From Candidatus Fermentithermobacillus carboniphilus (GTDB lineage Bacteria; Bacillota; Sulfobacillia; Fermentithermobacillales; Fermentithermobacillaceae), in contig CP062796.1 of the NCBI GenBank assembly GCA_018208355.1, positions 1,982,517 through 2,046,516 on the forward strand: a stretch of 64,000 nt of DNA. The letters are read 5' to 3'. The translations under genes were made by a program, and so were the position numbers. Below, piece after piece: positions 1-64,000 of the stretch (its first letter is position 1; each line of letters opens with the position of its first letter). The notes beneath the pieces are model-generated. The model was given only the letters and a program-made list of their open reading frames with translations, searched no databases and had not been told where the DNA came from.

Positions 1-554
1 CAACTGTGGAGATTTCGTCGCCTTTGAATGTCGCCTTCCTCTTTTTAGGTATTGCGCTCCCGTACCTTATATCCTCGCTGACCATTGGTTCGACTGCGAA
101 GACTGCTCTTCAAATGGTAGATGAGGTAAGGCGGCAGTTCAACAGCATCCCGGGGATAATGGAAGGCAAGGCGAAGCCCGACTACGCTGCCTGCGTGGAC
201 ATCGCCACAAGGAACGCGCTGAGGGAGATGATTTTGCCGGGTGTGGTAAGTATCGCGGTTCCAGTTGCGGTTGGCTCACTGTTTGGCGCACAGGCCCTTG
301 GAATGTTGCTTATCGGGGCAGTAGCCAGCGCGGCGCTTTTAGGCCCGTTCTTCAACAACACGGGAACCGCATTCGACAATGCCAAGAAGCTGATAGAAAA
401 CGCCGGTCGTAAGGGGACGTTCGAGCACCAGGCCGCAGTTGCCGCCGACACGATTGGCGACCCGATGAAGGACGTCGCCGGACCCTCGCTCCTCATATTC
501 ATGAAGCTGATTGGTATGGCGGCGCTGCTCATTGCCGGTACAATAGCTTTATAG
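1..554 (+). CDS. hppA: Membrane-bound ion-pumping inorganic pyrophosphatase, C-terminal part
   Basis: Only the last ~183 residues lie in the window; the frame is open to the left edge, so the GTG near the edge is internal. The protein hydrolyses cytoplasmic PPi and couples this to H+ or Na+ export across the membrane. Recognised by the C-terminal family pattern: hydrophobic helices, the acidic/lysine motif FDNAKKLIE around residue 118, and GDPMKDVAGPSL about 20 residues before the end, followed by a last helix. The residues that decide K+ dependence and Na+ versus H+ specificity lie upstream, so neither can be called. In anaerobes this pump recovers energy from biosynthetic PPi. A strong hairpin follows about 100 bases downstream. 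Confidence 0.93.
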   Translation, partial: TVEISSPLNVAFLFLGIALPYLISSLTIGSTAKTALQMVDEVRRQFNSIPGIMEGKAKPDYAACVDIATRNALREMILPGVVSIAVPVAVGSLFGAQALGMLLIGAVASAALLGPFFNNTGTAFDNAKKLIENAGRKGTFEHQAAVAADTIGDPMKDVAGPSLLIFMKLIGMAALLIAGTIAL

Positions 555-555
555 C

Positions 556-616
556 TTTACGGTAGAGTTTTACCTGACGGGAAGGGTTTTACGGTACAAG
601 TTTCACGGTAACGGTA
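556..616. repeat. Clustered ACGGTA repeats after hppA
   Basis: The hexamer ACGGTA occurs four times within about 60 bases (starting at 559, 591, 605 and 611); the first two are part of an identical TTTACGGTA spaced 32 bases apart. The cluster lies between the pyrophosphatase stop codon and its terminator. It could be a protein-binding array or chance repetition in a non-coding spacer. Confidence 0.4.
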
Positions 617-650
617 CCGCGATATCGATCCGGATCTGTCAGCCGAGATA

Positions 651-676
651 CGTGCCGCCCGCTTTCGGGCGGCACG
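651..676 (+). terminator. Hairpin terminator after hppA
   Basis: A perfect 10-bp stem CGTGCCGCCC/GGGCGGCACG closes a six-base GCTTTC loop. The downstream tract is only moderately T-rich, so termination efficiency is uncertain, but position and stem strength fit the end of the pyrophosphatase transcript. Confidence 0.7.
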
Positions 677-1011
677 ACCGTTTGCTCACTACAAGTCAGC
701 GAACGGGGTCTTAAAGTCTTTAAGCAGATACGCCATTTTGCCCTTCTTCCTATAGAAATTAAATACAGATCCTGATCTGCGAAACCTCTGCTATGGAGGG
801 CAGACTTATTGCCTAATTATGCAATGATGTTGTAAACTCTAACAAATCGAGGCGCATGGGTATTATTCTGATGCGTTTGACGTGCTTGATGACGCGAACA
901 TGCTGAGAAAGTATGTGATTTCCACTGCTCAGTACGCTCGGTTGCCAAGAATGGTCAATTCAGAAAGGGGGTGGTAAGTGGACGATAAGTGGTTAGGAGG
1001 GGGTGGAGAAG
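677..1011. other. Non-coding spacer before the peptide-transport block
   Basis: No convincing gene here. It must hold the promoter of the long transporter block, but no good -35/-10 pair stands out; TTGCCT at 809 followed by a TGTAAAC-like element is the best weak candidate. It also has a small dyad TTGC-N8-GCAA at 809-824. Confidence 0.4.
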
Positions 1012-1089
1012 TTGTCACCACTAAAATTCCGCGGTGAATGGAATGGGTTGCCACAGTGGTCGTTTCCCATGGTTGCCTCGAGAAGATAA
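1012..1089 (+). CDS. Possible 25-residue leader peptide
   Basis: A TTG codon five bases after an AGGAGGGGGTGG tract (996-1007) opens a 25-codon frame ending in TAA 22 bases before the binding-protein start. The peptide is basic at its end and has three Trp residues (EWNGLPQW, then SFP). An unusually strong ribosome binding site in front of an otherwise unexplained short frame suggests a translated leader that could couple to or attenuate the transporter genes. There is no homology evidence; the strong purine tract could also be coincidental. Confidence 0.25.
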   Translation: MSPLKFRGEWNGLPQWSFPMVASRR

Positions 1090-1111
1090 AGGAAAAGGAG
1101 GAGATATCGGA

Positions 1112-2674
1112 GTGAGGAAATACGTATCTATCTTTGTAGCTTTGGTGGTTGCCGCAAGCATGCTTGCAGGATGTGCGCAAAACTCGACGCCGAGGCCCAA
1201 GGAAGGGGGTACGCTCATAGTCTCTCATCAGGATGACCCCATAAGTTTCAATCCCGACTGGAAGACGGATGATTATGCGTACCCCATAAACCAGAACATA
1301 TTCAACAAACTAGTAACCTTGGACCCCAGATATAATATTGTACCCGATCTCGCCACCAAGTGGGAAGTTTCTCCCGACGGTAAGACTTATACTTTCTACC
1401 TTGCCAAGAATGTCAAGTGGCATGATGGGACGAAATTCACTTCGCAGGACGTGAAGTGGACGTTTGACACGATCATTCAAAAGAAAGGCACCGCGTACAA
1501 CAACCTGCAGGCGGTGGAATCCATCGAATGCCCGGATGACTACACCGTGGTGTTCAAGCTGAAGCAGCCCTATTCTGCCTTCCTCGGCTTTTTGGCATGG
1601 TACGGCACTTTTGTAATGCCTAAACACGTCTATGAAGGAACTGACTGGACTACCAACCCTGCTAACCAGAAACCTATCGGGACGGGGCCATTCAAATTTG
1701 TGGAGTGGGTTAAAGGAGACCACGTTACTCTTGAGAAGAACCCAGATTATTTCAAAGGAGCGCCTCACCTCGACAAGGTGGTCTTCAGGATCATCCCGGA
1801 CGCCAATACTGCGCTCCAGGCTTTCCTCAATAACGAAGTCGACGTAGCGGGCGTAAGGCCGCCGCTTTCGGAAGTAGGCAAGCTCGAGAAGACCGACGGG
1901 GTCAAGGTAATCAAGTTTGCCGCTCCGAGCAGGTACTACATTGCCTTCAACATGAGGAAGGCACCCTGGAACAACTTGGATGTGAGAAAGGCAATTGCCC
2001 TTGCTGTCAACAGGCAGGAGATCGTGGACAAGGCCCTTAAAGGACTGGGCCAGGCTGCCAAAGGATTTTACACGCCGGCTATCGCGTGGGCCTATAACGA
2101 TAAAGACGTCCTGCCGGAAAGGAATCTCCAAGAAGCAAACCGTCTCCTGGATGCCGCCGGGCTAAAGCCCAATGCCGAAGGGATCAGGCTTAAGATAGAC
2201 CTGCCATACTTCCAGGGATCTGAATGGGCTGATATGGCTACGGTTATCAAGGCTAACCTCAAAGAAGTCGGTATCGACGTAAACCTCCAGCAGCTTGAAA
2301 TAGCCGCGTGGATGCAAAAGGTCCTCACCGATCACGACTTTGACATCACAATCCTCAACGGTTTCCAGGGTCCGGATCCCGATAACCTCCGGCTGCGCGT
2401 CGGGAGTAACGGCAACTTGCAGATGATGGGGTACAGCAATGCCGAGGTAGATAAGCTCCTTGACGAAGCCTCGCAACTCACCAAGGTAGAAGAGCGAGCG
2501 CCGAAGTACAAAGATGTCCAGCGAATACTCTCCCAAGAACTCCCCATCGTCCCTCTCGCTGAAGTCACCAGCATTTATGTATTCAAGAGTTATGTGCACG
2601 GGATGCCTGTGGAAGACGGCATAGGTAAGGTGACATTCTCGGACTATAGCCTGGTGTGGCTGGATAAGAAATAG
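1112..2674 (+). CDS. ABC transporter peptide-binding lipoprotein (SBP family 5)
   Basis: Extracytoplasmic solute-binding lipoprotein of ~520 residues that captures oligo- or dipeptides for the adjacent permeases. The GTG start is chosen because GGAAAAGGAGGAG sits just upstream and it opens directly into a lipoprotein signal: basic VRK, a hydrophobic stretch, then lipobox LAGC with the modified Cys near residue 21. The body carries family-5 patterns such as the LAPSL-like early segment VPDLATKWEVSPDGKTY and NPDYFKGAPHLDKV in the mid region, and GTGPFKFVEW. First gene of a dense block with two permeases, two ATPases and hydrolases, so the ligand is probably a peptide or amide that those enzymes cut. 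Exact ligand unknown. Confidence 0.93.
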   Translation: MRKYVSIFVALVVAASMLAGCAQNSTPRPKEGGTLIVSHQDDPISFNPDWKTDDYAYPINQNIFNKLVTLDPRYNIVPDLATKWEVSPDGKTYTFYLAKNVKWHDGTKFTSQDVKWTFDTIIQKKGTAYNNLQAVESIECPDDYTVVFKLKQPYSAFLGFLAWYGTFVMPKHVYEGTDWTTNPANQKPIGTGPFKFVEWVKGDHVTLEKNPDYFKGAPHLDKVVFRIIPDANTALQAFLNNEVDVAGVRPPLSEVGKLEKTDGVKVIKFAAPSRYYIAFNMRKAPWNNLDVRKAIALAVNRQEIVDKALKGLGQAAKGFYTPAIAWAYNDKDVLPERNLQEANRLLDAAGLKPNAEGIRLKIDLPYFQGSEWADMATVIKANLKEVGIDVNLQQLEIAAWMQKVLTDHDFDITILNGFQGPDPDNLRLRVGSNGNLQMMGYSNAEVDKLLDEASQLTKVEERAPKYKDVQRILSQELPIVPLAEVTSIYVFKSYVHGMPVEDGIGKVTFSDYSLVWLDKK

Positions 2675-2685
2675 ACCGCAAATAT

Positions 2686-2738
2686 CCCCAGGGGCTTGAT
2701 GACTCGGGAGGTTAGCATCTCTCGAATCCCCCCTGGGG
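2686..2738 (+). terminator. Intercistronic hairpin between binding protein and permease
   Basis: The arms CCCCAGGGG and CCCCTGGGG enclose a second imperfect stem (GACTCGGGAG with CTCTCGAATC). No T-run follows, and the next gene starts 38 bases on. Such hairpins after binding-protein genes usually protect the upstream message or cause partial termination, giving more binding protein than permease. Confidence 0.6.
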
Positions 2739-2776
2739 GTCCCACGCATCTTCCATCGATCTTGGAGGGATTTTTC

Positions 2777-3742
2777 ATGGGACGTTATCTTCTCAAAAAG
2801 GCAGGAGCTGCGGTCCTTACAATAATTTTCGTCCTAGTGCTCAACTTTTTCATAATCCACATTGCGCCAGGCGATCCTGCGAGGATACTATCAGGACTGG
2901 ACAATCCCTCCCCCGAAGTGATACAGACGCTGAGAGAAAAATACGGACTAGATAAGCCACTCCAAGTGCAGCTAGTGACATATTTCAAGCGGGTCATTAA
3001 GGGAGACTTGGGCCATTCGATCGTATATGACCGCCCAGTTTGGACATTGATCAAAGAAAGATTGGGTGCTACCTTGCTCCTGACGTTCACCAGTGCCATC
3101 ATCGCTTTCGTCCTGGGCAGTTTGTTAGGGGCATATTCAGCGACGAGGCAAGGCTCAAAGGTCGACGCGGCTTTGTCTTTCGTGGCGTACCTTCTGTACT
3201 CCATGCCATCATTCTGGTTGGGCCTTATGCTTATCCTGGTCTTCGCTTCTTGGCTTAAGATCTTGCCAACTTCTGGTATGGTTAATCTGCGGGCCCCGAG
3301 CACGGGAATCCTTCATTACCTTGATGTATTTTGGCATCTCATTCTTCCCGCTACGACTCTGTCGTTGGTTCAGATTCCAGCATATTACAGGATTACTCGT
3401 TCTTCTGTATCCGGTGTGCTCAAAGAGGATTTCATCACCATGTTCAGGGCTTCGGGAATGGACGAGCGGAAGATATTCAGGAAATATGCCTTCAAGAATG
3501 CCATACTCCCTACCGTCACGGTATTCGGACTCCACCTGGCGTACGTGGTTACTGGTGCTGCCCTAGTTGAAATCGTCTTTGCTTGGCCTGGGATGGGTCG
3601 CCTCATGCTGGGGGCCATTTACAGGCGAGATTATCCGTTGCTGATGGGGATCTACCTCATCATGTCCCTCTCGGTGGCCGTTACCATGATCGTAGTCGAC
3701 ATCCTGTACGCCGTGCTGGATCCGAGAATTCGCTATACCTAG
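2777..3742 (+). CDS. Peptide ABC transporter permease, DppB/OppB type
   Basis: Inner-membrane permease subunit of ~321 residues and about six helices, forming the translocation channel with the next gene. The ATG is chosen over a longer frame because GGAGGG lies eight bases upstream and the protein then begins with the usual MGRYLLKK-hydrophobic segment followed by FFIIHIAPGDPARIL, typical of DppB proteins. The cytoplasmic EAA loop is visible as ASGMDERKIFRKYAFKNAILP around residues 225-245, which docks onto the ATPases. It sits between the binding protein and the second permease with short spacers, in operon order A-B-C-D-F. Confidence 0.95.
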   Translation: MGRYLLKKAGAAVLTIIFVLVLNFFIIHIAPGDPARILSGLDNPSPEVIQTLREKYGLDKPLQVQLVTYFKRVIKGDLGHSIVYDRPVWTLIKERLGATLLLTFTSAIIAFVLGSLLGAYSATRQGSKVDAALSFVAYLLYSMPSFWLGLMLILVFASWLKILPTSGMVNLRAPSTGILHYLDVFWHLILPATTLSLVQIPAYYRITRSSVSGVLKEDFITMFRASGMDERKIFRKYAFKNAILPTVTVFGLHLAYVVTGAALVEIVFAWPGMGRLMLGAIYRRDYPLLMGIYLIMSLSVAVTMIVVDILYAVLDPRIRYT

Positions 3743-3754
3743 GAGGTGGCCACG

Positions 3755-4627
3755 ATGGACGAAAACGCTGCTAGAGCACGCTTTACCCGGAGCCTGAAAG
3801 AATTCTGGATGGCGTACTCTTCGCAAAAACAGGCAGTGGCTGGACTTTTAATATTGCTCCTGGTTGTTGCCGTAGCATTCCTTGCGCCGTACATTTCTCC
3901 TTATGATCCAAACTATCTGGGAGACACTCTCATGGAAGCCCCCGGTAGGCAACATCTGCTTGGTACCGACGGAATGGGTAGAGACGTATTCAGCATGATA
4001 CTCCACGGAACCAGGGTTTCTCTTTTGGTGGGCGTTATCTCTGCGTTACTCTCGGGCATGATAGGCACACTCGTGGGGGGCATCTCGGGATTTTTCGGAG
4101 GAACTGTAGATGCGGTGATATCGGAGATCATCGATATCTTCCTGATGCTGCCGACTTTTTTCCTTATCCTCATCATTGTCGCTATGTTCGGCAGCAGCAT
4201 GCTCAACGTCATGATCGTGATCGGCCTCACCAGCTGGCCCGGTAATGCGAGGCTAATGAGAGCTCAGGCCCTATCGCTCAGAGAAAGGACCTTCGTTATC
4301 GGGGCGAAAGTGATAGGAGAGTCAAGGGGGAGCATACTCTTCAGATACATCATTCCTAATGGCATTTTCCCCGTAATCGCCAACACCACGATGCAAGTTG
4401 CCAGCGCGATTCTCACGGAGGCAGGGTTAAGTTTTCTTGGACTGGGTGACCCGAACGTGGTGAGCTGGGGCCGCCTGATCTACGATGGAAGGGCTTATTT
4501 GACGTCCGCCTGGTGGATCTCCACGTTTGCGGGGATGGCCATAGTAGTGACTGTGATGGGTTTTTACCTGATTGGTGACGGGCTCAACCGCGTACTAAAT
4601 CCCAAGCTCAGAGACGAGAGACAGTGA
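3755..4627 (+). CDS. Peptide ABC transporter permease, DppC/OppC type
   Basis: Second channel-forming permease, ~290 residues. AGGAGGTGG ends five bases before the selected ATG. The N-terminus has the DppC pattern (SLKEFWMAYSSQKQAVAG then a helix and LAPYISPYDPNY, followed by HLLGTDGMGRDVFS). The EAA loop reads AKVIGESRGSILFRYIIPN near residues 180-200, and AGLSFLGLGDPNVVSWG is a standard late signature. It overlaps the next frame by four bases if that gene starts at its earliest GTG, indicating tight translational coupling. Confidence 0.95.
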   Translation: MDENAARARFTRSLKEFWMAYSSQKQAVAGLLILLLVVAVAFLAPYISPYDPNYLGDTLMEAPGRQHLLGTDGMGRDVFSMILHGTRVSLLVGVISALLSGMIGTLVGGISGFFGGTVDAVISEIIDIFLMLPTFFLILIIVAMFGSSMLNVMIVIGLTSWPGNARLMRAQALSLRERTFVIGAKVIGESRGSILFRYIIPNGIFPVIANTTMQVASAILTEAGLSFLGLGDPNVVSWGRLIYDGRAYLTSAWWISTFAGMAIVVTVMGFYLIGDGLNRVLNPKLRDERQ

Positions 4628-4650
4628 AGCGAAGGGAGGGTGTTTTCCGG

Positions 4651-5757
4651 GTGGTCGCGACCCAACAGACTAATGAAAACAACCAATGCGAGGAAAGCGG
4701 AGGCAGGCCTCTCCTGGAGATACTTGACCTCTCAGTGGGCTACGAGACGGGGTCGGGCTTAGTCCGCGCTGTGGACCATGTGGATCTGTCCCTCTACGCA
4801 GGTGAGTCTTTGGGGATAGTTGGAGAATCCGGTTCTGGAAAGTCCACCTTGGTCATGTCGGTGCTGAGGCTCTTGCCGCTCGATAAGACGGTCGTTACTG
4901 GTACGGTCCTCTTCAATGGAGTCGATATACTCCGGTGTCCACAGCAAGAGATGGCCAGAATCCGATGGAAAGAGATCTCGATAGTATTTCAGAAATCGAT
5001 GAACTCTCTAAGTCCGGTTCACAAAGTGTGGGAGCAGGTAGAGGACATTTACCGGGTTCACGCACCGGGGGCGAGCAAGGATGAGATACGGGAACGGATA
5101 CTCCATCTGTTCAACGTCGTCAATCTTTCGCCCCGGGTGCTTGAACTGTATCCACACGAGCTCTCCGGGGGGATGCTTCAGAGGGTCTGCATTGCGCTAA
5201 GCTTGGTCCATCTGCCCAAACTCGTGATCTTCGACGAAGCAACTACTGCTTTGGATGTCATCACCCAGGGTCAAATATTGGACGAAGTGATGAGACTGGA
5301 ACGGGAGCTGAAACTAACCAGCATAATCGTGACCCACGACATATCTGTGGTCGCTAAGACGTGTAAGCGTGTTGCGGTGATGTATGCCGGACGTCTTATG
5401 GAAGTTGGCGATGTCGGAACTGTACTGGTGGAACCGCTCCATCCTTACACGAAGGGACTTATCAGTTCTTTCCCGCCTCTCACGGGGACGCGCAAAAAGA
5501 TAACGGGGATTCCGGGTGCGCTGCCCGATCTCAAGGCGCCTCCTCCGGGGTGTATTTTTGCTCCACGATGTCCGGAAGCCTTGAAGGTATGTAAAGAAAA
5601 ATCTCCTGTGCCCACAGTGGTATCTCGCGATGGGGAAGAGCATCTGAAAGATGTAAAGTTCGGGCCGGGCGAATCGGCTGGCTTACGTAATATCCAGGTT
5701 CCTCCGATAGGCGCTCACGTAGTGGCCTGCCACAAATACGGGGGTGATGATGCATGA
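4651..5757 (+). CDS. Peptide ABC transporter ATPase, DppD/OppD type
   Basis: Cytoplasmic nucleotide-binding subunit of ~368 residues. Walker A is GESGSGKST, the ABC signature is LSGGMLQR, Walker B is LVIFDEATTALD and the switch histidine lies in IVTHDISVV. The C-terminal oligopeptide-transporter extension carries the expected cysteine cluster (GCIFAPRCPEALKVC). The GTG used here follows GAAGGGAGGG at good distance; an alternative GTG at 4624 would overlap the permease stop. The insert KKITGIPGALPDLKAPPPG is also standard. It pairs with the next gene as a heterodimer. Confidence 0.94.
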   Translation: MVATQQTNENNQCEESGGRPLLEILDLSVGYETGSGLVRAVDHVDLSLYAGESLGIVGESGSGKSTLVMSVLRLLPLDKTVVTGTVLFNGVDILRCPQQEMARIRWKEISIVFQKSMNSLSPVHKVWEQVEDIYRVHAPGASKDEIRERILHLFNVVNLSPRVLELYPHELSGGMLQRVCIALSLVHLPKLVIFDEATTALDVITQGQILDEVMRLERELKLTSIIVTHDISVVAKTCKRVAVMYAGRLMEVGDVGTVLVEPLHPYTKGLISSFPPLTGTRKKITGIPGALPDLKAPPPGCIFAPRCPEALKVCKEKSPVPTVVSRDGEEHLKDVKFGPGESAGLRNIQVPPIGAHVVACHKYGGDDA

Positions 5758-6779
5758 GCGGTACAGGTACGTCTTCTCGGCCAACCGGACACGAAGAAGT
5801 GCTTTCGGCGGTTGAAATACAAAAGTGGTATCCCGCCCGGAGGCAGATTCTAAGGCTAGGCCATAAAGACGGAGGTACTTTTGTGAAAGCCGTCGACGGC
5901 GTCAATTTTTCCCTCAGGAAAGGCGAGATTTTGGGAGTAATCGGCGAGAGCGGCTGCGGAAAGTCGACTATGGGAAAGTTACTCGTGGGACTCGAGGTCC
6001 CTACGGGCGGCAAAATATACTTTCAGGGGCAGGAAGCGACGAGTCTTTTGAAAGGCGATGCCAAAGCTTTCCGTCGAAAGGCACAGATCGTGTTCCAGAA
6101 CCCCTTTGATACCTTCGACCCGAGACACAACATAGCCAGCATACTGTCGACGCCTCTCAAGATACACGGTATAGGTAGTTCGGACTCCGAACGCAAAGAG
6201 ATCTGCTGCCAGGCCCTGGAACAAGCAGGACTTCGCCCCGCTCGAGAGTACCTCTTCAGGTTTCCCCACGAATTGAGCGGCGGCCAGCTTCAGAGGGTCT
6301 CAATTGTGAGAGCGATGCTTCTCAAGCCCCTTTTCCTGGTGGCGGATGAGCCCGTCTCGATGCTTGATGTGTCGGTCAGGGCGGACATACTTAATGCTCT
6401 CCTCCAGCTCTCTGAGGAAAGCTCCACGGCTATCGTATTCATTAGCCACGACATATCGGTCACCAGGTATATATCCCACCGCATTGCAGTCATGTATCTA
6501 GGGAGAATCGTTGAGATCGGAGACGCAGACGAGATCATATCTCATCCATGTCATCCCTATACCCGAGCCTTGATCTCCAATTTCCCGTCAGCGGACCCAC
6601 GAGAAGCAAGAGAAGGGATTCAGATCCAGGGTGAGCCGCCTACACCCGTAAACCCTGGTCCCGGTTGTTACTTTGCGCCTAGATGTTTTATGACGAGTGA
6701 AGAATGTCTCCATTCGTATCCCGAGGAGGTTGATCTAGGCGGGGGCCACCTGGTGTGGTGCCATATGGTTCAACGATGA
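5754..6779 (+). CDS. Peptide ABC transporter ATPase, DppF/OppF type
   Basis: Second nucleotide-binding subunit, 341 residues, whose ATG overlaps the previous stop in ATGA. It has Walker A GESGCGKST, signature LSGGQLQRVS, Walker B FLVADEPVSMLD and the switch region FISHDISVTRY. The C-terminal segment has GCYFAPRCFMTSEEC, the cysteine cluster of this subfamily. The transporter ends here; an 84-base spacer with a fresh AAAGGGGG site precedes the hydrolase genes, which are probably on the same transcript because no terminator is seen. Confidence 0.95.
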   Translation: MSGTGTSSRPTGHEEVLSAVEIQKWYPARRQILRLGHKDGGTFVKAVDGVNFSLRKGEILGVIGESGCGKSTMGKLLVGLEVPTGGKIYFQGQEATSLLKGDAKAFRRKAQIVFQNPFDTFDPRHNIASILSTPLKIHGIGSSDSERKEICCQALEQAGLRPAREYLFRFPHELSGGQLQRVSIVRAMLLKPLFLVADEPVSMLDVSVRADILNALLQLSEESSTAIVFISHDISVTRYISHRIAVMYLGRIVEIGDADEIISHPCHPYTRALISNFPSADPREAREGIQIQGEPPTPVNPGPGCYFAPRCFMTSEECLHSYPEEVDLGGGHLVWCHMVQR

Positions 6780-6863
6780 GTTTGAAAGTCTGCACTGGAA
6801 TTATGCGCCGGTAAGAAGGTAGGTTTACCCGCTTGTCGGCGAAGTAAACAAAGGGGGATAAAC

Positions 6864-8264
6864 ATGAACATACAGTCCATTTTGAACGATGTTCCGGATT
6901 ATAATTACTTTTTGACCGTCGAGGAAATGGACCAGAGTTCGAGAGCCCTGGCAGCAGAATTCCCGGGGACGGTGGAGATATTCGAAGCCGGGAGGTCGCG
7001 CCAAGGACACCCCGTGCTGTGCCTCAAAATAGGGAACGGACCTCTGAACGCGCTTGTCTTCGGTTGTCCCCATCCTAACGAGCCAATCGGGGCTATGATG
7101 CTGGAGTATTTTTCTAGGAGACTTGCTGTCGACACAAAACTCAGAGAAGAACTCGGGTTCACCTGGTACATAGTAAAATGCTCCGATCCTGATGGTACTA
7201 AGCTTAACGAGGGCTGGTTCCGAGGTCCTTTCACGCCTTTCAACTACTCGAGGAATTTCTTCCGACCTGCTTCACATCAGCAGGTTGAATGGACGTTCCC
7301 GATAACATATAAGAGGCTCAACTTTCAGAGTCCTATCCCCGAGACCAAGGCGTTGATGAATATAATTGATTCGGCAAGGCCGGATTTGATTTACTCGCTT
7401 CATAACGCAGGTTTTGGCGGAGCGTACTGGTACATCTCCGACCCCGCTCCCGAACTTTACGACCAGTTTCGGTCCTTCGCAGCGCTCAACAATGTGCCTC
7501 TCAGTTTGGGAGAGCCCGAAATGCCGTATGCCGAGAAGTTTGCTGAGGCGGTCTACAGGATGCCTAATTCGAGAGACACTTATGACTACTACGAAAAATT
7601 TACCGACGATGATCCAGCAGCTTTGATTACGGCAGGGACGTCAAGTATCGATTACGCTAAGTCACAGAAGCCCGATACATTTGGTATCGTATGTAAGGTA
7701 CCTTATTTCTACGACCCAAGAATAGAAAATACATCTCCTTCCGACATGGTACGCAAAGATGCCATCCTGAAATCGTGCGATGTTTCTGAAAAGGTTTACG
7801 GGTTTGCGGATGAGAAGATGGTTCTTATCAAAGGGCACTTGTCCCAGGGCAATCCGTTCCGTGTCACACTGGAAAACTTCCTATCTAACGGCCCCAAGGG
7901 GTTGAAGGCAAAGAGGCGTTGGGCCGAAACGAGTCCCGAGTGCCAGGAAAAAGCGACGGTGGCTGAGAAGTTCGATAATCTCCAGGTGTCACGGTTTTAC
8001 AATATGCTGATCCTGGGGCTCCTCTTGCGGGCTGCAGAGTATGAACTGAAAAATCTGGAAGGACAAGCCGTTACATCGCAAGCTTATCCTCTACTTGAGC
8101 GTGTCAAAGAAGAGGCTTTGCAAGAACTCCACGCATGGAATGCCGAACTCGAAAAAGACCTCGATTACAGCGTGATACCTATCAAAAGCCTTGTGGGGGT
8201 CCAGCTAGGTAGTGCGCTGGCGGCAGCCCTGTACGTGAAGACGTCCAGGACCGGCGGGCACTAG
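6864..8264 (+). CDS. M14-family zinc carboxypeptidase-like protein
   Basis: Probable cytoplasmic zinc hydrolase of 466 residues with no signal peptide. The HxxE zinc motif is present as GCPHPNEPIGAMM near residue 70 and the third ligand is probably His in IYSLHNAGFGGAYWY near residue 175. The segment SRNFFRPASHQQVEWTFP and the arginine-bearing WFRGPFTPFNYSR resemble substrate-binding parts of the family. It is longer than classical carboxypeptidases and has an extra C-terminal helical region. Its place directly after a peptide importer suggests it trims an imported peptide or a gamma-glutamyl or N-acyl amino acid. The exact subfamily and substrate are not recognisable by eye. Confidence 0.82.
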   Translation: MNIQSILNDVPDYNYFLTVEEMDQSSRALAAEFPGTVEIFEAGRSRQGHPVLCLKIGNGPLNALVFGCPHPNEPIGAMMLEYFSRRLAVDTKLREELGFTWYIVKCSDPDGTKLNEGWFRGPFTPFNYSRNFFRPASHQQVEWTFPITYKRLNFQSPIPETKALMNIIDSARPDLIYSLHNAGFGGAYWYISDPAPELYDQFRSFAALNNVPLSLGEPEMPYAEKFAEAVYRMPNSRDTYDYYEKFTDDDPAALITAGTSSIDYAKSQKPDTFGIVCKVPYFYDPRIENTSPSDMVRKDAILKSCDVSEKVYGFADEKMVLIKGHLSQGNPFRVTLENFLSNGPKGLKAKRRWAETSPECQEKATVAEKFDNLQVSRFYNMLILGLLLRAAEYELKNLEGQAVTSQAYPLLERVKEEALQELHAWNAELEKDLDYSVIPIKSLVGVQLGSALAAALYVKTSRTGGH

Positions 8265-8306
8265 GCCGCAAAGACCCTCGCGAAAATGAAGGGAGGAGAT
8301 TCCTGA

Positions 8307-9506
8307 GTGTACGCAGTCGTAGGTGCCAGGATTCACACAGCTGGTCCGAAGGGGATACTCGAGGATGCAGCCATTATTGTGCAGTATGGCAAGATTGTGG
8401 ATGTGACACCGGGGAGATCCGTGCCCGTGGGCTGTGAGGTTATCGATGCGACGGGTAAGGAAATTGTGCCTGGCTTCATCGATGCTCATAGCCACGCCGG
8501 GATGGAGAGTGAGGGTCTCACGGTGCTGGATGCCAATGAGTCAACAGACCCGGTGAACCCGCACCTCTGGGCGCTCGATGCTTTTAACCCGGTTGAAAAG
8601 GGATTAGCCCGGTGCGTAGCGGGCGGAGTCACTACCATAGGGCTTCTTCCTGGAAGCCCTATGTCCTTCGGCGGGCTTGTGGAGCAGATAGGGGTCGTCG
8701 AAGGGATGGGGTCTGCGATAAAAACCGTGACGAAGAACGGCCAACCCCAAATCTTGAGGGAGCGGGCGGGACTTAAGATGGCCCTCGGCGAGCACCCCAA
8801 GAGATTCTTCAGAGAGTCTAAGAAAGCTCCCGCGACTAGAATGAACATCATGGCCATGATCCGCGAGGTTCTCGAAAAGGGAAGGAATGGGCAGGTCGAG
8901 CCGAAGTTCCGGAACGTGGCTGGACTCTTAAAACGGGAGTTTCCGGCCCGGATTCACGTCCACAGGGTGCAAGACATCCTCGCTGCCTTGAGACTTCAGG
9001 AGGAATACAAGTTTGACATGGTCCTGGAGCACGTCACCGAAGGATATATGGTGGCGGACATCCTCAAGGATAGAGGAGTGCCTTGTGTGGTTGGGCCGGT
9101 TCCCATGACGAGGAGGGGTTCTGAGCTCCAGAATCTCACTCTCAGTAATGCCGTCATCCTTGCACAGCGTGGCGTGAAGGTTGCCATCACGTGCGACCAC
9201 CCGACGTTCCCTGCGTGGTACCTGCCTTATCATGCGGGGATGCTGGTGCGTGAGGGCATGGGGTACGATCAAGCGTTAAAGGCTATAACGATAATTCCCG
9301 CAGAAATCCTGGGAGTTTCGGATAGGGTGGGTTCGCTTGAACCCGGCAAGGATGCGGACTTCGTGGTCTTCCAGGGGGACCCACTGGAGATAACGTCCAG
9401 AATTGAAGCGGTAGTCTCGGACGGGCGGGTTGTAGCAGGTAAACTTGACTGCATGAGCGCTGCTGCCGGAGGCACTGAGTCATGGGAAGGAAGGAGGGTC
9501 TGTTGA
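8307..9506 (+). CDS. Metal-dependent amidohydrolase, first of a tandem pair
   Basis: Imidazolonepropionase/dihydroorotase-superfamily hydrolase of 399 residues. It has the N-terminal beta-sandwich, then GFIDAHSHAG with the HxH metal pair, followed by His in ARIHVHRVQD and in VLEHVTEGY and Asp in TCDHPTF, matching the metal ligands of the TIM barrel. The C-terminus has the usual GSLEPGKDADFVVFQGDP. GGGAGGAG precedes the GTG start. The stop codon overlaps the next start by one base in TGATG. The companion is a homologue, so the two may form a hetero-oligomer or handle two related ring or amide substrates from the imported compound. Confidence 0.88.
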   Translation: MYAVVGARIHTAGPKGILEDAAIIVQYGKIVDVTPGRSVPVGCEVIDATGKEIVPGFIDAHSHAGMESEGLTVLDANESTDPVNPHLWALDAFNPVEKGLARCVAGGVTTIGLLPGSPMSFGGLVEQIGVVEGMGSAIKTVTKNGQPQILRERAGLKMALGEHPKRFFRESKKAPATRMNIMAMIREVLEKGRNGQVEPKFRNVAGLLKREFPARIHVHRVQDILAALRLQEEYKFDMVLEHVTEGYMVADILKDRGVPCVVGPVPMTRRGSELQNLTLSNAVILAQRGVKVAITCDHPTFPAWYLPYHAGMLVREGMGYDQALKAITIIPAEILGVSDRVGSLEPGKDADFVVFQGDPLEITSRIEAVVSDGRVVAGKLDCMSAAAGGTESWEGRRVC

Positions 9507-10663
9507 TGCTAGCCGTAAAGGGTGGAAAAATACTGACGGTGACCCGCGGTACTATAGATGAGGGTACTGTCCTCATAGAGAACGGCAAGTTCATCGAGGT
9601 TGGGCAAGACGTGCCGTTTCCTCCGGGAACCCAGGTGGTAGATGCTCGGGGGAAATGGGTCGTTCCAGGGTTTATCGATTGCCATTGCCACGTGGGTATA
9701 GTACCTGAGGGCTTCGATTGGGAATATTCAGACGTGAACGAGACTACCAATGCAGTTACCGGACACGTAAGGGCCATTGATGGTATCGATTTTCACGACA
9801 AAGGGTTCCAGGACGCGCTGGATGGCGGAGTAACTGCAATGATTATCCACCCGGGTAGCGCAAACGTGATATGCGGCACGGACATTGCAGTAAAGGCCGC
9901 CGGAGAAAGCATCGCTTCGCGGGTGCTGAGGGATCCTGCAGGGATGAAGATGGCCTGGACCGCAGGGGGCAGGAGAGGCCCCAGGCCTAGTAAAGACGTA
10001 CCGTATCCATCCACCAGGATGGGTGTTGCTGGTATCTTAAGACAATATCTTGTACTCACACAGGAATACCTGAAAAAACTCGAGAGTGGAGAGCAAGAAC
10101 CGGAAAAAGATCCTGCCAAGCGTTTCACCTTTGAGATCCTTGCGAAGATTCTGAAAAAAGAAATGCCGGCGCGGATCCACTCAATGACCCCTGCCGACCT
10201 GTACCCGCTTTTCAGACTGCAGGATGAATTCGGTTTTGACTTTACGGTGGACCACGGCGATGAAGCGTATCTGGTGGCATCCGAACTTTCGAGGAGGAAG
10301 GTTCCCGTGAATTACGGGCCTTTCGTTGGAGATAGGTGGATACCTATGTTTCCGAACTCACGTCCCGATGCGGCGAAGATCATGGATGATGCGGGCGTGT
10401 TGGTGTCGTTCCAGACGGACCACCCGGTTCTCAGCATAAGGGATTTACGGTTACAGGCTGCCATATGCGTGAAGTACGGCCTCTCTCCCGAACGGGCCAT
10501 AAGGATGCTGACCATTAATCCTGCTACTATTATGGGACTGGCCTCGAGGTTGGGAAGCATTGAGCCTGGAAAAGACGCCGACTTCTCAATCTTCTCTGGG
10601 GATCCTTTGATGGTTCAGTCCAGGGTAGAAGCGGTATTCATCGACGGTAAGAGGGTTAGGTGA
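9506..10663 (+). CDS. Metal-dependent amidohydrolase, second of a tandem pair
   Basis: Homologue of the preceding gene, ~385 residues. The ATG is chosen because AAGGAGGG ends seven bases upstream, although the frame is open a little further. The HxH motif appears as GFIDCHCHVG; later ligands are ARIHSMTPADL, TVDHGDEAY and FQTDHPVL, and the C-terminus is GSIEPGKDADFSIFSGDP. A notable insertion near residue 180 (ESGEQEPEKDPAKRF) separates it from its neighbour. Both copies keep their metal ligands, so this is not a decayed duplicate. The gene ends the hydrolase section; two membrane-protein genes follow after 137 bases. Confidence 0.88.
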   Translation: MLAVKGGKILTVTRGTIDEGTVLIENGKFIEVGQDVPFPPGTQVVDARGKWVVPGFIDCHCHVGIVPEGFDWEYSDVNETTNAVTGHVRAIDGIDFHDKGFQDALDGGVTAMIIHPGSANVICGTDIAVKAAGESIASRVLRDPAGMKMAWTAGGRRGPRPSKDVPYPSTRMGVAGILRQYLVLTQEYLKKLESGEQEPEKDPAKRFTFEILAKILKKEMPARIHSMTPADLYPLFRLQDEFGFDFTVDHGDEAYLVASELSRRKVPVNYGPFVGDRWIPMFPNSRPDAAKIMDDAGVLVSFQTDHPVLSIRDLRLQAAICVKYGLSPERAIRMLTINPATIMGLASRLGSIEPGKDADFSIFSGDPLMVQSRVEAVFIDGKRVR

Positions 10664-10800
10664 AAGCTGGATTTGTTCTATGTATTTGTGGATTTCATTC
10701 TGAATTGCAGGATTTTTGATGTTGAACAGCGAACTACTAGGAGCTACCGGCGGCATCAGGTGAAGAACGAAGTTTAGATCTCCAGCAAAAAGGGGGAGAG

Positions 10801-11256
10801 ATGAACTTGATTCGTGCAAGGGACATCTTGTTCATTCTGGCAGTGGTCTGCGGTATAACCTTGTTCGGCAATTGGATCGCGGTAAAGATCGATCCAATTA
10901 AGGCGCTTCCCGGGATGTTGATCTTGGGAATCATATCTTTCGTGGGATGGGGACTAAGCAAGATTATTCCCGCTAACCTGCCTCCCATCGTCTATATCTC
11001 TTTGGTCGCTATCATCTTAACTACTCCTTGGACGCCAGGGTCTGCATGGGTTCTCAGTCAAGTGAACAATGTCAATTTCCTTGCGCTTTGCACGCCGATC
11101 CTGGCTTATGCAGGAATCTCCATTGGTAAAGAACTCGACGAGTTTGCCAAGATGAGCTGGAGAATAGCCATAGTGGCCATGTTTGTGCTAGCCGGTTCAT
11201 TCCTCGGTTCGGCTATCATTGCCCAAATCATGCTCAAGATCACGGGTAAGATATAG
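10801..11256 (+). CDS. Small 4-5 TM membrane protein paired with DUF3100-like gene
   Basis: A 151-residue hydrophobic protein with about four or five helices and an internal loop PWTPGSAWVLSQVNNVNF. AAAGGGGGAG precedes the ATG. It contains YAGISIGKELDEF, a short polar motif between helices. I do not recognise a named family. It is followed after 12 bases by a DUF3100-like membrane protein, and together they resemble two-component secondary carriers in which one small and one large integral protein are encoded side by side. Inference: the pair moves a product or co-substrate of the neighbouring hydrolases. Confidence 0.75.
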   Translation: MNLIRARDILFILAVVCGITLFGNWIAVKIDPIKALPGMLILGIISFVGWGLSKIIPANLPPIVYISLVAIILTTPWTPGSAWVLSQVNNVNFLALCTPILAYAGISIGKELDEFAKMSWRIAIVAMFVLAGSFLGSAIIAQIMLKITGKI

Positions 11257-11268
11257 GAGGTGCCTGGA

Positions 11269-12111
11269 TTGGCTGCTGATAAGAGAAACCCCGGCCAGAA
11301 TGGACAGAACCAGGGTGCTCCCGCTCCTCTGAACTTTTACGATTGGAGGTTGCACCTGACTGTACTGGTTATAGTTGTTATTTCCGAACTCATCAGGACC
11401 CGCAGGTTTCAAGTCGGCCCTGGGATGGTACTGCTACTGCCGATGTTGTACGCGCTCGTCCTTGGAGTCCTGGCTACTCCCAGGTTCTTGAAAGTGGTTA
11501 ACGAGAAACAGATGCGGACAGCATCTCCTTTGATAACGATCTCGGTGATGATGCTTGTGGCGAGACTAGGAACTATCGTGGGCCCGTCTCTTAAGCAGAT
11601 TGCATCTGCGGGACTAACCTTGGTGCTGCAAGAGTTTGGGATGCTATTCTGCCCTCTTGTCGCAATGCCTATTGCGGTTGCTATCGGCATGAAACGTGAG
11701 GCGGTCGGAGGCACTTTCTCCATCTGCCGCGAAGGTGGCATAGCTGTCATCGGTCAGGTCTACGGTCTGGATAGCCCCGAGGGTAGAGGATGTCTCGGCA
11801 CTTATATCTTTGGTACCCTTTTTGGGGCTATATACATGGGACTTTTCGCCGGATTGGTCGCTTCTCTAAGGATCTTCCACCCGTGGGCTCTGGGAATGGC
11901 AACAGGTATCGGCTCGGCCAGCATGATGAGTGCTGCAGCCGGGGCAGTGGCCGCGGCTCTTCCCGAATACAGCAAGGATGTCCTGGCTTTCGCCGCAGCA
12001 AGTAACCTCCTTACCGCAGTGGACGGCGTATGGTCTGACCTGTTCCTGGCACTCCCGCTGGCTAATATCACTTACAAGTTCTGGCGCAAAGTGTTTAGGA
12101 AGAGAGACTGA
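11269..12111 (+). CDS. DUF3100-like integral membrane protein
   Basis: Integral membrane protein of ~280 residues with eight or more helices. The TTG start is set seven bases after AGGAGGT; a GTG inside that site would leave no spacing. The segment YDWRLHLTVLVIVVISELI and the following VGPGMVLLLPMLYALVLG match my memory of the DUF3100 family, which is probably a transporter family of unknown substrate. A small N-terminal hydrophilic tail (DKRNPGQNGQNQG) precedes the first helix. Its location behind a peptide importer and hydrolases suggests efflux or exchange of a breakdown product. The family name is from recall, not a search. Confidence 0.75.
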   Translation: MAADKRNPGQNGQNQGAPAPLNFYDWRLHLTVLVIVVISELIRTRRFQVGPGMVLLLPMLYALVLGVLATPRFLKVVNEKQMRTASPLITISVMMLVARLGTIVGPSLKQIASAGLTLVLQEFGMLFCPLVAMPIAVAIGMKREAVGGTFSICREGGIAVIGQVYGLDSPEGRGCLGTYIFGTLFGAIYMGLFAGLVASLRIFHPWALGMATGIGSASMMSAAAGAVAAALPEYSKDVLAFAAASNLLTAVDGVWSDLFLALPLANITYKFWRKVFRKRD

Positions 12112-12148
12112 TCGGTTTTCAAGAAAATTTCGACGATAAGATAACATC

Positions 12149-12183
12149 CCATGACCGCGGGGACTTGGCGTCCGCGGTCATGG
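12149..12183. terminator. Bidirectional terminator between DUF3100-like gene and cotJC
   Basis: A perfect 12-bp stem CCATGACCGCGG/CCGCGGTCATGG closes an 11-base loop and is followed on the plus strand by TCTTTC. It sits exactly between the two convergent transcription units. Confidence 0.75.
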
Positions 12184-12196
12184 TCTTTCAGAGACG

Positions 12197-12808
12197 TTAT
12201 GACTGTCTAAACTTGTCCGGGTCGTATCCCTTCATCTCAAACACATGCTGTCGGCTGTAATAGTCGTGGAGCAGATCGAGGACTTCACCGAACCTCTGGA
12301 AGTGGACGATTTCCCTCTGCCAAAGGAACCTGAGAGTTTCGGTTGCATCGGGATCGTCTGAGAGTTGCATAAGGTACTCATAGGTCGACCGAGCTTTTTC
12401 CTCAGCGGCCATATTTTCGTGGATGTCCGTGATTGGGTCACCTTTAGATTGGATATATGACGCCACCCAGGGTGCTCCTGATGCGTTCACGAAATACAGA
12501 GCTTTGTCGTGATCGGCATAGTACGAGTCCAAGCCCGCTCTCTTGATGTCCTCGATACTTGCGTCCCGGATGAGCTGGTACACCAGGGTGGCCACTATCT
12601 CCATGTGTGCCAGTTCCTCTGTTCCGATGTCGGTGAGGGCAGCTTTAGCCTGGGGTATTGGCATGGTGTACCGCTGAGTAAGATAACGAAGGGAAGCCGC
12701 CAACTCTCCGTCAGGGCCACCGTACTGAGTAATAACTACCTTCGCAAGTCGCGGGTTGGGGCCTCTCACCCTAGCGGGATATTCGAGGCTTTTCTGGTAC
12801 ACCCACAT
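12197..12808 (-). CDS. cotJC: Spore coat-associated manganese catalase-like protein CotJC
   Basis: A 203-residue ferritin-like four-helix protein of the manganese catalase family, known as a component of the spore inner coat in Bacillus. Typical features are the N-terminal MWVYQKSLEYPARV, TDIGTEELAHMEIVATL and AAEEKARSTYEYL, and the late REIVHFQRFGE, which supply Glu and His metal ligands. It starts with an ATG that directly abuts the stop codon of cotJB (TAGATG), with GAAGGAG upstream. It is the last gene of the three-gene cotJ cluster and ends at a bidirectional terminator. Catalase activity is plausible from the ligands but is inferred. Confidence 0.96.
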   Translation of the reverse strand: MWVYQKSLEYPARVRGPNPRLAKVVITQYGGPDGELAASLRYLTQRYTMPIPQAKAALTDIGTEELAHMEIVATLVYQLIRDASIEDIKRAGLDSYYADHDKALYFVNASGAPWVASYIQSKGDPITDIHENMAAEEKARSTYEYLMQLSDDPDATETLRFLWQREIVHFQRFGEVLDLLHDYYSRQHVFEMKGYDPDKFRQS

Positions 12809-13084
12809 CTACGTTCCACTCCTTCTCCAGTTAATCTCCCACGGCCATGGCTCGTCGATCCACTGCCAAGTCCGTCCGGGGTTTGTTCCGAAACCGTAGT
12901 TTAAGAGGGGGCCATAAGCCAACTCGTATTCCATCTTGGCGTTCATGAGTTCCTGGGATCTCATCTTAAAGTCCTGGAGTGCCCGGGTGTCATCAGGATG
13001 CGTAGCCAGGTAAAGGTCCAGATCTATACAGGCAAACTCAAGCTCCATTATGCGCATGAGCAGCTCTTTCTGCCGTGGATCCAT
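12809..13084 (-). CDS. cotJB: Spore coat protein CotJB
   Basis: A 91-residue protein with the CotJB layout: an N-terminal helix rich in Leu and Glu (RIMELEFACIDLDLYLATHP), then a Tyr/Trp-rich end (YGPLLNYGFGTNPGRTWQWIDEPWPWE). In Bacillus, cotJA, cotJB and cotJC are cotranscribed in the mother cell and the products assemble in the coat. GGGGAGGAATAGAG precedes the ATG. It is separated from the upstream cotJA-like gene by two bases and abuts cotJC. Confidence 0.96.
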   Translation of the reverse strand: MDPRQKELLMRIMELEFACIDLDLYLATHPDDTRALQDFKMRSQELMNAKMEYELAYGPLLNYGFGTNPGRTWQWIDEPWPWEINWRRSGT

Positions 13085-13086
13085 CT

Positions 13087-13554
13087 CTATTCCTCCCCTC
13101 GCGTGCCTGGTTTTTTATACCTAGGGGGTGTCCTCGTTAGCTCGGGAAAAAGGGTGCCCAGGCGAAGAGCTTCACGGAGGTCCAATGTTCGCCCGTACAT
13201 TTGCCACGGCACAAAAGCTGTTGCAAGTTCAATCGTGCCTGCCAACCCGGTGGACTCCACACCCATGCCGGTAATGGTTTTTTCGCCATTATCCGGGCGC
13301 TCAGGTTCCCGCCACTCGAGTTCCTTCGATTCAGGTTCATTTGATACCTGGCCTGCTGTCTCGGAATCAACCCGTTCGGATGCGTTTTTTTCTGGCATCG
13401 CGTACCCGGAGTCCGGAGAACCCTTTGACGGCGCTGGTTCCCGTTTTGGTTCCTCAGATTCGAAAAGTCGTCTTCTCTCCCGAGGAGATTCATTTTCCTC
13501 CTGGGCGCGAGGATACCGGAAGGGTTTATCTCCTCTTGGCGGGTATCTTCGCAT
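13087..13554 (-). CDS. cotJA: CotJA-like spore coat protein with long charged N-terminal extension
   Basis: A 155-residue protein whose last third matches CotJA (LATAFVPWQMYGRTLDLREA then RLGTLFPEL). The first ~100 residues are a low-complexity, charged, Pro/Glu/Ser/Arg-rich segment predicted to be disordered. Classical CotJA is only about 80 residues long, so this one has roughly doubled. AAGGAGGG lies nine bases before the ATG. First gene of the cotJ cluster. About 37 bases upstream on the coding strand is a CATAAAAT element that resembles the -10 of the mother-cell sigma factor E, but a matching -35 was not found. Confidence 0.9.
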   Translation of the reverse strand: MRRYPPRGDKPFRYPRAQEENESPRERRRLFESEEPKREPAPSKGSPDSGYAMPEKNASERVDSETAGQVSNEPESKELEWREPERPDNGEKTITGMGVESTGLAGTIELATAFVPWQMYGRTLDLREALRLGTLFPELTRTPPRYKKPGTRGEE

Positions 13555-13590
13555 GCTGAAAGCCCTCCTTGTCGGTGATGTGGTCAGATC

Positions 13591-13598
13591 ATTTTATG
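13591..13598 (-). promoter_or_regulatory. Possible SigE-type -10 element for the cotJ operon
   Basis: CATAAAAT reads on the minus strand 37 bases upstream of the cotJA start. It resembles the SigE -10 consensus (CATACAAT-like) that drives cotJ in Bacillus. No convincing -35 is visible, so this is a weak call. Confidence 0.3.
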
Positions 13599-13748
13599 TC
13601 AACGACTCCGTAAGGGTGCTTTCTCTCCTCTCGTGGTCTCCAAAATGAAAGCCGCCACCCGGCTTTGCCAATCCCTGGGGGTATTTGCCGTGGCAGCGGC
13701 TGGAAAACTCTTCCTTATTGGATCACCTGTTGTACGCGCTTTTCCATC

Positions 13749-14381
13749 TCATTCTGGATTGAGGCCTGCTTTGGCCAGTGCTTCTTTCAGGACTGAAAGA
13801 TGTTTTTGGGCCTCTTCCCGGATCTCAGTGAGTCTTTTCCGACAAGTTTCTCTAAAGGTCTCGTCTCTTATCGAACCCATGTTGATCTCGGCGTTCATGA
13901 CAGCGCCGCGTCTTGCACAATCCAACAACAGGGCTCCCACTGCCGCGTCTGTGATGGCGTTGGGATTGCCGTATTGCAGGAGGTCCGGCAGCAAAGATAA
14001 TGCTAGAACGGCGTTTTCGGCAGTCTTGAGAGGTATTTCGGTGGCGGCAATGAAAGCTTTCTGCATGGCTTCTTTTCTGGAGGCCTTCTCCTCAGGGCTG
14101 TCTTTCGGCATCTTCATGGCAGATTCAACCTGGCGATAGGCGTCTTCGTCTTCCTTTGCCAGTACGAGAAATGTTTCTCTAAGTTCTTGAGACCTGGACC
14201 TTATTTCTTCAAGCTTTTCCCTGCCCTCAGTGAATCTCGGAAGGCTCAGGGTAATTCCCGATACCATTTCGAACAGCGCGCAACCGAGACTTCCGGCTAC
14301 TGCGGATGCTGCTCCACCCCCGGGAGCTCCGCTTGGCGCTTTCAGTGCGTCGAGGAAAGTTGAGAGATCAATGGCTGACAT
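13749..14381 (-). CDS. fchA: Formiminotetrahydrofolate cyclodeaminase
   Basis: Cytoplasmic enzyme of ~210 residues that converts 5-formimino-THF to methenyl-THF and ammonia. The helical fold shows SGAPGGGAASAVAGSLGCAL near the N-terminus, a glycine-rich folate-site hallmark, and MPKDSPEEKASRKEAMQKA mid-way, with YGNPNAITDAAVGALLL later. The ATG six codons inside the longer frame is used because AAGGAG lies nine bases upstream. The partner enzyme, glutamate formiminotransferase, lies 1.3 kb upstream on the same strand but is separated by a decayed gene. Together they take the formimino group from histidine or purine breakdown. Confidence 0.94.
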   Translation of the reverse strand: MSAIDLSTFLDALKAPSGAPGGGAASAVAGSLGCALFEMVSGITLSLPRFTEGREKLEEIRSRSQELRETFLVLAKEDEDAYRQVESAMKMPKDSPEEKASRKEAMQKAFIAATEIPLKTAENAVLALSLLPDLLQYGNPNAITDAAVGALLLDCARRGAVMNAEINMGSIRDETFRETCRKRLTEIREEAQKHLSVLKEALAKAGLNPE

Positions 14382-14595
14382 CCTTACCACTCCTTGCATG
14401 TTGCAGCCCGCGTTTTCCAGGGGCAGTATATCACCGGTATCTTTTGATCAGCAACATTTGAGAAATAGTCTGCCCTGTGACTGGGCGGTAAATCGGCGTG
14501 TTCGACGTCATTATCATCACGTGTTGTCGTTACCTTCCGTCTGTGTTATACAAAAAAAGGAAAAGATGTAAAATCCAATAGGACGGTGTCTACCC

Positions 14596-15338
14596 ATAGA
14601 GAACAACGTCTTTATCCCAAACGCCTTAATAGACGATAAGGATCTGTCACCTCACGTCAAATTCCTTCGCACGGTAATCGCAGTGAAACGACCTCGCTCT
14701 ATCGCCGAACTTGCTCGCGTGGCTGGCTGTAGTAGGTCCCACGTATCTCATGCCTGTAATGAGCTCAACAGGTCAGGCTGGCTGAGATTCGTCAACACCC
14801 CTAACTCCAGAATCGCAGTCCCTGCTTTTCCCCGAGAAGTGGAAGACGAGCGAATAGAAAAACTTCTCTGGGAGAAAGACATGGCACCTTACCTGGGCGA
14901 GTTTTTGATGAGGAAATTGCTTGACAATACAGTGGCGTCTACAACGTTTATGGACAATGCCCGTCCTTCTTTCCTGCGGAATCCCAAGACGAATCAACCG
15001 CTAGAATACGACAGGTTGTACTTTGAGGGTTTGCTTTCGAGTTCAACGGTGAGCAACACTATTCGACGACCTCTGAATTTCCCGACCCCCAAGCCTTGCA
15101 GGAAAGAAGAACCAGAGATCTTATAAAGGTGGCGCTGAGTCTCGAAAACGGCATAACACTGGTAACGGTTGTTGACGAGGACCTTTCGGTGGAAGGCATG
15201 CTGGCAAGAATTCCGGAGTGTCTGCCGAAGTGCAATGTTGATTTCTCTTCTCCTTACATCAAAAAACTCGACGAGCTATGTCTGGAGTATGTTCAAGGTA
15301 TGCGTAGAATACGAGCACGTTCTACACGTAAACCGTGA
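14596..15338 (+). pseudogene. Decayed winged-helix DNA-binding protein gene
   Basis: Two adjacent frames form one broken protein. The first segment contains a readable winged-helix region (FIPNALIDDKDLSPHVKFL, RPRSIAELARVAGCSRSHV, NELNRSGWLRF), but this runs upstream of any good start codon. It reads on to LEYDRLYFEG near 15029; the frame then shifts and the continuation AFEFNGEQHYSTTSEFPDP, RTRDLIKVALSLENGITLV is found in another frame to a stop at 15338. The joined product would be ~245 residues. The original start is missing and at least one frameshift is present, so it is probably inactive. It lies antisense to, and between, two functionally linked minus-strand genes. Confidence 0.7.
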
Positions 15339-15697
15339 CACCTATGGAACCGGTTGGCGACCATTCTTGCCAGAAACTTGAGGTATACCCCTCCCGTACA
15401 GCCTGATCTTGCGACCGATACCGGTCCACTGGTTGTACATAGATTGTACTGACGTGATTCCCACAGGTGCATCCTCCGCCGCTTCCCGTACCCTATAGCG
15501 ACACTCGTCTGCCACAAGTACACTTTTTTGCTAATCATCACCTCAGTTAGTACATCTTCCAGGACAACATGTACTTGAGACTGACACGTGTCTTCAAGAA
15601 GTACATGGTGTGAGGTACGAATGACCTCGGCCGGTACACCCCGGGAATACTCGACCGTCCTGTACTCACCGAAAACGGATACTGGGGACGGACAGAA
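15339..15697. other. Non-coding spacer with GTAC-rich sequence and a dyad
   Basis: No gene is readable. The stretch is unusually rich in GTAC and GTACTT-type words and holds an imperfect 40-base dyad (see separate entry). It may be debris from the decayed gene next to it or a mobile-element scar, but no terminal repeats or transposase fragments were recognised. Confidence 0.4.
15568..15607. repeat. Imperfect 40-base inverted repeat
   Basis: Outer arms CATGTACTT and AAGTACATG are perfectly complementary (9 bp); the centre is GACACGTGTC, itself a perfect 10-base palindrome. The intervening sections are not complementary. It could be an operator-like element or a transcript hairpin. Confidence 0.5.
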
Positions 15698-16594
15698 CTA
15701 GATATTGAAGTCGAGAATACGGTGTTTTGAAAAACCTTTGAGCTTTAACCGAGAATAAACTACTTCCAAGAGAGCATCCAGTGGTACCATACCAACTATT
15801 TCGGAGTCTCTTATGTTCGTACCCCGTTTCCTGGCTTCTTCCTCAATATGCTGGTAGACCAGTGAGATAGGTGTTTCCTGGTAATCTAGGAGGTTCATGG
15901 TGACCTGGGCGAGGCCGGTTTCTTCTATGATGACTCCCTTTGCCTGAACATGGGGGAGCCCTCCGGACGATTCCCGGATATCGCGGGCTATGGATTTCGC
16001 GATCCTCACGTCCGGCGTGTCCAGGTTGACGTTGAACGCGATTAATGGAGGTCTTGCCCCGACAGCGGTTGCCCCTGCGGTGGGGTGTAGTTCGAGGGGA
16101 CCATAGTCAGGAGCTCTTGCGGGGTCTACCTTTATAGCTTCTTTTAGTCCCTCGTACTCTCCTTTCCGGATGTCAGGCAACCGTACCCGGTCCTCTCGGG
16201 TCGCAGCTTTTGCGTAAAGATAAACGGGTATGTGCAGTTCTTCACCGATCCGCTTCCCGACTCTGCGGGCCATCTGGACGCACTCATCCATTGTTACTCC
16301 GCGAATCGGCACGAACGGGATGACGTCTGTAGCACCTATCCTAGGATGTTCTCCTCTGTGCCGTTCCATATCGATGAGTTCCGCTGCGCGTTTCGTGCAC
16401 TGGAATGCGGCTTCTTCGACCCGGGCGGGCGTTCCGGTGAAAGTCACCACCGTGCGGTTGTGGCTGGCATCACTTGAGACATCCAGCACCCTGCAACCGC
16501 ACGATCTGATACTTTGGACGATCTGATTTACGACCTCCTGGTCCCTGCCTTCGCTGAAATTGGGGACGCATTCAACTACCTGGGGTTCCATCAT
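15698..16594 (-). CDS. ftcD: Glutamate formiminotransferase
   Basis: Cytoplasmic transferase of ~298 residues moving the formimino group from formiminoglutamate to THF. The N-terminus has the family signature VECVPNFSEGRD, followed by DASHNRTVVTFTG and IDMERHRGEHPRIGATDVIPFVP, which build the folate and substrate sites. GPLELHPTAGATAVGARPPLIAFN is also typical. Of two in-frame ATGs the inner one is used because GGGAGAGG lies about seven bases before it. In many bacteria this domain is fused to the cyclodeaminase; here both are separate genes on the same strand. Confidence 0.95.
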   Translation of the reverse strand: MMEPQVVECVPNFSEGRDQEVVNQIVQSIRSCGCRVLDVSSDASHNRTVVTFTGTPARVEEAAFQCTKRAAELIDMERHRGEHPRIGATDVIPFVPIRGVTMDECVQMARRVGKRIGEELHIPVYLYAKAATREDRVRLPDIRKGEYEGLKEAIKVDPARAPDYGPLELHPTAGATAVGARPPLIAFNVNLDTPDVRIAKSIARDIRESSGGLPHVQAKGVIIEETGLAQVTMNLLDYQETPISLVYQHIEEEARKRGTNIRDSEIVGMVPLDALLEVVYSRLKLKGFSKHRILDFNI

Positions 16595-16760
16595 GCATTC
16601 CTCTCCCTCGCTCATTTATGTCTTCGCGGTTAACTACGATACATCTGCCACGTTCAACCAACACCATAATACAACGGCACGGACGGTGGTCTAAACGGGG
16701 TGGGACCAGTCTCGAGCATTTTGGCGTCGATCAATCGCGTTTGAAGACGAGCCGGTCGGA

Positions 16761-16804
16761 AGAAGGAGAAGAAGGAGAAGAAGGAGAAGAAGGAGAAGAA
16801 GGAA
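16761..16804. repeat. Tandem 9-bp repeat AGAAGGAGA, about five copies
   Basis: Nearly perfect head-to-tail copies of a nine-base purine unit. If translated on the plus strand it would give a Glu/Gly run, but no plausible gene surrounds it. It is a simple sequence repeat prone to slippage, about 170 bases upstream of the ftcD start. Confidence 0.85.
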
Positions 16805-16928
16805 AAATCGGTAACCGCCTCTAATTATTCCCTCCGATATGAACTACTGACTGGATAAAGCGCTGCTGCAACAGATATTCCGACAAATGTTGAATGGATC
16901 GACTTTGCGAAGTACGTTTCCGGAATAG

Positions 16929-16957
16929 TTGCAAGGTAATGCATCAGGATGTATAAC
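16929..16957 (+). promoter_or_regulatory. Vegetative promoter for the amino-acid ABC transporter
   Basis: TTGCAA and TATAAC are separated by exactly 17 bases, giving a good SigA-type match. It would start a transcript with a ~210-base leader before the binding-protein gene, enclosing the palindromes at 17062-17099. Confidence 0.6.
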
Positions 16958-17061
16958 TATACCAACAGTGCAGGGCTACAGGAACTGATTGCAAAACGGA
17001 GTCTCCGTCGAATCCGGGAACCTGGTTTACTGTGGAACGGTTGCTTTCGGGGAGGTGAGAA

Positions 17062-17099
17062 GGGACACTCACGTGAGTGCCCGGTGAAGCTTTGCACCG
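17062..17099 (+). promoter_or_regulatory. Palindromic, possibly structured leader element
   Basis: CACTCACGTGAGTG at 17066-17079 is a perfect 14-base palindrome flanked by GGG and CCC, so it can act as a repressor site in DNA or a hairpin in RNA. A second stem CGGTG/CACCG follows immediately. The leader is about 210 bases long, and no known riboswitch consensus was recognised. Confidence 0.4.
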
Positions 17100-17176
17100 T
17101 CAATGCAGCTAGAATATGCCGGTCTTTCCATTCTCGTTTGAGGTCATTTCATCTTACTGCGAAAGGATGAGAATCA

Positions 17177-17992
17177 GTGAAGAAAACCTTTACTCTTGTG
17201 GTGTTGTCGCTTGTCTTGATTTCTGCCGTTTTTGTGGGAGGATGCGCCCAGAAGGCGGCGAATCCTCCCGCCCAGACCAAGACTGATGCTCCCAAGCGCA
17301 AGCTAGTAGCTGTTGGAGAATGTACGTTTGCTCCCTTCGAGTTCATAGACGAGAAAACGGGTAAACCCGCGGGATTTGACGTCGAGCTCATCCAGGCCAT
17401 TGCCGAGGCCTCTGGCTTCGAAGTTGAGTACAAGAACCTAGACTGGAACAGCCTGATACCGGCCCTTAACAACAAAGAGGCAGACCTCGTTGTATCGGGA
17501 ATGACCATCACAGATGAACGTGCCCTGCAGGTCACGTTCTCCGATCCGTATTTCACGTCCGGTCAGGCGTGGGCGGTAAAGGAAGGATCTCCGATTAAGA
17601 CCATTTCTGATCTTGCCGGCAAGACGGTGGCCGTGCAGAATAACACTACGGGCGATTACGCGGCACAGAAACTGGATGCTAGGTTCAAGGAAGAGAAGAA
17701 GCCGGGATTGATCATAAAACGCTTTGACAACGCCGCAGATGTTTTCAACGAACTAAAAGCCGGAGGAGTTGACGCCATCATTTCCGACCTTCCGGTCATC
17801 CGGGAATACCTCAAGAACCACCCGGAGGACAAGCTGATCATCCCCGAACCCGCCTTCACAGTGGAGTATTACGGCATTGCCATGCGCAAGCAGGACAAGG
17901 ATATTCACGAACTCATCAACAAGGGCCTTGCCAAGATAAAGGCGAGCGGCAAGTACGACGAGATCTACCAGAAATATTTCGGCAAGAAGTGA
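17177..17992 (+). CDS. Polar amino-acid ABC transporter binding lipoprotein (SBP family 3)
   Basis: Extracytoplasmic amino-acid-binding lipoprotein, 271 residues. GTG start with GAAAGG upstream; lipoprotein signal with lipobox VGGC placing the modified Cys near residue 23. Family-3 features include CTFAPFEFIDEKTGKPAGFD, ADLVVSGMTITDERA and the Arg of that segment that contacts the ligand carboxylate, and VQNNTTGDYAAQKL. Length and layout match HisJ/GlnH-type proteins. The next two genes supply permease and ATPase, making a complete three-gene importer. Substrate may be Gln, His, Arg or Cys; the position next to formiminoglutamate genes gives mild support for a His- or Glu-family substrate. 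Confidence 0.94.
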   Translation: MKKTFTLVVLSLVLISAVFVGGCAQKAANPPAQTKTDAPKRKLVAVGECTFAPFEFIDEKTGKPAGFDVELIQAIAEASGFEVEYKNLDWNSLIPALNNKEADLVVSGMTITDERALQVTFSDPYFTSGQAWAVKEGSPIKTISDLAGKTVAVQNNTTGDYAAQKLDARFKEEKKPGLIIKRFDNAADVFNELKAGGVDAIISDLPVIREYLKNHPEDKLIIPEPAFTVEYYGIAMRKQDKDIHELINKGLAKIKASGKYDEIYQKYFGKK

Positions 17993-17998
17993 TTTTTG

Positions 17999-18036
17999 TC
18001 CCGGGCAACTCTTTCTTCACCGGCAGTTGCCCGGGA
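17999..18036 (+). terminator. Intercistronic hairpin after the amino-acid-binding protein
   Basis: A perfect 12-bp stem TCCCGGGCAACT/AGTTGCCCGGGA with a 14-base loop starts six bases after the stop codon. No T-run follows. As in the peptide operon, it probably makes the binding protein more abundant than the permease by partial termination or message protection. Confidence 0.65.
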
Positions 18037-18079
18037 TAATTCAAATCCATCAGAAGATGCGAGCGAAGGAGAGTGGGGA

Positions 18080-18745
18080 ATGACGTACGATGTTGAAGCG
18101 GTGGCAAGATACCTACCTTTTCTCCTGAGAGGTATTACCGTTACCCTGCAGTTCACCGTCTTGTCTTTCGTTCTCGGCTCTGTACTGGGGCTCGTCTTCG
18201 CTCTCGGACGTATTAGCAGGAATCCGGTGCTCAGAGTTCCGTGCCGTGCTTACATCGACTTCATACGAGGGACCCCCCTCCTGGCCCAGATTTACCTGGT
18301 ACATTTCGGATTTCCTCAAATGTTCGGGTATAAGCCCGTAGGATGGGTAGACGCGGTTGTGGCCCTCACTCTGAACTCGGCCGCGTACGTTGCGGAAATA
18401 TTCCGGGCGGGCATTGAATCGATCGAGCGCGGGCAGATGGAAGCCGCCCGTTCTTTAGGGATGACCTACAGCCAGGCCATGAGATACGTGGTCCTGCCGC
18501 AGGCTTTCAGAAGGGTAGTCCCGCCCATGGGTAACGAATTCATAGCGCTTCTCAAAGAATCGTCCCTAGTTTCAGTCATCGGTATGGAAGACCTCATGAT
18601 GAAAGCCAGGATGATGGCGGGAAGGAGTTTCAAGGCGTTCGAAGCCTATTTCACCATAGCTCTTATCTACCTCGCTCTCACGTTCACGTTCGCGAGGCTT
18701 CTTGACTTCCTCGAGAGGAGAATCAAAACCAATGGTCACGGTTGA
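18080..18745 (+). CDS. Amino-acid ABC transporter permease (HisM/GlnP family)
   Basis: Integral membrane permease, ~221 residues and about five helices. Start chosen at the ATG preceded by GAAGGAGAGTGGGGA; the frame is open further upstream across the hairpin but that part is not protein-like. Typical features are [17 protein letters not shown], the [11 protein letters not shown] motif, [17 protein letters not shown] and the EAA loop [25 protein letters not shown]. The stop lies 14 bases inside the ATPase gene, so the two are translationally coupled. Confidence 0.95.
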
Positions 18746-19454
18746 GAACCTTCACAAAAGATTTGGCGACCTCCACGTCCTAAAAGGGATCAGCCTCAAA
18801 GTCCAAAAAGGAGAAGTTCTCGTGATCATAGGCCCGAGTGGTTCTGGAAAGAGCACTTTCTTGAGGTGCCTGAACCACCTAGAGATACCGACGTCAGGAA
18901 AGATTATGATAGATGGCGTTGACCTTGGAGACCGGCATACCAACATAAACTTGGTCCGCCGGTCGGTAGGGATGGTATTTCAGCACTTCAACCTTTTTCC
19001 CCATCTCACAGCGCTTGAGAACATAATCCTTGCCCCGGTAAAAGTTCTCGGGATGAGTAGGTCCGAGGCCGAAGACAGGGGAATGGAGCTTCTTGGGAAA
19101 GTGGGCCTTGCCGATAAGCGCGACGCTTATCCAGACCAGCTGTCGGGTGGCCAGAAGCAAAGAGTTGCGATCGCGAGGGCCCTTGCCATGAAGCCTAAAC
19201 TCATGCTTTTCGACGAACCTACGTCGGCCCTGGATCCCGAGATGATCGGGGAGGTCCTTGGGGTAATGAGGGAGCTCGCCATCGAGGGAATGACTATGAT
19301 AGTGGTCAGTCACGAAATGGGCTTCGCGAGGGAAGTTGCCGATCGCGTGTTGCTGCTCGACGGTGGAGTCATTGTGGAAGAAGGGACTCCTTCGGAGTTT
19401 TTCGGCAATCCGAAGCACGAGAGGACCAGGGCGTTTCTGAGCAAGATCTTGTGA
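18732..19454 (+). CDS. Amino-acid ABC transporter ATPase (GlnQ/HisP family)
   Basis: Cytoplasmic ATPase of ~240 residues. Starts with the ATG of [19 protein letters not shown], preceded by GAGAGGAG. Walker A is [13 protein letters not shown], signature [15 protein letters not shown], Walker [16 protein letters not shown], and the switch histidine is in VVSHEMGFA, all hallmarks of the polar amino-acid subfamily. It ends the transporter operon; 256 bases of spacer with no recognised terminator follow. Confidence 0.96.
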
Positions 19455-19710
19455 CGGGTTTCCACGAAGATTTGTACGTAACTCCCGAAGAATCCTGCCT
19501 GCCTTTTCGCGTCGTAACCGGAGCCTTCTCTCGGTGGGGTGGCATCTTAACCGTCTTAACTCCTGGCTACCGGCAATATCTTGAGGTCTACCGTAAGCCG
19601 CTATGGCATATCCCTTGCCTCCCATGTCCATACCTGAAAATCACGGACAAAAGGATTGCCGGCCAGTGCAGGATGATAGAATGAAGTAGCAGAAAGAGAG
19701 GAGGGCTCTA

Positions 19711-20409
19711 TTGGAACATATCCTGGGCTTCCTGAAAGATCCTTTCTTAGGACCTATATATGCCCTGTTTTTGGGAATCCTGGCTTCTTTAAGCCCCTGT
19801 GCTCTGGGAGCTGTACCGCTCCTCGTGGGTCACATGGCAGGATCCCGAAGGACCACACGTTTAAAAAATGCCTTCCTCTTCATTCTGGGTATGACTGGGG
19901 CCCTGACCATGGCTGGCGCCGTGGCGGGGACGGTCGGAAAGTCGCTCATACTGGTTGCTCCGTGGCTACGGTTATTGGCCGGATTTCTCTTTATCCTTGC
20001 AGGGCTTTCGTATCTCGACGTCTTCAGCCGGCCTAAGACGTGCACGGTGGATGTTTCCCTTGGCCAAGGGTCACGGCCCGAGCCAGATTCCCCTATCAGA
20101 GGGGTTCTGGAGAGTCTTGGCCTGGGAGTCATGTACGGATTATCGGCTTCCCCCTGCGCCACGCCGGTCCTTCTCGCAATACTCGCGGTGGTGGCCACTT
20201 CGGGGTCGGCGGGTCATGGAATGACGCTCCTTTTTGCGTATTCACTGGGTCAATCTTTTCTTGTGGCCGTTGCGGGTATTTTTGCCGTTAATTTCCGGAG
20301 GTTCCTCGAAGGCGGGAAAAAAGTTTACGTGCTCGGAATCGTCAGGAAGGCCGGGGGTCTTCTGGTCTTGGCTTTCGGTATATACCTCCTCGTCCGACCG
20401 TATCTGTGA
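19711..20409 (+). CDS. ccdA: CcdA-type thiol-electron transporter
   Basis: Polytopic membrane protein, 232 residues and about six helices, that passes electrons from cytoplasmic thioredoxin to extracytoplasmic thiols. Each of two homologous halves carries a conserved Cys in the pattern SPCA (ASLSPCALGAVPLLVG at residues ~27-40 and SASPCATPVLLAIL at ~147-160). GAGGAGGG precedes the TTG start. The next gene is a membrane-anchored thioredoxin, the natural acceptor. A role in cytochrome c maturation, in keeping coat or envelope thiols reduced, or in sporulation is possible; no cytochrome gene is nearby. Confidence 0.9.
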   Translation: MEHILGFLKDPFLGPIYALFLGILASLSPCALGAVPLLVGHMAGSRRTTRLKNAFLFILGMTGALTMAGAVAGTVGKSLILVAPWLRLLAGFLFILAGLSYLDVFSRPKTCTVDVSLGQGSRPEPDSPIRGVLESLGLGVMYGLSASPCATPVLLAILAVVATSGSAGHGMTLLFAYSLGQSFLVAVAGIFAVNFRRFLEGGKKVYVLGIVRKAGGLLVLAFGIYLLVRPYL

Positions 20410-20505
20410 GGCGAGAGCGTTCTGGGGAGGTTTCCGGTTCGGGATTTTTGCTCGAGGGGCAAGTGGTGGCTATCAGGGAGCCCCGTGGCGGGAGGTTGTG
20501 GCAGG

Positions 20506-20949
20506 ATGTTCAGATCGTGTTCAACTAAGGTGCGGGCTGTGGTGCTGGCGGTGGTCGTGGTTGTCCTTTCCATGGGATGGTGGTATGCCAACCGAGCGGC
20601 AGTCTCACAGAACAAGGGGGGAACCGTTCCGGATGTAGATCCGGAGACTTTTGCGTCCATCCAAGCTCGGGGCAAGCCCGGCATCCTTGAGTTTTATACT
20701 ACAACATGCCCTTACTGCAAGATGATTGAGCCTGTTTTATCCAGGATAAGTCGGGAATATGGGTCCCAGATCTTTGTGGTCAAAATGAACGCGGAAAAGT
20801 ATCCGCAGCAAGCCGGGAAATACCAGATCCCTGGTGTACCTACACTGGTTTTCTTCGGCGCGTCAGGCGAGCCTAAAGCTTTGGCCGCGGGGTACAGGGA
20901 ATACGAGAGCCTATTGGACATACTGAGAGGGCTCGAACTTATACGATAG
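20506..20949 (+). CDS. Membrane-anchored thioredoxin-like protein
   Basis: A 147-residue protein with one N-terminal transmembrane helix (VRAVVLAVVVVVLSMGWWY) and an extracytoplasmic thioredoxin fold. The active site is CPYC within LEFYTTTCPYCKMIEPVL, and the cis-proline is in IPGVPTLVFF. ATG start chosen with GGAGG ten bases upstream. It follows ccdA by about 96 bases and probably receives electrons from it to reduce or shuffle outer thiols. The CPYC dipeptide is more glutaredoxin-like than the usual CGPC, pointing to an oxidising or isomerase-type potential. Confidence 0.88.
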   Translation: MFRSCSTKVRAVVLAVVVVVLSMGWWYANRAAVSQNKGGTVPDVDPETFASIQARGKPGILEFYTTTCPYCKMIEPVLSRISREYGSQIFVVKMNAEKYPQQAGKYQIPGVPTLVFFGASGEPKALAAGYREYESLLDILRGLELIR

Positions 20950-21018
20950 GCTCGTGGTGGCGGTAGTGCCTTCCTTGTCCCTCCGGCAGCCCGTGGCTCG
21001 AAGTTATACGGTAAGCTT
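20930..21018. repeat. Imperfect 65-base tandem duplication at the thioredoxin 3' end
   Basis: GGCTCGAACTTATACGATAG at the gene's end recurs as GGCTCGAAGTTATACGGTAA starting 65 bases later, with weaker similarity continuing downstream. It looks like an old tandem duplication of the last codons and following spacer. Confidence 0.5.
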
Positions 21019-21124
21019 GCGGTTCTTGCCTCGATTACCCGGCGTGAGCCCGTGTTTTTAACCTCGGTCGAGCCAACGCAATTGCGGATGAAGTACCTGT
21101 GATAGGGAAAAAGATTTAGGCGCA

Positions 21125-22327
21125 TTACCTTCCTGCCAATGAAGGCGTCTTCGGTTCTCCGCGCTGGTCCAGTAGAAACTCCAAAGTGATGAAAGACGAA
21201 GACTCCAGCACGTACCAGGGATAGGGGCGGCCTTGAGTCACGAACGCCCTCATCGCCCATTCCAGATAGCGTCTGGCTTTCTCCGAATCGTTCATCATGT
21301 AGGCCGCTACCGCAATAGTCCCCCACGGGAACCTGTCGTTTTTCACTCCAAGCTCCCATCCCGGAAACTCGGCGTTGAACTCTTGCCAGATCCTGATGGC
21401 CCTCGGGTCGCCGGGGTCGAGGACGCCGCAGGACAGGAGGTAAACCTGGGAGACTCCGTCAGGGTACCACTTGCCTCGTTTCGGAAGACGTTTTCCCAGA
21501 GGAGAATAAGACCACGCGTATTTCCCCGTAGCAGGATCGTAGAGGACCCTTTGGATCCCGTCCCGGATTGCTTCTGCTACTTTCCTGTATGAGGCGGCTT
21601 TGTCGTGGAACCCCAGCTCCTCGAGGGTGCCAGCCCAATCGGTGATTCCCCGGTAATTTTCTGCGTTGTCCATGAGATACTTTGTTCTAGAAGCCGGTTT
21701 CACGAAGACGAGACCGTCCTTGTCCTGCAGGTTCACTATCACGTCGGCTACCTGATTAATGAGATCCAGATTTTCCCAAAGGAAACTCGAATCCCCGGTC
21801 TTCTTGTGATAATGCGCCACCAAAGATAGGAAGGTGGATGCATAACTATCGGCAGAGTCGTAGTTTCTGGTGGGCTCGAGAGTATTCCCCCGGACCTTGT
21901 AATCGTATATGGTTCCGTAAAGTCCCCATCTGTCGGGAAAATTCAAGTGATCCAGGTACCATGAGATGTAGTCTTTCGCCCGGGAAGGGTCGATGTCCAC
22001 AAGGGCCCTTGCCGCCAGGTTTCCGAAATACGGGATGACCGTATCGCTATCTGGAGTTTGGGTGATGGCACCTCCAGGGAGCTGGCACTGGAGCAACCAT
22101 TCTCTTTCCGTTGGTGCGAAAATCACGCCGTCACCCACGGGCGGTTTTTCAGACGCTCCTGAGAGCCTGTCTTCCCGTGTCTTGTAAGACAGCATTCGTA
22201 CGCCATATTTATCCTCCCGTGTCCCTGTCACGACATAGGTGAAGATGATGGCCAGGGACAGGACGACTACCGTCGTGATGGCCATGACAGCAAGGAACCT
22301 GCAGTGTGACGCGATCCAAGAACTCAA
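21125..22327 (-). CDS. Membrane-anchored protein with six-hairpin (alpha/alpha-barrel) glycosidase-like fold
   Basis: A 400-residue protein with an uncleaved N-terminal helix (FLAVMAITTVVVLSLAIIFTYVV) and an external domain. The body has repeats of helical hairpins with aromatic and acidic residues (RNYDSADSYASTFLSLVAHY, WENLDLINQVADVIVNLQD, NYRGITDWAGTLEELGF, YPDGVSQVYLLSCG) typical of glycosidases with an (alpha/alpha)6 barrel. No specific GH family could be assigned by eye; a likely acid residue is Asp in NYDSAD or ITDWAG. It stands alone, convergent with the thioredoxin gene and divergent from dapF. Possible role in trimming an external polysaccharide or cell-wall glycan. Confidence 0.65.
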   Translation of the reverse strand: MSSWIASHCRFLAVMAITTVVVLSLAIIFTYVVTGTREDKYGVRMLSYKTREDRLSGASEKPPVGDGVIFAPTEREWLLQCQLPGGAITQTPDSDTVIPYFGNLAARALVDIDPSRAKDYISWYLDHLNFPDRWGLYGTIYDYKVRGNTLEPTRNYDSADSYASTFLSLVAHYHKKTGDSSFLWENLDLINQVADVIVNLQDKDGLVFVKPASRTKYLMDNAENYRGITDWAGTLEELGFHDKAASYRKVAEAIRDGIQRVLYDPATGKYAWSYSPLGKRLPKRGKWYPDGVSQVYLLSCGVLDPGDPRAIRIWQEFNAEFPGWELGVKNDRFPWGTIAVAAYMMNDSEKARRYLEWAMRAFVTQGRPYPWYVLESSSFITLEFLLDQRGEPKTPSLAGR

Positions 22328-22589
22328 AGCCGAGTCTCCTTACGTGATAAGGGTGTCGGGTGCCTTTTCGGTGTCGACTCTTTTTTCTCTTCAATTCCGC
22401 CGTAAGGACTTCAATGAGGTCGAACAAAAGTCCTGCTAGAGGGAGCAATTCCATGACTGCCACATTATGGAGGCGGGGGTGGGAGGGGAAATGGGAGGTT
22501 TGTTGAAGGAGTTATTGATATGGAAAATCAATTATAAGACTGAGCTTGGATTCAAAAAAGGCAGTACGCGTGTAGAGGGGGTCAAGAGT

Positions 22590-23501
22590 GTGAGTATGGA
22601 GCCTGGTGAAGTACAGGAGACGCACCGAACCGTTTTGGAAATCCCTTTCACAAAAATGCATGGCCTCGGTAATGACTATATTTACGTAGACAGGTTTTCA
22701 TACCGGGAAGAACACGACTGGTCAGAACTTTCCAGGGCTATCTCTGAGCGGCATTTCGGGGTGGGGTCCGATGGTCTCATCCTCATAGAACCGTCTTCAG
22801 TAGCCGATTTCCGCATGCGCATGTTCAACTCTGATGGCCTGGAGGGAGAAATGTGCGGAAATGGCGTGAGATGTTTCGCGAAATACGTCTACGAGCACGG
22901 CCTTACCGAAAAGACAGATCTGGTGATCGAGACGAAAGCCGGCCTGATCAGACCCCACCTTTTGGTGAGAGACGGAAAAGTCCAATCGGTTTCGGTCGAT
23001 ATGGGAATACCTCGTCTCGGGAGGAAAGACATTCCTCTTTCCAGATTGGATGGACCCGAGCCTGCCATCGGGGAGCCAATTGAGCTCGACGGTGAGACCT
23101 ATTACGGTACGCCGGTTTCAATGGGAAACCCTCACTGTGTGTTCTTTGTAGACGATGTGTGGCAGGTCGACCTCGAAAAAATAGGTCCCAGGCTAGAACA
23201 CCACCCAATTTTTCCGGAGAGGGCCAATATTGAGTTCGTGGCTGTGAAGTCCAGGGATGCCATAGAAATGCGGATCTGGGAGAGAGGTTCCGGGATAACG
23301 CTGGCCTCAGGGACGGGGTCCTCAGCATCTGTAGTGGCCTCCATCTTGAACGGCAAGGTAGACCGCGGCAAACCGGTCAAAGTCAGGTTACCGGGAGGGG
23401 TACTTTTAGTAGAGTGGAGAGAAGACGGCCACGTGTGGCAACATGGGCCCGCGGTTGAAGTAGCCAGCGGGGTGTTCTTGTGGGAAAGGCCGCTTACCTA
23501 G
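22590..23501 (+). CDS. dapF: Diaminopimelate epimerase homologue with Ser in place of the second catalytic Cys
   Basis: Cytoplasmic PLP-independent racemase fold, ~303 residues. The first half is canonical: KMHGLGNDYIYVD and the catalytic Cys motif GEMCGNGVRC. In the second half the usual acid/base site (ERGxGxT-LACGTGAC) reads WERGSGITLASGTGSSAS: Glu and Arg are kept but the second catalytic Cys is Ser. MGNPHCVFFVDDV is conserved. Start is set at a GTG with AGAGGGGG about nine bases upstream; an ATG six bases later or another further on is possible. Canonical DapF makes meso-DAP for peptidoglycan and dipicolinate; with Ser the enzyme may use altered chemistry or substrate, or be weak. No other lysine-pathway gene is adjacent. 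Confidence 0.85.
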   Translation: MSMEPGEVQETHRTVLEIPFTKMHGLGNDYIYVDRFSYREEHDWSELSRAISERHFGVGSDGLILIEPSSVADFRMRMFNSDGLEGEMCGNGVRCFAKYVYEHGLTEKTDLVIETKAGLIRPHLLVRDGKVQSVSVDMGIPRLGRKDIPLSRLDGPEPAIGEPIELDGETYYGTPVSMGNPHCVFFVDDVWQVDLEKIGPRLEHHPIFPERANIEFVAVKSRDAIEMRIWERGSGITLASGTGSSASVVASILNGKVDRGKPVKVRLPGGVLLVEWREDGHVWQHGPAVEVASGVFLWERPLT

Positions 23502-23604
23502 TTTTTTGGCACCATCCTTGAAGTTGTCGGAAGTAATTCCTGGGTGGCCTCCCGTATGGACCAGGCGTTATGTCTATTTTTCTGTGCAGGATGGAGAGGT
23601 TCAG

Positions 23605-24576
23605 ATGTCGCAGCTTTTTGCGGATTTTCTTTTGTTATTGGTCACGATCGTTTGGGGCAGTACTTTCGTGCTAGTAAAGAACACCGTTTCGTCGATGGGC
23701 CCTCTCACATTCATTGCCGTCAGGTTTTTCATCGGTGGAATGGCCCTTTTGGTCTGGTACGGTGGGAGCCGACTGTTTTCAAGCTCCAGAGCGGTACCGC
23801 GGATGTCAGGAGTCGAAGGAGATCCGGAGGAGACTTTTCTTTCAGCGAAAAGACTTGGCCGGGGAGCTTTTTTGACCGGGTTTGCCCTGTTTTTTGCCTA
23901 TGTCACCCAGACACTGGGTCTTATGACAATCCCGGCAGGCCGGGCTGCATTCATTACTGGCCTTTCGGTGGTGATAGTGCCTTTAGCGTCCAATTTCATG
24001 TTCAGAGCTTCGCCTGATAAATTTGCGGTAGTTGGCGTGAGCCTTGCCACCGTCGGGTTAGGCTTCATGTCGCTGGAGTTCCCCTTTCGCGTAGCCGCCG
24101 GGGACCTCCTGGTTTTCCTGTGTGCTCTGGGTTTTGCAGCTCACATCCTTCTGGTCGATTCTTACTCGAAGGGAAATGACCCCGTGCTTTTCGCAGCCGT
24201 GCAGCTTTTGGTCGTTTCCGGAGGGTCTTTCGCCACGGCGGTCTTTCTCGAACGTCCCCTCTACGTGCCACCGGCCGCCTGGGGCACCATCGTCTTCACG
24301 GCCCTTTTAGCGACTTCTTTCACTTTTCTGACCCAGTCGGCGGTCCAGAGGTACACATCGGCGACTCATACCGCCCTCATCTTCTCGGCGGAACCGGTTT
24401 TCGGCGCCGTCTTCGCGTGGCTTTTGGCGGGAGAAGTTTTGAGCCTCCGGGAGATAGTTGGCGCGGGTCTCATCCTGGCTGGAATGCTGGTGTCCGAGTT
24501 AGGGCCGGTCCTGTCCCGAGGGCCGGATCGGGAGGTTATGAAGGAAAGAGGTAAGGCGTCAGGTAGTATCGGATAG
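23605..24576 (+). CDS. EamA-family drug/metabolite transporter (DMT superfamily)
   Basis: Integral membrane protein of ~323 residues with ten predicted helices in two EamA repeats. Starts at MSQLFADFLLLLVTIVWGSTFVLVK, a classic EamA opening; GGAGAGG lies five bases upstream. The second repeat includes SATHTALIFSAEPVFGAVFAWLLAGE and ends with LILAGMLVSELGP. Between helices 2 and 3 is a polar loop (RAVPRMSGVEGDPEETFLS). Members export amino acids or metabolites; the substrate cannot be read. It ends at a terminator shared with the converging minus-strand operon. Confidence 0.93.
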   Translation: MSQLFADFLLLLVTIVWGSTFVLVKNTVSSMGPLTFIAVRFFIGGMALLVWYGGSRLFSSSRAVPRMSGVEGDPEETFLSAKRLGRGAFLTGFALFFAYVTQTLGLMTIPAGRAAFITGLSVVIVPLASNFMFRASPDKFAVVGVSLATVGLGFMSLEFPFRVAAGDLLVFLCALGFAAHILLVDSYSKGNDPVLFAAVQLLVVSGGSFATAVFLERPLYVPPAAWGTIVFTALLATSFTFLTQSAVQRYTSATHTALIFSAEPVFGAVFAWLLAGEVLSLREIVGAGLILAGMLVSELGPVLSRGPDREVMKERGKASGSIG

Positions 24577-24608
24577 GGGATAGGCTCCCCGGGCTGTGCC
24601 AAAAGAAA

Positions 24609-24635
24609 AAACCCCCGGACTATAACCGGGGGTTT
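24609..24635 (-). terminator. Strong terminator of the first DUF6754 operon (shared)
   Basis: AAACCCCCGG and CCGGGGGTTT form a 10-bp stem with a short loop. Read on the minus strand the stem is followed by TTTTTTCTTTT, an ideal intrinsic terminator for the operon that ends at 24703. On the plus strand the tail is only TTTCTG, so it is weaker for the transporter gene. Confidence 0.85.
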
Positions 24636-24702
24636 CTGAGTCTAGACGAAACTCGGAGGATGATATTTAATTGGATGCTCTTTCAAGATGCCTGTTACTC
24701 TG

Positions 24703-25308
24703 TTACTTTATGATGCCGAGCCAGTTGGAGTACAGGAACTGCAACCGGCCTATGAAGAGGGCCATGCGACCCATTACCGTGCTTCCGAACGCAGCTCCGA
24801 AAGACACCATCATGACGTACCTGCCGAACGTGGACACCGACTTGAGGGCCCCGCGGTGTTCGACCGAGAAAAAGAAGTAAGTCAATACGCCCAAGGTTCC
24901 TAGGACGATCAGGATGTTATTTGCGCTGTTTAGAGGCAAAAGGGTGCCGTTTATCTGGCTGACTATTTGGGACCCGATTGTGCCCCTGATGGCAAGACCG
25001 GTTCCGATACCCACCAGCAGGGCCAGAGGGAACCGGGACAACCACGAAAGCTTCTTCGAGTAGCGCGTATAAAGCAGCACGCCGAGGATCACGGGGACCA
25101 GAAGAGACCAATCCCCTTTCTGGATCATAGGCTCGATGGCCTTATCGCGAATGTTGATCCAGCCCAGGACGATGGCGTGACCGGCGGATACGCCCACGTA
25201 CACATTTTCCACCAGGCGGTACAAGGGATTGTCCTTAAAGGCGAAGCTTATAATACCGATGGTTGCTATTGCCGCGATCCACACTCCAAGATCGGTGCTG
25301 ATTTGCAT
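24703..25308 (-). CDS. Five-TM membrane protein, subunit A of DUF6754-type complex, copy 1
   Basis: A 201-residue hydrophobic protein with about five helices. GGGAGGTG precedes the ATG, which abuts the stop of the gene before it. Homologous to the 210-residue protein at 55625-56257: shared patterns are YR.(V/M)E..Y(V/I)G near residue 31, SLL(V/I)PV near 68, YTRYSKKLSWLSR versus YLRYGPKEWVWISR, and the C-terminal MALFIGRLQFLYSNWLG versus VSLFLGRVQFLLGDWLG. No named family is recognised. Last gene of a four-gene operon, followed by a strong terminator. Probably an integral subunit of a membrane complex of unknown function. Confidence 0.85.
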   Translation of the reverse strand: MQISTDLGVWIAAIATIGIISFAFKDNPLYRLVENVYVGVSAGHAIVLGWINIRDKAIEPMIQKGDWSLLVPVILGVLLYTRYSKKLSWLSRFPLALLVGIGTGLAIRGTIGSQIVSQINGTLLPLNSANNILIVLGTLGVLTYFFFSVEHRGALKSVSTFGRYVMMVSFGAAFGSTVMGRMALFIGRLQFLYSNWLGIIK

Positions 25309-26142
25309 TTACCGTACACCTCCCTTGGAAACCCCTGGTTTCTTGCTGGCAAGATGCACTACGTTACCTAAGATCACGAAAGCCAGGATTACCAGGTGAG
25401 ATACAGACTGAGCATCCATGCCGGCGGTTCCCAGACCTCTTACTCCCATGAGGCTTTCGTAACCTGCCGCTCCTTTCATGCTGGGGATCATGCCCTTGAG
25501 CTGACCCGCCTGGATGTAAGGCGTCATATTGGGTACGTTGACGGCCACGAGGACCGTCGCGATGGGAACCTTCATTGGGTCACCCACTTGTCTTATCCAC
25601 TCGGGTACTCCCGGGGTTCCCGAGGAGATAGTGACGATTAAGGCAACATCCCTCACGGACTTGATCCCTTCCATGATAGGGAGTGAGGACGTGACGTTGC
25701 CCCGATAGTCCCGCGGAAAGCTCCCCGGGATGTCCCTGGCCATAGCAGCTATGGCCGTTTCTCCGCCTGCAAGGTAACCCAGGTTGACGTAATCTTTTCC
25801 ATATTCCTTGTTCCTGAACTCAGAACCGCCGAAAGCGGTTTCCAAGAGACTCGGACCGGTATCGAAGAATCCCATACCTATGACCCTTAGGCCTTTTCGG
25901 GCCATGTGATTGAGGAGCGCTGTTGTACCCGAAGCCAGTTCTCCGTACCCACCCGGGGAAGTATCCATCGACACGATCACTGCGCTTCCCGAGGGCAGCG
26001 ATTCAATGATGTCGTACAGCTTTTGCGTCTCCGGTCCCACCGATACCCCCAACCCAATGGGCCATATCAGGGGTATAGAAAGAGACAGGAAGACCACGGC
26101 GTATATCACTCTGCGGTCCATTCGCGCCAGTCTATCGAGCAC
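25309..26142 (-). CDS. TM-anchored protein with extracytoplasmic-type domain, subunit B, copy 1
   Basis: A ~277-residue protein: an N-terminal helix (VIYAVVFLSLSIPLIWPIG), an alpha/beta soluble domain, and a C-terminal helix (VILAFVILGNVVHLA). GTG start chosen because AAGGGGGG lies seven bases upstream, which also makes it equal in length to its paralogue at 56274-57107. Motifs shared by both copies are NKEYGxD(Y/W)VNLG, PIM(E/Q)GIKS, Y(I/L)QxGQxKG, GAAxYExLxG and GMDxQSxxH. The soluble domain opens with SLPSGSAVIVSMD, a beta strand after a Gly turn. No known family recognised. Middle gene of the operon, with the stop codon directly abutting the next ATG. Confidence 0.85.
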   Translation of the reverse strand: MLDRLARMDRRVIYAVVFLSLSIPLIWPIGLGVSVGPETQKLYDIIESLPSGSAVIVSMDTSPGGYGELASGTTALLNHMARKGLRVIGMGFFDTGPSLLETAFGGSEFRNKEYGKDYVNLGYLAGGETAIAAMARDIPGSFPRDYRGNVTSSLPIMEGIKSVRDVALIVTISSGTPGVPEWIRQVGDPMKVPIATVLVAVNVPNMTPYIQAGQLKGMIPSMKGAAGYESLMGVRGLGTAGMDAQSVSHLVILAFVILGNVVHLASKKPGVSKGGVR

Positions 26143-26160
26143 TTTTTGTCCCCCCTTCAC

Positions 26161-26787
26161 CTACGAGCTGGAGCCGCCGAGATAAGAACGTTCAATTCCA
26201 AGAAGGACCCGTAAACCGGATGCAATGCCACCGATTCCGGCACCGATCAGCATACCTCGCTGACCTGCCAAGTTAGGAACGTCCATGAGCCAATCTCCCA
26301 CAGCCGGAAGTTGGGACCACAGCCGTTCTCCTATCGGGACGTTTGCCAGCATCAAGATTGCGGCAGAGACCAGCAAGATGGCAGCGTCCACGTTTCTGAC
26401 CCTGAATGCCCTGTATGCGGCCGATGCTATGAAGAAACCGGTCATGGCGTAAACGGTAGCTTGTCCGGGGACGAACAGAGCGTCGAACCAGAACTGGTAG
26501 GTTTTGTGGGTCGGCCCTTTGATTATTCCCAGAAGAGCCATACCGATCATGGACACTATGAGAGATCCGGAATAAAGCCAGTCCAGCCCCTTGCCCCGGG
26601 CGATCTTTTTAGCGTGTATCTGTATAAGGTTAACAGATGCCAAGCCCAGGGCGAAAGCCGATACTATCACTCCCCAGTCTTGAACGATCTCAGCCGCGTT
26701 ACTCAGAGGCTTGGAAGTGAAGAAGAAAGAGACTATCATCAGAACTCCGACGACGAACGCGACCGCGATAGGAAGCTCGCGCTTCAA
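26161..26787 (-). CDS. Four-to-six TM membrane protein, subunit C, copy 1
   Basis: A 208-residue integral membrane protein starting TTG (MKRELPIAVAFVVGVL), with about six hydrophobic segments and the end motif VLLGIERSYLGG. The paralogue at 57124-57747 has (M)RRQLPVWLGFIAGML at the start and ILLGIERSYLGG at the end; SAAYRAFR(V/M) and NVDAAILLVSA versus TLEATILLAAG also align. The C-terminal GIERSYLGG is probably cytoplasmic or interface and nearly invariant. No named family was recognised. Translation follows a GGGGTGAG-type site; spacing to neighbours is under 20 bases. Confidence 0.85.
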   Translation of the reverse strand: MKRELPIAVAFVVGVLMIVSFFFTSKPLSNAAEIVQDWGVIVSAFALGLASVNLIQIHAKKIARGKGLDWLYSGSLIVSMIGMALLGIIKGPTHKTYQFWFDALFVPGQATVYAMTGFFIASAAYRAFRVRNVDAAILLVSAAILMLANVPIGERLWSQLPAVGDWLMDVPNLAGQRGMLIGAGIGGIASGLRVLLGIERSYLGGSSS

Positions 26788-26802
26788 GACAACTCACCCC
26801 TT

Positions 26803-27582
26803 TCACTTCCTCATGAGTTTGGACAGATAGTCTGAGCCGGCACTAGTAGTTAGGACTCCAATAATGATGAGCAACGCGACTATCGCCTTGGCCAGGTCTT
26901 GTCCCAGAATCGAACCAAGTTGCATCTGATCCCTCGAGAGGTAAGCCGCTGCCGCGAAGAGTTCCTCTCCGATCAACGTGTAGTCAGAGGAGGCGACGAA
27001 GAAAGGAACCTGAGAGAGCTGGGCAGTCCCAGTGATCTGAAGGGCGCCGACCTCGGAACCTACTTCAGCCAGCATCAACGCTTCCGCCCAGAAGGCGCCC
27101 ATCATGAAGTTTGCCGCCGGTTTTTCTCTCGCCATTATGCCGAACAGTGCTGCGGCATATGCGAACTGCTGGGAAGAAAGGAAGCGGATATTGGTGGGCT
27201 CGTAAGCGTCGCCCTTGCCTTCCTCCAGGTATGCCTGGCGGACGGTCTCCTCTGCCATGGGAAATACTTCGGGCTGCCTGACGGTGACGATGATGGGGAC
27301 ATCGAACTTGGCGGTGAGCCGTGCCACGTGACTCATGATTGCAAGTCCGGCAAACGTCTGTGGTGCCTCAACTGCTCCGATGCCGCCTATCCCGGGGCAG
27401 TAGTGCACGGGTCGTCCCATTTCGGTGGAACGTCCTATCGCTTCTTCGATGGCGTCGAGGCCCGCGATCTTCCGGATGCTAATAGGCCGGCCTTTCTTTG
27501 CCCTCCACATGGAATAAAGAAGGCAGCCTATTATAACGACCAGGAGCCAGAACGAGAACACCCTGCCTTTTGCAAGCGTCAA
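26803..27582 (-). CDS. DUF6754-like protein, subunit D, copy 1
   Basis: A ~259-residue protein with an N-terminal helix, a soluble alpha/beta domain and a C-terminal helix. TTG start is set eight bases after AGGAGGTG; the longer frame upstream is not protein-like. It carries the segment IRKIAGLDAIEEAIGRSTEM followed by GRPVHY that I associate with DUF6754. Other motifs shared with the copy at 57765-58583 are VRQAYLE.GK, RFLSSQQFAYAA versus RYLSGYQFAYTA, REKPAANFMMG versus REKVAANFMMG, and VASSDYTLIGEELFAA versus VASCDYALIGDELYAA. First gene of the operon. Function unknown; the soluble domain may be on the outer face if the first helix is a signal anchor. Confidence 0.88.
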   Translation of the reverse strand: MTLAKGRVFSFWLLVVIIGCLLYSMWRAKKGRPISIRKIAGLDAIEEAIGRSTEMGRPVHYCPGIGGIGAVEAPQTFAGLAIMSHVARLTAKFDVPIIVTVRQPEVFPMAEETVRQAYLEEGKGDAYEPTNIRFLSSQQFAYAAALFGIMAREKPAANFMMGAFWAEALMLAEVGSEVGALQITGTAQLSQVPFFVASSDYTLIGEELFAAAAYLSRDQMQLGSILGQDLAKAIVALLIIIGVLTTSAGSDYLSKLMRK

Positions 27583-27688
27583 TTGAGATTCACCTCCTGA
27601 GAGTTCTAGAAAAGGCGAACTATGCAAAGAGACCGACGGCGACGACGATTAATGGCCAGATTACCTGGCCTTTTGCTGAAAGGGCTTA

Positions 27689-27719
27689 TTACAGTATACC
27701 ACAATGAATTTACAGTATA
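27689..27719 (-). promoter_or_regulatory. Direct repeats TTACAGTATA, spaced 21 bases
   Basis: Identical 10-base words at 27689-27698 and 27710-27719 lie on the same face of the helix (two turns apart). They fall between the candidate TATAAT and the first gene of the operon, so a bound protein would block transcription. A near-copy (TAACAGTATA) overlaps the presumed promoter of the superoxide dismutase gene at 55523-55532. Confidence 0.45.
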
Positions 27720-27770
27720 TAGATTAAATGCTGACAGATCTGTACAATCTCGCTATGTCCACCATCATAT

Positions 27771-27776
27771 ATTATA
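27771..27776 (-). promoter_or_regulatory. Candidate -10 element of the first DUF6754 operon
   Basis: TATAAT reads on the minus strand about 190 bases before the first gene. The hexamer 17 bases upstream (TTTCCG) is a poor -35, so activator dependence or another start site is possible. Confidence 0.35.
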
Positions 27777-28039
27777 GGACTCAGTTTATTTACGGAAACC
27801 GTCGCGAATACGAGGGTTCAGGTAAAAAGGGTGCACAACGTGGGTCTCGGGCTGGCGATACAGAGATGGCGGGATGCTCAGGCTCAGGCAAAGAGGGCGC
27901 GCAGTTCGGGTGTTTTGTCCTTGCTGCGTGCCCGTATACCACGGTTGCCGCTTACACTCGGTACGTAAGGGGTCACGACGGAGCTCGCGCTTACACTCCG
28001 CTCCGGCTGTACAAGCATGGCGCGGACGACAAGAGCCGG

Positions 28040-29446
28040 TTAGATCCGTGAAAGTTCGTCCAGGAACTGTACCACCATTTTGATGCCATTTCTGTAGTCT
28101 TCGAGGCGTATATTTTCGTTGGGTCCGTGGTTGGAAGATCCCCAGTAGCCCACTCCGAACGCTACCATCGGAAGGTTCAGATACTTCTTAAATGGATACA
28201 TGGGGCCCGATCCTCCCTGAGTGGGTGCGATTACAGGGGGTTTTCCGTATACGGCTTCTGCAGCTTTTCTTGCGGCATCGACTACGGGGAGGTCAGCGGG
28301 GGTCTTGACAGGATAATCTTTGCTCACTACTTTCACGGCAATGTCCGCGAACCCTCTGGAAGCAAGGTGCTTTCTCAGCTTTGCAAGGATATCGTCTGGA
28401 TCCTGATCAGGTACGAGGCGGAAATCCATTTTGGCCATGGCCCGGGCAGGAAGGACAGTTTTCTGGCCTTCACCTATGTAGCCGGTCTTGATGCCGCAAA
28501 TGTTGGCCGTAGGGCTGAAAAGCTGGCGTTTTCTGAGCTCTGTACCATAAAGGCCCAGTAGGTATTCTTCCAACCCCAGCGCGCGGGCGTTCTCCTGTGC
28601 CCTGAGTTTTTCGGTTTTGTCGTCTTGGGGTTCTCCCCGGCCGTTCTCTCCTAAAGATTCTTCCAGAAGCTGTATTTCTCTTTCGGTGGGAGGCAGGACG
28701 TCGTCGTAAAACCCGGGGATCAGGATATTTTCGTTTGCATCCTTTATGCTTGCGAGCGCCCACACGAGGCGCCAGGCGGCACTCGGGATATGAGTGGCCG
28801 AACCGGAATGCATATCTTTGTTGGCTCCTTTGGCTTCCAGTTCAATGTACAGCATACCTTTGACTCCCAGGTACATTCCAGGCCTTCCATCAGGATTCAT
28901 GTACCCCGATTCCCAGACTCCGAAGTCTGCCCGAAGAAGATCGGCGTTATCTTCAATGAACTCCGCCAAGTGAGGGCTGCCTATTTCTTCTTCCCCCTCT
29001 ATCAGGAACTTGACATTCAAGGGGAGTTCTTTTCGCACTTTGAGCAGCGTACCTATTGCCTGTATTCGGGCGCATGCATTCCCTTTATTATCAGATACCC
29101 CCCGGGCGTACATTTTTCCGTCCCTGATATCGCCCGAGAAAGGTTCCGATTCCCATTCGTCCAAAGGATCGGGAGGCTGCACGTCATAGTGGTCGTAAAA
29201 CAGCACGGTCTTATCGGACTTGCCTTTGACTTCTCCGTAGACGCAGGGGAACCCACCTCTTGTGGGCATTATACGTGCCGTGATCCCGTGGCTTTCCATG
29301 AGATCCCGAAAATATTGGGCTGCCTCGGACATACCGACATTTTGCGCAGCTATACTCGGTTTTTGTACTGCGGATCTCAGCTCTTGGACGAAAGTCTCGA
29401 AGTTTTCGTCTATGTACCGCCATTCTTCCTTAACTATGCCTGGCAC
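28040..29446 (-). CDS. M20-family dipeptidase/metallopeptidase
   Basis: Cytoplasmic di-zinc peptidase of 468 residues, cutting dipeptides or beta-Ala-His-type substrates. The metal site is intact: YDHYDVQPP (His and Asp), ARGVSDNKG (bridging Asp), GEEEIGS (catalytic and ligand Glu), and a late NHGPNE His. The DKxMHSG-like segment (KDMHSGSATHIPSAAWRL) belongs to the dimerisation/lid domain of the carnosinase-like subgroup. It stands alone on the minus strand and is one of several peptidases in the window, in line with a peptide-based lifestyle. No signal peptide. Confidence 0.94.
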   Translation of the reverse strand: MPGIVKEEWRYIDENFETFVQELRSAVQKPSIAAQNVGMSEAAQYFRDLMESHGITARIMPTRGGFPCVYGEVKGKSDKTVLFYDHYDVQPPDPLDEWESEPFSGDIRDGKMYARGVSDNKGNACARIQAIGTLLKVRKELPLNVKFLIEGEEEIGSPHLAEFIEDNADLLRADFGVWESGYMNPDGRPGMYLGVKGMLYIELEAKGANKDMHSGSATHIPSAAWRLVWALASIKDANENILIPGFYDDVLPPTEREIQLLEESLGENGRGEPQDDKTEKLRAQENARALGLEEYLLGLYGTELRKRQLFSPTANICGIKTGYIGEGQKTVLPARAMAKMDFRLVPDQDPDDILAKLRKHLASRGFADIAVKVVSKDYPVKTPADLPVVDAARKAAEAVYGKPPVIAPTQGGSGPMYPFKKYLNLPMVAFGVGYWGSSNHGPNENIRLEDYRNGIKMVVQFLDELSRI

Positions 29447-29581
29447 AGTGCTACCTCCTCGCTTTTTCTTAAGCCAAAACTACAACTCAGGTATCCGGCT
29501 ATAGGTTTCGCCATTGAGTCTTCGACATTCCGGTCGCGATAACCTCTATCGTTGGATATTCTAATGTCGAGGTGAATAGAA

Positions 29582-30481
29582 ATGGCTCTATTTGATAAGC
29601 CGGTGTTGATGAGCGCGGGTTCGGTTTTCGCAAAAATAGCCGCAGTAATTGTCCTGTCCCTCGTCGCCGTTAGAGCGGGTGACTCGCTCATAGACAGGGT
29701 CTTTTTCAAATCCTGGAAAGCGAAGACTTGGAAGACAGACGAGGCGCGGGCGCGAACCCTCTCGGGACTCTTGAAAAGTACCTTACGGTATACCGTGGGC
29801 GTAGTGTCTTTCCTGACTGTGCTGGACCTTCTGGGGATCGATACCAGAGCGCTTTTAGGAGGCGCGGCGATTCTAGGTCTTGCGGTCGGCTTTGGGGCGC
29901 AGAACCTCGTACGCGACATCATCACGGGGTTTTTCATAATATACGAGCGGCAGTACGATGTGGGAGATTACGTTACCATAGCGGGGGTTTCGGGAATCGT
30001 CGAAGAAATGGGACTGCGAACGACCACCCTCAGGGACTGGTCGGGCGACGTACACATAGTGCCGAACGGCTTGATAGAGAAGACCACGAATAGCAGCCGG
30101 GCAGGTTCCAGAGCACTAGTGGAAGTGAGCATAGCTTACGAAGAAGACATCCGTAGGGCTATCTCCGTGCTGCAGGAGGTATGCGACCAGGTGGCAAAAG
30201 AGATGCCGGTGATCCTGGAAGGTCCCAGGGTACTCGGAGTCACCAAGCTGGGTGATTCGGGGATAACGATTTCCGTTTGGGCCAAGACCAAACCGCTGGA
30301 ACAGTGGGCGGTCGAGAGAGAACTTAGGCTGCGGCTTAAAGAGGCGCTGGACGAGGAGGGGATTGAAATACCTTATCCGCGGATGGTAGTGATTCGGAGA
30401 AAGGAAGAAAACATCGCAGGTGGTGGCGGGGATCCAGGGTCCGGCCCAGAGATATCAGGTAGCCGCACAAGTGAATACTGA
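29582..30481 (+). CDS. mscS: Small-conductance mechanosensitive channel (MscS family)
   Basis: Membrane channel of 299 residues that opens on membrane tension. Three helices, the third being the glycine/alanine-rich pore helix (ALLGGAAILGLAVGFGAQNLVRDIITGFFII), followed by the beta domain with YERQYDVGDYVTIAGVSGIVEEMGLRTT and the PNG motif VHIVPNGLIEK. The C-terminal tail is Gly/Ser-rich and disordered. GAGGTGAATAG precedes the ATG. Single gene, divergent from the M20 peptidase, and ends at a bidirectional terminator shared with the next operon. Confidence 0.95.
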   Translation: MALFDKPVLMSAGSVFAKIAAVIVLSLVAVRAGDSLIDRVFFKSWKAKTWKTDEARARTLSGLLKSTLRYTVGVVSFLTVLDLLGIDTRALLGGAAILGLAVGFGAQNLVRDIITGFFIIYERQYDVGDYVTIAGVSGIVEEMGLRTTTLRDWSGDVHIVPNGLIEKTTNSSRAGSRALVEVSIAYEEDIRRAISVLQEVCDQVAKEMPVILEGPRVLGVTKLGDSGITISVWAKTKPLEQWAVERELRLRLKEALDEEGIEIPYPRMVVIRRKEENIAGGGGDPGSGPEISGSRTSEY

Positions 30482-30657
30482 AGACCCAATCGGGGCAGGC
30501 GGCGTTAGTTATTGATGGTTACCCGGCGAGCGAAGGCTCACACCTTGTGACAGCTAACAGGGCGGGGTTGGGACGTTGATCTGCCGAGCAAGACCGGGGA
30601 CCTCAAAAAGGGTTTTGCCGGGGTTACGGATTTGAGAAATCGATCTGACGAAGAAGA

Positions 30658-30689
30658 GCCCGGGAGGCCATCGACCTTCCCGGGCTTTT
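30658..30689. terminator. Bidirectional terminator between mscS and LUD gene
   Basis: GCCCGGGAGG and CCTTCCCGGGC form a stem of about ten pairs around a seven-base loop, with TTTT immediately following on the plus strand and a TCTTCTTC tail on the minus strand. It lies between convergent units. Confidence 0.75.
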
Positions 30690-30709
30690 GGCAGGGGCCC
30701 AACGCCCCC

Positions 30710-31369
30710 TCAGTATCCCAGGTTTTCCCCAACCAGGACTACGACGAATTTTTCTTTCCCCAGCGGGGGCGCCTCGATTATGGTGGTCACGCGGCAACCT
30801 TTTTGCGCGCAATCAGCGCAGTTTTCTATGCCCTGGCAGGGGACTTCGATTCCCAGTCTCTTGTAGTTTACGGGAGCCGCGTACTGGCGGATCCGTTCCA
30901 TGGCGTGTTCGAGGTTGCTCACGATCTTGTTGGTGCCTGCCACCACGATGCTGATTTTGGGTCCAAAGATCATTGACCCAACTCGGTTGCCGCTCCCGTC
31001 GGTGTTGACCAGGGTTCCGTCCAGTGTAATCGCGTTAGCGCTTGAAAGGAAGACATCGGCTTTTACCTGGTTTTCCCTGGCTTTAGCTTTTTCTGCAGCC
31101 GACAGTGCGGGATCCCAGTGGTCGTAGACGACGTGTCCCCGTTTTTTCAGCGCTTCCGGTAGGCCCAGTTCTCTCACGGTCACCGAGCCGCCTATTCCTA
31201 CTGAGGCACCTTCGGGAACCTCGTCGAGTATGATCTTCACGGCTTCTTCTCTGGTTGCTACATGGTAAACGGTAAAGCCGTTTTTTCTCAGCGCGTCGGC
31301 GCATTTTTCGCCGAGCCTCTGGAAGAACCACTTTTTCGGCGCATACAGAGTGTCGAGTTCACCAGCCAT
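30710..31369 (-). CDS. LUD-domain protein (LutC/YkgG-like)
   Basis: A ~219-residue protein of the LUD (lactate utilisation, DUF162) family. The ATG is chosen since AAGGAGG lies about ten bases upstream, dropping a non-homologous 30-residue leader. Motifs include GASVGIGGSVTVRELGL, ADVFLSSANAITLDGTLVNTDG and FGPKISIVVAGTNKI, and a Cys-rich end (CQGIENCADCAQKGC) that may bind a metal. The stand-alone form has no confirmed reaction; relatives work in lactate oxidation or as aminoaldehyde- or CoA-type enzymes. It follows a DUF4438 gene and an S9 peptidase on the same strand. Confidence 0.9.
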   Translation of the reverse strand: MAGELDTLYAPKKWFFQRLGEKCADALRKNGFTVYHVATREEAVKIILDEVPEGASVGIGGSVTVRELGLPEALKKRGHVVYDHWDPALSAAEKAKARENQVKADVFLSSANAITLDGTLVNTDGSGNRVGSMIFGPKISIVVAGTNKIVSNLEHAMERIRQYAAPVNYKRLGIEVPCQGIENCADCAQKGCRVTTIIEAPPLGKEKFVVVLVGENLGY

Positions 31370-31481
31370 TCTTGCAACGTGCCTCCTTGTTTGCGTGACC
31401 TGGAGACTTGATCTTCCAGCTGGGTGAGTCTTTTGTGCCGGTGCGTTTTGCCCGTACATATTCTCGCTTTCAGCCGGCCTT

Positions 31482-32336
31482 CTATCTGAGCCCCAGGTAG
31501 TCCGCTATGTTTGCGCGCTCGACTTTCACCGGCTTAATCCTGCCCGTAAGTGAAGTCATGAGCGAGGTGACCCCAGGTCCGTGGCCTGAAACGTATGAAT
31601 CGCTGTGTACCACTACCCCGATTATCACCGCGCCCTTCCTGTAGCTACGGCCGTAATAGGAAGAGGCGTCCTTGATCGCCACAATGTCTCCGAGAAGGAT
31701 CTTGTCCAGGCCCAGTTCTTTCAAGCGCTCTTGCTCCATGGAAGTGATATCGTAGTCGCCTGTTTCGGCCGAGGAAGCCCCGAGCCCTGAGCCCATGAAC
31801 TCCGGAGGGATGATGGCCGTTACGGGGACCTCCAGGCACCCGTCCTTCTCCACGATCCCCATCTTATGGAGGAGCCTAGGATCCATATTCATGCACTTGA
31901 CATCCGGATAGTCCAGAAGTTCCAGGCCCTGCCCGAACGCCTTCACCTGGACCTTATCGCCGATCTGGAGTTTCTCCAGCGTCTCTTCGTCGAAGTGGAT
32001 TAGGACGTGTTCTATGCCGCCGTGTTTGCCTGTGACCGTACCCCTGGCGCCTTTTGCGTCTCCGGAGACGACGTAGGCGGTATTGCCGATGCAAGAGAGT
32101 GTGTTATACCCTGCGTTGGGTCGTTCTTCTTTGTTCTTGGTGCTCACCCCGGGTTCCACGTGATCCCCGGCCCACCCGAAAGCCGGGTCCCCGACCTTCA
32201 CGTTGTAAGTAATACCGCCGGTCCCAGGAAGAACCCTTGTGACTCCATCGTATCCCACGCGGGGAGATGCTCCCGGAGCAGAGATCTCTCCTGCCACGGA
32301 GAGCATCACCAGTCTGTCTTCGTTGGTTCTCAGCAT
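31482..32336 (-). CDS. DUF4438 domain protein
   Basis: A 284-residue cytoplasmic protein resembling the DUF4438 family (the family includes a structurally solved Thermotoga protein of unknown function). Recognised by VLPGTGGITYNVKVGDPAFGWAGDHVEPGVS, HGGIEHVLIHFDEE, DVKCMNMDP and the late SSYYGRSYRKGAVIIGVVVHSDS, GHGPGVT. Many conserved Asp, Gly and His residues suggest an enzyme. It lies between the S9 peptidase (31 bases upstream) and the LUD gene (112 bases downstream), probably one operon. No function can be given from the sequence. Confidence 0.85.
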   Translation of the reverse strand: MLRTNEDRLVMLSVAGEISAPGASPRVGYDGVTRVLPGTGGITYNVKVGDPAFGWAGDHVEPGVSTKNKEERPNAGYNTLSCIGNTAYVVSGDAKGARGTVTGKHGGIEHVLIHFDEETLEKLQIGDKVQVKAFGQGLELLDYPDVKCMNMDPRLLHKMGIVEKDGCLEVPVTAIIPPEFMGSGLGASSAETGDYDITSMEQERLKELGLDKILLGDIVAIKDASSYYGRSYRKGAVIIGVVVHSDSYVSGHGPGVTSLMTSLTGRIKPVKVERANIADYLGLR

Positions 32337-32367
32337 ACGAAAACCTCCTTAAACGTGAGCGAGTTTC

Positions 32368-34425
32368 TCATTCAAGCGCTGGATCGTAGTCCTCCTTGCG
32401 CTTTTCGATGTGGGAATCAAACCACCGCAAGATGTGTTTGAGTCTTGCTACCCTGAGGACCGGTTTTCCGCTCCTGGACAGCTCGTGATTTGCGCCCGGG
32501 AACCTTACCATCTCGACCTCTTTCTTGAGCCGCTTCAGGGCGACGTAGAACTGCTCTCCCTGTTCTATAGGACACCTCATGTCGTTTTCAGAGTGGAGGA
32601 TCAGAAGAGGCGTGGTTACGCTCTCGACGTAAGCCAGAGGCGAGTGCTTCCAGAGAGTTTCCGTATCCTTCCACGGATTGCCGAGGATCTCCCTTTCGGT
32701 GAAAGTATAGCCTATGTCGGATACCCCGTAGAAAGACAGCCAGTTGGATATGCTCCTCTGGGTCACCGCTGCCTTGAACCTCGAGGTGTGCCCCACGATC
32801 CAGTTGGTCATGAAGCCGCCGTAGCTTCCGCCGGTCACCCCGAGCCTCTCTCCGTCTATGAATCCGAGGGTGAGGGCTTTATCAACCCAGGTCATGAGGT
32901 CCTCGAAATCCTTGCCGCCGTAATCTCCGATAACCGCTTTTACGAAATCCTGGCCGAACCCTTCTCCTCCTCTGGGGTTGGTGTATATGACTACATACCC
33001 TCTGGAGGCGAGGAGCTGGAATTCGAAGAAAAAGTTCCAACCGTACATAGAGTGAGGGCCGCCGTGGACTTCCAGTATCGCCGGGTATTTTACCCCGGGT
33101 TTGAACCCCACGGGTTTCATGACCCAACCGAACTCTTTCAGGCCGTCTTTGGCGGAGAACTCAATTCCTTCAGGGATCGAGAGGAACACTTCGTCGGTGA
33201 GAGCCTTGTTTTCGGCCGTCAAGATCGTTTCACTGCCTGATTTGAGGTCAAAAACTCCAACTTCTCCAGGCATGGAAGGATCCGAGACCGCTATAGCCGC
33301 AAGGGAACCTCTGGCGTCCAGGGTAAATCCGAAAATCTGCCGGTTCCCGCCAAGGACCAGGCGTACGTCTCCGCCGTCGGTGGGCACCGAATATATGGAG
33401 GTCTTCCCGCTATCGCTGGCGAGGAAATATATCTCTTTCCCGTCAGGACTTATTATCGGCCCGACCTCGGAGGGTCCGAAACGGGAGTCACCTGCCATGT
33501 GATCCCCCACCGACCTATCAAAAGAGCCCGTGAGAAGTACCGGGTCTCCTCCTTCTACCGGCACCTTCCAAAGCTTTGTGAGTGTTGCCCCGCCGTGCTC
33601 CATCTTGTGACCCGCATACACTATGAACTTTCCGTCAGGCGTCCACCGAGGGGCTGTGGCTGGACCTTCCGTGCGAGTGAGTTTTTTGAGTTCGCCACCT
33701 TCGGCGGGAACTACGAATATGTCGGAAAGCCACGGCTCGTAATCTGCGTCTTCATTACGATTGGCAGAGAAAGCCAGGAATCTGCCATCGGGAGACCACT
33801 GGGGAGCAGAGTGGTCGAAATCTCCTGAGGTGATCATCTTTGCGGGACCTTTTCCTTCTGCGTCAATGACGAAAATATGGGACCTTCGGTTGCCTATGAG
33901 GCCCATGGCTGCGTCAGACTTTATCTTGATCCTCGAAAGGAGCGTCGGCTCTTCTTTCTTCTTTTTTTCTTCTTCCTCCTTGGCTTTCTGGTCCAGCGGT
34001 TTTTCGTATTCTTCCGGACTGTCGCCTGGGTCTATGAGAGCGGTGAAAGCTATCTTGCTCCCGTCAGGCGACCAGACTGGGTTAGTCGCTCCTCGCCTCA
34101 TTTTCGTCACCTGATAAGCTTCGCCGCCTTCAGTGGGCATAACGAATACCTGTTTTTCCCCGTTCCTATCAGAGACGAAAGCCAGTTTCGTCCCGTCGGG
34201 CGACCACCGCGGGGTCGTATCCTGCTTGGGGCCGGAAGTGAACTGCCTGGGCTTACCGCTCCCGTCTGTGGGTACAACCCAGATGCGGGAGCGATACTCT
34301 TTAGTCTTCTCGTCTATAGTGGTCTTCACGTAGGCCAGCCTTTTTCCGTCGGGCGATATCTGTGGGTCAGATACAAAGACCAGTCTATAGAGGTCTTCTG
34401 GTACGAGCCTTCGCTTATCAGCCAA
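32368..34425 (-). CDS. S9-family serine peptidase (acylaminoacyl-peptidase/prolyl oligopeptidase type)
   Basis: Cytoplasmic serine peptidase of 685 residues: a seven-bladed WD40-like propeller (repeated SPDGxxLAFxS units from residue ~20 to ~400) then an alpha/beta-hydrolase domain. The catalytic Ser is in GVTGGSYGGFMTNW, the Asp in LHSENDMRCPI and the His in PGANHELSRSG. It removes N-terminal residues or cuts short peptides. A lysine/glutamate-rich loop (KAKEEEEKKKKEEP) interrupts the propeller near residue 150. Starts with ATG after AAGGAGG; its leader carries an 8-bp inverted repeat. First gene of a three-gene unit with DUF4438 and LUD genes. Confidence 0.95.
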   Translation of the reverse strand: MADKRRLVPEDLYRLVFVSDPQISPDGKRLAYVKTTIDEKTKEYRSRIWVVPTDGSGKPRQFTSGPKQDTTPRWSPDGTKLAFVSDRNGEKQVFVMPTEGGEAYQVTKMRRGATNPVWSPDGSKIAFTALIDPGDSPEEYEKPLDQKAKEEEEKKKKEEPTLLSRIKIKSDAAMGLIGNRRSHIFVIDAEGKGPAKMITSGDFDHSAPQWSPDGRFLAFSANRNEDADYEPWLSDIFVVPAEGGELKKLTRTEGPATAPRWTPDGKFIVYAGHKMEHGGATLTKLWKVPVEGGDPVLLTGSFDRSVGDHMAGDSRFGPSEVGPIISPDGKEIYFLASDSGKTSIYSVPTDGGDVRLVLGGNRQIFGFTLDARGSLAAIAVSDPSMPGEVGVFDLKSGSETILTAENKALTDEVFLSIPEGIEFSAKDGLKEFGWVMKPVGFKPGVKYPAILEVHGGPHSMYGWNFFFEFQLLASRGYVVIYTNPRGGEGFGQDFVKAVIGDYGGKDFEDLMTWVDKALTLGFIDGERLGVTGGSYGGFMTNWIVGHTSRFKAAVTQRSISNWLSFYGVSDIGYTFTEREILGNPWKDTETLWKHSPLAYVESVTTPLLILHSENDMRCPIEQGEQFYVALKRLKKEVEMVRFPGANHELSRSGKPVLRVARLKHILRWFDSHIEKRKEDYDPALE

Positions 34426-34441
34426 TTTGCCATGCCTCCTT

Positions 34442-34465
34442 GTCGAAGTCAGAGTTTACTTCGAC
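34442..34465 (-). promoter_or_regulatory. Inverted repeat in the S9 peptidase leader
   Basis: GTCGAAGT and ACTTCGAC are perfect 8-base arms around an 8-base centre, immediately upstream of the AAGGAGG ribosome binding site. It may be an operator, or a hairpin that affects access to the site. Also lies in the divergent region shared with the M20D gene. Confidence 0.4.
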
Positions 34466-34626
34466 TGTAGAAATTCAGCATGTACGCCGTAGATACCTTC
34501 TTAATACGGTGCAGGGGACCATCGTTTTCATGGCGAAAGGATTCTCATTCTGTCGAAAGGGTCTTGAACCATCCCGAAGTGGAAGACTAGAAGAAGCTGA
34601 GGATGCAGAAAGGGAGGCTGGTATCT

Positions 34627-36156
34627 ATGGACAAAGATGTGCGAAATGTTCACGGCGATGCCGCTCCAGCAGCTGGCGCCCCAGGCAAGGTGGCTCAGGG
34701 CAGTGGGGTGACTTATAAAGATGCACCGGTTGCAGAGGCCGGTTTTCGGTGGATCGAAGAAAATTCCAAAGACCTCGAGAAACTCAGTGACGAAATCTGG
34801 GGATACGCTGAACTGGGCCTTCACGAGCACAAGTCGGCGAAAGCCCTTGCATCTTACCTTGAAAGACACGGCTTCATTGTAGAAAGCGGCGTCGCGGGAA
34901 TGCCCACGGCTTTCGTGGCTACCTGGGGTGAGGGACGCCCTGTCGTAGGGTTCCTCGGGGAATACGACGCATTGCCGGGGGTATCTCAGAAACCGTCTCC
35001 TGTGAGAGAAGAGGTTGTGCCCGGAGGACCGGGACATGGTTGCGGACACAACCTGCTGGGTGTGGGAGCGGCGGCTGGTGCCATCGCGCTGAAAGAAGAG
35101 ATGAGGGCGAGAGGCATCAAGGGTACGGTCAAGTACTTCGGGTGTCCCGCCGAGGAGAACTTCAGCGGGAAAGCATTTATGGCCCGCGAGGGGCTCTTCA
35201 ACGACCTGGACGCCTGTCTTACCTGGCATCCAGGTCCCATGAACGTGGTAAGGGGTGGGAGTTCCCTTGCGGTAAAATCTATGAATATAACGTTCCACGG
35301 AATAGCCTCACACGCCGCGGGTGCACCTCACCTCGGGCGTTCTGCCCTGGATGCCGTCGAGCTCATGAATGTGGGAGTCAACTACCTGAGAGAACACATT
35401 ATCGAGAAAGCCAGGATTCACTACGTCACTACCAACGGAGGGCTTCAGCCCAACGTTGTCCCGGCAGAAGCGAGAGTATGGTATTACGTGAGGGCACCTC
35501 ACATGGATCAGCTTGAAGAGATATACCAAAGGGTGCTCAAGTGCGCCGAAGGCGCCTCCATCATGACGGAAACGACTTATGATGTACAGGTGCTTGAGGC
35601 CATCTACGAGGTCCTTCCCAACCGGACTCTGGAAGATGTGCTGGCGGAGGCCATGGCGGTAGCCGGGCCGCCGAGGTTCGGCAAGGAGGACTGGGAGTTT
35701 GCCCGGAAGATCCAAGAGACTTTCCCCCCAGGTCAAATAGAGGCCGTGTTCAAGGATGAAACCCTTACCGATGAGATCAAAGAGAAACTCCGGGGGAAGG
35801 CGCTTTGTGACGAGGTCCTCGGAAGGCCCCCGGTACCCCCCGAATCCAGGGGTTCGACTGACGTCGGAGACGTGAGCTGGTGTACACCCACCTCCCAGTT
35901 TTCCACGGCGTGTGTGGCATTGGGTACACCGGGCCATTCGTGGCAGTATACGGCCCAGGTAGGCATGGGAATCGGCCATGCAGGGATGATCGCTGCGGCA
36001 AGGACCCTTGTTCAGGCCGGGTTGCGGCTCATGACCGACAGGGAGGTCATTGAGAAGGCCAAAGAGGAATTCCGCAAAAGGACCGGGGGAAAACCGTACA
36101 AGAGCGCACTTCCTCCTGAAGTCAAGCCTGCGTTCGACCAGTTCAATAAAATGTGA
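34627..36156 (+). CDS. M20D-family amidohydrolase (AbgB-like)
   Basis: Cytoplasmic metal hydrolase of ~509 residues, similar to p-aminobenzoyl-glutamate and N-acyl-amino-acid hydrolases. Key segments: GEYDALPGV, GHGCGHNLLGV (metal ligands), PAEENFSGKAFMAREG (catalytic Glu pair), TWHPGP and the late STDVGDVSW and TPGHSWQYTAQVG. The ATG has AAAGGGAGG eight bases upstream; the frame begins slightly earlier without a good site. It carries an Ala/Pro-rich N-terminal tail (DAAPAAGAPGKVAQGSG) not usual in the family. Single gene, divergent from the S9 operon and ended by a bidirectional hairpin. Confidence 0.93.
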   Translation: MDKDVRNVHGDAAPAAGAPGKVAQGSGVTYKDAPVAEAGFRWIEENSKDLEKLSDEIWGYAELGLHEHKSAKALASYLERHGFIVESGVAGMPTAFVATWGEGRPVVGFLGEYDALPGVSQKPSPVREEVVPGGPGHGCGHNLLGVGAAAGAIALKEEMRARGIKGTVKYFGCPAEENFSGKAFMAREGLFNDLDACLTWHPGPMNVVRGGSSLAVKSMNITFHGIASHAAGAPHLGRSALDAVELMNVGVNYLREHIIEKARIHYVTTNGGLQPNVVPAEARVWYYVRAPHMDQLEEIYQRVLKCAEGASIMTETTYDVQVLEAIYEVLPNRTLEDVLAEAMAVAGPPRFGKEDWEFARKIQETFPPGQIEAVFKDETLTDEIKEKLRGKALCDEVLGRPPVPPESRGSTDVGDVSWCTPTSQFSTACVALGTPGHSWQYTAQVGMGIGHAGMIAAARTLVQAGLRLMTDREVIEKAKEEFRKRTGGKPYKSALPPEVKPAFDQFNKM

Positions 36157-36165
36157 TAGGTCAAA

Positions 36166-36194
36166 ATACCGGTGGCCTCTATGGCCACCGGTAT
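36166..36194. terminator. Bidirectional terminator between M20D and OYE-type genes
   Basis: Perfect 12-bp stem ATACCGGTGGCC/GGCCACCGGTAT with a five-base loop. On the minus strand it is followed by TTTTGACC, on the plus strand by CCGCGC, so it serves the minus-strand gene better. Confidence 0.7.
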
Positions 36195-36253
36195 CCGCGC
36201 TGTGTCCCGGATATTTTGGAATAGGCACGTGGGCCGATAAGGATAGGGAAATA

Positions 36254-37267
36254 TCACTCCTGTGATCTCATGATCTTTTCTGCCTTTAGAACCCATTCAG
36301 GGTCTCGCAAAATGGCTCTTCCAATTCCCACGAGGTCGGCCTTGTTTTCCCTGAGGATGTTTTCGGCAAACAGCGGATCTGTGATCCCTCCTGTTACCAG
36401 GACCGGTATGTCGACGTTTTTCTTTATCACCGAAGCGGCCGGGACAAAGTACCCGGGAGAGGCGTCTTTCGGCCGTGATCCGACGAAGGCTCCGGAAACG
36501 TCTATGAGAGCGACACCGGCTTCTTCCAGCATGCAGGCTATGATGGCTGCGTCCTCCGGGACAATTCCTCCCTCTATCCCGTCTACGCTCCCAAGGCGCA
36601 CGAAGACGGGAAACTCCGTCCCAACCTCTTTTTTAACCGCTCCCACGATTTCCAGGAGGAAACGGGCCCGGTTTTCCAGACTTCCCCCGTACTCGTCGGT
36701 TCTTTTGTTGGTGAGGGGCGATAGAAACTGGGTGAGAAGGTATCCGTGGGCGGCGTGGATTTCCACGGCGTCGAACCCGGCTTCTTTCACCCTTCTTGCG
36801 CAGGACGCGAACTGAAAGACCGTCTCGGCGATTTCCTCGCGCGTCATCGGTCTGGGTTTACGGTCTGAGCGGGGGACGGGGACGTCCGAGGGACCTAAGG
36901 GCTCCCCTTTAATGACCTCAGGGTTTCCGGCGGCGCCCACGTGGTTTATCTGGATCGCCGCCAGGGCACCTCCCGATTTTATGGCATGGGCCAATGCGCG
37001 GAAGGCGGGTACCGACTCGTCTCTGTCGAGGCCAAGCTGACCTCTGTGGGCTTTTCCTCTTTCGGTCACGTATGTGTGCTCCACGATTATCATTCCGACC
37101 CCGTTTCTCGACCGCGCGGCATAGTGGGCCACAGTCGCCTCGCCCGGGGTCCCGTCATCATTCTGGGATCCTCCCGGCCCCTCAATGGCTGTGGCCATTG
37201 GAGGCATCACGATGCGGTTTCTCAAACGGAGTCCTGAAAAAGAAAAGGGCGAAAACAGTAAAGACAT
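36254..37267 (-). CDS. Old-yellow-enzyme family NADH:flavin oxidoreductase (barrel-only form)
   Basis: FMN-dependent ene-reductase-like protein of ~337 residues, containing only the TIM barrel and no C-terminal Fe-S/NAD(P) domains of the larger relatives. Start set at MSLLFSPFSFSGLRLRNRIVMPPM with an AGGA site; the longer frame has a non-homologous leader. Typical motifs are VEIHAAHGYLLTQFLSPLTNKR, TDEYGGS, FVRLGS and the FMN segment ILVTGGITDPLFAE then GIGRAILRDPEW. Reduces activated C=C bonds or acts as an NADH oxidase. Lone gene on the minus strand, with its terminator 60 bases beyond. Confidence 0.94.
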   Translation of the reverse strand: MSLLFSPFSFSGLRLRNRIVMPPMATAIEGPGGSQNDDGTPGEATVAHYAARSRNGVGMIIVEHTYVTERGKAHRGQLGLDRDESVPAFRALAHAIKSGGALAAIQINHVGAAGNPEVIKGEPLGPSDVPVPRSDRKPRPMTREEIAETVFQFASCARRVKEAGFDAVEIHAAHGYLLTQFLSPLTNKRTDEYGGSLENRARFLLEIVGAVKKEVGTEFPVFVRLGSVDGIEGGIVPEDAAIIACMLEEAGVALIDVSGAFVGSRPKDASPGYFVPAASVIKKNVDIPVLVTGGITDPLFAENILRENKADLVGIGRAILRDPEWVLKAEKIMRSQE

Positions 37268-37345
37268 TGTGTTCCTGGCATCACGTAAACCGCCGCTTCC
37301 ACATTTGTATCCGGAATCTATCCGTGCGCAAGAGATTTGCCCTGG

Positions 37346-37368
37346 CATGCCGGCAGAAGGCCGGCATG
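37346..37368 (-). terminator. Hairpin between small membrane gene and OYE gene
   Basis: CATGCCGGC and GCCGGCATG form a perfect 9-bp stem with a five-base loop on the minus strand. No T-run follows, so it may be a terminator of reduced strength or a message-processing hairpin. Confidence 0.4.
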
Positions 37369-37452
37369 AAGTCGTACGAACCTGTCGGCGGCAAGAAGCC
37401 AGTGATTACCTCCTTTCCCTGGTCAAGTCAAATAGTGCGGAGGCAGGGGCCT

Positions 37453-37839
37453 CTACGGGTGCTGCCGGGATTCTTCGGGTCTAGCCAATTCCGACTGGAT
37501 TTTCCTCCAGTGATAGAGCCACGTCGGCAGCCCTACCAGGACGCAAGAAAGACCCTGCTTGAGGCCACTCAGGGAAGCAGAGACGGCGTTCCTTCTGGCC
37601 TGGAGTTTCTCGTGCTCCAGTTGCTGCTTAATCACTTCTTCGGGGATAGGTTCCTTATTCTGGCCTTGCATTTCCCGGTATCTAAGGTAAACGTCGGCAG
37701 GACCGGGTTCGTAATACTGCCTGGGGAAGGCCAGGTCAGCTGCTCCCCTCACCAGGCTTATCAGGCCTGCGAGGAGTATCATCAGAGAGACGAACGATAC
37801 GAGGTACAGGTAGATTTGCCGTAGACTCCAGTTTTTCAC
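37453..37839 (-). CDS. Small two-TM membrane protein of unknown function
   Basis: A 128-residue protein: a first helix (IYLYLVSFVSLMILLAGLISLV), an extracytoplasmic loop rich in Tyr and Pro (AFPRQYYEPGPADVYLRYREM), an amphipathic helix rich in Gln and Glu, and a second helix (QGLSCVLVGLPTWLYHW). Starts with GTG and no strong ribosome binding site is visible. No family recognised; a proton or stress-linked membrane role cannot be excluded. It sits between YigZ and the OYE gene on the same strand. Confidence 0.6.
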   Translation of the reverse strand: MKNWSLRQIYLYLVSFVSLMILLAGLISLVRGAADLAFPRQYYEPGPADVYLRYREMQGQNKEPIPEEVIKQQLEHEKLQARRNAVSASLSGLKQGLSCVLVGLPTWLYHWRKIQSELARPEESRQHP

Positions 37840-37962
37840 GGTGTCGACCCGGGAGCCGTTTCCTCCGGGTCACCCCTCCTTTCCCTAGGTGATCCAAGCG
37901 GCGCTTCCGATGGTGTATACAAAACGTGCCGGCTTTTAAGACAGGTTCTCTGGGGCGTTGCC

Positions 37963-38592
37963 TCACCGCGGGACGTACTGACCTTCTTTTACCGAGACCA
38001 GCGCCTTCCCTGAGGTCAGGTCCGATATCTTTTTTCTAAGGTTTTCAGTTTCGTCGGGCAGAATCAGGCTCTTAACCGTGACTCTGTCTGCGTACGCGGT
38101 ATCCCGGATGATGCAACCCCGCGTCTCCAATTCTCGCTGAATCCTCCCAAAATGCTCATAATCCACGGATATGAAGAGAAGGTCATGGTAAACCCAGCGG
38201 GATATACCTGCTTTGTCAATGGCAAGCGATGCTGCCGTCCCATAGGCGCGGATAAGCCCCCCTGCCCCGAGCAGGATTCCGCCGAAATACCTGGTCACGA
38301 CACATACCACGTTGGTGAGGTTTCGCTTTTTGATCACCTCCAGCACGGGATAACCTGCTGTCCCTCTCGGCTCCCCGTCGTCGCTAGCTTTTTCCGACCG
38401 GACGCCGGTACCTACGGAATAGGCGTAGACATTGTGCGTCGCATCGCTGTATTTTTCGCGGACGGCCGAGATGAACTCTAGAGCTTCTTGGACGGTGCGT
38501 GCGGGAGATACGTTCCCTATGAACCTAGATTTCTTTATAACGATCTCTGCTTCGGCCCTCTGCGCCACAGATATATATTCCAAGGCACCCAC
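37963..38592 (-). CDS. yigZ: YigZ/IMPACT-family protein
   Basis: A 209-residue cytoplasmic protein of the YigZ/IMPACT family, with an N-terminal ribosomal-S5-like domain and a C-terminal EF-G-like domain. Motifs KKSRFIGNVSPA, DATHNVYAYSVG, SDDGEPRGTAGYPVLEVI and VTRYFGGILLGAGGLIRAY are diagnostic. The start is a weak GTG, with a TTG three codons on as an alternative. Family members may act in translational control or nucleic-acid binding. Divergent from the SIMPL gene. Confidence 0.94.
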   Translation of the reverse strand: MGALEYISVAQRAEAEIVIKKSRFIGNVSPARTVQEALEFISAVREKYSDATHNVYAYSVGTGVRSEKASDDGEPRGTAGYPVLEVIKKRNLTNVVCVVTRYFGGILLGAGGLIRAYGTAASLAIDKAGISRWVYHDLLFISVDYEHFGRIQRELETRGCIIRDTAYADRVTVKSLILPDETENLRKKISDLTSGKALVSVKEGQYVPR

Positions 38593-38809
38593 CGTCTTTT
38601 CTCACCGGCTGTTGCGGACATTTTCCCTTCCACGTTCCTTGACAGGTTCCCTCATAAGTCCCCTCACATTTTCGCCCTGGATGATAATTTCCCTTTTCCT
38701 CAGTTGGAACAATTGTATCGCTGCCGCGTCAATACTCCGGGTGTACCCCGAAGAAAAGCTCAAACCCAGACGTCCCGCCGTGAGAATAGATTCAGGAGGT
38801 GTGAACGCT

Positions 38810-39541
38810 TTGTCGAGAGAAAACGTCAAAAAGTTCTTAATCGGAGGTGCTTTGGTTCTGGCATTTGCCCTGGTTTTCGGGAATTTTGTTCCGCGGAAGG
38901 CCGGCGCAGAAGAGGCGAGTCAGAGGATCATATCGGTGACGGGGCAGGCCGAGATGACAGTAAAGCCTGATATGGCAACGTTGAATTTCGGAGTTGAGAC
39001 CAACGCTCCGACGGCTCAGGAAGCTCAGGCTCAAAACTCGGTGGCCATGAACAAAGTCATAGCGACCCTTCAAGCAAGCGGGATAGCTAAGGAGGACATT
39101 CAGACATCCAATTTCAGCCTTTTTCCAGTATATGAGTATCAGGGAGAAAAACCAAACTTCAAGCAGGTGGTTAGTGGATATCGCTGCAACAATACCGTCA
39201 CGGTGCGGGTCAAAGATATATCTAACGTAGGCGCGATCATCGATGCGGCCACAAAAGCTGGAGCTACCAACATTGGAGGCATTTCCTTCGGCCTCGTCAA
39301 CTCTAAAAGCTACGAGGACCAGATGCTGGCCAAGGCCGTGCAAAACGCGAGAGAGAAAGCGGAGGTCATGGCCAAGGCTGCCGGAGTCCAGATCATCGGC
39401 ATCGCCAGGATGTCCGACGGGTCGGTCTCGGTATCCCCAGCGGGCAGGATGTTTCTCAGCGATGCAGCGTATGGGAGTACGCCGGTCGAACCGGGGCAGG
39501 TGACCATAAGGGCTTCGGTGAGCATAGACTTTACATTCTGA
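38810..39541 (+). CDS. SIMPL-domain (DUF541) secreted or membrane-anchored protein
   Basis: A ~243-residue protein with a signal sequence or anchor (VKKFLIGGALVLAFALVFGNF) followed by a SIMPL domain: IISVTGQAEMTVKPDMATL, FGVETNAPTAQEAQAQNS and GYRCNNTVTVRVKDISNVG. SIMPL proteins form oligomeric periplasmic or extracellular assemblies of unclear role. TTG is used as start since AGGAGGT ends nine bases earlier; a GTG directly touching that site would have no spacing. Single gene, in the spacer beside YigZ. Confidence 0.92.
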   Translation: MSRENVKKFLIGGALVLAFALVFGNFVPRKAGAEEASQRIISVTGQAEMTVKPDMATLNFGVETNAPTAQEAQAQNSVAMNKVIATLQASGIAKEDIQTSNFSLFPVYEYQGEKPNFKQVVSGYRCNNTVTVRVKDISNVGAIIDAATKAGATNIGGISFGLVNSKSYEDQMLAKAVQNAREKAEVMAKAAGVQIIGIARMSDGSVSVSPAGRMFLSDAAYGSTPVEPGQVTIRASVSIDFTF

Positions 39542-39627
39542 CCGGTCCGCTTGCACCCCGATGCTGTGCGGTGATACGATATTTAGTGACTAGAACTATC
39601 TTTGAGATGAGATGGAGAAATCAGAGA

Positions 39628-39762
39628 ATGGAAAAGTCGGATATATGGATGAACATGGGTTTGTACGGGGCCTGGATAGGCATGGCCCTGGATATGACGG
39701 TGAGGGCCATCTTAGCCGTCCTGAGGTTCAAAGCCGGACACTGGAAACAGATTAAGGTTTAG
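39628..39762 (+). CDS. Possible small membrane-associated protein
   Basis: A 44-residue frame with one helix (WMNMGLYGAWIGMALDMTVRAILAVL) and a basic tail, preceded by a modest GATGGAGA site. A stop is followed by a hairpin terminator 27 bases later, which supports a real short transcript. No family recognised; could be non-coding. Confidence 0.4.
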   Translation: MEKSDIWMNMGLYGAWIGMALDMTVRAILAVLRFKAGHWKQIKV

Positions 39763-39789
39763 GTATCCTTGAGGATTTGCGAGCGAAAG

Positions 39790-39821
39790 GCCCCCACGGC
39801 TGCTTGGGAAGTCGTGGGGGC
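39790..39821. terminator. Bidirectional hairpin terminator before RRM gene
   Basis: GCCCCCACG and CGTGGGGGC form a 9-bp GC-rich stem around a 14-base loop, followed by TAATCTTTC on the plus strand. A smaller stem AGACTT/AAGTCT at 39835-39850 lies beside it and may serve the minus-strand gene. Confidence 0.7.
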
Positions 39822-39864
39822 TAATCTTTCATCAAGACTTAAAGAAGTCTTCAAGAAACGTCAG

Positions 39865-40155
39865 CTAGAAGCGCCTTCTCTGGTAGGCCCCTCGTCTCTC
39901 GGAATTTTGTGTGCGGGGTTGGGCCTCTGATACGCGGATGACCCGCCCTTCCCATTCAGATTGATCGAGGGCCCGGATTACTGACTCGGCGAGGTCTTCG
40001 GAGACTTCGACAAATCCAAAACCACGAGATTTTCCGGTATTGCGGTCGGTGATAACTCTCGCGCTTATGACTGCGGCTACTTCCTGGAACTTTTGGGTGA
40101 GTTCGTCGTCTGTTACGCTCCACGGGAGGTTACCGACAAAAAGGGTCTTGGTCAA
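39865..40155 (-). CDS. RNA-binding protein with one RRM domain
   Basis: Cytoplasmic single-RRM protein of ~96 residues. RNP2 is KTLFVGNLPW, RNP1 is KSRGFGFVEV; the C-terminus is basic and Arg-rich (RRGAYQRRRF). The TTG is preferred since GAGAGG lies nine bases upstream, although an ATG three codons before it overlaps that site. Such small RRM proteins occur in cyanobacteria and various Bacillota and may act as RNA chaperones. It ends at a shared terminator region. Lone gene. Confidence 0.92.
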   Translation of the reverse strand: MTKTLFVGNLPWSVTDDELTQKFQEVAAVISARVITDRNTGKSRGFGFVEVSEDLAESVIRALDQSEWEGRVIRVSEAQPRTQNSERRGAYQRRRF

Positions 40156-40377
40156 ACATACCATCCTCTCAAAATGATTCTAGACTAGCGCAACGGGAAG
40201 GCGGAACGGACTTTCCCAAGCCATTGTCGTTCACTCCCGAAGGCGATTAATTATAGATCATCCTCAAAGATTTCACAACTTTTTACGCTTATTTGTTACG
40301 GGACAATGATAACCATGCCGTCTGACAGGATGAATCCTGGCGTCGCTCCCTGCGTAAATACACTTTGGGAGGAGGGG

Positions 40378-40815
40378 ATGCCGTTGCCTTACTGGGGCAT
40401 CTGGGTAATAGTGGCGGTTGGCTGTGCGATAGCCGAAATCTTCACGTCCGGTTTTTTCATCATCTGGTTCAGCGGTGGAGCACTGGTTGCAGCGGTGCTT
40501 TCTCTGGCCGGAGTGAACCTTAACTGGCAGATCGTTTCTTTTGTGGCTGTCTCCACAGTGCTCGTCCTGTCGACCAAAAAAATCTCTTCGGCCTGGTTTA
40601 GAAAGGGGGGCGAAGTCAAGACAAACGTTTACGCCCTTGAAGGAATGACGGGTTATGTCATTCAAGACATCCCTGAGCAAAGCTTCGGCCAGGTGAAGGT
40701 GGAGGGAGAAGTCTGGGCCGCCAAGTCAATAGATGGTACGAAGATCCCTTCGGGAGCGCAGGTCAAGGTCGTCAAAGTTGAAGGCGTCCACCTTGTGGTA
40801 AAGTCGTTTGAATAA
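40378..40815 (+). CDS. NfeD-like membrane protein
   Basis: Integral membrane protein of ~145 residues with two or three helices and a small OB-fold tail, the short NfeD form. Recognised by LPYWGIWVIVAVGCAIAEIF and the OB segment EGMTGYVIQDIPEQSFGQVKVEGEVWAAKS. GGAGG lies five bases before the ATG. The band-7 gene starts 24 bases downstream; short NfeD proteins are nearly always encoded next to a stomatin, forming a membrane-microdomain system. Confidence 0.93.
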   Translation: MPLPYWGIWVIVAVGCAIAEIFTSGFFIIWFSGGALVAAVLSLAGVNLNWQIVSFVAVSTVLVLSTKKISSAWFRKGGEVKTNVYALEGMTGYVIQDIPEQSFGQVKVEGEVWAAKSIDGTKIPSGAQVKVVKVEGVHLVVKSFE

Positions 40816-40839
40816 AGACTTCGAGAGGAGTGCGTTCAA

Positions 40840-41781
40840 ATGGAAATCCTGGTCGGGATGAGTATCCTTCTGGTTCTGGTTTTTGCCGCGACGTCGGTGA
40901 AGGTCATACATCAATCGCGGGTGGGAATCGTAGAGAGGCTGGGGAAATTTCACGGAGTGGCACAAACCGGGGTCAACATTCTCATACCCTTTATCGACCA
41001 CATGAGAGCGATAATCGACATGCGCGAACAGGTGGTGGACTATCCTCCGCAACCGGTGATCACCAAAGATAACGTGACTATGCAGATAGACACCGTGGTC
41101 TACTATCAGGTAACCGACCCGGTGAAATACACGTACGAGATCGCGAATCCGAGGACGGCCATTGAATACCTCACGGCTACCACGCTCAGGAACATCGTCG
41201 GAGACATGGATCTCGACCAGACTCTTACTTCAAGGGACGTAGTGAACGCAAAACTCCGTTCAATACTGGATGAAGCTACTGACAAGTGGGGTATCAAGGT
41301 TACCAGAGTCGAGCTGAAGAACATCGCCCCGCCGAGAGATATACAGGACGCAATGGAGAAGCAAATGCGGGCTGAGCGTGAGAGGCGAGAAGCCATCCTG
41401 AAGGCCGAAGGCGAGAAAAAGTCCGCCATCTTGAGGGCGGAGGGCGAGCGGGAAGCACAAATCCAGAAAGCTGAAGGCGAAAGGCAGGCGGCTATCCTCA
41501 GGGCCCAAGGCGAAGCCGAGGCCATCCTGGCGGTCCAGAGGGCCAAGGCCGAGGCCATAAAGATGGTGTACAACGCCATCAAAGAAGCGGACCCCACCAG
41601 GGAAGTGGTTGCCATAAGGTCCCTCGAAGCCCTGGAGAAGGTGGCTGACGGGAAAGCCACAAAGATAATCGTGCCGGTTGAAGCTGCGGGCGTGCTGGGG
41701 GCGCTATCGGGTATAAAGGGCATTTTGGAAAATGAACCTAAGGCCGGATTGGATTCCAGGCTTTCAGGTCAGGAGCGGTAA
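40840..41781 (+). CDS. SPFH/band-7 (stomatin-like) protein
   Basis: A 313-residue protein with an N-terminal membrane hairpin, a band-7 domain (IVERLGKFHGVAQTGVNILI then PFIDHMRAIIDMREQVVD, YPPQPVITKDNVTMQIDTV) and a long alternating Ala/Glu coiled coil (repeats of KAEGEKK, RAEGERE and RAQGEAEA) that drives oligomer formation. GAGAGGAGTGCG precedes the start. It works with the adjacent NfeD in membrane organisation or quality control of membrane proteins. The operon has no visible terminator; 322 bases of spacer follow. Confidence 0.95.
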   Translation: MEILVGMSILLVLVFAATSVKVIHQSRVGIVERLGKFHGVAQTGVNILIPFIDHMRAIIDMREQVVDYPPQPVITKDNVTMQIDTVVYYQVTDPVKYTYEIANPRTAIEYLTATTLRNIVGDMDLDQTLTSRDVVNAKLRSILDEATDKWGIKVTRVELKNIAPPRDIQDAMEKQMRAERERREAILKAEGEKKSAILRAEGEREAQIQKAEGERQAAILRAQGEAEAILAVQRAKAEAIKMVYNAIKEADPTREVVAIRSLEALEKVADGKATKIIVPVEAAGVLGALSGIKGILENEPKAGLDSRLSGQER

Positions 41782-42103
41782 CTTGTTTGTTTACGTAGGT
41801 TATTGCCCGGCGATTTGGAGTCGGGCGAACTGACTGAGCGGGGGCGCGGGTGCTGAAGGGCACTCGAGGTCTCCGCTTCGTTATGCACTTCCTCGGAAGC
41901 AGAGGCTATCGATTCGAATGCTCTGATGTGTACAGACGTGTGCACAAACCCGTTGGCAGGGATTTCGGGCTGTGCTAAAATGAGCCAAATTGGAGCCGGA
42001 CGTGAACCTCTCCTTGCACGGGAATAGGGTAAGCACCGTTGCATTGCCTATCCCGGGGCCAGGAAGAGGTTCCGCTCGGCGTGTTACTTTCATTGGGGGA
42101 GAG
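41782..42103. other. Spacer holding the FabK-type gene promoter
   Basis: No gene seen. A strong SigA-type promoter at 41953-41981 (separate entry) starts a ~115-base leader before the nitronate-monooxygenase-like gene. No leader structure was recognised. Confidence 0.45.
41953..41981 (+). promoter_or_regulatory. Vegetative promoter for the flavin-dependent gene
   Basis: TTGGCA and TAAAAT are separated by 17 bases, both five of six matches to the SigA consensus. Transcription would start near 41989. Confidence 0.7.
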
Positions 42104-43075
42104 ATGACCTTGGCTATTCGCACGGTGCTTTGTGACCTTCTCGGGATAGAATACCCGATAATCCAGGGGGGGATGGCCTGGGTGGCAACAGGTGAGCTGG
42201 CCGCGGCGGTGAGCGAGGCCGGCGGGCTCGGGATGATCGGTGCTGGCAACGCGCCCCCGGAAGTCGTCCGCAAGGAAGTACATAAAGCACGTTCCCTCAC
42301 GTCGAAACCCTTCGGGGTCAACGTTTATTTCATGTCCCCATACACGGAGCAAGTTATTGACATGCTAGTAGAAGAGAAAGTCCCTGTTGTTTCGACGGGC
42401 GCGGGAAACCCCGGAAAGTACGTTCCAAGGCTTAAGGAAGCAGGTGCGAAGGTTATGTCACTGGTGGCCTCGGTGAACCTGGCCAAGCGCCTCGAGAGGG
42501 CAGGGGTCGATATCCTGGTCGCCGAAGGCATGGAGTGCGGAGGACACATCGGAGAAATCGCCACCATGCCTCTGGTGCCGCAGATAGTGGACGCGGTCGG
42601 CATCCCGGTGGTGGCGGCGGGCGGCATATATGACGGAAGGGGTCTTGTCGCTGCCTTGGCTCTTGGAGCGGTTGGCGTCCAGATGGGGACGCGGTTCGTT
42701 TGCGCCAAGGAATGCACCGTACATCCTAATTACAAGAGAGCCATCATAGAAGCCAGGGACAGGAGCACCGTCGTGACTGGAAGACCCACGGGCCACCCGG
42801 TGCGGGTCATTGAAAACAAGCTTGCAAGGCAGTTTTTGGAACTGGAACGAAAGGGTGCCAGTAAAGAAGAACTGGAAGCCCTTGGGGTCGGGAAACTACG
42901 GGCTGCCGTCGTGGACGGCGACGTGGAGTACGGGTCGGTTATGGCGGGGCAGGTTTCGGCCATGGTGAAGAAAGAGGAAACCTGCAGGGAAATAATCGAA
43001 GACGTCATGAACGGGGCGGAAAGAGTCCTTGCCCGCCTGAGTGAGATCCGCGCCGGGTCGCCAGTTTTTCGTTGA
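42104..43075 (+). CDS. fabK: FMN-dependent enoyl-ACP reductase FabK / nitronate monooxygenase family
   Basis: Cytoplasmic TIM-barrel flavoprotein of ~323 residues. The chosen ATG has GGGGGAG two to four bases upstream. Motifs include GIEYPIIQGGMAWVATGELA at the start, GAGNPGKYV, EGMECGGHIGEIATMPLVPQ and VVAAGGIYDGRGLVAALALG then GVQMGTRFV for FMN. The late region AMVKKEETCREIIEDVM is typical of FabK. FabK reduces enoyl-ACP in fatty-acid synthesis; the related nitronate monooxygenases share the fold, so the exact reaction is not certain. No other fab genes are close. Confidence 0.88.
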   Translation: MTLAIRTVLCDLLGIEYPIIQGGMAWVATGELAAAVSEAGGLGMIGAGNAPPEVVRKEVHKARSLTSKPFGVNVYFMSPYTEQVIDMLVEEKVPVVSTGAGNPGKYVPRLKEAGAKVMSLVASVNLAKRLERAGVDILVAEGMECGGHIGEIATMPLVPQIVDAVGIPVVAAGGIYDGRGLVAALALGAVGVQMGTRFVCAKECTVHPNYKRAIIEARDRSTVVTGRPTGHPVRVIENKLARQFLELERKGASKEELEALGVGKLRAAVVDGDVEYGSVMAGQVSAMVKKEETCREIIEDVMNGAERVLARLSEIRAGSPVFR

Positions 43076-43141
43076 TGCGCTCAGGAGCCGCACAACTAAC
43101 CCGAACTGAGGCCGCACGTGCTTTTTGTCAGGGAACTCTCT

Positions 43142-43588
43142 TCACGTAAGTGAACGCGGCGGAAGGGGCCACGGGAGGCGAACCTGTGGCCCTCTTGATT
43201 CCAGTTTCCGTTTGAGCCTGTAGATGGCTACCACCCTGGGCCAGAATCTTCGCAAAGGCATTATAGAGCTGGGGCGATCTTTCAGCACGTGCAGCATGTT
43301 CTTATCATCCACCATGACGCCGAGGTGAGTATACCCCCCGGGGAGACGCATCACGACAATGTCGTCGGCCAGGGGTTTCGACGCTTTAACGGCTATCCGA
43401 TCCAACGCCTTGAGCACCCTTTCCAGGTAATCGGGCTGATTTTCCTCTTTCATCGGCAACCCGTCTGTATCGGGAAAGGTGATCCTCTTTGACCTGAAAT
43501 AGAGCCAAACCAGGCCGAGGCAGTCTACTCCGTCCTTGTCCCGGCCGCCGAACTTAAACGGGATCCCCAAAAGTTCGTCTATTGACAC
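43142..43588 (-). CDS. NlpC/P60-type cysteine peptidase
   Basis: A 148-residue protein consisting of the NlpC/P60 domain alone, with no signal peptide visible. The catalytic Cys is in GGRDKDGVDCLGLVWLY, and the His follows in RLPGGYTHLGVMVDD, with the third residue near the RRFWP segment. GTG start has GGAGGA eight bases upstream. Such short forms are typical of phage tail or cell-wall hydrolases cutting gamma-D-Glu-DAP bonds; without a secretion signal a cytoplasmic peptide substrate or holin-dependent exit is possible. Lone gene opposite tnaA. Confidence 0.88.
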   Translation of the reverse strand: MSIDELLGIPFKFGGRDKDGVDCLGLVWLYFRSKRITFPDTDGLPMKEENQPDYLERVLKALDRIAVKASKPLADDIVVMRLPGGYTHLGVMVDDKNMLHVLKDRPSSIMPLRRFWPRVVAIYRLKRKLESRGPQVRLPWPLPPRSLT

Positions 43589-43773
43589 TCAGACGTCCTC
43601 CTTTCAACCCCCAAAAGGGGGGCCCTACATTGTATGAGCGACTGACATGAGAGGGAACATAAAATCGCGACATAAAGCGGCAGCATCCTTTCGGGGAGGG
43701 ACGGCCCCGTGCTGCGTAGAATAGTCGTAGGGTGGGTTCGGAAGAAAGCCATTATGCGTAAACGAGGTGTAGA

Positions 43774-45159
43774 ATGATGTTCCGTCCCAGAGACGAGTAT
43801 GCGGAGCCGTTCCGGATCAAGATGGTCGAAATGATCAAGATGACGGATCGTCCAACCCGTGAAAGACTCATCAGAGAAGCAGGCTACAACGTGTTTTTCC
43901 TTCCTTCGGAGGCGGTCTACATCGATCTTTTGACAGACAGCGGTACCTCGGCGATGTCGGACTACCAGTGGGCCGGGATGATGCAGGGTGATGAGGCCTA
44001 CGCGGGGAGCCGGAACTACTTCAACCTGAAAGAGACGGTAAAAGATATCATGGGCTACGAGTACGTGGTTCCGACGCATCAGGGACGAGGGGCAGAACAT
44101 GTGTTAATGAACACCCTGGTCAAGCCAGGGGACCGGGTTCTCGGGAACATGCACTTCGATACGACGGAAGGACACATCCTCTTGAGAGGAGCTGAGCCGG
44201 TCAACTGCCTGGCTGAGGCCGGATACCGGGTCTCGGAGGAAAGCGATTTCAAAGGCAATTTTGACCTCGATAAACTCGAGGCGGAGATCAAGAAATGCCC
44301 TGGTAAAGTGCCGTTTATCCTGATCACCGTCACCTGCAACAACAACGGCGGTCAGCCGGTGTCGATGGCTAACATCCGGGCCGTGCGCGAGATCGCCGAT
44401 AGATACGGCATACGTGTTTTCTTTGATGCCGCCCGGTTTGCGGAAAACTGTTACTTCATCAAACAACTCGAACCCGGGTATGAAAGTAAAACGATCGAGG
44501 AAATAGCCAGAGAGATGTTTTCCTACGGTGACGGGTGCACCATGAGCGCAAAGAAGGACGCGCTGGTCAACATAGGTGGCTTTCTGGCGTTTCGCCGCGA
44601 AGAGGATTTCAGAAAAGCTGTACAGTGGCAGATACCGTTCGAAGGCTTCATTACCTATGGTGGGTTGGCGGGGAGAGACCTTGAAGCCATGGCCAGGGGT
44701 CTTCGGGAAGTGCTGAACCTGGACTACCTGGAGGATAGGATAGGCCAGGTGAGGTACCTTGGCGACCTCCTCGTCAAAGCAGGGATTCCGATAGTCAGGC
44801 CTGTCGGCGGGCACGGAGTGTACGTAGATGCCAGGGAATTCTTTCCCCACATACCGAGGGATCAGTTTCCTGCCCAAACTTTAGTGGTTGAGCTCTACAT
44901 AGAAGGCGGTATAAGGGGCGTAGAGCTCGGCGGCTGCGCGTTTGGCCGTAAAGATCCGGTTACCGGTGAGGACATATGGCCGGAACTTGAACTTCTAAGG
45001 CTTGCGATCCCGAGACGCGTGTACACTGACAGGCACATGAATCTTGTCGCCAGGGCCCTTGCCAGAGTCAAGGAAAGGGCGTCATCGGTACGCGGGCTGA
45101 AGCTGACGTATCAGGCTCCGGTGTTGCGGCATTTTACGGCGAGATTTGAAAGAGTCTAG
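43774..45159 (+). CDS. tnaA: Tryptophanase (PLP-dependent beta-eliminating lyase)
   Basis: Cytoplasmic PLP enzyme of 461 residues splitting tryptophan to indole, pyruvate and ammonia. PLP residues include PTHQGRGAEHVL (phosphate contacts), FFDAARFAENCYF (Asp to pyridine N) and the Lys in SAKKDALVNIGGF. Two sites that separate tryptophanase from tyrosine phenol-lyase point to tryptophanase: NMHFDTTEGH (Asp where the lyase has Thr) and RGVELGGCAFGR, which lacks the lyase's phenol-binding Arg. GAGGTGTAGA precedes the start. Its stop codon overlaps that of the converging hepT gene. No tna leader peptide or tryptophan permease is adjacent. Confidence 0.93.
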   Translation: MMFRPRDEYAEPFRIKMVEMIKMTDRPTRERLIREAGYNVFFLPSEAVYIDLLTDSGTSAMSDYQWAGMMQGDEAYAGSRNYFNLKETVKDIMGYEYVVPTHQGRGAEHVLMNTLVKPGDRVLGNMHFDTTEGHILLRGAEPVNCLAEAGYRVSEESDFKGNFDLDKLEAEIKKCPGKVPFILITVTCNNNGGQPVSMANIRAVREIADRYGIRVFFDAARFAENCYFIKQLEPGYESKTIEEIAREMFSYGDGCTMSAKKDALVNIGGFLAFRREEDFRKAVQWQIPFEGFITYGGLAGRDLEAMARGLREVLNLDYLEDRIGQVRYLGDLLVKAGIPIVRPVGGHGVYVDAREFFPHIPRDQFPAQTLVVELYIEGGIRGVELGGCAFGRKDPVTGEDIWPELELLRLAIPRRVYTDRHMNLVARALARVKERASSVRGLKLTYQAPVLRHFTARFERV

Positions 45160-45581
45160 GTTCTCTCCAGGAAGCCACGGATTTGACGCACGAAATCTCT
45201 GAGATCTGGCAAATTTTCCGTCAGTATACCGTAAAGTTCTTCATCTGTGACTTCGTTGTAGAGGTGAACGAGACGATTCCGATATCCCGCCATTTGCAAT
45301 AGTTTTTCTCCGAGAACGTTATCGACTATCCCTTTTTGCGCAAGCCCTCTGGCAATCCCTTTGTATTCCATGGCGAGTTCGACAGGCCCGGTTTTGGCAA
45401 GAATATGCCTTCCTATGTCGAAAACCGCTTCCAAGGAACGGCGTATGTAGCTTTCGCAAGCTGCCACTTTTGTTTTGTCGCCGAGAAACTCTGTCTTTGA
45501 GAGAAGCGCCATCTTTTCGAGCTCGGCGAGATACCCGGTAATCATCGTCAGCCTTTGCTCTATGAGGGCGCGATTGAGCAT
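45156..45581 (-). CDS. hepT: HepT-like RNase toxin (HEPN/DUF86)
   Basis: A ~141-residue all-helical HEPN protein. The RNase motif R-x4-H-x-Y is intact in GYRNRLVHLYNEV, near residue 105. Together with the upstream nucleotidyltransferase it forms a MntA/HepT toxin-antitoxin module; MntA normally modifies HepT near the active site Tyr. ATG start with GGAGGAGGTG eight bases upstream is preferred over a GTG that overlaps mntA. The stop codon overlaps the tnaA stop on the other strand by three bases. Confidence 0.92.
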   Translation of the reverse strand: MLNRALIEQRLTMITGYLAELEKMALLSKTEFLGDKTKVAACESYIRRSLEAVFDIGRHILAKTGPVELAMEYKGIARGLAQKGIVDNVLGEKLLQMAGYRNRLVHLYNEVTDEELYGILTENLPDLRDFVRQIRGFLERT

Positions 45582-45583
45582 GG

Positions 45584-46015
45584 TCACACCTCCTCCAGGA
45601 CCTCTTGATAGTACTTTTCCAAAAATGGCCGGAAGTCTGCGGCTCGCCGTAGAATCATCATCTCGTACTCGTCGCGCTTTTGTTGGCTGACCTGGTAGAC
45701 GCAGATGCCCTTGAGAGCTTCTGCCTGAAAAACAGAGTTGTTTTCTTCGAGAAACACAAGGTCTAACTTAGCCGGGACGAAGAGCTCTTGCAGGTCGTTG
45801 TACAGCGCAGCGTACAATGCCGGACGCTTCGATACTTGAGGAAGAGGATTCTCCATTACCACACCAACGTCCAAATCGGCGAGGGGGTCGTCGCATTTGA
45901 CTTCTTCTCCTGCGAGTATCTTCACTCCCGCTTGCGCTTGAGACCCAAAAAGGTAAACAAGAGAAATACCGTAGTTTCGGCAGATAGAGTACAGTTGAGC
46001 CGTCTTGCTTTTCAT
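45584..46015 (-). CDS. mntA: MntA-like nucleotidyltransferase antitoxin
   Basis: A ~143-residue minimal nucleotidyltransferase, the antitoxin partner of HepT. The signature GS...DxD is present (FGSQAQAG, then ADLDVGVVM), but the spacing between GS and DxD is about 21 residues instead of ten, due to an insertion ILAGEEVKCDD. LDLVFLEE provides the third acidic residue. The ATG has a GAGGGATGG site; an ATG six codons earlier lies too close to GGGAGGA. A TATAAT lies only about 28 bases before the start, implying a very short leader. The palindromic repeat just upstream could be an autoregulatory site. Confidence 0.85.
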   Translation of the reverse strand: MKSKTAQLYSICRNYGISLVYLFGSQAQAGVKILAGEEVKCDDPLADLDVGVVMENPLPQVSKRPALYAALYNDLQELFVPAKLDLVFLEENNSVFQAEALKGICVYQVSQQKRDEYEMMILRRAADFRPFLEKYYQEVLEEV

Positions 46016-46078
46016 CGAAAAACCATCCCTCATTCCTCCCACATTATACCAGGAATTCGGCTGCGGAGAAGCCATGGC

Positions 46079-46175
46079 CCGGTAACCAGATATCGATTAT
46101 CTGACCACATAGGTGGTGTGCCTTAAAGGGGCAGGTACTTGTGCGGCCGGTAACGAGGTGTCGATTATCTGATCA
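46079..46175. repeat. Two 29-base direct repeats 68 bases apart
   Basis: CCGGTAACCAGATATCGATT with ATCTGACCA (from 46079) is repeated with five changes from 46147. The first copy also holds a near-palindrome CAGATA-TCGAT-TATCTG that the second lacks. Located just upstream of mntA on its coding strand. Confidence 0.6.
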
Positions 46176-46314
46176 AATACCCGTCCGTTCCTCATACTTT
46201 CAAGAAAACCGTCGCTTCAATCAGGGATGGCGACAGTCAGAGCTTTCAGGTAACAAAATCCAAACTGGCGGCTAACCTCCGACCGTAAGTCCCAGAAATC
46301 CGCCCCTTGCGACC

Positions 46315-46347
46315 GGAAAGGCCGCCTTCAAAAAAGGCAGCCTTTCC
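46315..46347 (-). terminator. Hairpin downstream of ribU
   Basis: GGAAAGGC and GCCTTTCC pair, with an inner GCCTT/AAGGC stem, around a loop with a run of A. On the minus strand it lies about 100 bases past the riboflavin transporter stop; no T-run, so strength uncertain. Confidence 0.4.
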
Positions 46348-46449
46348 GTAAGAGGGAGATGGTCAATCCGATACGCGTGAGCACGGGTTCTGAGGGCACT
46401 AGGAATCACCGAGGTATGCGGGACGGATAGTGGACCCGCGATACCCGGG

Positions 46450-46941
46450 CTATCCTTTGTTGCTTTTCATGACCCCCTTGAGAACCGGGCTCAAGAACAT
46501 TCCCACGATGATGCCGGAGCCTGTTTGTACCACGTTTCCCAGGCTTTCGGCGATCGCTGCTTTGGGGGAAAACATGATGCTGGTGGCTAACGCGTATCCT
46601 CCGATGGTCCACAGAGCAGCCGCTATCATGGCCATGATTCCGCGCGTTTTGTCCCGGTTATATCCGAGTTTCCCGATAATCCAGCCTGCCACGCCCTTTA
46701 TGACAAAAGTCCACGGAGCCCAGGTGGGGTACCCGCCGAGCAAATCAGCGAGGGATGATCCCAACGCTCCCGATATGGCTCCGAAGGTTGGGCCAAAAGC
46801 CAAGGACGCGGCGTAAATGACTCCGTCGCCCAGGTGGATGTAACCGGTCGCGGTCGGCAGCTTGAGGTACATCGTAGCTACCAGCACGACCGAAGCGACC
46901 AGGGCCAGGAGCACCAAAGTAAGGAGACGGTTGTTTTGCAT
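46450..46941 (-). CDS. ribU: ECF transporter S component, riboflavin type (RibU-like)
   Basis: Integral membrane substrate-binding subunit of an energy-coupling-factor vitamin importer, ~163 residues and six helices. Motifs ATGYIHLGDGVIYAASLAFGP and GALGSSLADLLGGYPTWAPW then TFVIKGVAGWIIGKL match S components. GGAGGG lies seven bases before the ATG. The substrate is riboflavin because a complete FMN riboswitch covers its leader. No ECF ATPases (EcfA) or EcfT are adjacent; in Bacillota a shared module is usually encoded elsewhere. Confidence 0.9.
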   Translation of the reverse strand: MQNNRLLTLVLLALVASVVLVATMYLKLPTATGYIHLGDGVIYAASLAFGPTFGAISGALGSSLADLLGGYPTWAPWTFVIKGVAGWIIGKLGYNRDKTRGIMAMIAAALWTIGGYALATSIMFSPKAAIAESLGNVVQTGSGIIVGMFLSPVLKGVMKSNKG

Positions 46942-46975
46942 TGAGGATCCCTCCGTGAAGGTTCTGGCCTGGCGG

Positions 46976-47130
46976 CTTCGGGGGCAAAAGTCAGAGGATC
47001 CAGTCTCCTCCCATTCGGACTCTAACCGTCGGCGCCGGGATCTCACCGGACTCAACCGCTGGGGCTGTCGGGCTCGCCGCAGAACGGGTGCGGCATTACC
47101 GCCGGTCGGGAATTTCACCCTGCCCCGAAG
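46976..47130 (-). ncRNA. FMN riboswitch (RFN element)
   Basis: On the minus strand the conserved RFN core is complete: AGGGTGAAATTCCCGACCGG, then a hairpin, then TCCGGTGAGATCCCGG with GCCGACGGT, and AGTCCGAATGGGAGGAGA. Outer strands CTTCGGGGC and GCCCCCGAAG close the P1 stem. It ends 34 bases before the ribU start, so FMN binding probably hides the ribosome binding site or causes early termination, switching off riboflavin uptake when FMN is plentiful. Confidence 0.96.
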
Positions 47131-47142
47131 ACTGCCACGATG

Positions 47143-47148
47143 ATTATA
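47143..47148 (-). promoter_or_regulatory. Extended -10 promoter of the riboswitch-ribU transcript
   Basis: TATAAT on the minus strand preceded by TGG (TGN extended -10) 12 bases before the start of the riboswitch P1 stem. The -35 region (TCACCT) is weak, as is common with extended -10 promoters. Confidence 0.6.
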
Positions 47149-47239
47149 CCACTTCACCGCAGGATAGGTGATAAAATGGGGTAGCCGGTAATGAAGCGCA
47201 ATGCTGTGAGAGTCTAGGGATAAGTAGAGGGATAGGCAG

Positions 47240-48109
47240 ATGACAAATGTTTCAGCAAAAACCATCCGAGATACCGTCGAAGAACTGTGTGTGAAAGCGA
47301 TCGAAATCTTGCCCCGCGACGTGCTTTCAGCGCTCCAAAGAGCTATGGAAGAAGAGAGTAACCCTCTGTCAAAAGACATATTGGGCGTTATCCTCGATAA
47401 CGCTCGCCTCGCAGCCCATGAGAAAATCCCCATTTGTCAGGATACAGGCATGACTTACGTCTTTGTGGAGCTCGGCCAGGATATCGCCATAGAGGATGGG
47501 TACCTTTATGACGCCATAAGCCAGGGCGTAGCTCGCGCGTATGTGCGGGGGTTTTTGAGGAAATCCGTAGTGTCGGATCCTCTTTTCGACAGGAAAAACA
47601 CGGGCGACAACACGCCGCCCGTTATCCACACAGAGATAGTGCCGGGAGACGAAGTGAAGATCACGGTAATGCCGAAAGGAACCGGGAGCGAGAACATGAG
47701 CGCGGTGCGTATGCTCACTCCAGGGGATGGTATCGAAGGAGTTAGGCGCTTTGTGATGGAGGTGGTCGAGAAGTCAGGTCCCAACGCCTGCCCCCCGCTT
47801 ATCGTTGGCGTGGGGATAGGCGGGATGATGGATAAAGCCGCTTATCTCGCAAAAAAGGCTCTCCTCAGGGAAATAGGTAGTTCCAATCCGGATCCCAGAG
47901 TCGCGGCATTCGAGAAAGAGCTCGTCTCCGCCATTAACGGCCTGGGGATAGGTCCCGGTGGGCTGGGTGGGGCGACCACCTGTCTGGCTGTCCACATCGA
48001 AACATATCCCACTCACATCGGCGCGCTGCCTGTTGCAGTCAACCTGCAGTGTCACGCGGCGAGGAGAGCAAGCGCGGTGATCAGGAGTGAAAAGAGGGTG
48101 TTGTTATGA
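47240..48109 (+). CDS. fumA: Fumarate hydratase (class I) alpha subunit
   Basis: Fe-S dependent fumarase or L(+)-tartrate-dehydratase-type alpha subunit, 289 residues, converting fumarate and malate with the beta subunit. Cluster-binding Cys residues are in EKIPICQDTGMT, in GPNACPPLIVGVGIGG and in LQCHAARR, as in two-subunit class I enzymes. VVSDPLFDRKNTGDNTPPVIH is typical. GAGGGATAGG precedes the ATG. Its stop overlaps the beta-subunit ATG in ATGA, ensuring equal expression. Divergent from ribU. It supplies malate to the malic enzyme two genes on. Confidence 0.95.
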   Translation: MTNVSAKTIRDTVEELCVKAIEILPRDVLSALQRAMEEESNPLSKDILGVILDNARLAAHEKIPICQDTGMTYVFVELGQDIAIEDGYLYDAISQGVARAYVRGFLRKSVVSDPLFDRKNTGDNTPPVIHTEIVPGDEVKITVMPKGTGSENMSAVRMLTPGDGIEGVRRFVMEVVEKSGPNACPPLIVGVGIGGMMDKAAYLAKKALLREIGSSNPDPRVAAFEKELVSAINGLGIGPGGLGGATTCLAVHIETYPTHIGALPVAVNLQCHAARRASAVIRSEKRVLL

Positions 48110-48699
48110 CCTTTGAAAGCCCGTCCTCGATTTCCGTGAGAGAGCGTGCGTGGCGAGGGGCAAAAGACGTTTTCCTTCCGTTCACGGGGGAAAATGAAAA
48201 AGTCCTGTACAGCCTCAGAGCAGGAGAAAAAGTTCTTTTGCAGGGTGTCATGTATACTGCCCGCGATGCCGCCCATCGCCGGCTGGTTCATTCTCTTGAC
48301 GAAGGGCTAGAGGTTCCTGTTGACTTAAGGGGGCAGGTGATTTACTACGCGGGGCCGTGTCCTGCGAAACCCGGCACCGTGATAGGTTCTTTGGGGCCGA
48401 CGACCAGCGGGAGGATGGACCGTTATGCACCGCGGCTTATTGAGGCGGGGCTTAAAGGCATGGTCGGAAAGGGCATCCGGAGCCTTGCGGTGATAGAGGC
48501 CATGGTGAAGCACGGGGCGGTGTACTTCGTTACGGTTGGAGGCGCCGGGGCCCTACTTTCGAAGTGCGTCAGTAAGGCGGAGGTCGTGGCCTACGAGGAC
48601 CTGGGCCCCGAGGCCATATACAGGCTGGAAGTTGTGGATTTCCCGGCGATAGTCGGGGTGGATTCTCGCGGAAATGATGTGTACAGGGAGGCGTTGTGA
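48106..48699 (+). CDS. fumB: Fumarate hydratase (class I) beta subunit
   Basis: The C-terminal half of class I fumarase as a separate 197-residue subunit. Key segments are GEKVLLQGVMYTARDAAHRR, YYAGPCPAKPGTVIGSLGPT and TSGRMDRYAPRLIEAGLKG, followed by GGAGALLSKC and VVDFPAIVGVDSRGNDVY, matching the family. Tartrate dehydratase cannot be excluded, but the adjacent malic enzyme supports fumarase. Translation overlaps the alpha subunit by four bases. Confidence 0.94.
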   Translation: MTFESPSSISVRERAWRGAKDVFLPFTGENEKVLYSLRAGEKVLLQGVMYTARDAAHRRLVHSLDEGLEVPVDLRGQVIYYAGPCPAKPGTVIGSLGPTTSGRMDRYAPRLIEAGLKGMVGKGIRSLAVIEAMVKHGAVYFVTVGGAGALLSKCVSKAEVVAYEDLGPEAIYRLEVVDFPAIVGVDSRGNDVYREAL

Positions 48700-48763
48700 A
48701 CCTAAGAAGCGGAAGAGTTCAAGATAAAGAGGTTAAAGTGCGATACAGCGAGGAGGAAGCCAA

Positions 48764-49987
48764 GTGTCACTGAAAGACGAAGCGTTGGAACTTCACAGAA
48801 AAAACAGAGGAAAAATCGAAGTCAACAGCAAGGTGCCTTTGAGAGACAGGAAGGATCTGAGCCTGGCTTACACGCCTGGAGTCGCCGAAGCGTGCCTGGA
48901 AATAGCTCGGGACCAGGCCCTGGCATACGAGTATACTTGCAAAGGCAATTTAATCGCCGTGCTTTCGGATGGTACTGCTGTCCTGGGGTTGGGAGACATC
49001 GGTCCGGCAGCGGCTCTCCCGGTCATGGAAGGGAAATCCCTGCTTTTCAAGAAATTTGCCGGGGTTGACGCCATACCCCTCTGCGTGAACACCAAGTCCG
49101 TAGACGACATCGTGCAGATAGTCAAATGGCTGGAACCCACCCTGGGAGGAGTCAACCTCGAGGATATTTCCGCTCCGCGATGTTTTGAGATCGAGCGGCG
49201 ACTCAAAGGCGAAGTCGGCATACCGGTTTTCCACGACGACCAGCACGGGACAGCCGTGGTCGCGCTTGCGGCGCTCATCAATGCCCTCAAGGTGGTTAGA
49301 AAATCCCTCGACTCTATCAGAGTGGTGGTCAATGGGGCCGGTGCCGCGGGACTGGCCACCGCCAACCTGCTCCTGGATTCTGGCGTCCGTGATGTAGTCG
49401 TCTGCGACAGGCACGGCGCCATTTACCCCGAAAGGACAGAAGGGCTCAACGAGTTCAAGTTGGAGACAGCCCGTCGCGGAAATATCAGGGGCGTAAAGGG
49501 GAGCCTGGCGGACGCCTTGAAAGGTGCCGACGTTTTCATCGGGGTTTCGGCACCCAAAACGGTGACGCAGGAGATGGTACGGAGCATGGCCTCGGACGCC
49601 ATAGTCATTGCCATGGCCAATCCCGTGCCGGAGATATTCCCGGATGAAGCAAAAGCGGCAGGTGCGGCGGTTGTCGGTACCGGGAGGTCTGATTTCCCCA
49701 ACCAGGTCAATAACGTCCTGGCCTTCCCGGGCATCCTCAGAGGAGCCCTTGATACCAGGGCAAAAGTCATAAACGAGGCCATGAAAGTGGCGGCAGCCAA
49801 AGCCATCGCCGGGCTTATCACCGATGAGGAACTCGGTCCCGACTACGTCATCCCCGATCCTTTCGACAAGAGGGTTGCTCCTACAGTGGCACGAGAGGTG
49901 GCCAGAGCCGCGATGGATACCGGAGTGGCCGGAATAAAAGTCGACCCGGACGAGGTCTACACGAAGACCCAGGAGATGGCAAAGTAG
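48764..49987 (+). CDS. NAD(P)-dependent malic enzyme
   Basis: Cytoplasmic malate decarboxylating dehydrogenase of 407 residues: malate to pyruvate and CO2 with NAD(P)H. SLAYTPGVAEACLEI, DGTAVLGLGDIGPAAALPVM (active site with Lys in EGKSLLFKKF), SAPRCFEIERRL and FHDDQHGTAVVALAAL are signatures of the short bacterial type. The Rossmann segment is VVVNGAGAAGLATANLLLDSG. A GTG start follows GAGGAGGAAGCCAA. Located directly after fumarase, so fumarate can be taken through malate to pyruvate; no phosphotransacetylase-like C-terminal domain is present. Confidence 0.96.
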   Translation: MSLKDEALELHRKNRGKIEVNSKVPLRDRKDLSLAYTPGVAEACLEIARDQALAYEYTCKGNLIAVLSDGTAVLGLGDIGPAAALPVMEGKSLLFKKFAGVDAIPLCVNTKSVDDIVQIVKWLEPTLGGVNLEDISAPRCFEIERRLKGEVGIPVFHDDQHGTAVVALAALINALKVVRKSLDSIRVVVNGAGAAGLATANLLLDSGVRDVVVCDRHGAIYPERTEGLNEFKLETARRGNIRGVKGSLADALKGADVFIGVSAPKTVTQEMVRSMASDAIVIAMANPVPEIFPDEAKAAGAAVVGTGRSDFPNQVNNVLAFPGILRGALDTRAKVINEAMKVAAAKAIAGLITDEELGPDYVIPDPFDKRVAPTVAREVARAAMDTGVAGIKVDPDEVYTKTQEMAK

Positions 49988-50012
49988 CCTAGTCAAGTAA
50001 ACTCCGAGCAAG

Positions 50013-50054
50013 CACAAGCCCCCGTTTGACCTCCATCGCAACCGGGGGCTTGTG
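50013..50054. terminator. Hairpin terminator after malic enzyme
   Basis: CACAAGCCCCCG and CGGGGGCTTGTG form a perfect 12-bp stem with an 18-base loop. No T-run on either strand; lies between converging malic-enzyme and yjcZ-like genes. Confidence 0.6.
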
Positions 50055-50096
50055 AACTGAATCTACAATTACCGCAACTACCGATGGCCTATCCTG

Positions 50097-50177
50097 TCAC
50101 CTAATGCCTATGACCAATAGTATGAGGATCAGGAAAACCAAGACCGCAAACCTCTCGCCCAAAAAGCCCCCTCCCAT
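50097..50177 (-). CDS. YjcZ-like 26-residue sporulation peptide
   Basis: A short gene with an excellent AAAGGAGG ten bases before its ATG. The product begins MGGGFLGERFAVLVFLILIL, ends LVIGIR, and is a Gly-rich head followed by one hydrophobic helix, the layout of YjcZ/YnfU-type small proteins of spore formers. It is in the intergenic region between malic enzyme and the germination operon, opposite in direction. Its upstream DNA has CATAATAT, similar to mother-cell sigma factor -10 elements. The family call rests on layout and setting only. Confidence 0.65.
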   Translation of the reverse strand: MGGGFLGERFAVLVFLILILLVIGIR

Positions 50178-50329
50178 CGATCCAAAACCTCCTTTCTCGG
50201 TCAACCTTGCGCCATATTATGTAAAGTGGCGGAACGATGTTACAGGCGCTCACGCGACCATATTGCCGTATTCAACCCGGTATCTGGTTTAACGCCTCCG
50301 GGGAAACTAACGTGGTGGAGGTAGAAGGT

Positions 50330-52159
50330 TTGCCGCTATTTGGTTTCCTGAGGGGAATCTTCAGGCCCAAGTGCCCCGCCGAGTTCAGCTCGGGAAACCG
50401 GGGTAGGCCGGGGCTCCCGGGGGCTAGGGAAGATGTCGTCCCGGGTGAACAAGTGGAGCGACCGCCCTTTCCATTGGGTGAAATCGTGAAGCCCGCGTCT
50501 CGGTTTTATCGTAGCCTTAGAAAGGGCACGGGCCGTGCCAGGCATGTTGAGCCCCGAAACCTCGAACCGCCTCATCTTTCTCCTTTCGGCGGGATGACTC
50601 CCCAGGAGCGCGAGGTTCTCGCGAGTAACCTGACGAAATCTCTCGACGAGAATCTCAAGATTGTAATGGACATATTTCATGCCCCTCGTAACGCAGACCT
50701 CATAGTGCGTAAGTTCGATATAAGGGCCAAAAACGGGACGAAGGAAGCGGCGCTGGTATTCATATCAGGACTTGTCGAAGAGACAACGATTAGAAGAGAT
50801 CTTCTCGGGCCTCTAATGAAGATTAATCTGACCAAGCACAAAGTTAACGTAAGCATTGAGGAGGCTTGCAGGAGACTTGTGCCTGAACTTCAGGTGAAGA
50901 CGGGCAGGACCTTCAGCGAAGTCGTGGGTGCCGCCGTCGAGGGGAAGACAGTGCTCCTCATAGACGGCGATACCGGTGCACTGATAGTCGAAACGAGGTC
51001 CGTTGAGCACCGTTCAGTGGAGGAATCACCCAACGAAGCGGTGATAAGAGGTCCCCACGCCGGGTTTGTGGAAAACATCCGCACCAATGTTTCGCTGGTG
51101 AGGCAGCATATCGCGACGCCGCAGCTCGTGTCTGAATACATGTACGTCGGGGCTCGCGCTCACGACCCGATTGCCCTGGTATACATCGAAGGCATAGTCA
51201 ACCCGAAACTCGTGGAGGAAGTGAGGAGGAGAATTCTCAACGTACGGGCGGATTCTGCGGGCACCATACCGCAACTGGTCCACCTCATCGAGGACCATCC
51301 TAATAATCCCTTCCCAACCATCCAATTAACCGAAAGACCTGATAAAGTTGCCAGCATGATACTGGAAGGGCATGTGGCGGTCATCGGAAACTCTCCAGCA
51401 GCCATGGTCCTGCCTTCTACCTTATGGGGGTTGATGCATTCTTCTGAAGACCACTATATACACTTTATCCCCGCTAGCTTTCTACGTTTCATTCGTTGGG
51501 GTGCGTTGTTCGCCACGTTCTACGCGTCTGCCTTCTATGTGGCCGTGGTCACGTATCATCCGGAAATGATTCCTACTCAACTTCTTTTTGCCATCGCATC
51601 AAGCCGAGAACCGATCCCGTTTCCGACTGGCATAGAAGTCTTTTTCATGGAAATAGCCCTTGAACTCATAAGGGAAGCCGGGATCCGTATTCCGACCATC
51701 ATAGGTCCAACCATAGGTATAGTGGGCGCGGTCATCCTCGGGCAGGCGGCGGTGGCAGCCAACATAGTCAGTCCCATACTCGTGGTCGTCATCGCCATAT
51801 CTGGACTTGGGTCATTTGCCATACCCAATTATGACCTAGTTTTGGTCGCGAGGATATTGAAATTCATCATGATACTCGTGGCTGCGGTGCTCGGAATCCC
51901 AGGGCTCACCATGGCAACCGTCGTCCTCGTAACCAACTTGTTCTCCCTACGTTCTTTCGGGGTTCCACTCACGGCGCCGGTGTTGCCATGGTCGCGGCAC
52001 AATCCCGATATACTGATCCACGGACCGTGGTATAGCGTAGAAACCAGACCTCAAAACCTCCGTCCTCTTGATGCAAAAAGTAGGACACGGCTACACCGTC
52101 TAAAGACCCCTGTTAAGGTCCGATCCGGCGGACATGGCCGCGACGGTGACTTGACGTGA
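50330..52159 (+). CDS. gerAA: Germinant receptor A subunit (GerAA/GerKA family)
   Basis: Spore inner-membrane germinant receptor subunit of ~609 residues. The TTG start lies eight bases after GGAGG; the frame extends further upstream. The N-terminal ~100 residues are basic and Pro/Gly-rich, which is longer than usual. Then comes the soluble GerA domain (TKSLDENLKIVMDIFHAPRN, DLIVRKFDI, VLLIDGDTGALIVETR and YMYVGARAHDPIALVYIEGI) and the multi-helix C-terminus with SFLRFIRWGALFATFYASAF and RIPTIIGPTIGIVGAVILGQ. It forms the receptor with the next two genes. The stop overlaps the B-subunit start by four bases. Confidence 0.95.
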   Translation: MPLFGFLRGIFRPKCPAEFSSGNRGRPGLPGAREDVVPGEQVERPPFPLGEIVKPASRFYRSLRKGTGRARHVEPRNLEPPHLSPFGGMTPQEREVLASNLTKSLDENLKIVMDIFHAPRNADLIVRKFDIRAKNGTKEAALVFISGLVEETTIRRDLLGPLMKINLTKHKVNVSIEEACRRLVPELQVKTGRTFSEVVGAAVEGKTVLLIDGDTGALIVETRSVEHRSVEESPNEAVIRGPHAGFVENIRTNVSLVRQHIATPQLVSEYMYVGARAHDPIALVYIEGIVNPKLVEEVRRRILNVRADSAGTIPQLVHLIEDHPNNPFPTIQLTERPDKVASMILEGHVAVIGNSPAAMVLPSTLWGLMHSSEDHYIHFIPASFLRFIRWGALFATFYASAFYVAVVTYHPEMIPTQLLFAIASSREPIPFPTGIEVFFMEIALELIREAGIRIPTIIGPTIGIVGAVILGQAAVAANIVSPILVVVIAISGLGSFAIPNYDLVLVARILKFIMILVAAVLGIPGLTMATVVLVTNLFSLRSFGVPLTAPVLPWSRHNPDILIHGPWYSVETRPQNLRPLDAKSRTRLHRLKTPVKVRSGGHGRDGDLT

Positions 52160-53283
52160 ATGAGGGAACTCGTTTCCGCATAGACGATGGACGCATAGAC
52201 TGGGTGGAAGCTGCGGGTCTTGTCGTCACCTTTGAGATAACCAAAGCGTTTTTGGTGTTTCCAGAGAAAATAGCAAAAGAAGGTTTGACGGCCGCCTGGA
52301 CCATTCCTCTTGTATCGGGACTGTTGGCTTCCCTTTTCATTTGGGTGCTCGTGGTTGTCAGCAAAGCACATCCCGGAATGAACCTAATACAGATAACGAA
52401 TTATCTAGCAGGTCCGACCGTGGGGTTTATTGCGGGCGTGGCGTTGTACCTCTATCTCATGATCATCATAGTTACCGGCTTCAGGGAAGTTGCAGATGTG
52501 CTCATAACTGTTTACATGCCGCTCACTCCCCTCGGTTTTTTTCTTGCTTCCGCTTACGCGGTCGTCTTTTACGTCGCGTTCCAAAACACTGAGACTCTGG
52601 CGAGGATCTCGGTGCTGACGTCGACCGTGGTCGTAGGTATGGCAATCATTCTCGCTGCTCTTTCAATTGGGCGCTACAACACCGACCTGGTTTTCCCGCC
52701 GCTCGGGCCCGGGTTGATTCCCCTTTTCAAAAAATACGGGGTGAGGCAATCGATCTACGGTGAATTCCTGAGCCTGGGTATGATAGCAGCTTACCTTAGA
52801 GAACCTCGGCAGGTGGGGAAAGTAGCTGCAGTATCCCTGGGCATCTCCATTTTCACTTTCACGCTGGTGGTCTTGACTTGCCAGATGGTGTTCCCGATCC
52901 CATCTCTCTTGAGGGTTTCCGCTCCATTCCTCAGGGTCGCCCGCGTGATCAAACTTGGCAGGTTCTTCCAGCGGCTTGATTCACTTTTTGTGTTTGTCTG
53001 GCTAGGGGTGTCACTGCTCCAAGCGGCGGTAGCCATATACCTGGCCAGCCTGGTACTGGCCACGGTTTTCCACCTTCAATCACACAAGCCTTTCGTGGTT
53101 CTAAACGTGGTTGCGGCGTATTTTGGTTCATGGGCCATCCCGAATCTCGCCGCTGCCCTAACCATTGCTTTTGACCTTGCTCGTCCGTACGGCCTTTTGC
53201 TTCTGGATATCTGGCCACCGACCCTTTTGGTTTTGACTCTCCACAAAAAGAAGCAGCTTCGGGAAGGAGCGGGTGGGGCTTGA
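52156..53283 (+). CDS. gerAB: Germinant receptor B subunit (GerAB/GerKB, APC-like)
   Basis: Ten-helix membrane protein of 375 residues with the amino acid-polyamine-organocation transporter fold used as the likely germinant-sensing subunit. Starts at a GTG inside the previous stop (GTGA). Typical: TKAFLVFPEKIAKEGLTAAW, LIQITNYLAGPTVGFIAGV and the later RVIKLGRFFQRLDSLFVFVWLG. Its stop overlaps the TTG start of the C subunit. Residues deciding the germinant cannot be read, but amino acids are the usual ligands. Confidence 0.95.
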   Translation: MNEGTRFRIDDGRIDWVEAAGLVVTFEITKAFLVFPEKIAKEGLTAAWTIPLVSGLLASLFIWVLVVVSKAHPGMNLIQITNYLAGPTVGFIAGVALYLYLMIIIVTGFREVADVLITVYMPLTPLGFFLASAYAVVFYVAFQNTETLARISVLTSTVVVGMAIILAALSIGRYNTDLVFPPLGPGLIPLFKKYGVRQSIYGEFLSLGMIAAYLREPRQVGKVAAVSLGISIFTFTLVVLTCQMVFPIPSLLRVSAPFLRVARVIKLGRFFQRLDSLFVFVWLGVSLLQAAVAIYLASLVLATVFHLQSHKPFVVLNVVAAYFGSWAIPNLAAALTIAFDLARPYGLLLLDIWPPTLLVLTLHKKKQLREGAGGA

Positions 53284-54707
53284 AATTGGGAAAAAGGTTT
53301 CTCCCCGCAATACTCCTTTTTGCTCTAATACTTACGGGATGCTGGGACAAAGTTGAACTTGACGATATCGCCTGGGTTCAGGCCATGGGGTTCGATAAGG
53401 GTGCGGATGGTCAGATTCTCACAACATTTGTAATCGGGATCCCGCGTCTTCTCCAGGGAGGAGGCGGCAGAGGAGGTGGCGGAGGAAGCGGAGATGGGTC
53501 AAGCGGACCAGGACCTCATCACACGACGGTGACGGTCCAGAGCAAGACCGTAATTGAAGCCATAGCGCTGGCGGCGATTAACCTTGGGCGAAGGCTCTCT
53601 CTCCAACATACCGAGCTCTATTTGTTTGGAGAGGAGCTTGCCAAATCCGACATACGGTTCATCGTTGGTGCCATAGACCGTTACCGGGAGGTCAGGGGAT
53701 CTGCTTACATCATGGTGGCGAGACCTCGTGCGGAGGATGTCCTGCGCGTGGATGTATCACCCCTCGAAGTGAGTCCAAGCCGGTACATACTAACTCTGGC
53801 CCAGCAACACATGCAGACCGGCCTTTTTGAAACCGTCTTTCTGGTGGACTTCGTCAACTCGTTGGAGTCGGAAGATGACTTTCCTTCCTGCCCCATAATC
53901 TCCCTCTCCAGGAGTTTTAAGCAGGAAGGAAGTACCGAGAGCGGCAAGGGTGGCGGCGGAGGAGGGCAAGGAGGGGAAGGACAGAAGGGCCAGCAGGGAG
54001 AAACCCAGTTCCCCCCGACGCCGAGAGTGGGAGATCGTATCCAGCAGCCCGGGTTACCGCCGGGACTTTCCGGCCCGCAGGGCGGCCCCATGTTTCTTGA
54101 AGGGGGGCAGGTCCCGAGGGTAGGAGGCGGACCTGTAGAAGCCATGGGTACGGCCGTGTTCCGGGGAGGAAAAATGGTGGGTGATCTCAACGGCGAAGAG
54201 ACCCGGACGATGCTCATGGTTAAGGGCGATTTCGAGAGGGGGCTTTTTGCCGTGCCAGACCCTCAGGTTCCGGACCAGTCACAGTATTCCCTCAGCTTGG
54301 ACATGCGCGGGCGAAAGACCGAGGTTGAGGTTAATCGCCAGGGAGACCGGGTTGAGATAGATGTACACTTGACGCTGGAAGTGTCATACATGTCCATGAA
54401 AACGCAGTCTGACTACACGGACCCGCGGATGGAACCCCTCGTCGAGAAGGCTGCCGCCGAGTATGTCAAGAAGAACCTGGATAGAGCGATAATGAGGACC
54501 CAGGAAATGGGCGCAGACGTCTTCGGGTTTGGACGGAGACTGAGGCGCACCTTTCTCACGTGGCCCGAGTACGAGGCCTTTGCGTGGCAAAGCAAGTATC
54601 CACAGGCACAAATCCGGACGAATGTCGAGGTCGAGTTAAAGCGCTATGGTTTGGACTTCGGACCTCTCAAAGTGACGCCGGGAGAAAAGCTGCAAGAAAG
54701 CCAGTAA
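53280..54707 (+). CDS. gerAC: Germinant receptor C subunit lipoprotein (Ger(x)C) with glycine-rich insertions
   Basis: Outer-face lipoprotein of 475 residues. Signal peptide with lipobox LTGC, then WDKVELDDIAWVQAMGFDK, the standard Ger(x)C opening. TTG start overlaps the B subunit. Two unusual low-complexity insertions are present: a Gly/Ser/Arg stretch (residues ~62-80, GGGGRGGGGGSGDG) and a longer Gly/Gln/Pro/Lys-rich stretch (~residues 220-290, including KGGGGGGQGGEGQKG). The rest keeps the family, e.g. QHTELYLFGEELAKSDI and FTFAWQSKYPQ-like end. GerC helps assembly or stability of the receptor. Last gene of the ger operon. Confidence 0.94.
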   Translation: MKLGKRFLPAILLFALILTGCWDKVELDDIAWVQAMGFDKGADGQILTTFVIGIPRLLQGGGGRGGGGGSGDGSSGPGPHHTTVTVQSKTVIEAIALAAINLGRRLSLQHTELYLFGEELAKSDIRFIVGAIDRYREVRGSAYIMVARPRAEDVLRVDVSPLEVSPSRYILTLAQQHMQTGLFETVFLVDFVNSLESEDDFPSCPIISLSRSFKQEGSTESGKGGGGGGQGGEGQKGQQGETQFPPTPRVGDRIQQPGLPPGLSGPQGGPMFLEGGQVPRVGGGPVEAMGTAVFRGGKMVGDLNGEETRTMLMVKGDFERGLFAVPDPQVPDQSQYSLSLDMRGRKTEVEVNRQGDRVEIDVHLTLEVSYMSMKTQSDYTDPRMEPLVEKAAAEYVKKNLDRAIMRTQEMGADVFGFGRRLRRTFLTWPEYEAFAWQSKYPQAQIRTNVEVELKRYGLDFGPLKVTPGEKLQESQ

Positions 54708-54784
54708 CCTGCTCCTCCGCTTGGCTGCCGGGATTCGGCAAGCTCTGGTCAGCGGCGCTTACTCTACGGAGCCAAGTTACTGGC
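54700..54784. terminator. Possible structured end between gerAC and sod
   Basis: AGTAACCTGCTCC near the gerAC stop can pair, imperfectly, with GGAGCCAAGTTACT at 54771-54784, with a smaller GCCG/CGGC stem inside. No T-run follows, so it may be a weak terminator or a protective end structure between convergent genes. Confidence 0.3.
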
Positions 54785-54799
54785 ACCAGGACAAAACTT

Positions 54800-55474
54800 C
54801 TATGTTATAGGTAGTCCCGTCGATACGGCCAGTAGAAGTCTTCTTTCTACGTCGACCCAGTTTACCACGTTCCACCAGGCCTCAAGATACCGTGCCCTCT
54901 GGTTCCGGTAGTCCACGTAATACGCATGTTCCCACACGTCCACCACGAGGATGGGTATCGATCCCCACTGTGTGAGGTCTTCGTGCTTTTCCGCCTGAAG
55001 TATCTCCAGGCGCCTCCACGCAGGGTTCCAAACCAGTGCGGCCCAACCGGAGCCCTGAACCTCGTTGGCCGCAGCCGTGAACTGTCCCTTGAAGGCAGCA
55101 AAACTCCCGAAAGCGATTTCGAGCTGGGTGGATACTGAAGGTCCCGGGGTTCCGCCACCCAAAGGTGTCATGTTGGTCCAGTAGATGCTGTGGAGTATGT
55201 GGCCTGAGCCGTTGAATGCCAGTTCCCTTTCCCAGAACCGCACCATCTGGAAATCTCCGGTCTGCCTCTTATTGAGGAGCTCCCTTTCCGCTCGGTTCAA
55301 CCCGTTGACATAGCCCTGGTGGTGCAGGTCGTGATGAAGTCTTAATGTCTCGCGGCTGATGTATGGTTCTAGAGCGTCATAAGGGTAAGGCAGCGGAGGA
55401 AGGACGTGACCTCCTATAGGGACAGTTCCGGCGGGAAGGAAAGCGGCGCCAGGGCTTGAATCGTGAGTGTTCAA
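54800..55474 (-). CDS. sodA: Superoxide dismutase, Fe/Mn family
   Basis: Cytoplasmic or spore-associated Fe/Mn superoxide dismutase of 224 residues, with an N-terminal extension of ~25 residues that lacks a signal peptide. Metal ligands are the His in LRLHHDLHHQGYVNGLN, the His in GSGHILHSIYW, and Asp and His in LVVDVWEHAYYVDYRNQR. TTG start has GGAGGG seven bases upstream. Fe versus Mn use cannot be decided. As in Bacillus species, Mn-type SOD can be coat-associated. Lone gene, between the ger operon and the second DUF6754 operon. Confidence 0.95.
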   Translation of the reverse strand: MNTHDSSPGAAFLPAGTVPIGGHVLPPLPYPYDALEPYISRETLRLHHDLHHQGYVNGLNRAERELLNKRQTGDFQMVRFWERELAFNGSGHILHSIYWTNMTPLGGGTPGPSVSTQLEIAFGSFAAFKGQFTAAANEVQGSGWAALVWNPAWRRLEILQAEKHEDLTQWGSIPILVVDVWEHAYYVDYRNQRARYLEAWWNVVNWVDVERRLLLAVSTGLPIT

Positions 55475-55522
55475 AGCGATCCCTCCAGGTCCCGATCCGG
55501 TTTTTTACAGGGATTGAAGTCA

Positions 55523-55532
55523 TAACAGTATA
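55523..55532 (-). promoter_or_regulatory. TAACAGTATA element overlapping the sod promoter
   Basis: Read on the minus strand this is TATACTGTTA, containing a -10 hexamer TATACT about 55 bases before the sod start. It differs by one base from the two TTACAGTATA repeats upstream of the first DUF6754 operon. Confidence 0.35.
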
Positions 55533-55624
55533 TGAAAAGGCGCATTTCCGACGGACGGCGAAATATTTGGGGGACGACGGGGGCCAGCGGGAGAGCGGCC
55601 CCCGTGAATTCAACCGTGACTCTA

Positions 55625-56257
55625 CTATTTCACGAGTCCCAGCCAATCGCCGAGAAGGAACTGCACTCGTCCAAGGAATAGAGATACTCTCGCCATTATG
55701 CCGTTGGAAAACCCTACTCCGAGGGCTACCATGAAGGCGTATCTCGTAAAAGCCGATATACCCTTCATGACCTGCCCCTCGCGTTTCAGAGTAAACATGA
55801 AGTAGACCAGGGTGAAGACACATATCAAGACAAACAGGATGTTGTTGATAGACTCCCCAACCGTCTTTGCGGAAAACTTGAGAAACGTGCCTGTGATCTG
55901 GCCCAGTAACACCTTTGGGTCATAGGCGAGAGTGTATCCCGCGTTATACCCTACCCAAAATGCCATAGGGAGCCTGGAAATCCAGACCCATTCTTTTGGC
56001 CCGTAGCGGAGGTACAGGAGAAGCCCCATCGCCACGGGGATGAGCAGGGAATACTGTCCTTGGGCACCTATCTGTTTTAAGAACAGGGGTTTCAGCTGGT
56101 TGTGGAACGTCAGGACGGCGCCGTGAGCGGCCGCAAGCCCAATATAAATGTGCTCCATATACCTGTAGGCGAGGTTTTCCTTATAGAGAAAACTGAATAC
56201 CGCGAGGGTGCCGATGGCGCCTATGGTCAACTCGACGGTTTTCGGTAACCCTCCCAT
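55625..56257 (-). CDS. Five-TM membrane protein, subunit A of DUF6754-type complex, copy 2
   Basis: A 210-residue integral membrane protein, homologue of the one at 24703-25308 with the same order of helices. Shared ends: SLFLGRVQFLLGDWLG; shared middle: YSLLIPVAMGLLLYLRY. AAGGGAGGG precedes the ATG. It has a slightly longer middle region (DPKVLLGQITGTFLKFSAK). Last gene of the four-gene operon, followed by 150 bases before sod. No obvious terminator was seen behind it. Confidence 0.85.
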   Translation of the reverse strand: MGGLPKTVELTIGAIGTLAVFSFLYKENLAYRYMEHIYIGLAAAHGAVLTFHNQLKPLFLKQIGAQGQYSLLIPVAMGLLLYLRYGPKEWVWISRLPMAFWVGYNAGYTLAYDPKVLLGQITGTFLKFSAKTVGESINNILFVLICVFTLVYFMFTLKREGQVMKGISAFTRYAFMVALGVGFSNGIMARVSLFLGRVQFLLGDWLGLVK

Positions 56258-56273
56258 CTGGATTTCCCTCCCT

Positions 56274-57107
56274 TCACGATCTTTTCTTGGATTTCAGGTA
56301 AAATCCGATGTTGCCCAGTACGACGAATACGAAGAACAGAGCGTGGGCGGCTGACTGGGAGTCCATTCCCTGGATGGCCTTTCCTGGTTTTCCCAGAAGG
56401 AATTCGTACTGGGCCGCTCCGGTGAGGCCGCCCAGAATGCCTTTGTACTGCCCGGACTGAAGGTAGACGATGTATTGCGTGATCATTCCGCCTGTAATCC
56501 CGGCGATTACCTTGTTGCCGTATTCTGAATACAGGTAGGCGACGAAATCGTTGAGGGCGCCTCCCAAGGAAGTGAAGCTCGCGAGGATTTCGCATTCTTT
56601 GAGCGATTTGATCCCTTGCATGATGGGCATTTCCGAAAGCTTCTTACCGGTGAAGTCCTGGTCGGCGTTGGCTTTGATTATGTCTTCGATCATCGACCGG
56701 ACGTACAAGCCTCCCCCTACCTTGAACCCGAGGTTTACCCAGTCGACGCCGTATTCCTTGTTCATCTCTTTGGCGATGGGTTCGATGATGCTCTGGGCCA
56801 GCTGTACACCCTCGTTGTTTGATTCAGCTGAACCCACGAGTACCTTCAAATTCCGCTGAAAGCAATGGCGGGCCACGATGGCGGCCTGAGTTCCGTTTTC
56901 CGTGAGGGTGCTGGGGAGAAAGTCGAACGAAAGGAAAACGTAGCTTCCGGGAGGTGCTGACTCTATGGTGTCGAACGCCTGCCTCGTCATGTTGTCTACC
57001 TGGATGGGGAGACCAAAGGGCTTAAAAAAGGGAATCGTCACTACTATGGCGAGGAGAAGATAAAGCCATCTGACGTCAAGGGAGTCGAGTTTTTCGAAAA
57101 ACTTCAT
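56274..57107 (-). CDS. TM-anchored protein with soluble domain, subunit B, copy 2
   Basis: A 277-residue homologue of the product at 25309-26142, same length. N-terminal helix (VRWLYLLLAIVVTIPFF), soluble domain beginning SAPPGSYVFLSFDFLPSTL, C-terminal helix (ALFFVFVVLGNIGFYL). Both copies share NKEYGVDWVNLG, PIMQGIKSLKE, YLQSGQYKGILG, GAAQYEFLLG and GMDSQSAAH. The region with SESNNEGVQLAQSII-like polar residues is the most divergent and may determine specificity. AAAGGGGGGTGAACC precedes the ATG. Function unknown. Confidence 0.85.
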   Translation of the reverse strand: MKFFEKLDSLDVRWLYLLLAIVVTIPFFKPFGLPIQVDNMTRQAFDTIESAPPGSYVFLSFDFLPSTLTENGTQAAIVARHCFQRNLKVLVGSAESNNEGVQLAQSIIEPIAKEMNKEYGVDWVNLGFKVGGGLYVRSMIEDIIKANADQDFTGKKLSEMPIMQGIKSLKECEILASFTSLGGALNDFVAYLYSEYGNKVIAGITGGMITQYIVYLQSGQYKGILGGLTGAAQYEFLLGKPGKAIQGMDSQSAAHALFFVFVVLGNIGFYLKSKKRS

Positions 57108-57123
57108 GGTTCACCCCCCTTTC

Positions 57124-57747
57124 CTAATCCCCGCGGCCGCCGAGGTAAGACCGTTCGATGCCGAGCAGGATCCTGACCATTGCGGCGTACGCTCCGAGCG
57201 CTGTTCCAATGGTGACCGCGCGCATCGCTGCGGTGTTCAGAATCTCGGTCATCCAGTTGCGGGCGCTAGGAATCCAGGGTGATATGGCGGCGCCGATGGG
57301 GGCATTGCCGAGAATGCCGATTAACCCTGCAGCAAGCAAGATGGTGGCCTCCAGGGTTTTCATGCGGAAAGCCCTGTACGCCGCGGACAACATGTAGAAA
57401 GCGAGGAGCGAGAACATGGCCGAACCCAGAGGGCTTATGGTGGCGTTGAAGATGGACACGAATAGTTTGTCGTCAGGGCCGGTAAACAGGCCGTATATAA
57501 AGTAGCCGAACATCGCTATGAGGAGGACCAGAGAAGCCCCCCAGTTTTCCCGGCGTCTTTGAATGTTTGTCTTGTGGACTATGGTGAGGTTTATCATACC
57601 CATGAGGAATGCTGCCGCGCCGGAATACATCGCCCAGTTATCCAAGGTCTTCTGGACTTGGGTGAATCCCGGAAACGCGAAATACCGGGCGATTATGACC
57701 AGCATTCCTGCTATAAAGCCGAGCCAGACGGGAAGTTGGCGTCTCAC
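57124..57747 (-). CDS. Membrane protein, subunit C, copy 2
   Basis: A ~207-residue integral membrane protein. The GTG is preferred over an ATG seven codons earlier because an AAAGGAGGG site lies nine bases upstream and because the start VRRQLPVWLGFIAGML then aligns with copy 1's MKRELPIAVAFVVGVL. The end reads RILLGIERSYLGGRGD. A mid loop FTGPDDKLFVSIFNATISP replaces the copy-1 loop KGPTHKTYQFWFDALFVP, both Gly-Pro containing. Overlaps the region of the preceding stop. Unnamed family. Confidence 0.83.
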   Translation of the reverse strand: MRRQLPVWLGFIAGMLVIIARYFAFPGFTQVQKTLDNWAMYSGAAAFLMGMINLTIVHKTNIQRRRENWGASLVLLIAMFGYFIYGLFTGPDDKLFVSIFNATISPLGSAMFSLLAFYMLSAAYRAFRMKTLEATILLAAGLIGILGNAPIGAAISPWIPSARNWMTEILNTAAMRAVTIGTALGAYAAMVRILLGIERSYLGGRGD

Positions 57748-57764
57748 CTCCGGATTCCCTCCTT

Positions 57765-58583
57765 TCATTTCGTTATGAAATTCATAAAGGCCTTGCTGCC
57801 CAGGTTCGCGAAGACCACTCCGATGACGATGAGTCCCGTGATGAACATCTTGAACCAGTCGACCGCGATTAAGGTGCCTACCATGACCGGGTCTTTGCTG
57901 AGGTAGGCCGAGGCCGCGTAAAGTTCGTCTCCAATGAGGGCGTAGTCACATGACGCCACAAGGTACGGAAGCTGTACCACGGCGGGGCAGCCCGCGATCT
58001 GGATGGCCCCGGCCAGAGCACCCGCTTCGGCTATGACGAGGGCTTCTCCGAGGAACCACCCCATCATGAAGTTGGCCGCCACTTTTTCCCGATGGAATAT
58101 ACCCACGACACCGGCGGTGTATGCGAACTGGTATCCCGATAGGTAACGCACGTCTTCACGGTTGAAGGAGTCTGGTTTCCCAACTTCCAGGTAGGCTTGG
58201 CGGACGATCTCTTCGAGCACCGGGTGGTTAGTGGCGTTAAGGGTGGTCACTATGAGGCGGGTATCGTATCTAGCGCAAAGGCTTGCTACGTGTGCGAGGA
58301 TGCTGAAGGCTGCCAGGGTATGGGAACTGAAAGCATAGAATCCCGGGGTGAAGTGGACGGGACGTCCCATTTCGGTGGCCCGTCCCACCGCTTCGTCGAA
58401 AGCGTCAAGGCCCGCGATCTTCCGGATCTCGGGTACCGGCATGCCGGCTTTGGCCCTGCTAATGAGCCAGTAGATGACCGCCGAATACACGATCACGAAG
58501 AAAAACTGGCCGACCGTTCCAGGCGTGAATATCCCCCACGTTGGAGGAGGGGGAGTGTTTGGGGCAGCTATCGCCCACGGCAA
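57765..58583 (-). CDS. DUF6754-like protein, subunit D, copy 2
   Basis: A 272-residue homologue of the protein at 26803-27582, with a longer N-terminal leader (AIAAPNTPPPPTWGIFTP) before the first helix. TTG start with GGGAGG nine bases upstream. Conserved segments are VPEIRKIAGLDAFDEAVGRA, TEMGRPVHF, IVRQAYLEVGK and QFAYTAGVVGI, then REKVAANFMMGWFLGEALVI and VASCDYALIGDELYAASAYL. The C-terminal helix is FITGLIVIGVVF. First gene of the second operon. Function unknown; two Cys residues near the core (GCPAVVQL and ASCDYALIG) are absent in copy 1. Confidence 0.87.
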   Translation of the reverse strand: MPWAIAAPNTPPPPTWGIFTPGTVGQFFFVIVYSAVIYWLISRAKAGMPVPEIRKIAGLDAFDEAVGRATEMGRPVHFTPGFYAFSSHTLAAFSILAHVASLCARYDTRLIVTTLNATNHPVLEEIVRQAYLEVGKPDSFNREDVRYLSGYQFAYTAGVVGIFHREKVAANFMMGWFLGEALVIAEAGALAGAIQIAGCPAVVQLPYLVASCDYALIGDELYAASAYLSKDPVMVGTLIAVDWFKMFITGLIVIGVVFANLGSKAFMNFITK

Positions 58584-58887
58584 TTTGACTCACCTCCCGA
58601 TGAGATGAACTTGAAGAGAGCTCTTGCTTTAATTCTTATGGCGTGGGGCTATAGTGGATGCTTCGATCTATTTTAATTTTTCAACTTATTTATACTTGTT
58701 CGATACAGCGTGTCCGAACTCCTTCTTTGCGGGGGTGGGGCCATAGTCAAATACTTCCATCTCACAAGTCGCCTGAAAGCAACAACTATCCTGGAACGTA
58801 CCGCCCAGAAATAGATACGCGGGGCGGCAATAAGGAGGAGTGAAGTTACCCGGTATCGAACCAGGAAAGGAACAAGGAGTGATCGAG
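58584..58887. other. Divergent spacer upstream of the second DUF6754 operon and a peptidase
   Basis: An AT-rich ~100-base core (58618-58710) lies between the two transcription units and probably holds both promoters; TATAAAT on the minus strand at about 58689-58695 and ATTTATACTTG on the plus strand are candidates, but no good -35 pairs were found. The motif TTACAGTATA seen upstream of the first copy is not present. Nothing else is readable. Confidence 0.4.
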
Positions 58888-60072
58888 ATGATATCCCAAA
58901 CCCTCATGAAAAAGCCTCTTGTAAAGGATGGGTTAGACTATTTCCAGGATTGTCTCGAAGAATACGTTGACCTTATCGTCCGCATAACGGAGATTCCAGC
59001 GCCCAGCCACCAGGAGAAAGAACGGGGCGAATTTGTGAGGAAGACCATGAGAGAGTTCGGGTTTCCCGTGGTCCAGGTAGACGAAGCGGGGAACGTCCTT
59101 GGCTTCCTACCTGGATGCGATGGGTCCCGGGTTATCGTGAGCATGGCTCACATGGATACGGTTTTCCCAATCGATACAGACGTGACCGTGAGGCGAGAGG
59201 GGAACATACTTGTAGCCCCTGGTGTCAGCGATAACTCGGCTTCCGTCGCCTGCATGCTCCTTTTGGGGAAAGTATTCGCAAAGCACATGCCCCTGCCTCA
59301 CCCGGTGGTCCTAATAGCGAACGTGGGAGAAGAGGGCCTCGGAGATCTCAAAGGTTCGAGATATTTCTGCTCGCACGTTGAAGAGTACGACTTTGAGGGA
59401 TTTCACCTCCGCCCCGAAAACCTCGTCTTTCTGAACATCGACGGCAACATGGGACACATTGTGAACAGTGGGGTAGGCTCGAGGCGCCTAAAGGTAAAAT
59501 TCACCGGAGAGGGCGGGCACAGCTGGGGGAACTTCGGGAATTCCAGCGCCATTCACGGCCTGGGTACGGCCATCGGGAAAATTGCCCGGATAAGGGTCCC
59601 CAGTGATCCCAAGACCACTTACAACGTCGGTGTCATCTCGGGCGGGCATTCGGTCAACTCAATAGCCCAGTCAGCGGAAATGCTCCTGGATATGAGGTCT
59701 GTTAGCGGCGAAGCCCTTAAGGACCTCGAGGCGGAAGTCCGGCGGTTACTGGAAGAAGCGGCTTCGGAGACAAGGACGCGGTTTACCGTTGAAGTCGTCG
59801 GCGACAGGCCAACCGGCACCCTTTCCCCCGATTCTCCTCTGGTCAGGGGGCTTTTGACGCTGGGGAAAGAAACAGGTTATGAGTTCCGGCTTGAAGCTGG
59901 AAGCACGGACTCAAACATCCCCCTGGCAAATGGGTGGCCTTCGGTTACGATGGGCTTTAAAAAGTCCGAAAACGGGCATAAGACCAGCGAGTTTCTCTAT
60001 ATCGATTCCCTCGTGCCTGGAATAAAACTGGCTCTATTGTGTTTTGCGGGGCTTTTGTTTGATGCGTTCTAA
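58888..60072 (+). CDS. M20-type metallopeptidase (M20/M25/M40 family)
   Basis: Cytoplasmic di-zinc peptidase of ~394 residues. Metal and catalytic motifs: SMAHMDTVFP (His, Asp), APGVSDNSASVACML (bridging Asp), NVGEEGLGDLKGSRYF (Glu pair), and the late NGHKTSEFLYID (His). The dimerisation domain begins SGVGSRRLKVKFTGEGGHSWGNFG. ATG start follows AAGGAG by eight bases; an upstream GTG would lie too close to its AAGGAGG. It resembles tripeptidase or carboxypeptidase G2 types. Single gene divergent from the second DUF6754 operon. Confidence 0.92.
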   Translation: MISQTLMKKPLVKDGLDYFQDCLEEYVDLIVRITEIPAPSHQEKERGEFVRKTMREFGFPVVQVDEAGNVLGFLPGCDGSRVIVSMAHMDTVFPIDTDVTVRREGNILVAPGVSDNSASVACMLLLGKVFAKHMPLPHPVVLIANVGEEGLGDLKGSRYFCSHVEEYDFEGFHLRPENLVFLNIDGNMGHIVNSGVGSRRLKVKFTGEGGHSWGNFGNSSAIHGLGTAIGKIARIRVPSDPKTTYNVGVISGGHSVNSIAQSAEMLLDMRSVSGEALKDLEAEVRRLLEEAASETRTRFTVEVVGDRPTGTLSPDSPLVRGLLTLGKETGYEFRLEAGSTDSNIPLANGWPSVTMGFKKSENGHKTSEFLYIDSLVPGIKLALLCFAGLLFDAF

Positions 60073-60171
60073 TCTTGTTGCTCTGGATTTGTCGAACTCA
60101 CGGCCCTTGGCGTTCCTGCGAGGGCAACATGAATAAGGTGAGGGACTCTGTACTGAGCGAGGTGTCATCCG

Positions 60172-61458
60172 TTGGATAAGCCCGGCGATTTTCTTATTGA
60201 AGAAATCAAATCTGCTCCCTGCAGCATAAGAAGAGCCCTTTCTTCTGCAAGAGAAGCCTCGCGGGCGCTTGCCCGGAGGATAGCGGAAAGCGGCGCCGTC
60301 GCGTTCATAGGGAGCGGTTCTTCATATAACGCCGCCCTTCCAGCCTCCTGGCTGCTGAGGCAGAGAGGTTTTCCCGCCTGGGTGCTCCAGGCTTGTGAGG
60401 TCAAAGAGTTCGGGCTGGGACTCACAGGAGCTGTGGTGCCTGTCCTCATCTCAGTCTCGGGAGAAGGCGAGGATATAATCGGTGCGGCCACTTCCATTGT
60501 TAACTCGGGAAGCCCTATGCCCGGTGTCGTCTGTAATACGCCGGGGGCGAGCCTTATTTCGTTCGCTCGTGAAAAACTCATGCTGGACGCCGGGCCGCAA
60601 AGGGCAGAAGCTGCGACTCACACTTTCCTCGCTTCAATGGCGGCCCTTCTGCAGCTTGCCCTGGATGTCCTGGAAGAAGCCGGAGCCGGTGGTTTTCGTC
60701 CCGGTTGCAGCGGGGCGACAGAATGCCCGGGTAGCGCGCCTCTTTCACCTGTTCGTGATGCCCCTGAACCGGGCGCAGCGGGTGAGAAGGCCCGAAAAGA
60801 TGAGCTGGGCAAGATGCGGGAAAACCTGGGACGATTGCCTGGTATTATCGAAGGTGTGCTGAAGAGGTCGTTGGAGACTATCCCGGTTGCAGCCGACTTT
60901 CTGAGCGGGAGGGGCTTGAAGAACCTTGCAATCGTGGGGTTCGGACCGGGTTACGCGGCTTGCCTCGACGGCGCGCTCAAAATCAAAGAGGTTGCGCAGG
61001 TGTTCGCAGAGGCCCATGAAGGCGATAACGTCCTCCATGGTCCAGCATACCCTATTGTGTACCACAAGATACCTGTAGTGATCCTGGGTTCGACAGTGGC
61101 GGAACAAGCCGGGAAGAGACTTGGCCGGTTTTTTTCGCAGCTGGGATGTCGGACCGTACTTCTGGAGAGAAGATGCCCGCCCGGGCCTTGTGTGTCAGAA
61201 ATCGAAACGAGATTCGAGATGGTAGACGAGGGCGGGGTATCGTCAACCGGGGACATAACTCGAAAAAATGCAGGGTATAACGACTACCTCGATATCGGCA
61301 TCTACGATGAAGAAATCCCGGAAGTTATGGTCCCATTCGCAGGTTCGGTGCCTCTCCAGCTCTTGGCATACGAACTCGGAAAGCGGCTGGGCCTTGACGT
61401 AGACACGCCGCCCACGAAAGCTTCGCAAATACAGGCGTTGGCCCGCTGCAGCCGCTGA
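60172..61458 (+). CDS. Double-SIS-domain sugar isomerase-like protein
   Basis: Cytoplasmic protein of 428 residues with two SIS (sugar isomerase) domains as in the isomerase half of glucosamine-6-phosphate synthase or in AgaS. First SIS: AFIGSGSSYNAALPASWLL with the Ser/Thr phosphate loop, VPVLISVSGEGEDIIGA; second SIS: LAIVGFGPGYAACLDGALKIKEV and AEAHEGDNVLHGPAYPI, IPVVILGSTVAEQAGKRLG. The domains are joined by an unusual Gly/Pro/Ala-rich linker (~residues 165-215, GFRPGCSGATECPGSAPLS). No glutaminase domain, so not GlmS itself. A HAD phosphatase gene follows, together suggesting sugar-phosphate handling. Confidence 0.88.
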   Translation: MDKPGDFLIEEIKSAPCSIRRALSSAREASRALARRIAESGAVAFIGSGSSYNAALPASWLLRQRGFPAWVLQACEVKEFGLGLTGAVVPVLISVSGEGEDIIGAATSIVNSGSPMPGVVCNTPGASLISFAREKLMLDAGPQRAEAATHTFLASMAALLQLALDVLEEAGAGGFRPGCSGATECPGSAPLSPVRDAPEPGAAGEKARKDELGKMRENLGRLPGIIEGVLKRSLETIPVAADFLSGRGLKNLAIVGFGPGYAACLDGALKIKEVAQVFAEAHEGDNVLHGPAYPIVYHKIPVVILGSTVAEQAGKRLGRFFSQLGCRTVLLERRCPPGPCVSEIETRFEMVDEGGVSSTGDITRKNAGYNDYLDIGIYDEEIPEVMVPFAGSVPLQLLAYELGKRLGLDVDTPPTKASQIQALARCSR

Positions 61459-61497
61459 GGCCAGACTTGAACTAGAACATGGGGGAGCCCGAGTGTC

Positions 61498-62343
61498 ATG
61501 CCGATTCGGCTTGTGGCCGTGGATCTTGATGGGACTTTGTTGAGGAGCGACGGGACTTGTTCGCTTTATACGCGCAGCGTGATAAGGAAAGCGTGCCGGC
61601 GCGGTTTAAGAGTCGTCATTGCCACCGGAAGACCGAGCACCGCGGCGGTGAGGATAGCGAGTTGGTTAGGGATCGCTGAACCGGTAGTGGCCTGCAACGG
61701 AGCTCATATCCTTTCAGCTCCGCCAAGGGAAGAATGGCAGTTCACGCCCATACCAGAGGAAGTCTGCCGGGGTGTCATAAAAGTCCTGAGCGACATGGGA
61801 TTATGCTTCCATCTACACCTCAGGGGTTCCTATGCGGTCGAGTTAAGATACATCTGGAAAATAGTGAGTAAGGAGTTCGGGCCTAAGGAGTTTTTCTGCA
61901 GTCTCATCGGGATGAGGCCGAGCGCGCCCTACAAGGTGCTGAAAAATGGGGAAAGTCAGAAATATGCCGGAAGAATCCCGAAGATCTGCCTGTTTGACGA
62001 CCCGGGTGTGATCCGTGAAGCGGTGACCGCCCTTTCGGCGATGTTTCCGGAAAAGCTTCAATTCGTGAAGACCGGTTCTCGGTTCCTCGAGATTATGGAC
62101 GCTTCGGTCAACAAAGGCCTGGCCCTTCAGCTTGTCGCTGAAAGGCTCGGCATTGCGCGGGAAGAGATTGCTGCTCTCGGTGACGGGGATAACGACGTCG
62201 AAATGCTGAAAATGGCGGGAGTGGGCGTCGCCATGGCCAACGCCACGCCCAGGCTTTCTCTGGTAGCCGACAGGTTTACTTTCTCATGCGACGACGAAGG
62301 GGTTGCTGAATTCATCGAAGAAATCCTGGACAATCCCTATTGA
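61498..62343 (+). CDS. Cof-type HAD-superfamily sugar phosphatase
   Basis: Cytoplasmic phosphatase of 281 residues. Motif 1 LVAVDLDGTLLRSDG (nucleophile Asp), motif 2 VIATGRPS, motif 3 Lys in VNKGLALQLV, motif 4 LGDGDNDVEMLKMAG, with a C2-type cap between (residues ~85-195). These are typical Cof/YwpJ enzymes acting on sugar phosphates or flavin phosphates. Start at an ATG 40 bases after the SIS gene; only a modest GGGGGAG site. It likely works with the SIS gene on phosphorylated amino sugars. No clear terminator follows. Confidence 0.93.
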   Translation: MPIRLVAVDLDGTLLRSDGTCSLYTRSVIRKACRRGLRVVIATGRPSTAAVRIASWLGIAEPVVACNGAHILSAPPREEWQFTPIPEEVCRGVIKVLSDMGLCFHLHLRGSYAVELRYIWKIVSKEFGPKEFFCSLIGMRPSAPYKVLKNGESQKYAGRIPKICLFDDPGVIREAVTALSAMFPEKLQFVKTGSRFLEIMDASVNKGLALQLVAERLGIAREEIAALGDGDNDVEMLKMAGVGVAMANATPRLSLVADRFTFSCDDEGVAEFIEEILDNPY

Positions 62344-62398
62344 CGCCGGGTACTCCCGGCTAGTGAGGGTGGTCCTTGCTGACGGGGACGCTTCTTGC

Positions 62399-64000
62399 TC
62401 ACTGAGGACGTTTAGGAACCGCGACGCTGGTGACTGATTCCCACCAGCCCTCAGGGAGGATTCCCAGGCGCCATACGGCTGTACCTCGAAGACCGTATCT
62501 TGAGGCCAGGAGTAACCTTGCTTCCAGCGAGGCACGGGTCTCGACGAACGCGCGGTAAGTTACCTCCCCTTCCTTCCACTCAAGGTACTCGCATGAATAC
62601 TCGGGTTTGAAGATGGGCTCCGTCGCTTCGGGAGACTCGCCTGCGGGAACTCCAGAAAGGGACTTGCCGGATGGATCTCCAGTAGAAGGCCCAGACGTGG
62701 TCGTGGGTTCCCCAGAGGCAGGAACCGATCTGCCCAGATTGTCCTTTGCTGCCGGACGAGATTGGAGGGTGGATCCGTCTGAGCTTACTTTGTAGAGCGT
62801 CCCATAAGCGGGAATACCCAGGAGGATCTTGTTACCCGGCACGACTTCCTTTTCCATGCGGATTGCCTCGTCGACTTTATCCCACGGTGCAGTGGGCGAC
62901 GGAGACTTCGGGTCTTCGTATGCGTACGCCATGAGCACTATGAAGTCTGCTTTTTCGCCTATATGTTTGTGGTCGTACCCCTTGAAAGAACCGTTCAAAG
63001 GGGGGAGCGCAACGGCCAGCGGTTTTTCGCCGATAAATCCTTTGAGCGAATCTATGAACGCGTTCATGCCTTCCTTTTCGCTATCCCTCGAGGTCTCATC
63101 TCTTCCGAGACCCTCGAAATCTATGAGGACACCATCATATTCCCAAGTGGCGGCGGCCACGGAATAAGCGAGGTTCTGCCTGGCTACGGGATCCCGGATG
63201 AGACTCGAAAGGCTTCCGTTTTCGTTTTCAGCGAAGACCATGGCGAAACACTCAAGGCCCCGGAGGCGCGACTGGAGCAGCACCGCAGGCCAGCCGTCGG
63301 GTTTGGAGAAGCCTGAGGGGTGACCGGATGAAACGACGGTCCCATCACGGTTAACCGCAAACCAGCCCAGGAAAATGCCTGCCATTTCTGAAGCCGGTGG
63401 TTTTTCCGAGACATAAGGGTACTTATCCCCGAACAGATCTTGCCAGCTCGAGTAAGTGAGAGAGCCTAACGCGTAGAAACCCCATATCTCTGATGGTCGT
63501 TTCGGGGATGATACTAGCACTGTCCTGGTATCTTCCTCCCAGGACACAGTGTAGCCCATGATCTCGCTGAAGAATCTCAATGGGACCACTGTGTTGCCTG
63601 AAACGAGGGCAACGGGCCGGGGGAGGGGATACTCCGTGTCGTTGTAGCGGGCCACATTTTCTCCTATTTTCAGTCTGATGCTCACGCCGTCTCTCGAGCA
63701 GATCGCCTCGGAGGTCGTAGCGTCCCACTCGACGGTGACTCCCAGAGATTCGGCGAGAGCACGCAGAGGCACCATTGTAACTCCGTCGTCTAAGTAAGGT
63801 TCTGTGGGAAACCTGATGGGAAGCCTGTCCAGCAAGACCGTAACCTTCGCTTGCGGGGAGACTGACGCGCTGGAAGATTGGGGTGTCGCGTCGGGTGACG
63901 TGGCGGAGGCGCGTGATGCGATACAGAATAACAAAGCCAGGGCGAAGATGGCCTTTTGAATGTACCTGCGTCCCCTAGGGAAACGATCTTTGTCGCGCAG
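62399..64000 (-). CDS. Copper-amine-oxidase-N (StalkN) domains plus GH18-type hydrolase, 5' end beyond window
   Basis: The frame stays open to the right edge and the last readable upstream residues (RFPRGRRYIQKAIFALALLF) look like a signal peptide, so the start is probably just outside. Then two copper-amine-oxidase-N-type repeats (VTMVPLRALAESLGVTVEWD and VVPLRFFSEIMGYTVSWEED), then a GH18 TIM barrel: the catalytic motif is WEYDGVLIDFEGLG with the Glu proton donor, and FIVLMAYAYEDPKSPSPTAPW. A Pro/Ser/Thr-rich insert (EPTTTSGPSTGDPSGKSLS) interrupts the barrel C-terminal part. Related proteins bind or cut chitin- or peptidoglycan-type glycans, including spore-cortex lytic YaaH-like enzymes, so a role in spore or wall remodelling is plausible. 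Confidence 0.88.
   Translation of the reverse strand: MRDKDRFPRGRRYIQKAIFALALLFCIASRASATSPDATPQSSSASVSPQAKVTVLLDRLPIRFPTEPYLDDGVTMVPLRALAESLGVTVEWDATTSEAICSRDGVSIRLKIGENVARYNDTEYPLPRPVALVSGNTVVPLRFFSEIMGYTVSWEEDTRTVLVSSPKRPSEIWGFYALGSLTYSSWQDLFGDKYPYVSEKPPASEMAGIFLGWFAVNRDGTVVSSGHPSGFSKPDGWPAVLLQSRLRGLECFAMVFAENENGSLSSLIRDPVARQNLAYSVAAATWEYDGVLIDFEGLGRDETSRDSEKEGMNAFIDSLKGFIGEKPLAVALPPLNGSFKGYDHKHIGEKADFIVLMAYAYEDPKSPSPTAPWDKVDEAIRMEKEVVPGNKILLGIPAYGTLYKVSSDGSTLQSRPAAKDNLGRSVPASGEPTTTSGPSTGDPSGKSLSGVPAGESPEATEPIFKPEYSCEYLEWKEGEVTYRAFVETRASLEARLLLASRYGLRGTAVWRLGILPEGWWESVTSVAVPKRPQ

Follow-up and report, generated by a model that had tools for sequence, protein, structure and literature searches.

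The ten genes between positions 1112 and 12111 of the window (the whole 64,000-nucleotide stretch that was analyzed, 1,982,517-2,046,516 of the 2.32-Mb one-contig genome of a thermophile-like member of the Bacillota) form three modules and are not a single fixed pathway. The modules are an Opp/Dpp-type importer with an atypical M14 protein, a tandem pair of amidohydrolases (AH1 and AH2) and a DUF3100 pair of membrane proteins. Known parts have been put together here in an unusual way, and relatives have the same pieces in other combinations. The reading we prefer, with a probability of roughly 0.55, is a modular nutrient-uptake locus in which a peptide-like amide compound would be imported and hydrolyzed by the amidohydrolases, the M14 protein would be a helper or a relic, and the DUF3100 pair would have joined downstream.

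Layout and transcription of the block

A Pfam domain search placed the ten genes in one direction in the following order, which is given here together with the two elements that flank them.

651..676 (no strand): perfect 11-bp inverted repeat between the H+-pyrophosphatase-like gene upstream and the block
1112..2674 (+): substrate-binding lipoprotein (SBP) of the SBP_bac_5 family, Opp/Dpp-like; PF00496 at 347.6 bits against a cut-off of 32.4
2777..3742 (+): ABC permease, OppB/DppB-like; PF00528 and PF19300
3746..4627 (+): ABC permease, OppC/DppC-like; PF00528 and PF12911
4624..5757 (+): ABC ATPase, OppD-like; PF00005 and PF08352; its start lies before the stop of permease C
5754..6779 (+): ABC ATPase, OppF/DppF-like; PF00005 and PF08352; its start overlaps the stop of D
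6864..8264 (+): atypical M14 protein; PF00246 at 45.4 bits against 21.6
8307..9506 (+): amidohydrolase AH1, COG1228-like; PF07969/PF01979; nearest structure 3ooq
9506..10663 (+): amidohydrolase AH2; PF07969/PF01979; nearest structure 3ooq
10801..11256 (+): DUF3100N, the partner subunit of DUF3100, a 151-residue membrane protein; adjoins DUF3100 in 20/20 phylum loci
11260..12111 (+): DUF3100 membrane protein, main subunit of a putative two-gene carrier; PF11299 at 297.7 bits against a cut-off of 27
12147..12185 (no strand): strong GC stem-loop closing the block; the fold of 12091-12200 has -34.7 kcal/mol

The original prediction of ten co-directional genes with no visible internal terminator agrees with these calls, and no convincing terminator was found inside the block. 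The start of the block moves from 1012 to about 1112, where there is a GTG codon with a Shine-Dalgarno sequence. The closing stem-loop is common to the block and to a convergent gene at 12197-12808 on the minus strand. Three pairs of neighbors overlap (C/D, D/F and AH1/AH2, where the ATG of AH2 shares one base with the stop of AH1 in TGATG), and a single transcript for the whole block is plausible from this layout. The intergenic gaps are uneven, with 84 bp between F and M14, 42 bp between M14 and AH1 and 137 bp between AH2 and DUF3100N, so the DUF3100 end would be the weakest link of the block. Regulation by a riboswitch or other RNA element was dropped as a reading, as there was no Rfam match across the 17 kb scanned.

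The importer and its M14 partner

The five ABC genes do form a complete Opp/Dpp-type import set as had been proposed, with one lipoprotein, two BPD permeases and two oligo_HPY ATPases. The five-gene architecture and all of the Pfam domains are shared with the Opp, Dpp and App oligopeptide importers, from which the set differs in falling below the NCBIfam equivalog cut-offs and in being coupled to an M14 protein and an amidohydrolase pair. The nearest solved structure to the lipoprotein is AppA (1xoc), but it scores below every NCBIfam equivalog cut-off (DppA, OppA, NikA, GsiB and others). The permeases and both amidohydrolases likewise stay under all NCBIfam equivalog cut-offs, and thus annotation assigns no substrate. 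The evidence also singles out none of the cyclic, gamma-linked or N-acylated peptides that had been suggested.

The coupling to M14 extends well beyond the window. A sample of 299 genomes of the phylum gave relatives of the M14 protein in 26; for the class the count was 11/61, and for another class 8/59. Their gene neighborhoods were read by tblastn because the automatic ORF caller mis-called GC-rich loci. Across the phylum, M14 is accompanied by an Opp-type permease on its own strand and no more than 6 kb away in 27 of 37 loci, and 26 of the 37 have an importer gene within 400 bp of it. Eighteen of these genomes carry 5-31 Opp-type permeases each, from which we estimate that linkage in about 2-3% of loci would be expected by chance. 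The gene orders vary (SBP-B-C-M14, SBP-M14-B-C and SBP-B-C-M14-D-F), and this favors a functional link over the inheritance of one arrangement. The Opp/Dpp-type importer and the atypical M14 protein thus form a conserved partnership across the phylum, with about a quarter of the loci having M14 but no importer nearby.

The M14 protein itself shares the fold family and the HxxE...H zinc ligands of the M14 zinc carboxypeptidases, retaining H70, E73 and H180, but belongs to an atypical subfamily with about 190 extra residues after the position of the catalytic glutamate. It has no NCBIfam match, the solved M14 structures match it weakly with none close, and an AlphaFold model made without an alignment reached a pLDDT of only 36.1. 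No signal peptide was seen by eye, so the protein should be cytoplasmic.

Where a carboxypeptidase would have its catalytic glutamate (Glu270 of carboxypeptidase A), the window copy has Lys278, encoded by AAG. All 21 aligned relatives have glutamate at this position, as do 17/17 rows of a second alignment that overlaps the first in part and includes an archaeal protein of 33% identity. In the first alignment 84 columns are conserved across 20 or more of the 21 relatives. The window protein deviates at only 3 of these, and all three changes (I275, K278 and N289) lie in the stretch around the catalytic glutamate. This clustering argues for a real divergence, with the caveat that the pattern was spotted after the fact. 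A sequencing or assembly error is also possible; frameshift-like splits are present elsewhere in the assembly, in an M20 gene at about 152,700 and a permease gene at about 1,084,000. On the present sequence, it would be wrong to class the window M14 as an active carboxypeptidase. Of the three metal hydrolases in the original prediction, both amidohydrolases look catalytically complete and the M14 protein does not, which makes the description of three active enzymes doubtful.

The tandem amidohydrolases

Both amidohydrolases keep all of their metal ligands (HxH, Lys, His, His and Asp), as had been noted before, and both match the motif set of the binuclear amidohydrolase superfamily including the carboxylated-lysine position. 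These ligands are common to the COG1228/M38 amidohydrolases such as 3ooq, the arginine carboxypeptidase Cc2672 and the Xaa-Pro dipeptidases. The entry for 3ooq, a Thermotoga maritima protein, names no function. Two more specific assignments were rejected. The Xaa-Pro dipeptidase model NF051886 gave 68.3 and 70.0 bits against a curated cut-off of 500, and the model for ErtD of ergothioneine utilization (NF058538) gave 44.4 bits against 600.

What sets AH1 and AH2 apart from other COG1228/M38 proteins, besides scores far under the Xaa-Pro dipeptidase equivalog cut-off, is their inheritance. In a maximum likelihood tree of 63 amidohydrolase proteins the orthologues of AH1 fill 7 rows and those of AH2 fill 8. 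The two groups form separate clades with 100/100 support each, and both clades are drawn from the same seven loci (the window, L032, L033, L152, L268, L269 and L271). The tree points to inheritance as a tandem pair. The surroundings of the pair differ from locus to locus. G399 (L152) has M14-AH1-AH2 with no importer alongside, and G408/L032 has the importer followed by the pair (BCDF-x-AH1-AH2) with no M14. The latter genome belongs to the same family as the window, with L032 recorded as a MAG of Candidatus Fermentithermobacillaceae. The pair occurs without importer or M14 at L033 and L268, and also at L269 and L271, where the contigs are short, so neither is an obligate companion of the pair.

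The full BCDF-SBP-M14-AH-AH set was found in two genomes of another family (G251 and G335), with amidohydrolases that lie outside both the AH1 and the AH2 clade. There the first amidohydrolase has lost its metal ligands and the second retains them, and one intact and one ligand-less chain would suggest a mixed complex in which one subunit is structural. By extension the two chains of a pair may assemble with each other. Six members of this family are encoded in the window genome, as two tandem pairs and two singles. In other Bacillota single genes of this type have no common transport or peptidase neighbor and sit mostly among housekeeping genes. An open-access literature search found no paper on a tandem amidohydrolase and none joining a zinc carboxypeptidase, an oligopeptide ABC transporter and an operon.

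The original prediction had joined the ten genes into one pathway from import to export. Import followed by intracellular hydrolysis is the part that gains support from these loci, through the phylum-wide linkage of ABC genes and M14, M14-AH1-AH2 in G399, ABC-M14-AH-AH in G251 and G335, and ABC-AH1-AH2 in G408/L032. An export step through the DUF3100 pair is not supported, as the relatives of this pair form an independent module found with an M20 aminoacylase-type hydrolase instead. For this part, the neighborhoods in relatives show what the original prediction had itself named as refuting it, a carrier independent of the transporter.

The DUF3100 pair and the alternatives

DUF3100 and its partner of about 150 residues are adjacent in 20/20 phylum loci, and each of the 20 has an amide hydrolase within 1 kb of the pair. 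In 16 loci this is an M20 protein, while 3 have an ATZ-type amidohydrolase and 1 has an asparaginase. Plasmids also carry the pair, in proteobacteria, a fusobacterium and haloarchaea, and M20 aminoacylases and a protein of the AstE/aspartoacylase type are among its neighbors there. On a Psychrobacter plasmid both subunits are fused in one protein. One scan of viral contigs gave no DUF3100 relatives, and the open-access literature search gave no paper naming DUF3100. The window locus resembles the M20-linked ones in having both subunits near a hydrolase, but it differs in its reversed subunit order, in the missing M20 and in the importer-M14-amidohydrolase set upstream. None of the relatives examined has DUF3100 beside such a set; the nearest to this are two class members (L262 and L263) with an Opp-type importer a few kb from DUF3100.

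The nearest relative of the pair is in G389 (84% identity for DUF3100 and 73% for the partner), the only other genome that shares the reversed order. Its M20 gene follows DUF3100 on a second contig, which begins with the end of DUF3100. The G389 locus has neither importer nor M14 nor amidohydrolase pair, and the genome as a whole gave no M14 match and no close AH1, which counts against the export step in the original prediction. The window genome keeps the orthologous M20, 74% identical to that of G389, at 1,082,349. This is about 0.9 Mb from the window's DUF3100 pair, and no DUF3100 adjoins it. The DUF3100 pair would then be a separate module, independent of the importer set, and its position behind AH2 either a partner swap or a coincidence.

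The likeness of the pair to the lysine exporter LysO (PF03956) is weak in both subunits and under the Pfam cut-off. DUF3100N scores 19.4 bits against 23.8, so that an identity as LysO was rejected, and a profile comparison of DUF3100 gave a short match with an E-value of 0.0015 and a probability of 17%. Export by the pair could be taken from this as a lead only. Profile comparison detected no relationship between DUF3100 and DUF3100N, and the single-sequence AlphaFold model of DUF3100 has a pLDDT of 49.6. We see DUF3100 as a modular predicted carrier which may or may not serve the importer and hydrolase set.

Several other readings of the block can be weighed against the modular uptake locus. 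The strongest of these, possible but clearly behind it, is that DUF3100 is an accidental neighbor that still works with the M20 at 1,082,349, and that the importer, M14 and amidohydrolases are functionally complete on their own. The separation of that M20, so similar to one adjacent to DUF3100 in G389, from any DUF3100 fits this reading, as does the 137-bp gap before DUF3100N. Against it, the pair is on the same strand as the block, the gap holds no terminator and DUF3100N has a ribosome-binding site directly 5' of it. By sequence alone, an accident and a partner swap are inseparable.

We consider it improbable that all ten genes form one dedicated pathway, in which a substrate would be imported and opened by three metal hydrolases, all of them active, and a product would be exported or exchanged through the DUF3100 pair. 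The common direction, the lack of an internal terminator and a closing stem-loop only after DUF3100 all agree with it, and since DUF3100 pairs generally adjoin amide hydrolases, AH1 and AH2 would be the nearest candidates here. However, the pair of G389 sits with M20 in a genome without an M14 match or a close AH1, the ten-gene combination recurs in no relative examined, the window genome retains the orthologous M20 elsewhere, and the M14 protein lacks its catalytic glutamate. Less probable still is the recycling of peptidoglycan peptides, in which the importer would take up murein peptides for cleavage by an MpaA-like M14 and the amidohydrolase pair: in E. coli the M14 enzyme MpaA is cytoplasmic and works beside an Opp-type importer, and one amidohydrolase paralogue in the window genome adjoins a gene identified by eye as LD-carboxypeptidase-like, but the M14 protein has no NCBIfam match and only weak matches to solved M14 structures, and the block contains no murein-specific gene.

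In the modular uptake locus that we favor, the Opp/Dpp-family importer would take up a peptide-like amide compound, which the importer-partnered M14 family would normally trim in the cytoplasm. AH1 and AH2, probably as one mixed complex, would hydrolyze amide or peptide bonds of this compound or its fragments. Given the loss of the M14 catalytic glutamate, the chemistry in the window genome probably rests on these two amidohydrolases, and the M14 protein could serve them as a partner for binding or structure, or be an enzyme that lost its activity recently. For DUF3100 and DUF3100N we infer a two-subunit carrier, the most probable cargo of which is a compound of the N-acyl or amide type or else an amino acid set free from such a compound. 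This carrier would have joined downstream of the importer-hydrolase set in this genome.

A broader generalization can be made only tentatively, and we think it unlikely to hold. In it DUF3100 and DUF3100N would be two-subunit carriers in bacteria and archaea for the substrates or products of amide hydrolases, while importer-linked M14 proteins and paired amidohydrolases would be drifting towards pseudo-enzymes. The hydrolases meant here are M20, ATZ-type, asparaginase, perhaps AstE-like and, in this block, AH1 and AH2. Examples of the drift would be the M14 protein of the window and one amidohydrolase in G251 and G335, both of them dead as enzymes on this view.

These findings offer a testable role for three uncharacterized families, namely an importer-linked M14 subfamily across the Bacillota, a co-inherited amidohydrolase pair and the two-gene DUF3100 carrier. 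The lost catalytic residue of the M14 protein is a caution against equating hydrolase genes with active enzymes. The constant pairing of DUF3100 with amide hydrolases (20/20 phylum loci) points to a carrier for N-acyl or amide compounds, a function that could be assayed directly.

Related genes elsewhere in the source genome

Apart from the block, the source genome (G000, contig C1) carries a second M14 gene at 2131676-2136533 (L297 1676-6533), which looks more conventional than the block M14 and is apparently split by a mobile element carrying transposase-like and ATPase-like genes. The other tandem amidohydrolase pair of this genome (2137683-2140056) is next to this M14 gene. A single amidohydrolase paralogue lies in a gene row at 1967497-1974377 (L285 5497-12377), together with genes that were assigned by eye as LD-carboxypeptidase-like, NagA-like, DUF1177-like, AroM-like and Cys/Met-metabolism-like. 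An M20 gene (152734-154030) and a permease-like gene (about 1083890-1085376) are each broken across two frames, a hint of either decay in the genome or errors in its assembly.

Importer loci in relatives

In the ABC-M14-amidohydrolase-amidohydrolase operon of the relatives G251 and G335, the first amidohydrolase-like protein lacks the metal ligands and the adjoining copy is intact. The ligand-free copies are:

L113 10692-11822, first amidohydrolase of the pair, metal ligands lost
L161 8183-9313, first amidohydrolase of the pair, metal ligands lost

The importer of the Candidatus Fermentithermobacillaceae locus L032 is flanked by erythromycin-esterase-like genes (508-3186 and 8404-9915), one of which sits between the ATPase and AH1; among these, only 8404-9912 has Pfam support.

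DUF3100 in other genomes

In two clusters from another genus of the same class (L262 1929-12385 and L263), DUF3100 and its partner lie near an Opp-type importer, an S9 peptidase and a lactate-racemase-like gene, with an M20 gene also present in L262. On the Psychrobacter plasmid pA53P4 (L290 4992-6275), DUF3100 and the partner are fused in a single protein of 427 aa.
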